From: Bacteroidetes bacterium ADurb.Bin234
GTDB taxonomy: Bacteria > Bacteroidota > Bacteroidia > Bacteroidales > WCHB1-69
Reading direction: 5' to 3'
Length of the DNA stretch: 44,132 bases
NCBI GenBank assembly: GCA_002069895.1
Contig: MWCE01000258.1
Location: forward strand, 1 to 44,132
The notes beneath the pieces are model-generated. The model was not told the origin of the DNA. It was given only the letters and a program-made list of their open reading frames with translations, and searched no databases. Shown here piece by piece: positions 1 to 44,132 of the stretch (its first letter is position 1; the number at the start of each line of letters is the position of its first letter). A program made the position numbers and the translations under genes.

Positions 1-177
1 GTGCCATATCTGATTAAATTTGAGCAAGGCAGCATTTAATCCGTTGATTAGATAAGGATATTCAGGGTCGATATTGCGAGCATAAAAAGTATCGAAATAA
101 AACAAAATAAAAACTCCCCACGCCAAAGTAAAAAGCGGAAATATCCATAATACCGGATGTGATGTTTTTAGTTTCAT
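1..177 (-). CDS. Polytopic membrane protein, N-terminal fragment (GT-C/GT39-like)
   Basis: An open frame on the minus strand starts with ATG at 177 and runs off the left edge, giving 59 residues. After a short basic start (MKLKTSHP) there is a hydrophobic segment (about residues 9-28), followed by a periplasmic-looking stretch with DPEYPYLINGLN at residues 38-49. An acidic DPEYxYLxNGLN motif just after the first helix resembles Bacteroidetes GT39-like membrane glycosyltransferases, but this rests on memory of the family pattern and too little is visible to be sure. It begins only 3 bp after the stop of the methyltransferase-glycosyltransferase gene, so it is very likely the next gene of the same operon and works on the same glycan or lipid-linked sugar. 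Confidence 0.55.
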   Translation of the reverse strand, partial: MKLKTSHPVLWIFPLFTLAWGVFILFYFDTFYARNIDPEYPYLINGLNAALLKFNQIWH

Positions 178-180
178 GAT

Positions 181-1593
181 TTATTTGAATTTTATTTTAC
201 GTGCGGCAAACAAACTCATTTTTATCAATAACCAACCGTGGGCAAAGCGATTAATCTGCGTGGAACCGTATGTCCTGTCGCGGTAGCGGACAATCACTTC
301 AACGATTTTCAAATTCAATTTGGCGGCACCGAACAATAAGTCGAAATCGCCGAAGGGATCGAAATTACCGAAATATTTGCGGTTGGCTTTGATTTTTTCA
401 TAATCTTTTTTAAACAATACTTTCGTTCCGCAAAGGGTGTCTTTAAGTCTTTGCCCTAGCAGATAGGAGAAAAACCATCCGAAAAATTTATTGGCTATCA
501 GGTTTAAAAATCTCATAGCTTCTTTTTCCATGGGATAAACCAATCGGCATCCGTTGATGAATTCTCCTTTATGTAAACAAAGTGCTTCATAAAATTTCGG
601 CATATCTTCAGGATGTGTTGTTAAATCGGCATCAAGTATCATTAAAATATCTCCTTGAGCTATTTCAAAAGCTTCGCGTACAGCATTACCTTTGCCTTTT
701 TCCGATTGCTGAATTACTTTGATATCTTTGTCGGGATACATTTGTTGAATCCTGATAATTTCTTCGTAAGTGCCGTCCGATGAATGGCCTTCAACAAATA
801 TAAATTCTTGATGGGTGCCGAACAAAGGGGTGCGAACGATTGCGTTTTCAATATTACCTTTTTCATTACGTGCAGGAATTACTATGGAAACCGAATAATC
901 TTTTCGTATATGTTGAACCGGACGAGCAATTATAAATTGTATTAAATTTAATTTACATATACCCGGAAGATTAGCGATGAAAGTATTGACAATAGCATTT
1001 AATACCGGTATGTATTTTGGTAAAAGTAATTTCTTTTCCACTTTAATGATTTCTAAATCTTCGAGATGTAATAAGTTCTCAATGTCTTTAACCGATAGCC
1101 AGTTTTGAAGTGGTTGTTTGGCTTTGAGTCTGAAAATTTCTCCTAACTTTAATACAGGTTCCCATAAATAGTTATAGCTTGATATAATGATTTTTGTTTC
1201 GGGATTTATATATTGTTTTATTTTTTTGAATAATCTCTGGATATCCCATAGCGAAGTTAAAAGATCGGATATGATCACATAATCGACTGTTTCATTTAGA
1301 TCGAAATCCAATACATCGGCATGGATGAATTGAAGTTCAGGGTATTTTTTTGATGCAATATCTATTGCTTGTTTCGAAAAATCAACACCTATTCCTTTCG
1401 AAGGTTTAACGGCATGTAGTAAATCGCCGGTAGAACAGCCTAATTCCAAAACTACTGAACCTTCTGGTATCATAAATGCAAACTGCTTTTCAATGGTTTT
1501 ATGGTAAAACCGATTGCGTCGTTTCCAACGGTCTCTTTTCTTTGCTGCATTTTCAAAATATGCCAGTATACGTTCTTGTGCCGTTTCTTTCAT
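181..1593 (-). CDS. Fused SAM methyltransferase - family 2 glycosyltransferase
   Basis: This 470-residue protein joins two enzymes. Residues about 1-190 form a class I SAM-dependent methyltransferase, with the glycine-rich motif I VLELGCSTG at 48-56 and the acidic GVDFS strand end at about 69-73. Residues about 233-470 are a GT-A fold family 2 glycosyltransferase: VSIVIPARNE at the start, GKGNAVREAF near 300, the metal-binding DAD at 321-323, and a DPM-synthase/DPG-synthase-like tail with DTLCGTKVLF. No membrane helix is obvious, so it probably acts at the cytoplasmic face, using a nucleotide sugar and perhaps a polyprenyl-phosphate acceptor. It sits 16 bp after the cellulase-like lipoprotein gene and 3 bp before a polytopic membrane protein, fitting a lipid-linked sugar donor module. 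The substrate of the methyltransferase half cannot be read from sequence. Confidence 0.85.
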   Translation of the reverse strand: MKETAQERILAYFENAAKKRDRWKRRNRFYHKTIEKQFAFMIPEGSVVLELGCSTGDLLHAVKPSKGIGVDFSKQAIDIASKKYPELQFIHADVLDFDLNETVDYVIISDLLTSLWDIQRLFKKIKQYINPETKIIISSYNYLWEPVLKLGEIFRLKAKQPLQNWLSVKDIENLLHLEDLEIIKVEKKLLLPKYIPVLNAIVNTFIANLPGICKLNLIQFIIARPVQHIRKDYSVSIVIPARNEKGNIENAIVRTPLFGTHQEFIFVEGHSSDGTYEEIIRIQQMYPDKDIKVIQQSEKGKGNAVREAFEIAQGDILMILDADLTTHPEDMPKFYEALCLHKGEFINGCRLVYPMEKEAMRFLNLIANKFFGWFFSYLLGQRLKDTLCGTKVLFKKDYEKIKANRKYFGNFDPFGDFDLLFGAAKLNLKIVEVIVRYRDRTYGSTQINRFAHGWLLIKMSLFAARKIKFK

Positions 1594-1609
1594 TTTGTTA
1601 GGGTGTTGT

Positions 1610-3199
1610 TTATTTTATTTTTTTTAAATACAAGGGTCCCATATCTCCCGTAAACTTTGCCTGATTAAACTTTTCCGGGTCGAAATGAAAAAGAGGGTAG
1701 GGAGCGGTATTGCTTTGCAATAAAAACGGTTTATAGCTGATGCGTTGGTATTCAAGGTCTTTGTTTGGCAGTTGATGAATGTCTGCTTTTTGTCCTGAAA
1801 CAGGATGATATGTTATTTTTTTGTCGAATTTGATTTTAGTCATACCGGATGCCGATATTTCAAAATGAACGCATTCATCATTGCTATAAAGGGTAAATTC
1901 GCCTTTCTCATTGGTAAAGGTATTTATACCGACCGACCAATATTCGTTCCAGGCACGCACAACAGCTCCTTCTACGGCTTGTTTTGTTTTTTTATCTACA
2001 ATTTTTCCTTTTATACAAATGTTATTAAATCCAAGCATATTGTAATAATTCACGGCTTGGACGGGCTTTTTCGCTTTGTAATTTACCAGTTCTTTTACCA
2101 AGTGTGCAGCCGGTTTTAATGTGCCTAGAATAATGTGGGCACTATCGGTCGTATAGGTTATACCTTGATGATTTAACAAACCGGTGTATTGGGCCTCGAA
2201 ATGACTGCCGGGAATTTCCTGAAACTCCCACCATCCGAAGCCGCTGCCGCCGCAATCGACCGAATAATGAAATACATCGAGCATGAATTGTGCTTGTTCT
2301 GCATAGCTGATGGAATCGCCATCGGCAGGGAGTGCGGTTTCTCCTATCATCCAAACCTTGTCGATGTAATGACTGTACCAATATATTTCATTTGGAGCAC
2401 GTAAGGGATGATAGGTGTGGAATTGCACAAAATCAACAGGCAGCAATTCCGGGTCCCATTCAAACACTTCAATGGGTTCCGAGAATCCGATGGTGAAGAG
2501 TTGATTGGGAGCATGTTTTCTCATCAGGTCTCGCCATTGTGATACTATCTTAACAGCTTCTTTTTTACTTCGGTTCTTTTTCTGATCAAAATATAAGGGT
2601 TCGTTCATAAAATCGTAAGCAAAGATTACGGGATTGTCTTTGAATGTTTTTAATAGTTTAATAGTAAATGCTTCCAAGTCTTTGTTTTGAATAGGAGGTT
2701 TTATCAATAACATCACTCGCAAATTCTTTTCACCGGCAATGTCAATCACCTGTTTTAATCCTTGCATGATTTCAGCGCAATGTTCCTTGATGTAATATTT
2801 TTTGTTATCTGCTTGATAGAAGTAGTATCCTTTTTCATCTTGAGAAATTCGGTCGAAACAAATTCGCAGGCAGTTAAATCCTAATTCGTGAATTAACTGA
2901 AAATGTCCCGCCAATTGATGTTGTATTTCCTTTTCCGTGTTCGATTCATAAATGTCGGGATTTTCATAGGCTTTAATGGGCGACATAACACATTTATTGT
3001 CGATATTTCGGCATGCTATTACATAATTAAGCATGATGGGGAAGAAGGTGTCGTTTTTATGTTTAAATGTTTTATTATCTATATATATATAATTGGTATT
3101 ACTCAAGTCGGGACGAAGTGAATCTTTTTTCTTCGATGAGCATGAGATGCTTATTAAGCTGATAATTAACAAGAGGATGAAGTAATGATTTATTTTCAT
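1610..3199 (-). CDS. Cellulase-like (GH5/GH-A clan) lipoprotein with C-terminal CarboxypepD_reg-like domain
   Basis: A 529-residue exported lipoprotein. The signal peptide ends in a lipobox with Cys20 (SLISISC). A TIM-barrel glycosidase domain of the GH-A clan follows. The acid/base Glu is expected at E200 in YDFMNEPL, and the nucleophile Glu at E287 in MIGETALP; both strand-end contexts are typical of GH5-like enzymes. Residues about 395-455 form a carboxypeptidase-regulatory-like beta domain (IKGKIVDKKTKQAVEGAVVRA), common in Bacteroidetes surface proteins. The gene lies 19 bp downstream of the sulfatase-like gene and 16 bp upstream of the methyltransferase-glycosyltransferase, which suggests a role in a surface glycan rather than in food polysaccharide: no SusC/SusD pair is nearby. 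The true substrate is unknown. Confidence 0.75.
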   Translation of the reverse strand: MKINHYFILLLIISLISISCSSKKKDSLRPDLSNTNYIYIDNKTFKHKNDTFFPIMLNYVIACRNIDNKCVMSPIKAYENPDIYESNTEKEIQHQLAGHFQLIHELGFNCLRICFDRISQDEKGYYFYQADNKKYYIKEHCAEIMQGLKQVIDIAGEKNLRVMLLIKPPIQNKDLEAFTIKLLKTFKDNPVIFAYDFMNEPLYFDQKKNRSKKEAVKIVSQWRDLMRKHAPNQLFTIGFSEPIEVFEWDPELLPVDFVQFHTYHPLRAPNEIYWYSHYIDKVWMIGETALPADGDSISYAEQAQFMLDVFHYSVDCGGSGFGWWEFQEIPGSHFEAQYTGLLNHQGITYTTDSAHIILGTLKPAAHLVKELVNYKAKKPVQAVNYYNMLGFNNICIKGKIVDKKTKQAVEGAVVRAWNEYWSVGINTFTNEKGEFTLYSNDECVHFEISASGMTKIKFDKKITYHPVSGQKADIHQLPNKDLEYQRISYKPFLLQSNTAPYPLFHFDPEKFNQAKFTGDMGPLYLKKIK

Positions 3200-3218
3200 T
3201 ATTGATTGATTATGATTT

Positions 3219-5666
3219 TTATTTTATACCTTCCACTTTTATTTGTATGTTTTTCACGATGGCCGAATTGCTTTCCCTCCAATGAGGATAATAGATATAC
3301 ACAAAACAATTTATATTAGTGGCATTACTCACTTGGAATGTTTTGGAAATGTTGAGTTTTTCCCAACGGTTGATTTCGAATACTTCGGAAGTAATAAATT
3401 TAACGATCTTATCCGTATAAAAGGTCGGATAGTTCATGTTGTCGCCGCTACAACCGAAATATAAATCCATGTATTCGTCTTGTTCCAATTTATCAAGGAA
3501 TTTAATGTCGGCGTTCAAGGTGATTTTAATTTTATCCCATTTTTCCGTTTTGTTAGGAATAACAAAGGGATCCAATAAATAATATTGAGGCCATTCGTAG
3601 TTGCGATTTTCAGGTGTTTGGCAAACAATGGAATCATTCCTGACGATGGTTTTCAGTATATGTGTTGTTTCTTTCTTATAGATTGGGTTTTGAGTTAATC
3701 TGTTATTGTTATATACATAATGATTAATATATTTATAAGTGGAAAATGTAGAAGCCAATTGTTTTAGTAAAGAAGGGGAAGTTTCGGGTATCATATCAAG
3801 CTTTTCGTTGATACGAAACACTTCACCGGTATTGTGATATATATATTCGTTGTAAAGAAAATCGTTGATGTGACGGGAATATTTTAAAAAGAGCATTTTC
3901 GATTTGGCCTGAAAGGTGTTGGAAGTGTTTAATCCGTCACTCACATAGTGTACGGTTTCGGGTAGCGGTAAGTGATAGGTGTTTTTCAACAATGAGACCA
4001 AGGAAGGCGTAATATCATTATGGGTGATAAGAGCAGGAAATTCGGCCGATGATTTCAACAGGGGCGACCATATCATTAAGGGTACGTGATAAGACGATAA
4101 AAAGTTTTTATTACGGTTGCCGCAGGAATGGTCGCCGGTGATAACAAAGATGGTGTTATTAAAATCGGAACGTTTGGCATAAGCTTGAAAAAACTCTTCT
4201 AAGCATTGGTCAACATACACAAATCCTGCATTGCGGGCTATGGATCTTTCGTGGACTTTCTTTGTAGGACCTTTTGCTCCTTTGACAATTGTTTTCGCTT
4301 TTTCATATGCTTTAGTAAAGTATGGATTGTTTAGGTCGAGTTCATCGTGTGTTGTTAGGCTTATAATGAGATTACATTGTGGTTTCCGGTTTTGATTTGT
4401 CGTTAAAACGTCGATGGTTTTACGAAACAGGAATTCATCATGATAACCCCAGAAGCTGCCTTTAGTTTTATCGGATTGTTTCTCATAGTCTTGATAAAAA
4501 GGCGACATATAATCTATTTTTTGTTCGATCAGGTATTCGGCAATGCAGTCGAAGTAAAACAGTCCGTTATAAAAAGCATTGGTTTGATAGCCGGCATTTT
4601 TTAATACGGAAAACAAGGTGTTGTGGTCAGGCATATTACCGAATTGGAATCCTTTTAATCCGTGTGGTAAAGAGCCGGTTATGGTCGGAACGGCACCGTA
4701 GCTTCGGGAGGAAGTGGTTATACAGTTTTTCCAATACAAGCTATGCCTGCTTAAAGAATCTAAAAACGGCATATAACAAACATTGTCATATTCGCTTCTA
4801 AACCAATCTCTCCCCAATGATTCAACCACTATGATTACGATGTGTGGCGGTGTTTTGCTTTCATTGAAATAGGGACCTAATACATTCGGGATATTATCCC
4901 TTCTTTCCAAGGGATAAAGACTGTCTATGATGTTACGGTCGGGATTGTCGGCCAAAAAAGAAAGAATGTGTTCTTTATTTACAGGAATTTCGGCATTGGC
5001 ATCGGTAAAGCTGATTTTTTCGGAACGGATGTAATCCATACACGAACGTAAACAATACCATGTTTTGTTTATGCTAAAATAGGCAATAACCGGTTTGGTG
5101 TTAGATATTTTTAGTGTATTTATCTTTAATACAAAAAAAGAACTAGCTAATATGATTATACTCAATATAATGCTTATCGTTTTTTTTGTTTTAATTTTTC
5201 TTTGCATGTAAAGACATAAAAAAACAAATGCGTTAAGCCCAAGTACAAAAAGAACAGCTATCAGATAAATGTTTACGGTATTTTTAATCGTCAGCAATGT
5301 TTCATAAAGCGGACGAACGATGATTTCGTTGTCTAATAAAGTACCCGAAAGGGTTGCATAAACAGATAAAGAGATTTCGCATAAACACAATATTCCGTAT
5401 ATAATTGATAATGTAATGTTGGCGGTTTTTTTTGATATTATGTGAAGAAGAGCATATAACGGAAACAAGATCGCAACAAACACACTATAAACTATCCAAT
5501 AATAAATCAACGCTTTGCCGAGCACACGCCATGTGTCGAAGTCTTCATAAATAAAGAGATTCACAAATTCAATCATTTTTAAAATGGCGATGCTGATAGC
5601 AAAAAGAATCACAATAATGAAGTAAGCATGGAGATACTCAATGATTTTCTTTTTAATGTTTGACAT
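3219..5666 (-). CDS. Membrane sulfatase / LTA synthase-type phosphotransferase
   Basis: An 815-residue integral membrane enzyme. Hydrophobic helices are visible at about 14-36, 52-76, 85-105, 131-154 and 163-182. An extracytoplasmic alkaline-phosphatase-superfamily domain follows. Metal-ligand motifs are VVESLG (E282) and TGDHSCG (D512, H513). The nucleophile region is TSSRSYGAVPTITGSLP (about 318-334), where a Ser (S320 or S322) takes the place of the Thr common in LtaS/EptA proteins and of the Cys/Ser of true sulfatases. Enzymes of this design move phosphoglycerol or phosphoethanolamine onto envelope glycans or lipids. Roughly 180 further residues at the C-terminus look beta-rich and are not part of the usual family core. 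It heads a minus-strand operon of at least four genes, with a TACATTTG promoter box about 60 bp upstream. Confidence 0.8.
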   Translation of the reverse strand: MSNIKKKIIEYLHAYFIIVILFAISIAILKMIEFVNLFIYEDFDTWRVLGKALIYYWIVYSVFVAILFPLYALLHIISKKTANITLSIIYGILCLCEISLSVYATLSGTLLDNEIIVRPLYETLLTIKNTVNIYLIAVLFVLGLNAFVFLCLYMQRKIKTKKTISIILSIIILASSFFVLKINTLKISNTKPVIAYFSINKTWYCLRSCMDYIRSEKISFTDANAEIPVNKEHILSFLADNPDRNIIDSLYPLERRDNIPNVLGPYFNESKTPPHIVIIVVESLGRDWFRSEYDNVCYMPFLDSLSRHSLYWKNCITTSSRSYGAVPTITGSLPHGLKGFQFGNMPDHNTLFSVLKNAGYQTNAFYNGLFYFDCIAEYLIEQKIDYMSPFYQDYEKQSDKTKGSFWGYHDEFLFRKTIDVLTTNQNRKPQCNLIISLTTHDELDLNNPYFTKAYEKAKTIVKGAKGPTKKVHERSIARNAGFVYVDQCLEEFFQAYAKRSDFNNTIFVITGDHSCGNRNKNFLSSYHVPLMIWSPLLKSSAEFPALITHNDITPSLVSLLKNTYHLPLPETVHYVSDGLNTSNTFQAKSKMLFLKYSRHINDFLYNEYIYHNTGEVFRINEKLDMIPETSPSLLKQLASTFSTYKYINHYVYNNNRLTQNPIYKKETTHILKTIVRNDSIVCQTPENRNYEWPQYYLLDPFVIPNKTEKWDKIKITLNADIKFLDKLEQDEYMDLYFGCSGDNMNYPTFYTDKIVKFITSEVFEINRWEKLNISKTFQVSNATNINCFVYIYYPHWRESNSAIVKNIQIKVEGIK

Positions 5667-5726
5667 ATGACTTTTAATAGTTTAACTGTAAATTTTGTGC
5701 TTGAATATATATTGTGATTTTAACGG

Positions 5727-5734
5727 CAAATGTA
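5727..5734 (-). promoter_or_regulatory. TAnnTTTG -7 box upstream of the sulfatase-like gene
   Basis: The minus strand reads TACATTTG here, an exact match to the Bacteroidetes primary sigma -7 element. It lies about 60 bp before the ATG at 5666 and is the only such match in this gap. No convincing -33 TTTG accompanies it. Confidence 0.55.
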
Positions 5735-5865
5735 CATGAAATTATCCAATTACACACAGACGGATAAAAATTTCTTTTAAAATTTATAGAGGAAAAATAC
5801 ATTAAAAATTGAATGTCTTTTTGTGTTTTTAAGCAAAGAAGTTTGATATGAATATTTAATTGTTA

Positions 5866-7221
5866 TTATCGATTTCCTTTTCTTGCTTCGCTATATGCGG
5901 GCGTTTTTAATAAAGTATGGAATTTATCCGAAGGTTTAATTTTCCAAAAAGAATCTTTATAAGCTTTATGGGTCATTGATTCATAGTGAATTGCTTCATA
6001 ATGATATTGTATGAGATGAAATCCCGATTGAAGCGAGACTACAACATATAAACTAATTAATAGCACTTTGATTTTCATTTTTTGACTGAACATCCATTTC
6101 AGAAAAGCAGCCAGCGGAATAGACAACACGGCAGAACATTCAATACAAGCTCTCATGCCGAAACCACCTCCATACCACCAACACCACCATGAGGAGATTA
6201 TATATAAATGTAATATGATGTAGATGGGTGTAATCAAAGCATATTCCTTTTTATATTTCCAAAGAAAAAACATACCGACTACGGCAAACAACATGGATGG
6301 AGAATAGATAAACCATCCTTTCCTGAATCCGAAGAGAACGTCCCATATTTTGGGGTCTTTAAAGAAAAAACGTTCGGTTTCGCCGTAAGAATAATACACG
6401 AATTGTCCGGTAGTTGATTTCCAATATAATAATTGTGGAAGTAATACAATAAAAGTGGAAAATGTGAATATAAATATATGTCGGTAGTTAGAAAAAAGAA
6501 ACTGTATCCGCATTTTTAAATCTGAAATATTTTTAATCCCATATCCTGCAAACAGAATAATAACCAAGGCATTTGTCGGGCGTATTAAAGTGATTAGTCC
6601 GTATAACAATCCTAATATTACGGTGTTTTTTATAGATTGTTTTTGATACCAACATTCGGTAAAATAAATGAAAATACCAAACAAAGCAAAGCTATAAGCG
6701 TGCGACATGGGAGCTTCCATTGTAGCATACCAATACAAATTGGTCGTTAAACAAATGGTAAGCAACGTAATTGTTGTGATAGTTTCATTAAAAGATTTCA
6801 ATAAAACCTTTCTAAGTGCCAACAATCCCCAAAACATATAAAAAATACAACTGAAGATTAGAGCAAGGGCATAAGGTGGAGTAAAACCGTTGGATTCATA
6901 TGTTGTATAGGGCGTAATAAAATGTGCAATAAAGAAAAAAGGAGCATACATCATCGATAATCCCATCGACATTTTCATTACCCCGTTGCCATTAGCGAGT
7001 ATCCTTGGCCAATACCTGTCTTTCCATGGTTCTTCATATTTCCACTCCCTGAGTTTATAATCTTTTTCAATAAATGTGGCCGGAAGGTAGGCATAATAAT
7101 TGATAACATCATGACATATGATTTTCCCTTTTTGTTTATATATCCCTGTAATAAAAATTTGTGCAAGATAAATAATTACAATAAGTATAATACTTAATAA
7201 ACTGATTGATATTTTTTTCAC
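5866..7221 (-). CDS. Polytopic GT-C-like membrane protein
   Basis: A 451-residue protein with about ten hydrophobic segments, the first at residues 4-25. The first periplasmic loop has HDVINYYAYLPATF, an acidic motif of the kind found after TM1 in GT-C (GT39/GT83-like) mannosyl and arabinosyl transferases. A later loop carries LIRPTNALV, also common in that group. Such enzymes move sugars from polyprenyl-phosphate carriers to acceptors on the outer side of the inner membrane. The gene is separated from the sulfatase operon by 199 bp and has its own promoter-like box, so it is probably a separate unit. The family assignment comes from general architecture; the substrate is unknown. Confidence 0.6.
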   Translation of the reverse strand: MKKISISLLSIILIVIIYLAQIFITGIYKQKGKIICHDVINYYAYLPATFIEKDYKLREWKYEEPWKDRYWPRILANGNGVMKMSMGLSMMYAPFFFIAHFITPYTTYESNGFTPPYALALIFSCIFYMFWGLLALRKVLLKSFNETITTITLLTICLTTNLYWYATMEAPMSHAYSFALFGIFIYFTECWYQKQSIKNTVILGLLYGLITLIRPTNALVIILFAGYGIKNISDLKMRIQFLFSNYRHIFIFTFSTFIVLLPQLLYWKSTTGQFVYYSYGETERFFFKDPKIWDVLFGFRKGWFIYSPSMLFAVVGMFFLWKYKKEYALITPIYIILHLYIISSWWCWWYGGGFGMRACIECSAVLSIPLAAFLKWMFSQKMKIKVLLISLYVVVSLQSGFHLIQYHYEAIHYESMTHKAYKDSFWKIKPSDKFHTLLKTPAYSEARKGNR

Positions 7222-7306
7222 GGATGATATTGTTTATTTATTACTAATAATGTTTTATAATACAAATCTTAAAATTTAAGATGTTATATTTAAAATGTTT
7301 TGTCGG

Positions 7307-7314
7307 CAAAAATA
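7307..7314 (-). promoter_or_regulatory. TAnnTTTG -7 box upstream of the GT-C-like gene
   Basis: The minus strand reads TATTTTTG, which would give a leader of roughly 80 nt before the ATG at 7221. No clear -33 element is seen. Confidence 0.4.
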
Positions 7315-7524
7315 CATTTTTTTTTAATATGACAATTCTTATGAAATGGTATTGATGATTTTTATAATTTTAAAAATGCACTATACTTAAAATATGAATT
7401 ACTCTAAAGGGTTGAATATAATATAGATAATGCCAGTAATCTAAAAAGCTGAATCATATTCTTTGTTTGGTATGTCACTTTGCGGTTATTATTTTTTTTC
7501 ACATATTTGATTGGTGGATGAAAC

Positions 7525-7557
7525 AAGCTTGTCTCAAAAATTTACAGCGCAGTAAAT
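7525..7557. repeat. 33-bp direct repeat, copy 1
   Basis: This 33-bp unit begins AAGCTTGTCTCAAAAATTTA and ends in an 18-bp dyad that is perfect except for one base (GCGCAG instead of GCGCTG). Copy 2 lies 43 bp downstream and differs at only that base. The first copy is preceded by AC, so it also forms the palindrome ACAAGCTTGT. Confidence 0.85.
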
Positions 7558-7567
7558 ATCACGAAAG

Positions 7568-7600
7568 AAGCTTGTCTCAAAAATTTACAGCGCTGTAAAT
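7568..7600. repeat. 33-bp direct repeat, copy 2
   Basis: Identical to copy 1 except at one base. Its last 18 bases (7583-7600), ATTTACAGCGCTGTAAAT, are a perfect palindrome. Tandem dyads at this spacing look like either a regulator operator pair or remnants of a small palindromic repeat element. Confidence 0.85.
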
Positions 7601-7673
7601 TATAGGGAATAAATTTGTTATAAACTGCAATCAAATTTCATTTATTTTTTAATGTAATTTGATTAAATCATGC

Positions 7674-7697
7674 AGAGACGTAACATGTTACGTCTCT
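7674..7697. repeat. Perfect 24-bp palindrome overlapping the 3' end of the flavodoxin-like gene
   Basis: The sequence centred between 7685 and 7686 is self-complementary over 24 bases (arm AGAGACGTAACA). It supplies the stop codon and the last two or three codons (V-E-T) of the flavodoxin-like gene. Its position after a gene suggests that it works as, or derives from, a dispersed palindromic repeat or terminator stem. It has no long T-run of its own. Confidence 0.85.
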
Positions 7698-8191
7698 ACG
7701 GGGTTTTCTTCGTCCTTGAATTCTTCTACAAATTTTTTGATGTTTTCGTGATGGATAAGCGAAATGCTTTTTTCGGCTTTGGATATTTTCTTGATAATGA
7801 AACGTTCGAAGAAGTTCATGTCTTCGAAAATAAACTCACCGCCTAAATAGTGTTTTGTTTTCGCTTGTTGCATCAAGGAGTCGGGGAAGGAAGCTTTCAT
7901 TTGCTCTTCTTGTTTTTCCTTGCCGGGGTCCATTCCGCATATAAACAAGCCTACCTTTTTGTTTTTCAGGTTGCTTTCATTTTTCAATGCAAATGACTTA
8001 ATGTTTTTAATGGGGTTACCGGCATAAATGGCCGTTCCCAAGATAACGGAATCGTAGGCATTTAAGTCGGGATTTTTATCTTTTTTAAGATTAATCAGGC
8101 TTATGTTTTCCTTGCCTAAGTTTTCGGCAAGTATGCCGGCTACTTTTTCGGTGGTTCCGTGTTTTGAACTAAAGATGATAGCTGTTTTCAT
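7688..8191 (-). CDS. Flavodoxin-domain protein (HemG/Flavodoxin_5-like)
   Basis: A 167-residue soluble protein beginning MKTAIIFSSKHGTTEKVAGIL. The SSKHGTTEK loop at about 8-16 is the FMN phosphate-binding signature of flavodoxins. ILGTAIYAGNP (about 50-60) and GLFICGMDPGK (about 82-92) fit the two isoalloxazine loops. The insert and length match the flavodoxin_5 group, which includes menaquinone-dependent protoporphyrinogen oxidase HemG and general flavodoxin-like electron carriers. No other haem gene is near, so a HemG function is not assured. Its last residues are encoded by a 24-bp palindrome, so the C-terminus is probably recent. It lies downstream of the iorB terminator and is probably a separate transcription unit. 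Confidence 0.75.
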   Translation of the reverse strand: MKTAIIFSSKHGTTEKVAGILAENLGKENISLINLKKDKNPDLNAYDSVILGTAIYAGNPIKNIKSFALKNESNLKNKKVGLFICGMDPGKEKQEEQMKASFPDSLMQQAKTKHYLGGEFIFEDMNFFERFIIKKISKAEKSISLIHHENIKKFVEEFKDEENPVET

Positions 8192-8225
8192 TTAATAAGG
8201 GTTTAGTTAATAATATATTTTAAAA

Positions 8226-8257
8226 AAAAATCCACTATAAATGCATAGTGGATTTTT
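8226..8257 (-). terminator. Rho-independent terminator of iorAB
   Basis: A 13-bp stem (8226-8238 with 8245-8257; core TCCACTAT/ATAGTGGA) with a 6-nt loop is followed on the minus strand by an unbroken T-run. It lies 8 bp after the iorB stop codon and before the flavodoxin-like gene. Confidence 0.85.
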
Positions 8258-8265
8258 GCGTTCGA

Positions 8266-8844
8266 TTATTTATTCATGGCAAACTCTCTTCCGGCGTTTA
8301 AACAAGCTATGTTCACATCGACCACCTCTTGGCCTTTTCGTAGAAAAGTATCCGTAACGGTTTGTTCTATGTCCTTATAGTTGAGTTGAAGAAAAGGAGC
8401 GGTAGCGCCAAGAATAACCATGTTGGATGAACGAGCAGAACCCAAATCCTTAGCGATTTTATCGGCATTGATGGCTATTTTATGGGGTAATTGCTCGATG
8501 CGTTTCATTAATATGCTTTCTTCAGGATAATTCGGGATGTTGATAAACGGATTGGTGTTGGTTATTACCCAGCCTTGTGGTTTCAACATGGGCAAATAGC
8601 GAAGGGCTTCCATGGGCTCAACGGAGATGATTATATCGGCTTTGCCGGTAGGGATTAAATCGGAAGCGATTTCTTTATCCGATAATCTCAAATGAGATTG
8701 CACATCGCCGCCTCTTTGGCTCATGCCGTGTACTTCGGCTTGTTTGAGATATAAACCTTGTTTTACTGCCGTATTACCGATGATGGTGGCGATGGATAAG
8801 ATGCCTTGTCCGCCTACGCCTGCTAATATGATGTCAATATTCAT
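8266..8844 (-). CDS. iorB: Indolepyruvate:ferredoxin oxidoreductase, beta subunit
   Basis: A 192-residue subunit of the oxygen-sensitive 2-oxoacid oxidoreductase that converts aryl pyruvates (from Trp, Phe and Tyr) to aryl-acetyl-CoA with reduction of ferredoxin. It starts MNIDIILAGVGGQGILS, the glycine-rich signature of the gamma/beta domain of 2-oxoacid:acceptor oxidoreductases, and has the typical EVHGMSQRGGDVQSHLR stretch. The frame is open further upstream to 8916, but that extension overlaps the end of iorA and precedes the conserved start, so ATG 8844 is chosen. It lies 26 bp after the iorA stop and is followed by a strong terminator, so iorAB is a two-gene operon. The presence of this enzyme suggests anaerobic amino-acid fermentation. 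Confidence 0.93.
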   Translation of the reverse strand: MNIDIILAGVGGQGILSIATIIGNTAVKQGLYLKQAEVHGMSQRGGDVQSHLRLSDKEIASDLIPTGKADIIISVEPMEALRYLPMLKPQGWVITNTNPFINIPNYPEESILMKRIEQLPHKIAINADKIAKDLGSARSSNMVILGATAPFLQLNYKDIEQTVTDTFLRKGQEVVDVNIACLNAGREFAMNK

Positions 8845-8870
8845 TCTATGATTATTTAATGGATTAACAA

Positions 8871-10469
8871 TTATTTTCTTTGTTTTCTTAATCTGCGTTT
8901 TAATGTTTGCACACATTCTCTTTGGGGAATAATCACCGAAACGCCTTTATACATTAATTCTTGTTTAATGATTTCGGTGTTCTGTTTGTGATTATTAGGA
9001 AGAGGATTCAGCATATGTATGTGTTCTTTTTCCACACCGAGTCCCAAACAAATGCTTTCGAGTCGACCAACACCATGTGATTTCTGGCCGCCTGTCATGC
9101 CGGTAGTTGAATTGTCGAGTATTATAATGGTAATGGGAGTGTTTTCCATTACGCAGTCGAATAATGAAGTGATACCGGAATGGCAAAAGGTGGAGTCGCC
9201 GATAACGGCAACGGTGGGATTTAATCCTGCATCGGAAGCTCCTTTGGCCATGGTGATGGATGCACCCATATCCACACAACTGAAAATGGCATTATAGGGC
9301 GGTAATGCACCCAAAGTATAACATCCTATATCGGCAAACACTTTTCCTTTTCCGTAAGGTTCCATGGCTTCATTCAGTGCTTTATAGGAATCAATATGTG
9401 GACAGCCCAAGCATAATGCCGGCGGGCGAGGGGCCACTATTTCGGGTATGGCTTCGCCTTGAGTGTCGGGCAGACCCAATGCCCGTGCCACTGCATTGGC
9501 ATTAAGTTCGCCTACGCGTGGTAAACTTCCTTCTAAACGTCCTTTAACGGTTAAGCAACGGTTAAGTAATCCGCGAAGTTGTTCTTCAATGATAGGATAT
9601 CCTTCTTCAATCACCATAATCGATTCGCATTCATCGGCCAAACGGGCAATGAGTTTGGTGGGTAGGGGATATTGTGTAATTTTCAATACGGGATGAGGAC
9701 ACACCCTGTCGGGATAGTTTTCCATGAGATAGTTGAATCCTATTCCGGAAGTGATGATTCCCATGCTTTTATCTTTACCGTCGATATAGGCATTAAAAGG
9801 AGATGTTTCAAATTCTTTTTCGAAGTGTAATTGTTTTTCCAACAATTCATTGTATTGCTTGCGTGCAATAGCGGGAAGGAGGATGAATTGTCTTGGGTTT
9901 TCTGGTAATTTGATTTCGTTTTGAGGTCTTTTATTTTTGCAAATTACGCCTGAACGTGAATGAGCCAGACGGGTGGTAACGCGCAATAAAACGGGGATTC
10001 TGTATTTTTCGGAGAAATCAAAAGCAGCCAATGTGATATCATAAGCTTCTTGTTGATTGGAAGGTTCGAAGATAGGAATCATGGCAAATTTTCCGTAATA
10101 TCTTGAATCTTGTTCGTTTTGCGATGAGTGCATGCTGGGGTCGTCGGCCGAGAGAATAACAAGTCCTCCATTGGCACCTGTGATAGCTGAGTTCATAAAT
10201 CCGTCGGCAGCAACGTTTAATCCCACATGTTTCATACAAACAATGGCACGTTTGCCTGTATATGACATTCCGATGGCAGCTTCGATGGCGGTTTTTTCGT
10301 TGGCCGACCATTGACGATGGATGTTGTTTTCTTCGGCTTGTTTGGATGCTTGAACATATTCCATGATTTCGGTTGAAGGAGTGCCCGGATAAGCGTAAAT
10401 ACCCGATATGCCTGCATCTAATGCTGCTTGTGCAATCGCTTCATCGCCTAACAATAATAACTTTTGCAT
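8871..10469 (-). CDS. iorA: Indolepyruvate:ferredoxin oxidoreductase, alpha subunit, lacking the C-terminal ferredoxin domain
   Basis: A 532-residue thiamine-diphosphate subunit. The N-terminal pyrimidine-binding domain starts LLLGDEAIAQAALDAGISGIYAYPGTPSTEI. The TPP motif lies near the C-terminus, from GDSTFCHSG to ILDNSTTGMTGG. A CLGCPH motif precedes it. The family's usual tail has two 4Fe-4S clusters (CxxCxxCxxxCP); here the chain ends shortly after VSVIIPQRECVQ with a basic RRLRKQRK, so that ferredoxin domain is absent. The start is ATG 10469 (MQKLLLL); an upstream in-frame extension to 10547 spans the promoter and is rejected. It is co-transcribed with iorB. Electrons presumably pass straight to a separate ferredoxin. 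Confidence 0.92.
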   Translation of the reverse strand: MQKLLLLGDEAIAQAALDAGISGIYAYPGTPSTEIMEYVQASKQAEENNIHRQWSANEKTAIEAAIGMSYTGKRAIVCMKHVGLNVAADGFMNSAITGANGGLVILSADDPSMHSSQNEQDSRYYGKFAMIPIFEPSNQQEAYDITLAAFDFSEKYRIPVLLRVTTRLAHSRSGVICKNKRPQNEIKLPENPRQFILLPAIARKQYNELLEKQLHFEKEFETSPFNAYIDGKDKSMGIITSGIGFNYLMENYPDRVCPHPVLKITQYPLPTKLIARLADECESIMVIEEGYPIIEEQLRGLLNRCLTVKGRLEGSLPRVGELNANAVARALGLPDTQGEAIPEIVAPRPPALCLGCPHIDSYKALNEAMEPYGKGKVFADIGCYTLGALPPYNAIFSCVDMGASITMAKGASDAGLNPTVAVIGDSTFCHSGITSLFDCVMENTPITIIILDNSTTGMTGGQKSHGVGRLESICLGLGVEKEHIHMLNPLPNNHKQNTEIIKQELMYKGVSVIIPQRECVQTLKRRLRKQRK

Positions 10470-10521
10470 ACGTTCTTTATTTTTAATTTTTATATTAATA
10501 TTATTTTTTATTACAACGCTA

Positions 10522-10529
10522 CAAAGATA
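10522..10529 (-). promoter_or_regulatory. iorAB promoter (-7 TATCTTTG, -33 TTTG)
   Basis: The minus strand reads TATCTTTG, with a TTTG at 10545-10548 and a 15-bp spacer. The predicted leader is about 45 nt. This is one of the few sites in the window with both Bacteroidetes promoter elements. Confidence 0.6.
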
Positions 10530-10576
10530 ACACTTTAATGCATGCAAATGTTGATACCAAAAAGAAATAATTGGGT

Positions 10577-11011
10577 TTAGTAAACTACTTCTTTCACGAG
10601 TTTACCCTCTTCGTTGTAGAATTTCCATTTTCCGGTTTTAATACCCTTTTGATATTTTCCGGTATAATGTATTTGACCGTTGGGGAACCATACGGTATAT
10701 TTACCCTGTTCTTTGCCGTCGACATAGGTGCCTTGGCTGTTTTGTTTACCGTCTTCAAACCATGAAGTCCATTTGCCGTCACGCTGTTGTTGCTTGTTAT
10801 AGGTACCTTCAATGAATTTTTGTTGTCCTTCGAAAAACATGGTTTCTTTGTATAAACTCTTAGAACCGTCGTCATTGATAATATATTCGGCGGTTCTTTT
10901 CGGATTACCGCTTTCCCAGGTTTCCACAACTACGCTTTCGGTTTTTTTGTTGTTGCAAGCCATAAATAGGCTAAAGGCAGATAAAAACAGTAAAAACTTA
11001 GGGGAAGACAT
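10577..11011 (-). CDS. MORN-repeat lipoprotein
   Basis: A 144-residue protein. A short hydrophobic signal leads to FMAC (Cys19), a weak but plausible lipobox. The rest is a run of MORN-type repeats of about 22 residues, with the recurring pattern GxWxxWFxDGKxxxxGxYxxGxxxGxW: KWTSWFEDGKQNSQGTY, KYTVWFPNGQIHYTGKY, KWKFYNEEGKLVKEVVY. Such toxin_YwqK/MORN lipoproteins are frequent in Bacteroidetes and are of unknown function. An upstream Met at 11038 would overlap the previous gene. ATG 11011 begins just beyond the stop of the OmpH-like gene, so the two are almost certainly translated from one message. Confidence 0.75.
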   Translation of the reverse strand: MSSPKFLLFLSAFSLFMACNNKKTESVVVETWESGNPKRTAEYIINDDGSKSLYKETMFFEGQQKFIEGTYNKQQQRDGKWTSWFEDGKQNSQGTYVDGKEQGKYTVWFPNGQIHYTGKYQKGIKTGKWKFYNEEGKLVKEVVY

Positions 11012-11012
11012 T

Positions 11013-11765
11013 CTATTTGGATGATTTTTTATAAGCATCGTTTAATTCTTTGATTACGTCGTTGGTAATGTCATACACTTTATTGGCATATAAAATGGCC
11101 GAACCGCTTGAAGTGGCAAGCACGTAGTCGGCTTTATATTTGGCATCATTAACTCTTTGTGCGGCATTGACGATTGAGTCGGTGATTTCTTTTTGAACCG
11201 ACACCTCTTTCATGGCTAATATTTGAGAATATTGTTCTTGTAAAGCTTGAAATTGACCGGCTTCTTGTTGCAATTGTTTTTCCGCATTTTGAATTTGTGT
11301 TTGGGTAAGCACATTTTTCTGTAGATTGATTTGATAATTTTTGTATTTTTCTTCCAAGGTCGATTGCATAGTAGTGAGTTCTTGTTGATACTTTTGAGCT
11401 TCTGTCTCCAAATCGTTTTTTAATATTTTGGCCAATGTAAAGTGTTCAATAATTGAATCGTTGTTGACAGTAACCATTAAAGGAGTGCCGTTTTGTGCTT
11501 GACCGGGTAGGGGCGTGAAGTCGCTTTTGTTCTGAAAATGTATTATATATAATACAATTAATCCGATAAACAAAACAGCAAATGCTATGCTCTGACAAAT
11601 ACATGTTTTTTTAGTATTACAACTTCTTTTATCCTTTGTAATGCTTTCTTCTTTTATTTCTTCTGTTTCTTGTATTTGATTTACAACAATGTTATCGTTT
11701 TGTGTGTTTTCGTTTGTAAGTTCTTTTCCGACAGTGGTATCATCAACATTTATGTTTTCGTCCAT
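11013..11765 (-). CDS. OmpH/Skp-like coiled-coil protein with N-terminal membrane anchor
   Basis: A 250-residue protein. Residues 1-55 are acidic and polar and end in a small Cys-rich stretch (SCNTKKTCIC). A single transmembrane helix spans about 59-78 (IAFAVLFIGLIVLYIIHF). The remainder resembles Skp/OmpH chaperones: a short beta start, a long coiled coil (about 115-205, rich in Gln, Glu and Lys), then ATSSGSAILYANKVYDITNDVI, the typical OmpH end. Free periplasmic Skp has a cleaved signal peptide; here about 58 residues precede the helix, so the protein is probably a type II membrane protein that stays tethered. It lies 27 bp after recQ and 1 bp before the MORN gene. A chaperone role in outer-membrane assembly is inferred. 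Confidence 0.7.
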   Translation of the reverse strand: MDENINVDDTTVGKELTNENTQNDNIVVNQIQETEEIKEESITKDKRSCNTKKTCICQSIAFAVLFIGLIVLYIIHFQNKSDFTPLPGQAQNGTPLMVTVNNDSIIEHFTLAKILKNDLETEAQKYQQELTTMQSTLEEKYKNYQINLQKNVLTQTQIQNAEKQLQQEAGQFQALQEQYSQILAMKEVSVQKEITDSIVNAAQRVNDAKYKADYVLATSSGSAILYANKVYDITNDVIKELNDAYKKSSK

Positions 11766-11792
11766 TATTTATAATTTTTAGTGTTATTAGTT

Positions 11793-13994
11793 CTAGTTAC
11801 CCATATCCGATAAGAATTTTATTCTCATCAATCGTATTTCTTCCATACTGTATTCGTCTTCACCTAAATCTTTAATAGCGGTTTCTAAGGAATCTAATTC
11901 GCTATTCATGAGATATTCCATTATTTCTTCCTGATGATACATATCAATGGTTTCATCGATATAATAATTGATATCGAGTTTAGTGCCGGAAAAAATAATA
12001 CTTTCGATTTCGGTGAGCAAATCTTCTTTACTTAAGTTTTTTGCTTTGGCAATATCTTCAAAACTAATTTTACGATCAATGTTTTGAATGATATAAACTT
12101 TAAGCCCGGATTTGTTAATGACGGATTTAACTACGAGGTCTTGGGGTCTTTCAATTTCATTTTCTTCAACATATCTCCGAATAAGGTCAATGAATGGTTG
12201 CCCGTATTTTTGTGCTTTACCTGCTCCGACACCGGTGATTTGTGTCATTTCCTCCATATTGGTAGGATATTGCACGCACATATCTTCGAGTGATATTTCC
12301 TGAAAGATAACGTAGGGAGGCAGATTTTCTTTTTTAGCAATGCCTTTTAGCAAATCCTTTAATAAGTTAAAAAGGACTTTGTCAATAACTCCGTCTTTTT
12401 GAGTCGGGATAACATCTCCAATTTCTTGATCTTCATCATCCTCCTCCTCATCCGTTTTGGTGATTTTTATGGAATAAGGGCTTTTTAGAAATTTTTCACC
12501 GACGGGAGTAATCTTTAAAATCCCATAGTTTTCAATGTCTTTTACCAATAATTTCTCAAATAGCATTTGACGAATGAGTGATGACCAAAATTTATCGTCT
12601 TTATCTTGCCCTTCACCGAAGCATTTAAGTTGATTATGTTTAAACTTTTTAATATCGGACGATGCGTTTCCGATAATTACATTAATGACATGTTTTTCTT
12701 TGAATTGTTGTTTCAATTCTTTAACAGTCAACAATAAAACTTGAATGTATTCTTTTCCTTCCATTTTAAGTTTTGGGTGTAGGCAGTTGTCGCAACAACC
12801 GCAGTTATCGTTATTATATGTTTCTCCGAAATAAAACAGCAAATGTCTTCTTCGGCATAAAGTTGATTCGGCATATGAAATGGTTTCGGATAATAATTGT
12901 CTGGATATTTCTTGTTCGGAAAAAGGTTTGTTTTTCATTAGTTTTTCCAATTTCATTAAATCATCATAAGAATAAAAGGCGATGCAATTGGCTTCACCAT
13001 CGTCGCGTCCCGAACGTCCTGTTTCTTGATAATATCCTTCTAAACTTTTAGGCATGTCGTAGTGGATAATATATCTAACATTGGGTTTATCAATACCCAT
13101 GCCAAAAGCAATGGTTGCTACAATAACATCGGCTTCTTCCATTAGGAATTTATCTTGATTTTCAATTCTAACGGCTCCGTCTAATCCGGCATGATAGGGC
13201 AGGGCTTTGATTTTGTTTACTTGCAGCAATTCGGCAAAGTCTTCCACTTGCTTACGGCTCAAACAATACACTATGCCCGATTGACCGTTGTGATTCTTGA
13301 TGAATTTAATAATTTCTTTGTCTACATCCTTGGTCTTATTTCTTACTTCGTAATATATGTTAGGCCGGTTAAACGAAGAAAGATAGACTTCGGCATTGAG
13401 CATACCCAGGTTTTTTTGAATGTCGTGACGCACTTTCGGTGTGGCGGTGGCTGTTAATGCCATGATAGGAATTTTTTTTTCAATCGAATCTACAACACTT
13501 TTAATTTTTCTATATTCCGGACGGAAATCATGACCCCATTCTGAAATACAGTGGGCTTCGTCGATGGCGATAAATGATATTTTGATTTTTTTTAGAATGG
13601 AAATGTTTTCTTCTTTAACCAATGATTCAGGTGCGACATATAATAGTTTTGTTTTCCCGTCGAACAAATCTTGCTTTACTTCAGCTTGTTCAATTTTTGT
13701 TAATGATGAGTTATAAACATGTGCAATTCCTTTTTCCAGACTGAAGTTGCGTAGTGAATCCACTTGGTTCTTCATTAAAGCTATTAGTGGTGATATGACT
13801 ATGGCGGTACCTTCCATTATCATGGCAGGGAGTTGGTAACACATAGATTTACCACCTCCTGTCGGCATGATAACAAATGAATCTTTGCCTTCTAAAATGC
13901 TTTGTATTACAATCTCTTGATTGCCCTTAAAGTGATTGAAGCCAAATATTCTTTTTAGTTGGTCATGTAACTCTTGTGACGATACTTTTGTCAT
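11793..13994 (-). CDS. recQ: ATP-dependent DNA helicase RecQ
   Basis: A 733-residue 3'-5' helicase used in recombination and fork repair. Motifs in order: Walker A MPTGGGKS (43-50), DEAH box (145-148) in DEAHCISEWGHDFR, ALTATATP (179-186), and YYQETGRSGRDD (motif VI). The RecQ zinc-binding cysteines are C380, C398, C401 and C404 (CRRRH to NCGCCDNC), close to the E. coli numbering. A winged-helix RQC region follows, then an HRDC domain (about 535-620, with LPPYVIFQEISLEDM). A further helical tail of about 110 residues (NKSGLKVYIIQNIDRK onward) makes it longer than the 610-residue E. coli enzyme; such tails occur in Bacteroidetes RecQ proteins. It heads an operon with the OmpH-like and MORN genes. 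Confidence 0.97.
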   Translation of the reverse strand: MTKVSSQELHDQLKRIFGFNHFKGNQEIVIQSILEGKDSFVIMPTGGGKSMCYQLPAMIMEGTAIVISPLIALMKNQVDSLRNFSLEKGIAHVYNSSLTKIEQAEVKQDLFDGKTKLLYVAPESLVKEENISILKKIKISFIAIDEAHCISEWGHDFRPEYRKIKSVVDSIEKKIPIMALTATATPKVRHDIQKNLGMLNAEVYLSSFNRPNIYYEVRNKTKDVDKEIIKFIKNHNGQSGIVYCLSRKQVEDFAELLQVNKIKALPYHAGLDGAVRIENQDKFLMEEADVIVATIAFGMGIDKPNVRYIIHYDMPKSLEGYYQETGRSGRDDGEANCIAFYSYDDLMKLEKLMKNKPFSEQEISRQLLSETISYAESTLCRRRHLLFYFGETYNNDNCGCCDNCLHPKLKMEGKEYIQVLLLTVKELKQQFKEKHVINVIIGNASSDIKKFKHNQLKCFGEGQDKDDKFWSSLIRQMLFEKLLVKDIENYGILKITPVGEKFLKSPYSIKITKTDEEEDDEDQEIGDVIPTQKDGVIDKVLFNLLKDLLKGIAKKENLPPYVIFQEISLEDMCVQYPTNMEEMTQITGVGAGKAQKYGQPFIDLIRRYVEENEIERPQDLVVKSVINKSGLKVYIIQNIDRKISFEDIAKAKNLSKEDLLTEIESIIFSGTKLDINYYIDETIDMYHQEEIMEYLMNSELDSLETAIKDLGEDEYSMEEIRLMRIKFLSDMGN

Positions 13995-14076
13995 ACCATT
14001 ATCGGTTGTTTTTACATTATTATAATAATGTTATTTATTGCTATGCTTTTTAGAAATCATCAAAAATACTTTAATG

Positions 14077-14084
14077 CAAAAATA
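14077..14084 (-). promoter_or_regulatory. Candidate recQ -7 box
   Basis: The minus strand reads TATTTTTG followed by C. A second match lies at 14061-14068. Both fall in the AT-rich divergent gap between recQ and pyk, so chance matches are possible. Confidence 0.35.
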
Positions 14085-14267
14085 TAAAAAATCAATTAAG
14101 AAATTGTTTTTTTTCTTTTTTTTAATTTTTTTTGACATTATCCCCTTTAACGTTTTTCATTTTGAATACAAATTAGGATAATGAGTTTATAGTTGTTTGA
14201 CTTTGTGATTATTTGAAGAATGTTATTTTTTGTATGTAATTCTTTTTTATATAGAGAAATATTTTAA

Positions 14268-14275
14268 TACTTTTG
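14268..14275 (+). promoter_or_regulatory. pyk -7 box with a very short leader
   Basis: TACTTTTG ends 13 bp before the ATG at 14289, so transcription should start within about 10 nt of the start codon. There is no room for a normal ribosome binding site and the message may be nearly leaderless. Confidence 0.55.
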
Positions 14276-14288
14276 CACAAAAACAAAT

Positions 14289-15704
14289 ATGGATAAGAAA
14301 ACAAAAATTGTAGCGACAATTTCCGATAAAATAAGTACGAATGTCTACTTATCGAAATTATTTGAGAAAGGCGTTAATGTTGTACGGTTGAATACGGCAC
14401 ATCAAAGTGTGGATGAATCGGCAAAAATCATTGAAAGGGTTCGAGCCATTGACAATAGCATAGCCGTTTTAATCGATACTAAAGGTCCTGAAATAAGAAC
14501 CTCTTCCTTTGGAAAGGCTTTTACCGTTAAAGAAAGTTCGCTTGTTCAAATAAAAGGCAATCCGCAAGGAGAAAGCGAAGAGGGTTTGTTATATGTTAAT
14601 TATGAGAATTTTGTTAAAGATGTACCTGTTGGACAGCGTGTGTTGGTTGATGATGGGGATGTGGCTTTAACGGTTATTGAAAAACAAAAGGACGCATTGA
14701 TTTGTAAAGTGGAAAATACGGGGGATATCAAATTGCGCAAAGGGGTGAATGTTCCCAATGTGAAATTAAAACTACCAACACTTTCACACAAAGATAAAAC
14801 CTTTATTGATTTTGCCGTAGCGCATGATGTGGATTATATAGCACATAGTTTTGTTCAATCGGCTGACGACATCTTTCAAATCAGGAAAATATTAGATAAA
14901 CAAAACAGTACGATACGTCTTATTGCAAAAATTGAAAATCAAATAGGCGTGGATAATATTGATGAGATTATTGAAGTTTCCGACGGAATCATGGTGGCAA
15001 GGGGTGATTTGGGTATTGAATTACCGGCCGAAAAGATACCGGTTATTCAAAGAGAATTGGTAAAGAAATGTATACGAAAGAATAAAATGGTAATCATAGC
15101 CACTCAAATGTTGCATTCCATGATACTGAATCCACGTCCCACACGTGCCGAAGTTAATGATGTAGCAACAGCCGTTTATGAGAAAGCCGATGCCTTGATG
15201 CTCTCGGGCGAGACTGCCGGTGGAAACTATCCTATTGAAACCGTCGATTTGATGTCGAAAGTGATTAAAGAAGTGGAAAATGCCGTACGGAAATATCCTA
15301 TTAAAATCAAACCTTTAGGTGAAGACATATTGTCGGTGCTGTCGCATTCGGCTGTGTTGGCATGCAATTCACTGTCTGTTAAAGCAATTATTGTAGATAC
15401 GCAAAGTGGTCGTACAGCACGTTATCTTTCGGCTTATAGGGGACATATTCCTGTTTATGCTTTTTGTTATAACCAATATGCTATGCGTCAATTGGCTTTA
15501 AGCTACGGGGTGAAAGCTTTTATGATGCAGAAAAAATCGTCCCGTGACGGATTTTTGAAATCAACCATATTGTTTTTAGTAGAACAACAAATCTTGAATC
15601 AGGATGATTTGGTGGTTGTGGTTGGCGGTTCTTTCGGAACGGCTAACGGTGCAAGTTTTATTGAAATTTCCAGTGTAAAAAATCTGATTGATTTTGCGGA
15701 ATAA
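14289..15704 (+). CDS. pyk: Pyruvate kinase
   Basis: A 471-residue glycolytic enzyme that transfers phosphate from PEP to ADP. The N-terminal barrel strand reads KTKIVATISDK, the B domain follows from about residue 72, and the active-site signature LIAKIENQIGVDNIDEIIEVSDGIMVARGDLG carries the catalytic Lys and the metal-binding Glu and Asp. The conserved ATQMLHSM and ADALMLSGETAGG stretches follow. The C-terminal domain (about 345-471) is present but has no extra PEP-utilizer domain. The first residues diverge from the more usual TKIVCTLGP (here ISDK). It is transcribed divergently from recQ, and a PurF-like gene follows after 38 bp in the same direction. Confidence 0.96.
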   Translation: MDKKTKIVATISDKISTNVYLSKLFEKGVNVVRLNTAHQSVDESAKIIERVRAIDNSIAVLIDTKGPEIRTSSFGKAFTVKESSLVQIKGNPQGESEEGLLYVNYENFVKDVPVGQRVLVDDGDVALTVIEKQKDALICKVENTGDIKLRKGVNVPNVKLKLPTLSHKDKTFIDFAVAHDVDYIAHSFVQSADDIFQIRKILDKQNSTIRLIAKIENQIGVDNIDEIIEVSDGIMVARGDLGIELPAEKIPVIQRELVKKCIRKNKMVIIATQMLHSMILNPRPTRAEVNDVATAVYEKADALMLSGETAGGNYPIETVDLMSKVIKEVENAVRKYPIKIKPLGEDILSVLSHSAVLACNSLSVKAIIVDTQSGRTARYLSAYRGHIPVYAFCYNQYAMRQLALSYGVKAFMMQKKSSRDGFLKSTILFLVEQQILNQDDLVVVVGGSFGTANGASFIEISSVKNLIDFAE

Positions 15705-15742
15705 TATATAACGTGATTGTTTAAATTTAATTTATTTTAATT

Positions 15743-17152
15743 ATGGGAGGTTTTTTCGGGGTTATTAAACATTCGGATTGTGTGAATGATTTGTTCTATG
15801 GTGTGGATTATAATTTCCACATGGGAAATAAAAGGGGAGGAATGGTAACAATAAATAAAGAAAATCATTTTGTGCGTGAAATTCATAATATTGAAAATGC
15901 TTATTTTCGGAATAAATTTGAAGATTCCATGGCAAGTTTCTCAGGCAAATCTGGGATAGGGGTTATAAGTGATACCGATGCGCAGCCCATTATGATGAAT
16001 TGTCATTTGGGTAAGTTTGCCATTGTTACAGTAGCACGTATTAATAATTTGGTTGAACTTGAAAAAGAGTTTTTAGAAAAAGGAAATCATTTTAGCGAAC
16101 ATAGTTCCGGTGCCATTAATCAAACGGAATTTATGGCTATGCTCATCAATGAAGGTAAAACTTTTGTTGAAGGAATAGAAAATGTGTTTAATAAGATAAA
16201 AGGAGCTTGTTCTATTTTGATTTTAACTGAAAACGGGATTATTGCAGCACGCGACAAATTGGGAAGAACACCCATCTTATTAGCCAAAGGGGCCGACGGC
16301 TATGCCGTTTCATCCGAAACCTGTAGTTTCCCGAATTTAAAATATGAAATGGTGTATAACATAGGACCGGGCGAAATTGTGCATATAACAGCCGATGGTT
16401 TTAAGCAATTGCGTAAACCCAACGATAAAATGCAAATATGTGCCTTTTTGTGGGTGTATTACGGCTATCCGGTTTGTTCTTACGAAGGATGTAATGTAGA
16501 TGAAATGAGGTATTACTGTGGTTGCGAAATGGGAAAAAACGACAAGGATATTGATGCCGATTTTGTGGGAGGTATTCCAGATTCGGGAGTGGGGATGGCG
16601 GTTGGTTATTCTGTTGGTCGTCAAATCCCTTATCGTCGCGCTATTGTGAAATATACGCCTACTTGGTCTCGTAGTTTCACTCCTTCAAATCAGGAAACAA
16701 GGGATCTAATAGCTAAAATGAAACTCATTGCCAATAGAAACATGCTTAAAGATAAGAAAGTTGTTTTTTGTGATGATTCTATCGTAAGAGGTACTCAATT
16801 GCGCGATAATGTTAAAGATTTATTTACCTACGGTGCAAAAGAAGTACATATGCGCATCAGTTGCCCACCTTTAATATATTCTTGTAATTATTTGAATTTC
16901 ACGGCCTCAAAATCAGAGATGGAGTTGATAACGCGACGTATGATAAAACAATTCGAAGGTAATGCCCACAAGAATTTAAAAGCATATGCCACAACCAATT
17001 CTCCGCAATATAATCGTATGGTCGAAGCTATTCGAAAGGAGTTTAATATTACGACTTTAAAATTTAATCCTATCGAAACTTTGGTTGATGCAATAGGTTT
17101 GCCTAAGGAAAAAATATGCACCCATTGTTTCGATGGTAGCGGGTATGATTAA
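15743..17152 (+). CDS. PurF-like amidophosphoribosyltransferase paralogue lacking the catalytic cysteine
   Basis: A 469-residue homologue of glutamine PRPP amidotransferase. The N-terminal glutaminase domain begins MGGFFGV instead of MCGIxG: the Cys that becomes the N-terminal nucleophile is Gly2 here. Other features are intact: RDKLGRTP (170-177) and the PRPP loop VFCDDSIVRGT (341-351). Cysteines C233, C374, C459 and C462 match the 4Fe-4S ligands of Bacillus-type PurF, including the C-terminal CTHC. I recall a closely similar MGGFFGT protein in Bacteroides, so the change is probably ancestral. Glutamine cannot be the ammonia donor in the usual way; it may use free ammonia or have a regulatory role. 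A standard PurF would be expected elsewhere in the genome. Confidence 0.88.
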   Translation: MGGFFGVIKHSDCVNDLFYGVDYNFHMGNKRGGMVTINKENHFVREIHNIENAYFRNKFEDSMASFSGKSGIGVISDTDAQPIMMNCHLGKFAIVTVARINNLVELEKEFLEKGNHFSEHSSGAINQTEFMAMLINEGKTFVEGIENVFNKIKGACSILILTENGIIAARDKLGRTPILLAKGADGYAVSSETCSFPNLKYEMVYNIGPGEIVHITADGFKQLRKPNDKMQICAFLWVYYGYPVCSYEGCNVDEMRYYCGCEMGKNDKDIDADFVGGIPDSGVGMAVGYSVGRQIPYRRAIVKYTPTWSRSFTPSNQETRDLIAKMKLIANRNMLKDKKVVFCDDSIVRGTQLRDNVKDLFTYGAKEVHMRISCPPLIYSCNYLNFTASKSEMELITRRMIKQFEGNAHKNLKAYATTNSPQYNRMVEAIRKEFNITTLKFNPIETLVDAIGLPKEKICTHCFDGSGYD

Positions 17153-17230
17153 AATTCTCTTTTTTTATTAAACATTAGAAATTACCATATAATAATTCAT
17201 TTATTATTGCGTTTTCTGGACAAATGTATA

Positions 17231-17998
17231 ATGTTTAAATCTATGTTATTGAAACGGATTATATTTGTTTTGTTTTTTTTGGTAGCAATCAATGTGTATG
17301 CTCAATCTGACAGTTTATTCAATGCTGCCAACGAAGCGTATAAACAAAAAAAATATGAAAAGGCGATTGAATTGTATTCCGATTTGGTTAGTGCAGGTTA
17401 TCAGAGTGCATCTTTGTATTACAATTTGGGAAATGCTTATTTCAAAAACAATCAATTGTCAAAATCAATACTATGGTATGAAAGAGCTTTACGATTAGAA
17501 CCCTCCAATGAAGATATTATTCATAATATTGCCTTCGCCAACAAGCAAATAGTGGATGAAATGGATGTTTTGCCCGAATTCTTTTTAAAAAGATGGATAA
17601 AATCCTTTTATAATATAATGTCTTCAACGGGCTGGGCTATAACTTCGGTAGTTTTTTCGTTGTTATTATTCTCGTTTTTAGCTGTTTTACTTTTAACATC
17701 TCATGCGAAAAGAAGAGTAGCGATATTCTTCTCTACTATTGTTTTAGCCCTATTAATGTTAACAAGTATAACATTTGCCATTATTCAAAAGAATAATTCT
17801 TTAAGGAAAAATGAAGCTGTTGTTACACATTTGAGTGTAACGGTAAAAAGCATGCCCGATCAAGCCGGAACGGATTTGTTTACGATTCACGAAGGATTAA
17901 AAGTTACCATAGTCGACAAGGTGGGCGATTGGATTGAAGTGCTTTTCCCTGACGGTAATAAAGGTTGGATTCAACAGACATCCGTTGAAGTTATTTAA
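17231..17998 (+). CDS. batE: BatE-like TPR/SH3 membrane protein
   Basis: A 255-residue protein. The signal peptide ends near INVYAQ. Tetratricopeptide repeats follow: SLFNAANEAYKQKKYEKAIELY and ASLYYNLGNAYFKNNQLSKSILWYERALRLEPSN. Two hydrophobic helices come next (about 145-170 and 178-198), then a C-terminal bacterial SH3 domain ending WIEVLFPDGNKGWIQQTSVEVI. TPR-TM-TM-SH3 is the arrangement of BatE from the Bacteroidetes aerotolerance (Bat) operon. Here it is not with batA-D but 20 bp ahead of an ABC export operon. An upstream ATG at 17207 adds eight residues; ATG 17231 gives the better signal peptide. Confidence 0.7.
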   Translation: MFKSMLLKRIIFVLFFLVAINVYAQSDSLFNAANEAYKQKKYEKAIELYSDLVSAGYQSASLYYNLGNAYFKNNQLSKSILWYERALRLEPSNEDIIHNIAFANKQIVDEMDVLPEFFLKRWIKSFYNIMSSTGWAITSVVFSLLLFSFLAVLLLTSHAKRRVAIFFSTIVLALLMLTSITFAIIQKNNSLRKNEAVVTHLSVTVKSMPDQAGTDLFTIHEGLKVTIVDKVGDWIEVLFPDGNKGWIQQTSVEVI

Positions 17999-18018
17999 TA
18001 TGTATTAATATAATAATA

Positions 18019-18678
18019 ATGATCAAACTACGAAATGTACATAAGACCTATTTTGGCGCAGCTCCTTTGCATGTGCTTAAAGGAGTTGATTTAACGGTAG
18101 AAGAAGGTGAAATGATAGCTGTTATGGGTGCTTCCGGTTCCGGCAAATCCACCTTATTGAATATTATTGGGATTTTAGATAACTATGATCAAGGAGAGTA
18201 TTTTCTGAATAAAGTAAGCATAAAAAATCCAAGCGAATCGATGGCTGCCGATTTTCGGAATAAAATGATTGGTTTTGTTTTTCAGTCGTTTAATCTGATT
18301 GCTTATAAAACGGCCATTGAAAATGTGGCTTTACCGCTTTATTATCAAAATGTTTCAAGGAAAAAAAGAAACCGTTTGGCCATGGAATATTTGGAAAGAA
18401 TGGAGTTGAAAGAATGGGCCGATTATTTTCCGAATCAATTGAGTGGAGGTCAAAAACAAAGGGTGGCTATTGCACGTGCTTTGATAACAAATCCTAAAAT
18501 AATTTTAGCAGATGAACCTACCGGTGCATTAGACAGTCAAACATCTATTGAGATGATTAACTTATTTAAAGAAATGAACCGTAAAGGAATGACCATCGTT
18601 ATCGTAACCCATGAACAGTTGGTGGCCGATGCAGCCGGCAGAATTATACATATAAAAGACGGAATTATAAACAATTAA
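18019..18678 (+). CDS. MacB/LolD-type ABC transporter ATP-binding protein
   Basis: A 219-residue ATPase. The Walker A motif GASGSGKST is at 37-45, the Q-loop glutamine at Q89, the signature LSGGQKQR at 141-148, and Walker B ILADEPTGALD from 162. The family is that of LolD, FtsE and MacB, in which the ATPase powers mechanotransmission by an FtsX-like permease rather than moving substrate through the membrane. It is the first of five genes (two permeases, adaptor, TolC) and follows the BatE-like gene by 20 bp. Confidence 0.95.
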   Translation: MIKLRNVHKTYFGAAPLHVLKGVDLTVEEGEMIAVMGASGSGKSTLLNIIGILDNYDQGEYFLNKVSIKNPSESMAADFRNKMIGFVFQSFNLIAYKTAIENVALPLYYQNVSRKKRNRLAMEYLERMELKEWADYFPNQLSGGQKQRVAIARALITNPKIILADEPTGALDSQTSIEMINLFKEMNRKGMTIVIVTHEQLVADAAGRIIHIKDGIINN

Positions 18679-18726
18679 TTCTTTTTAAATTAAAAGTAGT
18701 AAAGAATACAAAAACTAAGATTTTCT

Positions 18727-19980
18727 ATGAAACCGGAACTTTTCAACGAAATATTCACTTCGCTTAAACGCAATAAACTCCGTACCTTTTTAACCGGTTT
18801 TTCTATTGCATGGGGTATTTTTATGCTGATATTGTTGTTGGCAGCCGGTAACGGACTGAAAAACGGGGTTACTTCCAATTTTTCATCTTCAACCATTAAT
18901 AAGTTGAATTTGTTTGCTTCATGGACTTCATTGCCTTACGAAGGTTATCCCAAAGGACGCAAAATCAATATGGATAATTCCGATTCGCTTTTTATGGCCA
19001 ACAGTTTTCCTGAAATTGATGAGGTGATTCCCGAGTATCCTTTGGGTTATAAAACGATTTATAATCAAAAAAAATATGCTAACGGCGAAGTTAAAGCTGT
19101 CCTTCCTCAATATATTAATGTGAGAAGTTTGAATATAATTAAGGGGAGATTCCTGAATTCATTAGATATGAAAGAAAAGCGGAAAGTAATAGTGTTGAGC
19201 CGTCAGGATGCCGAATTGCTTTTCGGTTCTGTTGATGTAATTGGACGAATTGTGATATTGGACCAGGTCGTTTATCAGGTTGTGGGAGTGTATGCGATTG
19301 AGCGCTCTTTTTGGAGGACGGAATCATATGTTCCCTTTTCGACAGCAAGAAGTATATATAACGCTACGAATCATATTAACCAAATTACTTGTACTATCAA
19401 CGGCTTAACTACGGCAGATGAAAATGATAGTTTTAATTTGAGATTACAACATCGATTAAGTGAAAAACATAATTATCATCCCGACGATAGCAAAGCGATA
19501 TATATATGGAATTCTTTAAAAGATTATTTGCAAACCATGAAGATATTTTCAGCCATCTCTATCTTTGTTTGGATAATTGGTCTGGGTACTTTAATAGCCG
19601 GAATTGTTGGTGTTAGTAATATTATGTTAATTACGGTACGAGAACGTACAAAAGAGTTCGGTATAAGAAAAGCGCTCGGAGCCAAACCTTCATCCATTAT
19701 TCGTTTGATTATTTCAGAATCATTATTTGTTACGGCAACATTCGGATATATCGGAATGTTTTTTGGAATCTTAATCACCGAAATCATTAACAAAATAATG
19801 CTTTCGGGGGCATCAACTCCTAAGCAAGGTGCGCCGGTGATTTTTCAAAATCCTACGGTGGATATTGGTATTGCGGTATCGGCAACCCTCGTATTGATAA
19901 TAGCCGGTGTGTTGGCAGGTTATTTTCCGGCCCGTAAAGCCGTGGCCATTAAACCGATTGAAGCCCTAAAATATGAGTGA
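18727..19980 (+). CDS. MacB-type ABC permease 1
   Basis: A 417-residue protein with the MacB layout: one N-terminal helix (about 20-42, FSIAWGIFMLILLLAAGNG), a periplasmic MacB_PCD-like domain (about 43-275), then three helices of the FtsX domain. The conserved stretch GTLIAGIVGVSNIMLITVRERTKEFGIRKALGAKP is the membrane-to-ATPase coupling segment. The sequence ends in the usual FPARKAVAIKPIEALKYE. It is the same length as the next permease and clearly paralogous to it, so the pair probably forms a heterodimer driven by the upstream ATPase. Confidence 0.93.
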   Translation: MKPELFNEIFTSLKRNKLRTFLTGFSIAWGIFMLILLLAAGNGLKNGVTSNFSSSTINKLNLFASWTSLPYEGYPKGRKINMDNSDSLFMANSFPEIDEVIPEYPLGYKTIYNQKKYANGEVKAVLPQYINVRSLNIIKGRFLNSLDMKEKRKVIVLSRQDAELLFGSVDVIGRIVILDQVVYQVVGVYAIERSFWRTESYVPFSTARSIYNATNHINQITCTINGLTTADENDSFNLRLQHRLSEKHNYHPDDSKAIYIWNSLKDYLQTMKIFSAISIFVWIIGLGTLIAGIVGVSNIMLITVRERTKEFGIRKALGAKPSSIIRLIISESLFVTATFGYIGMFFGILITEIINKIMLSGASTPKQGAPVIFQNPTVDIGIAVSATLVLIIAGVLAGYFPARKAVAIKPIEALKYE

Positions 19981-20012
19981 TAAGCATTAAAACAAGCTTT
20001 ATATATTGAAAA

Positions 20013-21266
20013 ATGTTTGATATAGATAAATATAAGGAAATTTGGCAAACAATAAACCGGAACAAGATGCGTAGCATATTAACCGGTTTCGGTGTGGCCT
20101 GGGGTATATTTATGTTTGTTGTTATGATGGGGATTGGAAACGGTTTTAACAACGGATTGCGTCAAAATGTGGATGGTATATCCCAAAATTCCATGTTTGT
20201 TTTCCCTAATGCTACAACGGTGGAATACAAAGGTTTTAATGCGGGTAGGTTTTGGACGATGAATAATGAAGATATTGATTTATTAAAAGATAATATACCA
20301 GAAATTCAATATATTGCCGGCATGTTGTTTAACAATCAAGGAGGAAAAACCGTTAGAGCCGACCGTTCGGAAAGTTATAGTTTCAGAGGGATAGATGCAA
20401 ATCACACCAAAATTGAAAAGTTGAATGTGCTGCAAGGCCGAACGTTTAATTGTTTGGATTTAAAAGAAAAACGAAAAATCTGTGTGATAGGGAAACAAGT
20501 GTACGACCAATTGTTTAACCCGGGCGAACAAGCAGTCGGTCAACAAATATCGGTTGACGGACGTTATTATATGGTTATTGGTGTTGTTAACGGTTCGGAT
20601 AATATGAACATTGGCGGTAATGCCAATTCCACTGTTTTTGTGCCGATAACAACCATGCAACAAGTAAATAATTTCGGTAATGATATCCATATGGTTTGTA
20701 TCGCCGCCTATGAGGATGTGAATATTAAGGATATTGAGGAGAAAGTGAAAGATTTAATAAAAGCTAAACATAGTATAGCTCCTGTCGATGATGCGGCATT
20801 AAATTCTTTTAATATACAAGAAATGTTTTTAATGTTTAAATATTTGTATTTGGGTATACAAATATTAACATGGATAGTAGGGATGGGGACATTGTTGGCA
20901 GGTGTAGTTGGCATAAGCAATATTATGTTGGTTTCCATTCGTGAACGTAGGAATGAAATAGGTATCAGGAGAGCCTTGGGAGCCAAGCCCAAAGTGATTT
21001 TACGTCAAATTATGAACGAAAGTTTGTTTTTAACTTTTATTGCCGGATATGCAGGCTTCCTCTTAGGTGTTTTGCTTTTGACTGGATTAGAAAAAATTTC
21101 ACAAATGAACGACGATGGTACTTCGATGTTTGTTAATCCGCAAATTTCATTCGGAATGGGAATTACCGCTTTGATTATATTGGTTATTTCAGGCTTGATA
21201 GCCGGCCTGATTCCCGCTAAAAGTGCTATGCAAATTAAAGCAATTGATGCATTAAGAGATGAATAA
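20013..21266 (+). CDS. MacB-type ABC permease 2
   Basis: A second 417-residue permease of the same architecture: an N-terminal helix (GVAWGIFMFVVMMGIGNG), a periplasmic domain, and three C-terminal helices with GTLLAGVVGISNIMLVSIRERRNEIGIRRALGAKP. The C-terminus reads IPAKSAMQIKAIDALRDE. Its periplasmic domain differs strongly from that of permease 1, so it may contact a different partner. It lies 32 bp after permease 1, and its stop overlaps an alternative start of the adaptor gene. Confidence 0.93.
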   Translation: MFDIDKYKEIWQTINRNKMRSILTGFGVAWGIFMFVVMMGIGNGFNNGLRQNVDGISQNSMFVFPNATTVEYKGFNAGRFWTMNNEDIDLLKDNIPEIQYIAGMLFNNQGGKTVRADRSESYSFRGIDANHTKIEKLNVLQGRTFNCLDLKEKRKICVIGKQVYDQLFNPGEQAVGQQISVDGRYYMVIGVVNGSDNMNIGGNANSTVFVPITTMQQVNNFGNDIHMVCIAAYEDVNIKDIEEKVKDLIKAKHSIAPVDDAALNSFNIQEMFLMFKYLYLGIQILTWIVGMGTLLAGVVGISNIMLVSIRERRNEIGIRRALGAKPKVILRQIMNESLFLTFIAGYAGFLLGVLLLTGLEKISQMNDDGTSMFVNPQISFGMGITALIILVISGLIAGLIPAKSAMQIKAIDALRDE

Positions 21267-21285
21267 TAATAATGTAAAATATAAT

Positions 21286-22410
21286 ATGAAAAGATTTTTT
21301 AAAATTACAGCTTTTGTTCTTTTGGGTGTTTTGGTGGTTGGCACTTTTGTGTTTCTTTGGAACAAATCCAAACAAAAACCAATCGAATATGAAATAGTTC
21401 AACCGGAAATTAGAAACATAAAAAAGAAAATAATCATCAACGGTACCATTAGTCCGAGAAATGAAGTGGCTTTGAAACCGCAGATATCCGGCATTATAAC
21501 CGAAATAAATAAAGAATCGGGTCAGTTGGTTAAAATAGGAGAGGTGATAGCCAAAGTGAAGGTGGTGCCTGATCTGGCTACATTAAACAATGCAGAGTCT
21601 CGTTTGAATGTGGCAAACATTAGTTTTGAACAAATTAAAAATGAATACGACAGGGCTTCCAAATTGCATAAATCGGGAGTGTTGTCAAAAGAAGAATATG
21701 AAACTACATATAGCTCTTATTTGAAAGCAAAAGAGGAGCTTAGCAATGCAAGAGAAGCTTTGGAAATAGTGAAAGAAGGTATATCATCAAGTACTGCAAG
21801 CTATAGTAATACACAAATCAAATCAACCATAACAGGAATGATATTGGATATCCCTGTAAAAGTGGGAAGCTCGGTTATTCAAACCAATAACTTTAATGAA
21901 GGCACTACCATCGCTACTATTGCCGACATGAATGATTTGATTTTTTTAGGTAAAGTAGATGAAACGGAAGTAGGTAAAATAGCCCTTGGTAATAAAGTAA
22001 ATCTGATAATAGGAGCCATGCAAGATAACAAATGCGAAGCAGTACTGGAATATATTTCTCCCAAAGGCACATTAGAAAACGGAGCTACTACTTTCGAAAT
22101 CAAAGCTGCCGTTCAATCAACTGGCGGTGGATTTATCCGTTCGGGTTATAGTGCCAATGGGGAAGTGATTATAGCTCAAAAGGATAAGGTTTTATCTATA
22201 CCCGAAAGCTGTTTGGATTTCGAAGGCGATTCGGCTTTTGTTTTTATTCAAAAAGTGAATAAGGACGAAAACGATCCATATTTGAAAACCTACGTTAAAT
22301 TAGGTCTTTCCGATGGTGTGTATATTCAGGTGTTAAAAGGAATTACTAAAAAAGATAAACTACGCGGAAAGATTATTACAAAATTGGATAATAAACCGAA
22401 AAAGAAATAA
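21286..22410 (+). CDS. HlyD/MacA-family periplasmic adaptor
   Basis: A 374-residue membrane-fusion protein. The N-terminal anchor helix is ITAFVLLGVLVVGTFVFLW. A lipoyl-like half motif follows (NEVALKPQISGIITEINKESGQLVKIGEVIAKV), then a helical hairpin (about 100-180) that meets the TolC channel, and a beta-barrel and membrane-proximal domain. In MacAB-TolC systems it bridges the permease and the channel. ATG 21259 lies in frame nine codons upstream and overlaps the previous stop; the MKRFFKIT start at 21286 looks more natural, but either is possible. TolC follows after 2 bp. Confidence 0.92.
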   Translation: MKRFFKITAFVLLGVLVVGTFVFLWNKSKQKPIEYEIVQPEIRNIKKKIIINGTISPRNEVALKPQISGIITEINKESGQLVKIGEVIAKVKVVPDLATLNNAESRLNVANISFEQIKNEYDRASKLHKSGVLSKEEYETTYSSYLKAKEELSNAREALEIVKEGISSSTASYSNTQIKSTITGMILDIPVKVGSSVIQTNNFNEGTTIATIADMNDLIFLGKVDETEVGKIALGNKVNLIIGAMQDNKCEAVLEYISPKGTLENGATTFEIKAAVQSTGGGFIRSGYSANGEVIIAQKDKVLSIPESCLDFEGDSAFVFIQKVNKDENDPYLKTYVKLGLSDGVYIQVLKGITKKDKLRGKIITKLDNKPKKK

Positions 22411-22412
22411 AT

Positions 22413-23741
22413 ATGAAAAATAAACATTTGATATTATGTTTGATAGCATGCTTAACAATAACTGTTTCGACGGCACAAACCAAATGGACATTGGATAGTT
22501 GTGTTTCCTATGCATTAGAACATAATTATACGGTAAAACAAACACTCATTGATTTGGAAGCTAAAAAGATACAATTGCAATCAAGTAAAATGAGCCGTTT
22601 GCCTGTTTTGGCAGCATCGGTAAATCAGCATTTTAATTTGGGACGTGCCGAAACTGCAGGGGGAGTTATCGTTGATAATACGCAATCAACCACATCTTTC
22701 GGTATAGGTTTAAATATGCCGCTTTTCGAAGGCTTGCGTACCTATTATCAAATTGCTTCCGATAAGTTGAATCTTCAATCGGCTAATGAAGATTTAAACC
22801 AAGCCATGGAACAAATCGAATTGATGATAACAGCCTATTTTTTAGAAGTGCTTTTATGTAAAGAAATGTTGGAAATAGCAGAAGAACAATTGGCTTTATC
22901 GAAAACGCAAGTATCACGTATTGAAAGTTTACTTGAAGCCGGCAAATCGTCGGAAGCGGAACTATATACCGCCAAAGCCAATCTCGCCAACGATGAAGTA
23001 GGCATTACCGAAGCCTGGAATAATTTGCGTTTGGCAAAATTAGATTTGGCTCAACTGATGAATATTTCCAATGCCGACAACTTTGATGTTAACGATGATA
23101 ATATTGAAGTAACAATGGACAAAATCCTTCACCTCTCGATCGACAAACAGGCTGTCATCGAAAACAGTTTACGTAATCGTCCGGCCATAAAAGCAGCAGA
23201 ATTACGTATCGAAAAAAGCAATAAAGATATCAGAATCTCACAAGCAGCTTATTATCCTTCTTTACAACTGTCCGCAAACTATGGAACGGGTTATTATTAT
23301 GCCTTTCAGAAAAGTTTGCAAGCAAGCAATCTTCCTTTTGGTCAGCAATTGAACAATCATTCGAGCGAAGCCCTTTCACTTTCTTTAAAAATTCCGATAT
23401 TCAATGGCTTATCAACCGTTAACAATGTTAAACAATCAAAACTTTTAATGCGTTCACAAGAAATCCAATTGGAAGAGGTCAAAATGTCGTTAATCAAAGA
23501 AATAGAACAGGCATATACCAATGCGATGGTATCAAAAGATAAATATATAGCTTCCCGAAAAGCAGTAGAAGCATCGGAAATCGCTTTCCAATATGAAGAA
23601 ACAAAATACCATGCCGGCACTTCTTCGGTTTATGTGTATAATGAAGCAAAAATTAATTATCAGAAATCACAATCACAAGCCGTTCAAGCTAAATATGATT
23701 ATTTCTTCCGTTTGAAGATATTGGAATTTTACAATCATTAA
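22413..23741 (+). CDS. TolC-family outer-membrane channel
   Basis: A 442-residue protein with a signal peptide ending TVSTAQ, followed by TKWTLDSCVSYALEHNYTVKQ, the usual start of the first TolC half-repeat. Two related helical repeats are seen, with APVQ-like proline breaks and strand segments (GIGLNMPLFEGLRTYYQI and SLSLKIPIFNGLSTVNNVKQS). This is the outer-membrane exit duct for the MacB-type exporter encoded just upstream. It is the last gene of the operon; only a weak hairpin (AAAATC/GATTTT, 23752-23766) follows. Confidence 0.95.
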   Translation: MKNKHLILCLIACLTITVSTAQTKWTLDSCVSYALEHNYTVKQTLIDLEAKKIQLQSSKMSRLPVLAASVNQHFNLGRAETAGGVIVDNTQSTTSFGIGLNMPLFEGLRTYYQIASDKLNLQSANEDLNQAMEQIELMITAYFLEVLLCKEMLEIAEEQLALSKTQVSRIESLLEAGKSSEAELYTAKANLANDEVGITEAWNNLRLAKLDLAQLMNISNADNFDVNDDNIEVTMDKILHLSIDKQAVIENSLRNRPAIKAAELRIEKSNKDIRISQAAYYPSLQLSANYGTGYYYAFQKSLQASNLPFGQQLNNHSSEALSLSLKIPIFNGLSTVNNVKQSKLLMRSQEIQLEEVKMSLIKEIEQAYTNAMVSKDKYIASRKAVEASEIAFQYEETKYHAGTSSVYVYNEAKINYQKSQSQAVQAKYDYFFRLKILEFYNH

Positions 23742-23881
23742 TCCAAGTAGAAAAATCATTGATTTTGTTGTGTTTTATAAAAAATTCGACATCTCCGCAT
23801 TTTCACGCTTTAAAAAATAATCAACTAACCTTGTTTTTACACAGAAGGGGTACTTCCCTAAATTGAGACCTTATGCATTTT

Positions 23882-23922
23882 AATTTTCTCCTTATAGTTT
23901 TAAATTTTATAAGGAGAAAATT
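23882..23922. repeat. Perfect 15-bp stem-loop
   Basis: AATTTTCTCCTTATA (23882-23896) pairs fully with 23908-23922 across an 11-nt loop. It is about 140 bp beyond the TolC gene and has no T-run of terminator type on the plus strand. It may be a repeat-element fragment or an mRNA end. Confidence 0.7.
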
Positions 23923-24133
23923 TGGATGCACACGCTATAAAATTCAAGGGAAAGAGAGGAAATTGAAATATGACGGTACAGAATTGAAAGGAGTAAAGAG
24001 GATATATAAAACTCAAATGAATATATGCCAATATATGCGTAACGAAGTGAAGCGAAGAATCTGTAACTAATAGAGTAATCTTTATCGGACAAAATTTATA
24101 TTTAATAATAGTAAATCGTATTTATTATTATGC

Positions 24134-24141
24134 TACATTTG
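24134..24141 (+). promoter_or_regulatory. -7 box of the lipoprotein gene
   Basis: TACATTTG followed by C, 42 bp before the ATG at 24184; no clear -33 element. Confidence 0.5.
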
Positions 24142-24183
24142 CAAAAAAAATATTTATAAGACAAAATTTAAAATGTATTTGTT

Positions 24184-24678
24184 ATGAGAGTATTAAAAGT
24201 AATCATCTTTGTTTTTACCCTTTTGTGTGTTGCTTGTGAAGAAGTACCTGAAAATGAAAATCCAAACAACAACCCTAATAATTCTGTTAAAACAGATAGT
24301 ATTTCATATCCCGAAAAAGTTATTCTTGGCAACAATGTTTTAGCACTAAAAGATTCAAGCATTCTGGTTTCAGATGATGCATATGAATTAGGCGCGGTTT
24401 TAGGTAAAGATGCTAATTTAAAATTAGTTATTACCAACCTTTCTACTTACCCTTCGGGCGAAATGGGTCCGATTTGGTTTTTTGATATGGAAAGTCAAGG
24501 TTGGATGATTAATGATTATAACGAATCTTCAAATTACCAAGTGTTAACGTCAACTTCAACAGGGAAAATATATGCTGTTATAAGTTTTGATGGTTTTGGT
24601 TATCAAGGAGAGTGCAGGATTGATTTTTATGAAAATAGCGACACCATCACTCAAAGCAAATATTATTTTTGGGAGTAA
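24184..24678 (+). CDS. Lipoprotein of unknown function
   Basis: A 164-residue protein that I do not recognise. The signal peptide ends in LCVAC with Cys18 as the lipid-bearing residue. A low-complexity linker follows (ENENPNNNPNNS), then a compact region of about 125 residues rich in beta-forming stretches (NLKLVITNLSTYPSG, GKIYAVISFDGFGY, ECRIDFYENSD). The EE after the Cys does not match an obvious lipoprotein-export signal. It is a single-gene unit between the exporter operon and a long non-coding region. Confidence 0.7.
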   Translation: MRVLKVIIFVFTLLCVACEEVPENENPNNNPNNSVKTDSISYPEKVILGNNVLALKDSSILVSDDAYELGAVLGKDANLKLVITNLSTYPSGEMGPIWFFDMESQGWMINDYNESSNYQVLTSTSTGKIYAVISFDGFGYQGECRIDFYENSDTITQSKYYFWE

Positions 24679-24951
24679 ACTTTTATCACGATTACACTAT
24701 TCCTTTCTTTTCTTTCTGAATCAGTAAGCCATTACAAATTAAATTATTTTCGTGCAACATTGACAACTGATCCGTGCAAAATCGGATATATTCCGATGCT
24801 TATGCGTTTATAACAGGTGCATCAAATGAATCGTTTAGAAAAAAAAGAATACATCCTCATTTCTTAAACTCGAACGCCACCTTATAATTAAAAGCAAAAG
24901 TTTGAAAAAAATTTAATGAGTGGTGTTGGATAAAAACACCTTTATAATTTT

Positions 24952-25068
24952 GTAAGGCAGAAGTTCTTGAAAACGAAAAAAGGAGTTTTACAGGGTTTTA
25001 TATCAAGGAACGCGAAGGTTCAAATTCGTAAAATTAGTAATTGTTTTTTCTCCGCTTCTTTTTAAAAC
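24952..25068 (+). repeat. Repeat core copy A, left part
   Basis: This stretch matches the minus strand of 38221-38338 with five substitutions and one single-base deletion over 118 positions. It ends at TTAAAAC, after which the match breaks off and resumes at 25498. The missing T at about 25060 would break the reading frame that is open in copy B. Confidence 0.85.
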
Positions 25069-25490
25069 CACATTATGCATTAGGATTTCTTCGAGAATGC
25101 ATTATCCGGTTTCAATGTTTTAGCAATCTATGTATGATAAAAATACAGTTTTATTTATCATAATATCAACTACATACAGACCGCTGCGGACGACCCCTCT
25201 GTGACAAGCTTGCGACAGAAAATGACAAGCTTGTGATGAGTGCGTGACAAGGCAGAGACTATCGCGTGAGAAGCTTCTCACAAAAGCATGGCAAGCTTGC
25301 CATTTTTCACGGGAAGCTTGTCACAAGGGGGGTGTCCGCTGCGGAAATACATTTGCAAATATATCATATACTGCAATATATAAACATTGATTTTTACTTT
25401 CATTTTATGTTAGTAATTTGCTGAATTTTAAGGAATTTGAACAAAAGGGATCCTATATGCCTTAAATACTTTTTTATTGCGGAATCCGGA
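25069..25490. mobile_element. 422-bp insert within repeat copy A, flanked by 7-bp direct repeats
   Basis: Copy B has one TTAAAAC at this point; copy A has two (25062-25068 and 25491-25497) with 422 bp between them. This is what an insertion with a 7-bp target duplication would leave. No transposase frame fits. The ends are not clear terminal inverted repeats, though GCATTAGGAT near the left and a related inverted stretch near 25450-25463 are weakly alike. Inside are a 9-bp stem (25133-25141 with 25154-25162) and the palindrome cluster. A non-autonomous element is the best guess; deletion from copy B is the alternative. Confidence 0.5.
25181..25344. repeat. Cluster of AAGCTT-centred palindromes inside a 31-bp inverted repeat
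   Basis: Arms at 25181-25211 and 25314-25344 are complementary at 26 of 31 positions and begin CCGCTGCGGAC. Within 114 bp there are five AAGCTT sites (25206, 25227, 25271, 25293 and 25314). Two of them sit in perfect 16-bp palindromes: GTGAGAAGCTTCTCAC at 25266-25281 and ATGGCAAGCTTGCCAT at 25288-25303. The segment is far more GC-rich than its surroundings and would fold into a branched hairpin in RNA or single-stranded DNA. Confidence 0.85.
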
Positions 25491-25497
25491 TTAAAAC

Positions 25498-25700
25498 ATA
25501 ATCTTTTTAAAATGCTTTTATTCCTTCCCTTTTTCTTAAATTAATAAAAAAACGGGGGGGGATGTTTTTCTCCTGTTTTAGTTTAATTTTATTTCCGATT
25601 TCCTTCATTATCCACAAGGCAAATTTGGAAGGAACAGAAAATATAAAATGGGAATCTACCTTTGCAGATGCAAATCTTATAGCACCTCAAAAAAGATTAA
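25498..25700 (+). repeat. Repeat core copy A, right part
   Basis: Aligned with the minus strand of 38014-38220, it shares the TGCTTTTATTCCTTCCCTTT block, a G-run, the TTTCTCCTGTTT block and the end TTTGCAGATGCAAATCTT followed by a TAGCACCT-like tail. Identity is clearly lower than in the left part and there are several indels. TACCTTTG at 25657-25664 has the form of a -7 box. Confidence 0.75.
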
Positions 25701-25742
25701 ATCAAAAAAATATTAAAATTCACAATCTATAAAAATTTTGTT

Positions 25743-25750
25743 TACTTTTG
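25743..25750 (+). promoter_or_regulatory. -7 box upstream of the DUF1294 gene
   Basis: TACTTTTG, 57 bp before the ATG at 25808. A second candidate, TACCTTTG at 25657, lies in the repeat. Confidence 0.5.
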
Positions 25751-25807
25751 TGGCAATTTTTTTGGAAAAATCATGTTTATTTTAAAAACAAATAAAACTA
25801 AACAATT

Positions 25808-26083
25808 ATGGTTATCTATTTATACTTACTTGGAATTAATGTAATAAGCTCCATTTTATTTATTTGTGATAAAAAAAACGCCGAAAAACAAAGACATAGG
25901 GTAAAAGAATCCCATTTGCATATGTTAGAAATATTGGGAGGCATTTTTTCCATATTTCCATTAATTTTCCTGATAAAACACAAAAACAAAAAGCCATCCT
26001 ACTATATCATTTCATTGTTAATCATTACATCATGGATCATAGGCAGTATTTATTTATACAATAATTTATATGTTATATATTGA
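25808..26083 (+). CDS. DUF1294 family small membrane protein
   Basis: A 91-residue protein matching the DUF1294 pattern: a first helix (about 2-20), then CDKKNAEKQRHRVKESHLHMLEILGG, where family members have DKxxA, RRVxExxL and GG. A second helix, the conserved HK pair in IKHKNKKPSYY, and a third helix follow. The family is widespread and of unknown function. It stands alone, with 433 bp to rho. Confidence 0.85.
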   Translation: MVIYLYLLGINVISSILFICDKKNAEKQRHRVKESHLHMLEILGGIFSIFPLIFLIKHKNKKPSYYIISLLIITSWIIGSIYLYNNLYVIY

Positions 26084-26516
26084 CGATAAATTTAACAAAA
26101 CCGTTTAAATTTTATGTCATGTAAAACAAAAAGGATTGATATTAATCCAACTTTATGTTTTTAATATCATTTAAAAGGAAACAAAACATGATTTCTGGAT
26201 ATACATTAAATTGTATTCAAAATAAAAGGTCGTTTTATTATATTTCAATCATTAAAAACGGAGGATAAATCACAAACAAAACCGCAAAAAAACATCTTAT
26301 TGATTATAGATCAATAGCATATCATAACAAATAAAGATAAAAATATTTTAATTAAAAAAACATAATTTGTATCAAAAAAAAACATACTTTTGCAGCGAAA
26401 AATTCAAAACCTCTTTTAGTTTTTTTCTGTCTTTAAAATAAAGACAATATATGCATAACAATCGCATTAAAGCATTTTTTTCAACTTACATGTTTTATAA
26501 TAAATAATTTATTTTT
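26084..26516. other. 433-bp gap holding the rho promoter and long leader
   Basis: No gene is seen. A weak dyad (GGATT/AATCC) lies at about 26132-26148 after the DUF1294 gene. The rho promoter is at 26366-26392, leaving a leader of roughly 115 nt that contains an 8-bp hairpin (TGTCTTTA at 26428-26435 with TAAAGACA at 26439-26446). A long rho leader is compatible with autoregulation as known in E. coli, but this is inference. Confidence 0.6.
26366..26392 (+). promoter_or_regulatory. rho promoter (-33 TTTG, -7 TACTTTTG)
   Basis: TTTG at 26366-26369 and TACTTTTG at 26385-26392 are separated by 15 bp, the same spacing as at the iorAB promoter. Confidence 0.65.
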
Positions 26517-28229
26517 ATGGCAACCAAGACTAAAACTCTTGATTTGGAAGGATTAAAAGAAAAAACCATTAATCAGTTGTATAGTATTGCAAAAAAAGAA
26601 CATATCCCCGACTACGATAATTTAACCAAAGCTAACTTAATAGAACTAATTCTCGAAAAACAAAACATGAACACTAAGATAGAATCAAATACCACAGATA
26701 AAAAAGAAACATCAAAAAGTAAAACAAAACAAATATCCGAAGACAAAAGCAAGAAAAAAAAATCGACCCAAAAAGAGGATGAGCAAACCGATGTAATCGA
26801 AGCAATTTCAAAAGAAAACACAAAACCATTAACTATGGAAGAAAAAGAAGAACCAAAAACAGAAAAGAAAAAAAGGAAAAGATTAAAAATTAATCCTGTT
26901 ACAATTATCGACGTTAACGAAAATGCAAGCATATCGATTGAGGCGGAAAAAGTCTTACATACATTTGAAAAACCAACAGAAAAACAAAAAGAAGAACCCA
27001 TAGTAGAATCCGAAGAAATGACATTTCAATCCACAGATAATAAAGAAATAAACAACAATCAACCTAACTCTCAGACTCCTCCAGTTTATCATATCCCAAA
27101 AAACATTGAATTTTTTGGAAATATTGTAGGAGAAGGCGTATTGGATCTGTCAAACGAAGGATTTGGATTTTTACGTTCATCAGATTATAACTATTTGAAT
27201 TCCCCCGACGATATTTATGTTTCACAATCACAAATTAAATTGTTTGGATTGAAAACCGGTGATATTGTACAAGGCATGATTCGGCCGCCAAAAGACGGAG
27301 AAAAATATTTTCCCTTATTAAAAGTAGATTTAATAAACGGGAAATCACCTGAAGCCGTTCGCGATAGAATACCTTTTGATTATTTAACTCCACTTTTCCC
27401 CGACGAAAAAATCAATTTAACCGGACATCCCAGTTCCAGCATATCTACCCGTATCATTGATTTATTTGCACCTATAGGGAAAGGACAACGCGGATTGATA
27501 GTAGCCCAACCAAAAACAGGAAAAACCGTTTTATTGAAAGAAATCGCCAACGCAATAGCGTATAATCACCCCGAAATATATTTGATAATACTTTTAATCG
27601 ACGAACGTCCCGAAGAAGTTACCGATATGGAACGCAGTGTTAAAGCCGAAGTAATTTCATCAACTTTCGACGAACCCGCCGAACGACATGTAAAGATTGC
27701 AAACATTGTTCTTGAAAAAGCCAAACGTATGGTTGAATGCGGACACGATGTTTGCATATTATTAGATTCTATTACCCGTTTGGCACGTGCATTTAATACC
27801 ATTGCGCCCGCCTCAGGTAAAGTTCTTTCCGGTGGTGTGGAAGCCAATGCCCTACAAAAACCAAAACGTTTTTTCGGTGCCGCACGTAAAATTGAAAACG
27901 GAGGTTCTTTAACTATTATTTCGACCGCTTTAACCGAAACAGGCTCTAAAATGGACGAAGTGATTTTTGAAGAATTTAAAGGAACGGGCAATATGGAACT
28001 TCAATTAGATAGAAAACTATCCAACAAACGCATTTTCCCGGCTATCGATATTGTTGCATCCAGCACAAGAAGAGATGATTTACTCCAAGACAAAGACATC
28101 TTACAACGCGTTTGGGTACTTAGAAACCATTTATCCGATATGAATACCGTGGAAGCAATGGAATTTTTAAAATCAAGGATTGCATTGACTCGCTCAAATG
28201 AAGAATTCTTGATTACTATGAATAGTTAA
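26517..28229 (+). CDS. rho: Transcription termination factor Rho with a large disordered insert
   Basis: A 570-residue RNA-dependent ATPase that ends transcription. A Rho N-terminal helical domain (about 8-50, [18 protein letters not shown]) is followed by about 145 residues rich in Lys, Glu, Ser and Thr, with no predicted fold (about 50-195). The cold-shock RNA-binding domain then follows ([20 protein letters not shown], 201-220). The ATPase core has Walker A AQPKTGKT (330-337), [14 protein letters not shown], and the Q/R-loop region. E. coli Rho has 419 residues; the excess is almost all in the insert. Such inserts are known in Bacteroidetes and other phyla and can bind RNA or promote phase separation. 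A terminator follows at 28276. Confidence 0.97.
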
Positions 28230-28275
28230 GCATTCACATTTATAATTTACTATTTGTTTTTAATTCGACCTTCTC

Positions 28276-28302
28276 TCTCTAATTGTTAGAGAACCATTTT
28301 TT
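28276..28302 (+). terminator. Rho-independent terminator after rho
   Basis: A 7-bp stem (TCTCTAA, loop TTG, TTAGAGA; 28276-28292) followed within 5 bases by six T residues. It lies 47 bp after the rho stop. Confidence 0.7.
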
Positions 28303-28369
28303 AGTGAATAAGTTTCATTCAATAAATGAAAACATTTAGGTAATAAAATAAGGGTATTCAACTTTTATA

Positions 28370-28377
28370 TAAATTTG
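28370..28377 (+). promoter_or_regulatory. der -7 box with a short leader
   Basis: TAAATTTG followed by C, 20 bp before the ATG at 28398, giving a leader of about 15 nt. Confidence 0.5.
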
Positions 28378-28397
28378 CATAGAAATATTTTTTGAAG

Positions 28398-29702
28398 ATG
28401 AAAAACGTAATAGCCTTAGTAGGAAGACCTAACACAGGAAAATCAACCCTATTCAATCGATTAACCCGAACAAGACAAGCTATAGTCGATGCCACTTCGG
28501 GTGTTACACGCGATCGCAACTATGGTAAAGCAGAATGGAACGGCTATGAATTTTCTGTTATCGATACAGGAGGTTACGTTAATAATTCGGAAGATATCTA
28601 TGAAACGGAAATTAAGAAACAAGTCCGATTAGCCATTGATGAAGCCGATGTTATTTTATTTTTAGTGGATGGAAGAGAAGGCATCACCCCTATGGACCAA
28701 GATATTGCCGACATGCTTAGGGTATGTAATAAACCCTCTTATCTAGTTGTTAACAAAATCGACTCCGCTTCAAACTACAATGACCATATCGAATTCTATG
28801 CTTTAGGCATGGAAAATCTTTTTAGTATTTCCGCTGCATCCGGTGGCGGTACAGGTGACCTACTAGACAGTGTTGTTCAACATCTATCCGATCAAAAAGA
28901 AGAAATAAATGAAAACTTACCTAAGATTACCGTTGTAGGACGACCTAACGTAGGAAAATCATCCATCGTAAATGCTTTTTTAGGTAATGATCGTAACATT
29001 GTAACTCCACTTGCAGGCACAACCCGCGATACAATTTATTCTCGTTATAAAGGTTTTGGCTTCGATTTTTATTTGATAGATACTGCTGGTTTACGTAAAA
29101 AGAAAAATGTAGAAGAAAATATCGAATTTTATTCCGTAATGCGCACTGTTCGCGCCATTGAAAACAGCGACGTATGCATAGTGATGTGTGATGCCACTCA
29201 AGGATTCGAATCACAAGACTTAAATATTCTTAGTTTGGCTCAACGTAACAAGAAAGGCATCGTAATTGTTGTTAATAAATGGGATTTGATCGAAAAAGCA
29301 TCGAACACGCATCTCGAATTTGAAAAAGCTATTTATAACAAAATTGCTCCTTTTAACGATGTTCCTGTTCTTTTTACTTCAGTCATAAAAAAACAACGTA
29401 TTTTCAATGTAATAGAATCAGCAATAGAAGTTTACCAGAACATGCAACGTAAAATAAGTACTTCTGAAATAAATAATGTGTTGTTGGATATAATCAAACA
29501 AAATCCACCCCCTATACAAAAAGATAAAGTTGTGAAAATAAAATATATCACACAACTCCCGGGCACATTTCCTCAATTTGTGTTTTTTTGTAATCTTCCT
29601 CAATATATTCGGGATGACTACAAACGTTTTTTAGAAAACAAAATACGTTCTCTATGGAATTATAAAGGAGCTCCTATAGATCTTTTTTTTAGAAAAAAAT
29701 AA
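28398..29702 (+). CDS. der: Ribosome-assembly GTPase Der (EngA)
   Basis: A 434-residue protein with two tandem GTPase domains, needed for 50S subunit maturation. The first P-loop is GRPNTGKST (9-17), with DTGG and NKID. The second is GRPNVGKSS (about 181-189), with DTAG and NKWD. A KH-like domain fills the C-terminus (about 350-434), with KIKYITQLPGTFPQFVFFCN. A TTG two codons upstream (28392) could also be read in frame; ATG 28398 gives the family start MKNVIALVGRPN. The next gene follows after 9 bp. Confidence 0.97.
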   Translation: MKNVIALVGRPNTGKSTLFNRLTRTRQAIVDATSGVTRDRNYGKAEWNGYEFSVIDTGGYVNNSEDIYETEIKKQVRLAIDEADVILFLVDGREGITPMDQDIADMLRVCNKPSYLVVNKIDSASNYNDHIEFYALGMENLFSISAASGGGTGDLLDSVVQHLSDQKEEINENLPKITVVGRPNVGKSSIVNAFLGNDRNIVTPLAGTTRDTIYSRYKGFGFDFYLIDTAGLRKKKNVEENIEFYSVMRTVRAIENSDVCIVMCDATQGFESQDLNILSLAQRNKKGIVIVVNKWDLIEKASNTHLEFEKAIYNKIAPFNDVPVLFTSVIKKQRIFNVIESAIEVYQNMQRKISTSEINNVLLDIIKQNPPPIQKDKVVKIKYITQLPGTFPQFVFFCNLPQYIRDDYKRFLENKIRSLWNYKGAPIDLFFRKK

Positions 29703-29711
29703 TTTAAGTAT

Positions 29712-30191
29712 ATGAAACATATAATTGGGATAAGCATTTTTCTTATCATCGGCTTTTCAGCTTGTAATAAACAAAAAACTATTTATGAAAAAACTATAAA
29801 TTTCCCTAATTATCAATGGAATCGTTTTAACATTATTGAGTTCTCTCCTGAAATTAAGAAACTGAACAAGTCGTATACCTTCACCCTTCTTTTAACTTAT
29901 AAAGAAGGTTTACCGTATGAAACTTTGCCTGTTAACACTGTACTAACCTATCCAAGCGGACAAAAAAACATTATTCGTCATGTTTTCCTAATAAAAAAAG
30001 ACAATGCTTATATAGGTAACAAAGAAGGGAACCTACGACATATTGAAGCTATCATACATCCTGACAAAATATTTTCGGAAGAAGGCCTTTACACCTTTTC
30101 TGCTCAACAATTAACCCAATACTATGATTTAGATTACATGGTATCGGTCGGATGCAAAGTAAGTTATTCGTCAAAAAAGAATAAATCATGA
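29712..30191 (+). CDS. gldH: GldH-like gliding-motility lipoprotein
   Basis: A 159-residue lipoprotein; the signal peptide ends GFSAC with Cys18. The mature part starts YEKTINFPNYQWNRFNIIEFSPEI. GldH proteins likewise begin soon after the Cys with a YExxxxxPxxxWxxxxxxxF pattern and have a single beta-sandwich domain with a PSG turn, here TYPSG. GldH is needed for gliding in Flavobacterium johnsoniae and is present in many non-gliding Bacteroidetes. The match is from pattern memory and should be treated as likely, not certain. The stop codon overlaps the next start (ATGA), so the two genes are coupled. Confidence 0.55.
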   Translation: MKHIIGISIFLIIGFSACNKQKTIYEKTINFPNYQWNRFNIIEFSPEIKKLNKSYTFTLLLTYKEGLPYETLPVNTVLTYPSGQKNIIRHVFLIKKDNAYIGNKEGNLRHIEAIIHPDKIFSEEGLYTFSAQQLTQYYDLDYMVSVGCKVSYSSKKNKS

Positions 30192-31117
30192 AAATAGTTG
30201 CCGTTGAACCCATAGGAATCAGCCCGGCAAAGGCAGAGGAAATTAAAAATCATTTTCTCCAACAAAAACATGAATTTGTTTTGTATGCCGATCGCAATGA
30301 AAACCCGGCTGTTTTAATTCATCGCATACAAGATGCTGATGTCATTATCATTTCAAACATTCCACTTCCCGAAAGCATATTATCGACAGCTAATAAATTA
30401 AAACTAATTGCCGTTGCATTTACCGGTATAGATCACATCGACACAAACTATTGCCAAAAGCATAACATTGAAATAAGGAATGCGTCGGGATACGCCACGC
30501 ACGCCGTAAGTGAATTAACCATAGGATTGATATTGGATGTTTACAGGCATCTGTCGACCATGGAAACGCAAACGCGCAAACTTCAAACAAGAAACAATGT
30601 TTTAGGAAGAGAATTATACGGTAAAACAGTAGGTATAATCGGAACAGGGGCCATCGGCCGACACACTGCCATTTTACTGAAATCTTTAGGCTGTCACGTT
30701 ATAGCATGGAGTCGTACAAAACATCCGGAAATGATCGAAAACGGCATCTCTTACGTCGAATTAGACGACTTATTAAGACAATCGGATATTGTTTCCTTGC
30801 ATATCCCCCTCACAAATGAAACCCACCAATTAATCTCTAAAGAAAAAATAGCATTGATGAAACCCAATGCTATTTTAATCAATACTGCACGTGGAAAAAT
30901 TGTCGATAACCGGGCTTTGGCAACTGCTTTGATCGAAAACAAAATAAGCGGAACAGGAATCGATGTTTTCGAAATGGAACCTCCCCTTCCCGAAAACCAC
31001 CCCTTGTTAAAAGCACCTAACTGTGTAGTGAAACCACACATTGGATATGCTACCCGAGAAGCCTTCGACAAACGCATTGAAATTGTAATAAACAACATAA
31101 ACACCTTTTTGTCTTAA
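30188..31117 (+). CDS. D-isomer-specific 2-hydroxyacid dehydrogenase
   Basis: A 309-residue NAD-dependent oxidoreductase. The Rossmann GxGxxG is at G152-G157 (VGIIGTGAIG). The catalytic triad of the family is R235 (NTARGK), E264 (FEMEPPLP) and H284 (KPHIGYAT). Substrate could be glycerate, hydroxypyruvate, phosphoglycerate or D-lactate; the short length rules out the ACT-bearing SerA form. Its start overlaps the stop of the GldH-like gene by 4 bp, and queD follows after 11 bp. Confidence 0.93.
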   Translation: MKIVAVEPIGISPAKAEEIKNHFLQQKHEFVLYADRNENPAVLIHRIQDADVIIISNIPLPESILSTANKLKLIAVAFTGIDHIDTNYCQKHNIEIRNASGYATHAVSELTIGLILDVYRHLSTMETQTRKLQTRNNVLGRELYGKTVGIIGTGAIGRHTAILLKSLGCHVIAWSRTKHPEMIENGISYVELDDLLRQSDIVSLHIPLTNETHQLISKEKIALMKPNAILINTARGKIVDNRALATALIENKISGTGIDVFEMEPPLPENHPLLKAPNCVVKPHIGYATREAFDKRIEIVINNINTFLS

Positions 31118-31128
31118 ACTTTTTCACC

Positions 31129-31575
31129 ATGAATAAAATAAGAATCACCAAGATATTTCATTTTGAAATGGCACATGCTTTGATGAATTATGATGGCTTG
31201 TGTCGTAACATACACGGTCATTCCTATCAGTTAGAAGTAACAGTTAAAGGAAATATCAATCATCATACCGACAATGCAAAAAAAGGAATGGTAATGGATT
31301 TTTCCGATTTAAAACAAATAGTAAATAAACATATTATCGAACATTACGACCATGCCTTGCTTTTAAATGCTCAAACCGATCCGGAGTTGATAAGTGCGCT
31401 TAAAAGAAATTACAAAAAAATATTAACCGTTGATTATCAACCTACGAGCGAACAATTATTGGTTGATTTTGCTTCAAAAATACAGGCACAACTACCGCCT
31501 AATGTTATGTTGTATAAACTCCGCCTCTCCGAAACACAAAATTCCTATGCTGAGTGGGTGGCAACAGACAATTAA
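31129..31575 (+). CDS. queD: 6-carboxy-5,6,7,8-tetrahydropterin synthase
   Basis: A 148-residue T-fold enzyme of queuosine and deazapurine synthesis. Zinc ligands are H16 (MAHAL), H29 and H31 (CRNIHGH). The catalytic Cys25 in CxxxHGH is the form seen in QueD rather than in mammalian-type PTPS. Further conserved parts are GMVMDFSDLK, YDHALLLN and the C-terminal Glu in LSETQNSYAEW. No queC or queE is nearby, so assignment to the queuosine pathway rests on the motif alone. Confidence 0.9.
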   Translation: MNKIRITKIFHFEMAHALMNYDGLCRNIHGHSYQLEVTVKGNINHHTDNAKKGMVMDFSDLKQIVNKHIIEHYDHALLLNAQTDPELISALKRNYKKILTVDYQPTSEQLLVDFASKIQAQLPPNVMLYKLRLSETQNSYAEWVATDN

Positions 31576-31689
31576 TTGCATAATATATCTTACTTTTTGT
31601 TAATTATAAAAACGTAGTAAAAGACAAACTCAATTATTTTAATAAAAAAACAAAGAATCAATCATACTTATGATCAATTCTTTGTGATG

Positions 31690-31773
31690 TACCCGAGGCC
31701 GGGATCGAACCGGCACGAGTGTTACCTCATCGGTTTTTGAGACCGACGCGTCTACCAATTCCGCCACTCGGGC
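31690..31773 (-). tRNA. tRNA-Leu (anticodon CAA)
   Basis: The minus strand folds as an 84-nt tRNA with a long variable arm. Acceptor GCCCGAG pairs with CTCGGGT, the D arm is present (GGCGGAATTGGTAGACGC), and the T arm has GGTTCGATCC. The anticodon stem TCGGT/ACCGA closes the loop CTCAAAA, giving anticodon CAA, which reads UUG. The G1:U72 end pair is slightly unusual. CCA is not encoded. Confidence 0.95.
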
Positions 31774-31784
31774 TTTTGAGGGTG

Positions 31785-31792
31785 CAAAAGTA
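31785..31792 (-). promoter_or_regulatory. tRNA-Leu -7 box
   Basis: The minus strand reads TACTTTTG, 11 bp before the first tRNA base, well placed for a tRNA promoter. Confidence 0.6.
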
Positions 31793-31942
31793 GACTTTTT
31801 TTAAATATAAATAGTTTTTTCTTCTAAAAAATTACATATTTTATTATCTAATTATTAAATAAAACTTACAAATACGTATATATCCCTTATTATCAAATAA
31901 ATATTTTTTTAATAAAAAGATAAATTCATATGTATATTTTTT

Positions 31943-31950
31943 TACTTTTG
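31943..31950 (+). promoter_or_regulatory. -7 box of the DUF2795 gene
   Basis: TACTTTTG followed by C, 25 bp before the ATG at 31976. Confidence 0.55.
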
Positions 31951-31975
31951 CAAAAATTTTTAAAAACCGCAAAAA

Positions 31976-32197
31976 ATGTATTGGACTTTAGAATTGGCTT
32001 CAAAATTAGAAGATGCTCCTTGGCCGGCAACAAAAGAAGAATTAATAGATTATGCCATTCGTTCAGGTGCTCCTTTGGAAGTTGCAGAGAATTTAAAAGA
32101 AATTGAAGACGAAGGCGAAATTTATGAAACTATTGAAGATATTTGGCCGGATTATCCTTCTAAAGAAGACTTCTTCTTTCATGAGGATGAATACTAA
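31976..32197 (+). CDS. DUF2795 family small acidic protein
   Basis: A 73-residue protein, very acidic, starting MYWTLELASKLEDAPWPATKEELIDYAIRSGAP. This matches DUF2795, a short family with the conserved core DAPWPATKxELIDYA that is highly conserved in Bacteroidetes. Its function is unknown. It has its own promoter and a strong terminator and forms a single-gene unit. Confidence 0.9.
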   Translation: MYWTLELASKLEDAPWPATKEELIDYAIRSGAPLEVAENLKEIEDEGEIYETIEDIWPDYPSKEDFFFHEDEY

Positions 32198-32216
32198 ATA
32201 AAATATGCAAAGCAAT

Positions 32217-32252
32217 AAAAAAAGGGATAAACATAGGGTTATCCCTTTTTTT
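32217..32252. terminator. Bidirectional terminator between DUF2795 and ispF
   Basis: A 14-bp stem (32217-32230 with 32239-32252; core AGGGATAA/TTATCCCT) and an 8-nt loop, with an A-run on one side and a T-run on the other. It lies between convergent genes and can serve both. Confidence 0.9.
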
Positions 32253-32282
32253 ATTGTGTATGAACTATTAATAAATATTTTG

Positions 32283-32759
32283 TTATTGTTGTAACAAAAC
32301 TACGGCATAAGCTGAAACACCTTCCTGCCTACCAATAAACCCTAGATTTTCGGAAGTTTTAGCTTTAATGGCTATCTTTTCTTTTTCGATATCTAAAACC
32401 GAAGATAAAACATCTTTCATATAAGGAATGTATTCTCCTATCTTAGGTTTTTGAAGAACAATGGTTGAATCAATATTCACAATATGCCAACCGTTTTTCT
32501 TTATGAGTTGATATGTTCTATCTAATAATATTTTACTATCAATATCTTTATATTGTAAATCGGTATCAGGGAAATGAGTTCCAATGTCACTTAATCCTGC
32601 TGCACCCAAAAGGGCATCGCAGATAGCATGAATTAAAACATCCGCATCGGAATGACCGTCGCTACCCAAATGATAAGGGACACAATAACCACCTAACATC
32701 AATTTTCGGCCCTTTACAAGCCGATGCGTATCAGTGCCTAAACCAATTCTTAGATTCAT
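32283..32759 (-). CDS. ispF: 2-C-methyl-D-erythritol 2,4-cyclodiphosphate synthase
   Basis: A 158-residue enzyme of the MEP isoprenoid pathway. Zinc ligands are D10 and H12 (GTDTHRL) and H44 (DVLIHA). The GSDGHSDADVLIHAICDALLGA block, DIGTHFPDTD and the C-terminal TSENLGFIGRQEG stretch are all intact. It begins 4 bp after the porV stop and is probably co-transcribed. I recall ispF beside porV-porU in Porphyromonas gingivalis too. Confidence 0.97.
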   Translation of the reverse strand: MNLRIGLGTDTHRLVKGRKLMLGGYCVPYHLGSDGHSDADVLIHAICDALLGAAGLSDIGTHFPDTDLQYKDIDSKILLDRTYQLIKKNGWHIVNIDSTIVLQKPKIGEYIPYMKDVLSSVLDIEKEKIAIKAKTSENLGFIGRQEGVSAYAVVLLQQ

Positions 32760-32763
32760 GAAT

Positions 32764-34026
32764 TTAGAGTGATGCTTTGGGTACTATGGGAACTCCTAAA
32801 TCGAAAGATAATGTAAAACGTAGGGTATTATCTAATGCATTATTTCTTTGATTTACCGGAACAATATAAGATGCATCCAAACAAAAAATACTGTATTTAA
32901 TACCTACACCTACTGTGAGGTATTTACGATCTCCTTTTGTTTTAGCCTCGTTAAAATATCCGGCTCGAATAAACAACAAATCATTATATGCATATTCCAA
33001 CCCAACATTAACAATAAACTCACTCATTTCCTCGGCAAAACCGTAAGGAGAATCATACCAAGAAGTAAAAATTGCACCTACAACAGAAGTATTATATGGA
33101 TCTCTTCCTGATTCAATAATAGGACTTCCTTTCCCATCCCTGACAATGATACCATTTGTATCTGTTTTATATATTGGAGAAGTAGGAACTAACAATTTGT
33201 TTAAATCAAGAGCAAAAGTCAAGCTGTTGAATTTATCGATATACATGGTATATGCAGTACCTATTCGAAAATTAGCCGGCAAAAAATCTCTTTCCATATT
33301 GGTGGAATAAGATATTTTTGCACCGATATTTGAAAAATTAACACCAAAACCAATAATACTTTTATATAATCTTTCTGCTCTCAGATTTTTCTGATAAAAC
33401 AAACTTATATCGGCTGCACCCGAAAGACCCGGTTTAATACCTTCAGTCGTACCGCTAACACCACTTACAGTTGTAAGATTAGAGTAGATAAAGCGTCCGG
33501 CAACCGACATAGATAATTCTTTGGTGAATTTTCGGGCATAAGCAACATCAAAAGAAAATTCATGTGGACTAACAGTAACTCCATCTCCTAAAGGATTTTC
33601 CCCTAAATAATCTCTTAATTCCATTTCACCCATTGAAAAGAAGCGTAACGATAAAGAAACAGCATTTAATTTATTAATTTTAACATATCCTGATAAGTAT
33701 GCAAGATAGATATCATGCAATCCTAAACCATATAGCCAAGGACTATAGGAAATTGATATTCCTCCTAATTTATCAGAGAAAACATATTTAGCAGGATTCC
33801 AATGCTGTGCATTCATATCATTGGGAAGAGCAACTCCAACTTCTCCCATTCCACCTGTACGTGAATCAGGCCCTATCATTAAAAAAGGGACTGCTGTTGT
33901 AATAGCGTTAGGTCTTCTTCCTAACACTTCATTTTTTTTATCATCTTGAGCAAACGTTTGCAAAGAATAACACACAAAAAACAGGGATAATAAGAGGGTT
34001 TTAATTGCTGCGATTCGATATAACAT
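32764..34026 (-). CDS. porV: Type IX secretion outer-membrane shuttle protein PorV (LptO)
   Basis: A 420-residue outer-membrane beta-barrel. The signal peptide ends QTFAQ. The mature start carries AVPFLMIGPDSRTGGMGEVGVALPNDMNAQHWNPAK, the hallmark of the PorV/FadL-like barrel family, and the C-terminus is an aromatic-ending strand region. PorV collects T9SS cargo from the translocon and presents it to PorU for cleavage of the C-terminal signal. Its own promoter box lies between it and porU, so it is not wholly dependent on porU transcription. Confidence 0.93.
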   Translation of the reverse strand: MLYRIAAIKTLLLSLFFVCYSLQTFAQDDKKNEVLGRRPNAITTAVPFLMIGPDSRTGGMGEVGVALPNDMNAQHWNPAKYVFSDKLGGISISYSPWLYGLGLHDIYLAYLSGYVKINKLNAVSLSLRFFSMGEMELRDYLGENPLGDGVTVSPHEFSFDVAYARKFTKELSMSVAGRFIYSNLTTVSGVSGTTEGIKPGLSGAADISLFYQKNLRAERLYKSIIGFGVNFSNIGAKISYSTNMERDFLPANFRIGTAYTMYIDKFNSLTFALDLNKLLVPTSPIYKTDTNGIIVRDGKGSPIIESGRDPYNTSVVGAIFTSWYDSPYGFAEEMSEFIVNVGLEYAYNDLLFIRAGYFNEAKTKGDRKYLTVGVGIKYSIFCLDASYIVPVNQRNNALDNTLRFTLSFDLGVPIVPKASL

Positions 34027-34062
34027 TATATAATTGAATAAATATTAATTGTCCTTTTCTTT

Positions 34063-34070
34063 CAAATGTA
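34063..34070 (-). promoter_or_regulatory. porV-ispF -7 box
   Basis: The minus strand reads TACATTTG, 37 bp before the porV ATG at 34026. Confidence 0.55.
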
Positions 34071-34135
34071 CGCTTATAACGTAGCATAAAAAATATTATT
34101 GTATTACGATAATTTTATTAAATATATTTAATCAT

Positions 34136-37100
34136 TTAAAGAATTACTAATTTTTCAATTTTTTCAGCTGTTTTATTATCAGTTGTTTTTACCCTTAACT
34201 TGTAAAGATAAACTCCTTTTGCCAAAACATCACCAAAATCATCTTTTCCGTTCCATGGAATGGGTCCTACCCTTAATGAATTCGATGATTCAACAAATTC
34301 AATGGTTTTAATTAATTTTCCTGAAACAGTGAATATTTGAATACTTATATTTTTAACTATACCGGGTTTATTATGTTCAAAATAAAAACTCGTTTGTGTG
34401 GTAAAAGGATTAGGATAATTCAAAACATGTTCTAAATGTAGTTTTTCATCATTTACTACAGTAAAAGCAATATTCGCTTGATTCATATTATTTAACACAT
34501 CACAGGCTCTTAATGTTAGGGTATGTTTTCCATCACTCAAATTACTCAATAAATAAGATATTTTCCCCGACTTATAACTATTTTCATCATATTCGAAGAA
34601 GTCATTTAAAACTATGCTTTTATCGAGTTCATCATCCAAATAGGCAACTATATCATGCCCAATGCCTGTTCCAACAGTGTTTACACCATTTTCATCTTTT
34701 ATAATGGCATATAAAGTTGGGTTAGGAGTGGTTATGCCTCCGTTAACGAAATTTTCATTATTTAAATACAATTTAATTTCAGGTCCTATATTATCATTAA
34801 TTACCGTATCATTAATACCTCCGATATAGACAGTATCATATCCGTTTGCATCAACACTTTCACTATAAGCATAATAACTAATTTTACCGTAACCATAATC
34901 ATAATTAATATCTTTAGGCACTAAAAAAGAAAATTGGAACTGTCCGTTTTTAACATTGGATTTCCCTTTAAACAATATATTTCTTTGTAACAAAAAAGTT
35001 TTTTGAACACTATTGGGATTATTCAAAAGGGTTGTAATGGTTGACGTTTTATCAAAAACACTCGGGAAAACATATCCGTTAAAATCGGTAATTGTTTGAT
35101 AATTATTATCAACCACTCTTCCTTTAATTGTAACAAATTGCAAAGCTTTAACTGTATCATTATTTGAAATAATTGATTCACCATTAATACTATCGGTAAT
35201 CACGTTATATTCCGGATAAGCAAGTTTAAGTGAAGGATCGCCCATCAAGACAAACATTTCGGTACTTCCGCTTACATTTTTAGCTTCTGAAAAAATCTGT
35301 CCAATGGTTCGATAGTTATAATTTACTTTTTCAAAAGCAAATTGGTGTATTTTTTCTCCGAAATACTGATTTGTTGAACCATAAGAATTTCTTGTAGCAG
35401 AAATTACACCAATTCCTCCTCCATTTGTTTTAAATATAATATCTTCCGAAGGAGATTGATTGTTTTTTTTATCATAAATACCAAAAGAACAAGAACCGGC
35501 AAAAAACAACGGATGGTTATACTTATTATTCCAACCACTAATATCACTTCTTTTCAAAAACCGCTCATGCGCCCAACCATTATCCCCCCCATGACCCATG
35601 TATGTTAACATCAGCGTACCTTTCGTTATTCGTTGATTTAATGCAATAGTTGCATCGGGATAACGTTGTCCTTGGGATGTAGACACTTTTTTAAAAGCAT
35701 CTAAATAAATTTTATCAATATTAATTTCAGGAAAATTGTTGTAAACCAACATGGCTTGTGCTTCTGCATTTTGAAAATGTTGTTGATCTGCGTCATCATC
35801 GGCACAGAAACTTATCACATTTCGCCAGTCGGCAAAATTTGAAATATAATTCGTATTATTGCTAACAAGTGGTTTTTTACTGGCATAATCAATTGTTTTT
35901 TGAACTATTATTTGTGCTTGTGTACTTGTTCTTACAGGAAATCTACCTATACCTGCATCTAGTGTCCCCACATTATTATTTCCTTCCCCATCATCTAACT
36001 TAACAAAAAAATCATCGGTCGACAAACAGTCATTATTTTGAAATGGACATTTTCCTTGATAATTTGGAATATAATTACTTGCTGTACCGGTCCGATTGCG
36101 AAAATCAAAGGAAGCTTTGCCAAACAACAATACATTTTTCGGTGAAACCGATGTACTTTTATCGTATAGCATTTTTATAAAATTTCGAATTGCCGAAATA
36201 TCTTGTGCACCACTATTAAACTCGTTATATATTTGCGTAGTCGTTACTACTACTGCAGAAACAGCATCATTCTTTTTTCGGAAATCGGCTAATTGTTGGG
36301 CATAACTTAAAAAATCGGGATGAGTTATAATAACAAATTCAACGCCATTTATTCCATGCAAATTTTGATTCGGTATTTTTCCTATAGGAGTAACACTATA
36401 AAAAGAAGACCCGTAAAAAGCAACAAATTCATGTAAATTGCTTGCTTCACATTTAAACTTAAACGTGTTACCACTTAATCGACCATTTATTTTCACTATA
36501 TTAATCGGATCGGTAACATCCCAAACACTAATTCCATTTCCTTTAGTATTAAAAACATATTCAACAATATTCCCATCTCCTACCCCACTTTTGTTTCTAA
36601 ATGACAATTGTGAATTCGATGCATATTGCAATTTACATTCACCAAATAATTCTATATAATCTAACCATCCCACAGAATTATTTGTAGGTTTATTGTAGGT
36701 TACATTAATATTAATAGTATTACTTGAAGGAGAAAATTCAAAATCTCCTATTTGAATGTAACCTTCTTTATAAGGTTGAAATGTCATAGTATAGGCCTGA
36801 CTGTTATTTATAGTCGCCTTAAAATTAGCATATGAAGATGAATAAGAAGCCAGGCAAAACCGAAGTTTAGCATTTGCTCCTGATACTAATTCGGGTAATG
36901 TCATTGAATAATTATAGGATGTTACGGCATCAAAAGCATCTGAAAACCAAATCCTGCTAACTTCTTGCGGACTTACTTCATCTTTTTCATATACATCATA
37001 AAATTCATATGAAGATATTTCATGTGTTTTGTTTGAACTTGGTTCGGATTTTTGTTTAATTCTTTTTTTAACTCCAACACTTGCATCAACGTTGATAAAA

Positions 37101-37942
37101 TAATATGCATAATCGGAATAAATGTTTAATGAATGCTCATAATTATCCGATGAAGGTTCCCATCCAACAACACCAACCGCATAAAATAATATATAATCCC
37201 CTTCTTCAAATAATCCATCATTATCCGAATCAACCACTTGAATTGATACTTCTTGTAAATCATCATAAACAAAAAGATTAGAATTTTCCGGTAGTATTCT
37301 TCCTCCATTACCGAATAATGAAATGTTGTTTATATTTAAATTATTTGTATTTATACCTAAACTTTGCATATTAGAAAAAGTGATTTTGTGAATTCCTGTC
37401 TTTGTAACAGCAATTTTGTAAAAATTCCCTGAAGCAAGTACCGACTTAGTAACATAAGTTCTCTTTTTTTGTGTTTTACTTATGGGTAAGGAAGTAATAT
37501 GAACTTTTATATCAAAGGAAAGTAATTTTTCAAATTGTGAACCTTTTTTTCTAAAAGGGAAAAAACGTACTTGCAAAAAAGGTTTTTTTTGCGTATAGGT
37601 TACTTTCGCGTTAATATTTATTTCTTCATTTATTAAATTTTTATCAATCAAATTTAATTCTTGTGTTGATAATGTTTGCCAAACAGTATTTTCGATAGTA
37701 ACAATAGCTGATACATTTCCATCTGTTAACGTGAATGTTTCAACAAACTCGGGTGTTATATAATCATCACCCGTAAACAAACACGCTCCTTTAAAATAGA
37801 TATAAGTGTGTTGAATTTCTTCAGTGATTTTCTCAACAACCGGTTTAGACCATTGCAAGCTAAATGATCTATTTATATCATTAGCTTTTAGCATGATAAC
37901 ATAAAGAAATGAAAACAATAACAGTGATACTCTTTTAAACAT
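34136..37942 (-). CDS. porU: Type IX secretion sortase PorU (C25 gingipain-like peptidase)
   Basis: A 1268-residue surface protease of peptidase family C25. A signal peptide is followed by an N-terminal beta-rich region to about 540, then the gingipain-like caspase-fold domain (VEFVIITHPDFLSYAQQLADF onward). The catalytic pair is H784 in YMGHGGDNGW and C818 in FAGSCSFGIYD; the 34-residue spacing is close to that of gingipains. The C-terminus is itself a T9SS-type domain (LNYPNPFTTQTSFYF, then GVYLYKLRVKT). PorU cuts the C-terminal signal from cargo and attaches it to anionic LPS. It lies upstream of porV-ispF. The only promoter-like box found before it is within a repeat. Confidence 0.95.
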   Translation of the reverse strand: MFKRVSLLLFSFLYVIMLKANDINRSFSLQWSKPVVEKITEEIQHTYIYFKGACLFTGDDYITPEFVETFTLTDGNVSAIVTIENTVWQTLSTQELNLIDKNLINEEININAKVTYTQKKPFLQVRFFPFRKKGSQFEKLLSFDIKVHITSLPISKTQKKRTYVTKSVLASGNFYKIAVTKTGIHKITFSNMQSLGINTNNLNINNISLFGNGGRILPENSNLFVYDDLQEVSIQVVDSDNDGLFEEGDYILFYAVGVVGWEPSSDNYEHSLNIYSDYAYYFINVDASVGVKKRIKQKSEPSSNKTHEISSYEFYDVYEKDEVSPQEVSRIWFSDAFDAVTSYNYSMTLPELVSGANAKLRFCLASYSSSYANFKATINNSQAYTMTFQPYKEGYIQIGDFEFSPSSNTININVTYNKPTNNSVGWLDYIELFGECKLQYASNSQLSFRNKSGVGDGNIVEYVFNTKGNGISVWDVTDPINIVKINGRLSGNTFKFKCEASNLHEFVAFYGSSFYSVTPIGKIPNQNLHGINGVEFVIITHPDFLSYAQQLADFRKKNDAVSAVVVTTTQIYNEFNSGAQDISAIRNFIKMLYDKSTSVSPKNVLLFGKASFDFRNRTGTASNYIPNYQGKCPFQNNDCLSTDDFFVKLDDGEGNNNVGTLDAGIGRFPVRTSTQAQIIVQKTIDYASKKPLVSNNTNYISNFADWRNVISFCADDDADQQHFQNAEAQAMLVYNNFPEINIDKIYLDAFKKVSTSQGQRYPDATIALNQRITKGTLMLTYMGHGGDNGWAHERFLKRSDISGWNNKYNHPLFFAGSCSFGIYDKKNNQSPSEDIIFKTNGGGIGVISATRNSYGSTNQYFGEKIHQFAFEKVNYNYRTIGQIFSEAKNVSGSTEMFVLMGDPSLKLAYPEYNVITDSINGESIISNNDTVKALQFVTIKGRVVDNNYQTITDFNGYVFPSVFDKTSTITTLLNNPNSVQKTFLLQRNILFKGKSNVKNGQFQFSFLVPKDINYDYGYGKISYYAYSESVDANGYDTVYIGGINDTVINDNIGPEIKLYLNNENFVNGGITTPNPTLYAIIKDENGVNTVGTGIGHDIVAYLDDELDKSIVLNDFFEYDENSYKSGKISYLLSNLSDGKHTLTLRACDVLNNMNQANIAFTVVNDEKLHLEHVLNYPNPFTTQTSFYFEHNKPGIVKNISIQIFTVSGKLIKTIEFVESSNSLRVGPIPWNGKDDFGDVLAKGVYLYKLRVKTTDNKTAEKIEKLVIL

Positions 37943-38013
37943 CTATCTGTGATATTTTTACGTTTATTGTAACGATATAGATTAAATTATTATTGTATGC
38001 CATTATTATCTGG

Positions 38014-38338
38014 TTAAATCTTTTTTAAGGTGCTAAAAGATTTGCATCTGCAAATGTATATTTCCATTTTTATGTTTTTTCTTCTAAATTGACTTGTGAA
38101 TAGTGAAGGAAATCGGAAATAAAATTAAACTGAAACAGGAGAAAAACACCCCCCCATCCCCACGTTTTTTTATTACTTTTAAGAAAAAGGGAAGGAATAA
38201 AAGCATTAAAAAAAAATTATGTTTTAAAAAAGAAGCGGAGAAAAAACAATTACTAATTTTACGGATTTGAACCTTTGCGTTCTTTGATATAAAACCCTGT
38301 AAAACTCCATTTTTCGTTTTCAAGAATTTCTGCCTTAC
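38014..38338 (-). repeat. Repeat core copy B (uninterrupted)
   Basis: Read on the minus strand, this is the uninterrupted form of the core at 24952-25700. Positions 38221-38338 match copy A at about 95 percent; the rest matches less closely. It ends with TACATTTG, then a 9-bp stem (AAATCTTTT/AAAAGATTT, 38016-38024 with 38035-38043). Confidence 0.8.
38051..38058 (-). promoter_or_regulatory. Candidate porU -7 box inside the repeat
   Basis: The minus strand reads TACATTTG followed by C. It points towards porU with a leader of about 100 nt that would include the 9-bp hairpin at 38016-38043. The same place in copy A reads TACCTTTG. Confidence 0.5.
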
Positions 38339-38639
38339 TAAATAAAAATTTTGTAACTACAAAATAAAATTTTTATAGTTACTAAATTAGAGATATATTT
38401 TCTTGTTAGGAGGCTAAAACAACAATCAGTTAGAAAAAGCCTATAAAACAACTATTAGATGCAGTAACGAATTAAAATCGGGCATGCTCCGTTGAGCAAA
38501 GTGGTAGGTCCGATTTTCAACGAAAAGATATCTACTATTTCAACAAAAATAATAGCATCTCAAAAAAGATTTAACCGTTATTTATAATTTTTTGTTGAAC
38601 ATTTAGAGAAATTGAATTGTCTATTTAAATAAATGTTTT

Positions 38640-39410
38640 ATGAAAAAACAATATAAATTAGGTGTTGTATTATCCGGAGGTGGGGCGAAAGGATTTGCGC
38701 ATTTGGGTTTATTGCAAGTGTTGGAAGAAAAGGGATTAAAACCTGATATTATTGCTGCTTCAAGTGCGGGTGCTATTGCCGGAGCTTTATATGCTGATGG
38801 ATATTCTGTTCAAGAAATGTTGAATTTGTTTAAAAATACGGGATTCATGGATTTTGTTAGTCCTAAGTTGAATGCTAACAGTCTTTTTAAATCCGACAAT
38901 TTGATGAAGAAATTAAAAACAATGTTACATTCAAAAACTTTTGAAGAATTATCTATACCTTTATTAATATCAACTTCTAATATAACTTGTGGTAAAGTTG
39001 AATATTTTCATTCCGGTATTTTGCTGGATAAAGTAATAGCTTCTTCAAGTATTCCGATTTTGTTTAATCCCATATTAATTAATGGTAATTATTACGTAGA
39101 TGGCGGATTGTTTGATAATTTTCCTGTCGAACAAATTAGGGACCAATGTGATTTTGTGATTGGTTCTCACTTACATCCCTTTAAAAAACAAGAAAAAATA
39201 ACTTCATTAAAACAAAATATCGAACGAACCGTTACCATGATTTACGAGTCGCACGGTTGGAAAAAAGCTGCTTTGTGTGATTTGTATATAGAACCGGAGG
39301 CTTTGTCGCAGTATTCTATTTACGATGTTAGAAAAGCTTCCGCAATTTATAAAGTAGGGTATGATTATGCCAAAAAAATGCTTGAAAGTTCAAAGATAGT
39401 ATTTGCATAA
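38640..39410 (+). CDS. Patatin-like phospholipase
   Basis: A 256-residue esterase of the RssA/YchK-like patatin group. The oxyanion loop is LSGGGAKGFAHLG (11-23). The nucleophile elbow is ASSAG with S42, where the first Gly of the usual GxSxG is Ala40. The catalytic Asp is in YVDGGLFDNFP (DGG). No signal peptide is seen, so it is likely cytoplasmic or peripheral. Patatins of this size hydrolyse phospholipid or lysophospholipid acyl chains; the substrate is not evident. It stands alone between the repeat region and the protease gene. Confidence 0.9.
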   Translation: MKKQYKLGVVLSGGGAKGFAHLGLLQVLEEKGLKPDIIAASSAGAIAGALYADGYSVQEMLNLFKNTGFMDFVSPKLNANSLFKSDNLMKKLKTMLHSKTFEELSIPLLISTSNITCGKVEYFHSGILLDKVIASSSIPILFNPILINGNYYVDGGLFDNFPVEQIRDQCDFVIGSHLHPFKKQEKITSLKQNIERTVTMIYESHGWKKAALCDLYIEPEALSQYSIYDVRKASAIYKVGYDYAKKMLESSKIVFA

Positions 39411-39720
39411 TTTTAGGGCAAATACTTCTTATCGGGATATGGTTTAAACGAGATCGGAAACTCATTTTTCTCTTATATCGGATGTGTTTTCTTATTGTTA
39501 TTCATTTATTTTCATTATTATCCGGTATTGATTAGGTTATGATTTAATGAATTTTTAAAAGAAGAGAAGCATATTTTGATTTTTGTTGAACAATGGTGTT
39601 TATGACAAAAAACTTAAAATCAAAATAAATGTTTGGTTGATAATTTAATATTTTGTATTTTTGCCGTTAGTTTTTTTAACAAGAGGAAATATAAACCCGA
39701 TATCATTAAAGCCGACATAT
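39411..39720. other. 310-bp gap with promoter of the T9SS protease gene
   Basis: No gene is seen. An 11-bp inverted repeat (ATTTTGATTTT at 39573-39583 with 39616-39626) may end the patatin transcript. The protease promoter follows at 39632-39663. Confidence 0.6.
39632..39663 (+). promoter_or_regulatory. Promoter of the T9SS protease gene (-33 TTTG, -7 TATTTTTG)
   Basis: TTTG at 39632-39635 and TATTTTTG at 39656-39663 with a 20-bp spacer; predicted leader about 50 nt to the ATG at 39721. Confidence 0.6.
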
Positions 39721-41982
39721 ATGAAAATATTTAGTGTTAATAAAATAATAACCAGTATATTTATTTTTTTTATCATATCAACCCAAGCTCAAATAAGCGA
39801 GGGAGGATTACCTTATAGTTTTCATAAAAACAATTTTGATGCCGATATTTCTTTTGTGAAAATGCCTAAAGTTGATAATGAGATTTTATGTAAGCAAGAA
39901 ATTCCCGATAAAACCGGAGGTTTTCAATTCGGCAAAGAATTTGATGTGGAATTGAATTTATTAAATTCAGGCAAATGGGTCGAATTTCCAAATGGGGATC
40001 GTTTATGGCAATTGGGTATTTCGTCCGAAAATGCATATTCCATTAACTTGATTTTCGATAATTTTTATATTCCTGCAAATGCTAAATTTTTTATATTCAC
40101 AAAAGATAAGAATTATGTTTTAGGTGCTTTTACCGAAAAAAACAATAATCCCGAACGGTTTTTCTCCACTACCTTATTGCCTGGCGGTGAAATAGTTCTT
40201 GAGTATTTTGAACCCAAGGAAGTTAGAAATCAAGGAGTGATTCATTTATCAACAGTTGTTCACGGATACAAGGATTTTTTCTTCAAAGCAGGGCCTTATG
40301 GTTCTTCCGGTTCATGTCATATAAATGTTAATTGCAAAGAAGGGGGAGGTTTCAAAGATATAAAAAGAGCCGTTGCCTTAATATTAAATGGATCGTATGC
40401 TCATTGTACCGGTACTTTAATTAACAATACTAAAAACGACGGAACACCTTATTTTTTAACGGCTCAACATTGCATTACAGGTAAAAATCTTTCTAAATTT
40501 GTTTTTATATTCGGATATGAAACGGAAAATTGCGACGGAACAAACGGTAGTAAAGGTGCATCCATTAGCGGTGCTTCCTTAGTGGCCGATGGTGATTATT
40601 CCGATTTTGCTTTATTGAAACTAAGTACGGCTCCTCCCTTATCTTATAATCCTTATTATGTCGGATGGAATAAACAAAATCTTCCTGCTATTACATCAGC
40701 ATGTTTACACCATCCTTCCGGCGACTATAAGAAAATATCTCTATGCAATACTGTGGTTACAAGTAGCAGTTATGAAGATTATCCCAAAAACACACATTGG
40801 GAAGTAACAGCTTGGACTTTAGGTTCAACCGAAGGTGGGTCGTCAGGAGCTCCTTTGTTTAATCAAAATAAATTATTAGTGGGTCAACTCGAAGGAGGGA
40901 CAGCTACCTGTTATAACCTTCAAGGATATGATGTGTTTGGAAAATTATCTTATTCATGGCTTAACAATAACAACGAATCATCCGATAAAAGATTAAAAGA
41001 TTGGTTGGATCCTTTAAACACAGGGGTTAATTCTTTGGAAGCTTATGACCCATGCATCCCTTCCTATCAAACGGATGCTTGTTTAAATAAAATAGTTAAT
41101 CCAACAGCTAGCGTTTGTCAATATTATGTTCAACCAAAAATAATACTCTCTAATAATGGTTCCGATACATTGGAATACGTTAAAATATTTTATAAATTGA
41201 ATGAAAATGAAAAGGTAGAGTTTATATGGTCGGGAAAAATTGCTTTTGGTGAACAAGAAGAAGTTGTTTTGCCCTTTTCGGATGTTACTGATGGAAATTA
41301 TCTTTTAAATATATGGTTAGAAACACCTAATCATACTTCGGATCAAAATGCAAACAACGACACTTTGAGTATTTCATTTTCTTATCAGAAAGGGATTCCC
41401 GTTTCTTGGATTATTAAAACTGATTTATATCCCCAACAAACGTCATGGCTTATTAAAGATATAAATGGAAATATCGTTGCACAAAACCCCGTCGATTTAA
41501 GTGCCCTTAATAAATATACTAATACCTTTTGTTTGGATTCAGGATGTTATGATTTTGTTATTTACGATAACAATGGCGACGGTTTGTCAGGAGATGAAGG
41601 TTCGGGGAAGGGGTATTATTACTTTTATTTGATAAATAAAATTATTCTGAGCGGCATTGAATTTGAGTATAAAGACAGTGTCCGTTTTTGTTTGGATGAA
41701 ACGACAAGTATTAATTCATTTTCAGTAAATAAACCAAATGAAAATATAAATATATTTCCTAATCCTGCCAATTCATTGATCACAATATCTGCTAAGAATT
41801 TGTGTAAAGAAGAGATTTATTTAGCGTCCTTTTATACTTTAGATGGGAAAAAAATAAAAGAAAAAACTATATATGAAGGAGATAATACTATCGAATTAAC
41901 TTCTTTGCCTCAAGGGTTATATGTTGTTAAAATTCAAAGTAAACAACATTGTTCCACGCATAAATTAATGATTTATAAATAA
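39721..41982 (+). CDS. Secreted trypsin-fold (lysyl endopeptidase-like) protease with T9SS sorting domain
   Basis: A 753-residue exported protease. The signal peptide ends STQAQ. An N-terminal region to about 195 precedes a chymotrypsin-fold domain with catalytic H250 (TAQHC), D295 (YSDFALLK) and S375 (EGGSSGAPLF). The stretch GQLEGGTATCYN followed by YDVFGKLSYSW resembles lysyl endopeptidase of Achromobacter, where the matching Asp (here D404) sets Lys specificity. A beta domain follows, then a type A T9SS sorting domain from about residue 680 (NIFPNPANSLITIS to GLYVVKIQ). The start is ATG 39721; an upstream in-frame TTG adds 20 residues that spoil the signal peptide. It is a likely client of the nearby PorU and PorV. 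Confidence 0.92.
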   Translation: MKIFSVNKIITSIFIFFIISTQAQISEGGLPYSFHKNNFDADISFVKMPKVDNEILCKQEIPDKTGGFQFGKEFDVELNLLNSGKWVEFPNGDRLWQLGISSENAYSINLIFDNFYIPANAKFFIFTKDKNYVLGAFTEKNNNPERFFSTTLLPGGEIVLEYFEPKEVRNQGVIHLSTVVHGYKDFFFKAGPYGSSGSCHINVNCKEGGGFKDIKRAVALILNGSYAHCTGTLINNTKNDGTPYFLTAQHCITGKNLSKFVFIFGYETENCDGTNGSKGASISGASLVADGDYSDFALLKLSTAPPLSYNPYYVGWNKQNLPAITSACLHHPSGDYKKISLCNTVVTSSSYEDYPKNTHWEVTAWTLGSTEGGSSGAPLFNQNKLLVGQLEGGTATCYNLQGYDVFGKLSYSWLNNNNESSDKRLKDWLDPLNTGVNSLEAYDPCIPSYQTDACLNKIVNPTASVCQYYVQPKIILSNNGSDTLEYVKIFYKLNENEKVEFIWSGKIAFGEQEEVVLPFSDVTDGNYLLNIWLETPNHTSDQNANNDTLSISFSYQKGIPVSWIIKTDLYPQQTSWLIKDINGNIVAQNPVDLSALNKYTNTFCLDSGCYDFVIYDNNGDGLSGDEGSGKGYYYFYLINKIILSGIEFEYKDSVRFCLDETTSINSFSVNKPNENINIFPNPANSLITISAKNLCKEEIYLASFYTLDGKKIKEKTIYEGDNTIELTSLPQGLYVVKIQSKQHCSTHKLMIYK

Positions 41983-41992
41983 AAATATAATT

Positions 41993-43948
41993 ATGTATTT
42001 AAATAATTATACAAGGGGTATCCGTTTCTTATGCTTAAGTTTAGCTTTTTTAATCTCTTGTAATACAAATGCTCAACAAATTATATCATCACAAAATAAA
42101 AAAGCAATTAAGTATTACAACAAAGGAAACAATGCCATTGGAAATAGAGATTTTAAAACAGCTGTAGAATGGGCTGAAAAAGCTATAAAAATAGATGAAA
42201 CTTTTACCGAAGCATATATTATGATTGCCGAGTCTTATTCCTTTACAAAGAATTGTGAACAATCTTGTTTGTATTTTGAAAAAGCCATAGCATCAAATCC
42301 CGAATTTTCAAAAAAACTTTATTATTTTGCAGCCAATGAACACATGAGATGTGGTGATTTTGAAAAAGCGGTAAAACGTTTTGATGAGTATTTTTTCCGT
42401 AACGCTATGGATAAGACTGAAATACCAAATGCAGTTCGCGAAAATTATGAACTATGTTTATATCGCTTGCAATTAATGAAAGATTCGCTTGCCATTAATC
42501 CGATCAACATGGGTGAAAATGTAAACTCTATTTTTGCCGAATATTTGCCCAGTCTTACGGTCGATGAATCGAAGATTGTTTTTACCGTACGAAGAAAAGC
42601 CGATAATTATACCGTTTGTGCAGGATGTAAAGACGAAGAAGATATGTATTTCAGCGAGAAAATCAACGGTGTTTGGAAAACCAGAAAACCTTTCGAACTT
42701 AACACCCATTATAATGAAGGCGGACAATCCATTTCTCCCGATGGTAAATATTTGATATTTACCGCTTGTGAACGTGACGAAGGTTATGGTAGTTGTGATT
42801 TATATTGGTCGAAACGTATTGGTGATTCATGGAGTAAACCCCGCAACTTCGGTAAACCAGTTAATACCCAATATTGGGAATCGCAGCCTACTTTTTCTGC
42901 CGACGGAAGAACAATTATATTTGTTTCAAACCGCCCGGGAGGAGAGGGATGTATGGACCTTTGGCTTACAAATATGACAGAAGAAGGTGTTTTTACGAGC
43001 CCCGTTAATCTTGGAACGCCTATTAATACCATACTTAATGAAGATTCGCCTTTTTTGCATCCCAACGGAAACACCCTTTATTTTGCTTCCGAAGGTCATA
43101 AAGGCATGGGAGGAAAGGATATTTTTTATAGCATTTTAACCCCTGACCAAACATGGGGTGAACCATTGAATATGGGATATCCTATTAATACCTTTGCCGA
43201 TGAAATGAGTTTGGTGGTAAATGCAAAAGGAGATAAAGCCTTTTATTCATCCGATCGAAGCGGTGGTTTGGGCTCAGATGATTTGTATTCCTTTGATTTG
43301 CCTCCCACCCTCAGACCTCAATCGGTAACTTATATGAAAGGACGTATTTTCGATGCAAAAGATAATACACCACTTGAAGCTTCTTTTAAGGTTGTGGATT
43401 TAAATACCGGACAAGTAGTTGTGGCTTCCTCTTCCGATATTAAAACAGGAGAATTTCTGATTTGTATCCCTACCAACAGCACTTATGCATTATACGCACA
43501 ACGAAATAATTATTTGTTTTATTCCGAGAATTTTGAATTAAAAGATGTCTATACCGACATAGAACCTTATGTGAAAGATATTTTCTTGAAACGTATAGAA
43601 CTGGGAGAGAGTGTTGTGCTTAATAATATTTTTTTCGATACAGATAAATCCGATTTAAAACCCGAATCGGAAATTGAACTGAAAAATATCTTACAACTCC
43701 TGATGGATAATCCAAGAATGAGAATTGAAATCAGCGGACATACCGATAACATAGGTTCCAAAGAACACAACCTTGCATTATCACAAGCTCGTGCCAAAGC
43801 CGTATTTGATTATCTTGTAAATAAAGGGATTAAAGCAAACCGTATGGACTATAAAGGATATGGATTCAGTGTACCGATTGCAAGCAATGAAAGCGATGAA
43901 GGTAGAACCCAAAACAGAAGAACGGAATTTAAAATCATAGGCTTTTAA
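41993..43948 (+). CDS. porE: PorE-like lipoprotein: TPR, PD40 propeller, regulatory domain, OmpA
   Basis: A 651-residue outer-membrane lipoprotein; the signal ends FLISC (Cys23). Domains in order: tetratricopeptide repeats (about 35-150), WD40-like PD40 beta-propeller (about 165-445, with repeats such as GGQSISPDGKYLIFTA and SQPTFSADGRTIIFVS), a CarboxypepD_reg-like domain (about 448-530, MKGRIFDAKDNTPLEASF), and an OmpA peptidoglycan-binding domain (about 540-651, ISGHTDNIG and GRTQNRRTEF). This is the domain order of PorE from P. gingivalis, which anchors the T9SS to peptidoglycan. Similar proteins with other roles are common in the phylum, so porE is probable, not proven. It lies 11 bp after the T9SS protease and shares its transcript. 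Confidence 0.75.
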   Translation: MYLNNYTRGIRFLCLSLAFLISCNTNAQQIISSQNKKAIKYYNKGNNAIGNRDFKTAVEWAEKAIKIDETFTEAYIMIAESYSFTKNCEQSCLYFEKAIASNPEFSKKLYYFAANEHMRCGDFEKAVKRFDEYFFRNAMDKTEIPNAVRENYELCLYRLQLMKDSLAINPINMGENVNSIFAEYLPSLTVDESKIVFTVRRKADNYTVCAGCKDEEDMYFSEKINGVWKTRKPFELNTHYNEGGQSISPDGKYLIFTACERDEGYGSCDLYWSKRIGDSWSKPRNFGKPVNTQYWESQPTFSADGRTIIFVSNRPGGEGCMDLWLTNMTEEGVFTSPVNLGTPINTILNEDSPFLHPNGNTLYFASEGHKGMGGKDIFYSILTPDQTWGEPLNMGYPINTFADEMSLVVNAKGDKAFYSSDRSGGLGSDDLYSFDLPPTLRPQSVTYMKGRIFDAKDNTPLEASFKVVDLNTGQVVVASSSDIKTGEFLICIPTNSTYALYAQRNNYLFYSENFELKDVYTDIEPYVKDIFLKRIELGESVVLNNIFFDTDKSDLKPESEIELKNILQLLMDNPRMRIEISGHTDNIGSKEHNLALSQARAKAVFDYLVNKGIKANRMDYKGYGFSVPIASNESDEGRTQNRRTEFKIIGF

Positions 43949-43988
43949 ATTATTTTTTGTGAATATAAAAATATCATAAAAAATAGTA

Positions 43989-43996
43989 TATATTTG
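43989..43996 (+). promoter_or_regulatory. -7 box of the last lipoprotein gene
   Basis: TATATTTG followed by C, 34 bp before the ATG at 44031. Confidence 0.45.
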
Positions 43997-44030
43997 CACA
44001 TTGAAATTAATAATTTAAATTAGAATAGAT

Positions 44031-44132
44031 ATGAGTCAAATAAGTAAAGATCAATTAAAGAAAACTAAACTTGCTTATAGTTTGGTTGCATGTGTTTTTT
44101 TCTTAAGTCTAATGATGAGTTGCAATAAATAT
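44031..44132 (+). CDS. Lipoprotein, N-terminal fragment
   Basis: An open frame of 34 codons runs off the right edge. It begins MSQISKDQLKKTK, then a hydrophobic stretch ending LMMSC (Cys31), a plausible lipobox, followed by NKY. The part seen is signal peptide only, so no function can be given. The promoter-like TATATTTG upstream supports the start. Confidence 0.6.
   Translation, partial: MSQISKDQLKKTKLAYSLVACVFFLSLMMSCNKY

Follow-up and report, generated by a model that had tools for sequence, protein, structure and literature searches.

A probable IS1380-type MITE with hairpin cargo, nested in a left-truncated ISAon1-type MITE of an uncultured Bacteroidales bacterium

In a window of 44,132 nucleotides (the whole stretch of DNA that was analysed) from an uncultured Bacteroidales bacterium, one copy of a dispersed repeat (copy A) is split by an insert that another copy in the same window (copy B) does not have, and the locus raises the question of whether the insert arrived at copy A or was lost from copy B, and to which kind of element it would belong. 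The source genome amounts to 2.07 Mb in 261 contigs and is 72.6% complete; the repeat copy counts given below were derived from sequence searches of this genome. C-numbers (C43, C193 and so on) denote contigs of the window's genome unless a G-number precedes them, G-numbers denote genomes, and L-numbers extracted loci. Our reading, which we hold with high confidence, is that positions 24947-25703 represent a 424-bp IS1380-type MITE that was presumably moved in trans, is nested in a left-truncated ISAon1-type MITE, and has a hairpin as its cargo.

The two occurrences of TTAAAAC given in the first-pass annotation (25062-25068 and 25491-25497, separated by 422 bp) were found in the sequence as described. 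That annotation had taken the minus strand of 38014-38338 as the uninterrupted form, with about 95% identity to copy A; copy B does read through the break, but the full element is longer (38012-38576), and the identity held to the left of the break (94%) but not to the right of it (86%). The parts of the outer repeat were assigned as follows.

24947-25061, plus strand: outer repeat copy A, left of the insertion (94% to copy B; left terminal repeat missing)
25496-25703, plus strand: outer repeat copy A, right of the insertion (86-95% to copy B, C43, C230 and others)
38012-38576, minus strand: copy B, complete outer element without the insert (terminal repeats at 38012 on the plus strand and at 38576 on the minus strand)

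When the insert was skipped, copy A could be aligned over its full extent with copy B (88% over 337 columns), C43 (92% over 320 columns), and C230 (88% over 335 columns), and partially with C63 (77% over 219 columns); its two halves matched successive segments of copy B, read on the minus strand. The core is uninterrupted at the target in at least four other copies of the same genome (copy B, C43, C230, and C63), and none of these carries the insert. Because the four copies lack the insert and one (copy A) has it, the insert is the derived newcomer.

Further copies of the insert, for which the first-pass annotation had called, were also found. At C193, the first 130 bp of the insert are present with 98% identity in unrelated, non-repeat flanks (preceded by ...AAATTTTAAA), with no trace of the core repeat next to it; the contig stops inside the hairpin described below and thus cuts off the opposite end of this copy. 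The left end at C193 reads TCCACATTATGCATTAG, and the junction is TTTTAAA followed by TCCACATTATGCATTAGG (also written as TTTTAAA followed by TCCACATT). A lone right end (74% identity) is found at C80, where it carries TCCGGATTCCGCATTAG adjoining TTTAA and is followed by TTAAATTG. The copy A locus is the only complete copy of the insert in the assembly. The aligned left ends read (T/A)CCACATTATGCATTAG and the aligned right ends, on the other strand, TCCGGATTCCGCA(T/A)TA(G/A), both adjoining TTAAA. With these ends, the inner element would comprise the insert as first drawn (25069-25490) plus two bases, and its features were assigned as follows.

25067-25490, no strand assigned: inner element, 424-bp non-autonomous IS1380-type MITE (putative; absent from four core copies; IS1380-type ends)
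25062-25066, plus strand: left target-site duplication TTAAA (TTAAA also flanks both ends of autonomous ISs)
25067-25083, plus strand: left terminal inverted repeat ACCACATTATGCATTAG (differs from the IS1380 TIR consensus at 3 of 17 positions)
25474-25490, minus strand: right terminal inverted repeat, TCCGGATTCCGCAATAA in the minus-strand reading (4 of 17 mismatches to the IS1380 TIR)
25491-25495, plus strand: right target-site duplication TTAAA (as on the left, TTAAA also flanks both ends of autonomous ISs)

The duplication at the exact break that had been noted in the first pass is present, but its length is most likely 5 bp (TTAAA) rather than 7 bp by the family evidence, as TTAAA flanks the related ISs, and a 5-bp duplication makes the ends symmetrical and accommodates the C193 copy. 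The AC after TTAAA would then most likely be a coincidence, the first two bases of the element being equal to the next two bases of the target, and on this reading the right end of a complete C193 copy would be ...GCGGAATCCGGA followed by TTAAA. A single insertion event cannot prove 5 bp over 7 bp, and a 7-bp duplication of TTAAAAC is the less likely alternative here: seven identical bases do flank the insert, and on that view its left end is CACATTATG, the border that was originally drawn. That the insert is a non-autonomous element from outside the IS1380 family, with seven truly duplicated bases, nevertheless seems very improbable to us, since the element shared with C193 would have to begin two bases further to the left, TTAAATTG follows the right end at C80, the complete IS1380 relatives examined are mostly flanked by TTAAA or TTTAA, and the ends are symmetrical only under a 5-bp duplication.

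The assignment of the 424-bp element to the IS1380 family was approached through its ends. A pattern search of the genus for the insert ends yielded small elements with a better-preserved end, CCCAGATTACGCATTAG, among them gene-less relatives with the same ends of 63 bp (C228, in the window's own genome) and of 202 bp (G004:C97, with TTTAA flanks). Among GTDB genomes, 30 stretches contain the exact string TTAAACCCAGATTACGCAWTAGG; with a single exception they are labelled as Bacteroidota taxa, and most of these stretches are gene-less elements of 60-230 bp. The consensus inverted repeat, TTAAA and then CCCAGATTACGCAWTAGG, also bounds two intact ISs of about 1.41 kb, one from Myroides sp. N17-2 (L146) and one from a Bacteroidetes MAG (L147). 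Each of them carries the repeat at either end, lies between TTAAA sequences, and has one frame (438 and 439 aa), the products of which scored 243 and 259 bits against NF033539 IS1380 (cut-off 180) and 168 and 174 bits against PF13701. TTAAA flanks this pair of ISs and the majority of the small relatives that were inspected, and among the complete IS1380 relatives examined the flanks are mostly TTAAA or TTTAA. In the insert, the IS1380 terminal inverted repeats (3 and 4 of 17 mismatches) fall exactly at the two break points, each with TTAAA beside it as in L146, L147, and the relatives; in simulated sequence of the window's composition, the chance of such end matches was 4e-6 (left) and 4.3e-5 (right) per site. 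The putative membership of the insert in IS1380 is thus one of ends and target site, the ends being diverged.

The IS1380-family transposase is a DDE enzyme related to that of piggyBac. IS1380 has been described as a distant prokaryotic relative of piggyBac, the target duplication of which is TTAA (PMC10140906). Compared with the ISs at L146 and L147, the insert shares the terminal repeat sequence, the TTAAA flanks, and an insertion that duplicates the target, but it is 424 bp long instead of 1.41 kb, lacks a transposase, and has a foreign hairpin module as its interior, with no shortened transposase gene and no visible deletion remnant of an IS. From the small IS1380-type MITEs of 63-230 bp (L131, L132, L135, L108, and C228; the others from other Bacteroidota), which are likewise gene-less and have the same ends and target, it differs in its larger size and in carrying a covarying hairpin. 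No insert copy with a transposase that would bridge the two forms was found in the genus, and neither the inner nor the outer TIR was found in viral contigs. A search of the literature for IS1380 MITEs in Bacteroidetes, ISAon1, and HU-linked palindromes returned nothing directly relevant. Separately, an IS1380-type element of about 63-64 bp is present in several near-identical copies in the Bacteroidales MAG JALVJE01 (L138, L133, L136, L137, L140, and L150).

The outer repeat is dispersed, measures about 565 bp when complete, and has no reading frame; compared along its entire length, copy B is 83% identical to C43 and C230. About 230 bp at the left of copy A are missing, the left terminal repeat among them, and the right one is retained.

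25680-25703, minus strand: right terminal inverted repeat of outer element copy A (GGTTAAATCTTTTTTTGAGGTGCTA with 3 differences)

The 25-bp terminal inverted repeat GGTTAAATCTTTTTTTGAGGTGCTA also bounds other elements in the genome and the genus, and 8-bp target duplications were seen at C43 (TATTAATC), C152 (TAGATTTA), G002:C123 (GAAATTAA), and G002:C131 (CTTTTTTT); around copies A and B themselves, no clean 8-bp duplication was evident. Two longer relatives contain a broken frame that resembles the N-terminal protein of ISAon1 but, at 33.6 bits, falls short of the cut-off (55). In G038 (locus L164), a genome of the same family, a near-identical TIR stands at positions 1 and 1516 (2 differences each) and delimits a unit of about 1.5 kb. 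This unit has a 368-aa frame and encodes an intact ISAon1 N-terminal protein (ISAon1_upstream) that, with 84 bits, exceeds the cut-off of 55. Because nearly the same TIR bounds this unit with an ISAon1 protein, the outer repeat was classified as an ISAon1-type MITE: it shares the near-identical 25-bp TIR and the 8-bp duplications with the ISAon1 family (ISL3-like; NF049916 N-terminal protein), but it is about 565 bp long and has no reading frame. The search of the genus for an ISL3-type transposase (PF01610) gave no match, and the ISAon1 N-terminal remnants there were below the cut-off. The IS1595 family, which the 8-bp duplications had suggested for the outer repeat, was dropped in favour of ISAon1, whose proteins lie between the same TIRs. 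A tRNA-derived core (with GGTTCAAATTCG resembling a T-arm) was also considered and rejected; ARAGORN detected only a tRNA-Leu at 31689, and Rfam gave nothing credible.

The interior of the inner element contains a long hairpin.

25175-25349, plus strand: covarying 175-nt hairpin of the inner element (palindromic outer arms, C/G clamp, ACAAGCTTGT units)

This hairpin was predicted to fold at -49.9 kcal/mol (z -9.05) with DNA parameters, and the whole insert folded as RNA gave a z of -7.43. For covariation, nine hairpin copies from this genome and G003 were aligned. In this alignment, 30 of 53 pairs were changed on both sides in a compensatory manner, 90.6% of the cells paired in comparison with 72.5% in shuffles, the covariation score was 0.481 in comparison with 0.174 in shuffles (reached by 0 of 500), and slid structures dropped to 34-48% paired; note that these figures are somewhat flattering, as the alignment that was scored had also served to predict the structure and kinship among the copies weakens the shuffle control. 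The doubly changed pairs of the predicted structure are nonetheless numerous. Between the C/G clamps, a length of 137-140 nt is kept across the copies, while the internal words and the outer palindromic arms vary. The window hairpin scored 164.8 bits against the model built from the nine copies, of which it is itself one. Seven related hairpin loci had no match in Rfam at the gathering threshold, and the window had chance-level matches only at a relaxed threshold. Like REP/BIME palindromic repeats, the hairpin is dispersed, intergenic, and hairpin-forming; it differs from them in its length of 175 nt, the invariant C/G clamp, the locus-specific palindromic arms, and the internal words that differ between copies. 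Elsewhere in the window, a tandem pair of 43-bp units with ACAAGCTTGT (7500-7640) gave a weak match of 31 bits to the hairpin model.

The hairpin model had 26 matches in this genome, corresponding to about 20-25 sites, as some matches are one place on both strands or fragments at contig ends. Several sites were found in G003 and weak ones in G022, and there was no match in 96 other genomes. In most copies of this genome the hairpin is preceded, at a distance of 36-41 nt, by a shared leader ATG, and in many of them an HU-like frame starts 67-68 nt after it; in G003, one copy lies directly upstream of an HU_rel gene. In the insert, the leader is altered and the HU-like start is absent. The leader frame was also considered as a conserved protein and rejected: on visual inspection it stays open across the hairpin in several copies and is stopped early in the insert, C60, and C256. 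At C162, an IS1380-type end lies 15 nt from a hairpin; at C93, ISAon1-type ends surround the module, and the C253 hairpin is also inside an ISAon1-type element. Both MITE families thus appear to have carried the module. The number of module copies, far higher than that of the insert, their various flanks, and their occurrence inside ISAon1-type elements (C93 and C253) could be taken to mean that the hairpin itself is the mobile unit, with a route of its own, and merely came to lie between IS1380-like ends. We regard this as very improbable, as the break points, with the duplication, coincide here with the IS1380-type ends, which lie about 110 and 140 bp beyond the hairpin, and the other hairpin copies show the constant leader and the HU-like start with no clean insertion borders.

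The IS1380-type MITE with captured hairpin is retained as the preferred reading. The data show the direction of the insertion, the empty sites, the second copy and the families to which both pairs of ends belong, and they show that an element with IS1380-type ends went into TTAAA within an ISAon1-type MITE; the history around this event may be proposed as follows. The ISAon1-type MITE, left-truncated at this locus, would be the first layer. The IS1380-type MITE (25067-25490) would later have entered TTAAA within it and duplicated 5 bp. Its movement was presumably effected in trans by an IS1380-family transposase recognising the 17-bp inverted ends; we infer mobilisation in trans because the insert has no frame above 53 aa and none that is meaningful, in agreement with the first-pass view that it has no open frame. 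The dispersed hairpin module would have been captured as its interior and have travelled as cargo. Because no IS1380 transposase (PF13701) was found in six genus genomes, the window's own assembly being only 72.6% complete, the inner element is probably stranded and immobile now. The first-pass suggestion of a non-autonomous element inside another repeat is supported, with the two layers now assigned to families; neither of the outcomes that it had named as refuting was seen, since the insert recurs at C193 and other core copies are free of it. Short direct repeats such as TTAAAAC can recombine and excise exactly the DNA between them, so copy B and its like might be deletion products of a core that ancestrally contained the insert, but we give this almost no credence, as at least four core copies are without the insert and only copy A has it, the insert stands alone at C193 in non-core flanks, and its ends match an independent IS family.

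The nesting is a clean filled/empty-site pair, which dates one MITE family after the other and identifies two MITE families in a poorly known Bacteroidales genus. Nested gene-less jumping elements are ordinary in kind, and the hairpin cargo raises the interest somewhat; the wider value lies in this cargo, in which length and pairing are kept while the repeated words swap. We tentatively suggest, as a possibility to which we give somewhat less than even weight, that the hairpins form an undescribed family, consisting of the leader ATG, the clamped 137-140-nt hairpin with co-changing arms and words (ACAAGCTTGT/CCAAGCTTGG type), and the HU-like start, which acts as a regulatory or DNA-structure element, or as a parasite, of HU-like genes and is a cargo of two MITE families. 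The pattern may result either from selection on structure or from mechanical palindrome correction. In the former case, there would be an unknown structured element tied to HU-like genes; in the latter, with correction during replication, the hairpin copies would be a good natural record of that process.

Palindrome arrays of other types were observed in the same surroundings. ISAon1-type elements at L088 and L083 (G002:C123 and G002:C131) and L073 (G000:C152) contain arrays of the GCAAGCCTGCGG and ATTTGTACGCATACAAAT types; hairpin cargo is therefore not unique to the insert. Whether HU_rel genes and hairpin arrays are linked throughout Bacteroidales was also considered, but no such general link is claimed, since clear arrays of repeated palindromes occurred upstream at some loci of G114, a genome from a distant genus of the order, and ordinary terminators or nothing at most others. 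The arrays of palindromic words that do lie directly upstream of HU_rel (TIGR01201) genes, with words of the TTGACGCAATAA, TTTACTAAGCAT, and CAAAGTCCGACTT types, were found in the genus at L175 and L182 (G005:C93 and G002:C116) and L167 (G002:C76), and in G114 at L196, L225, L226, and L228.
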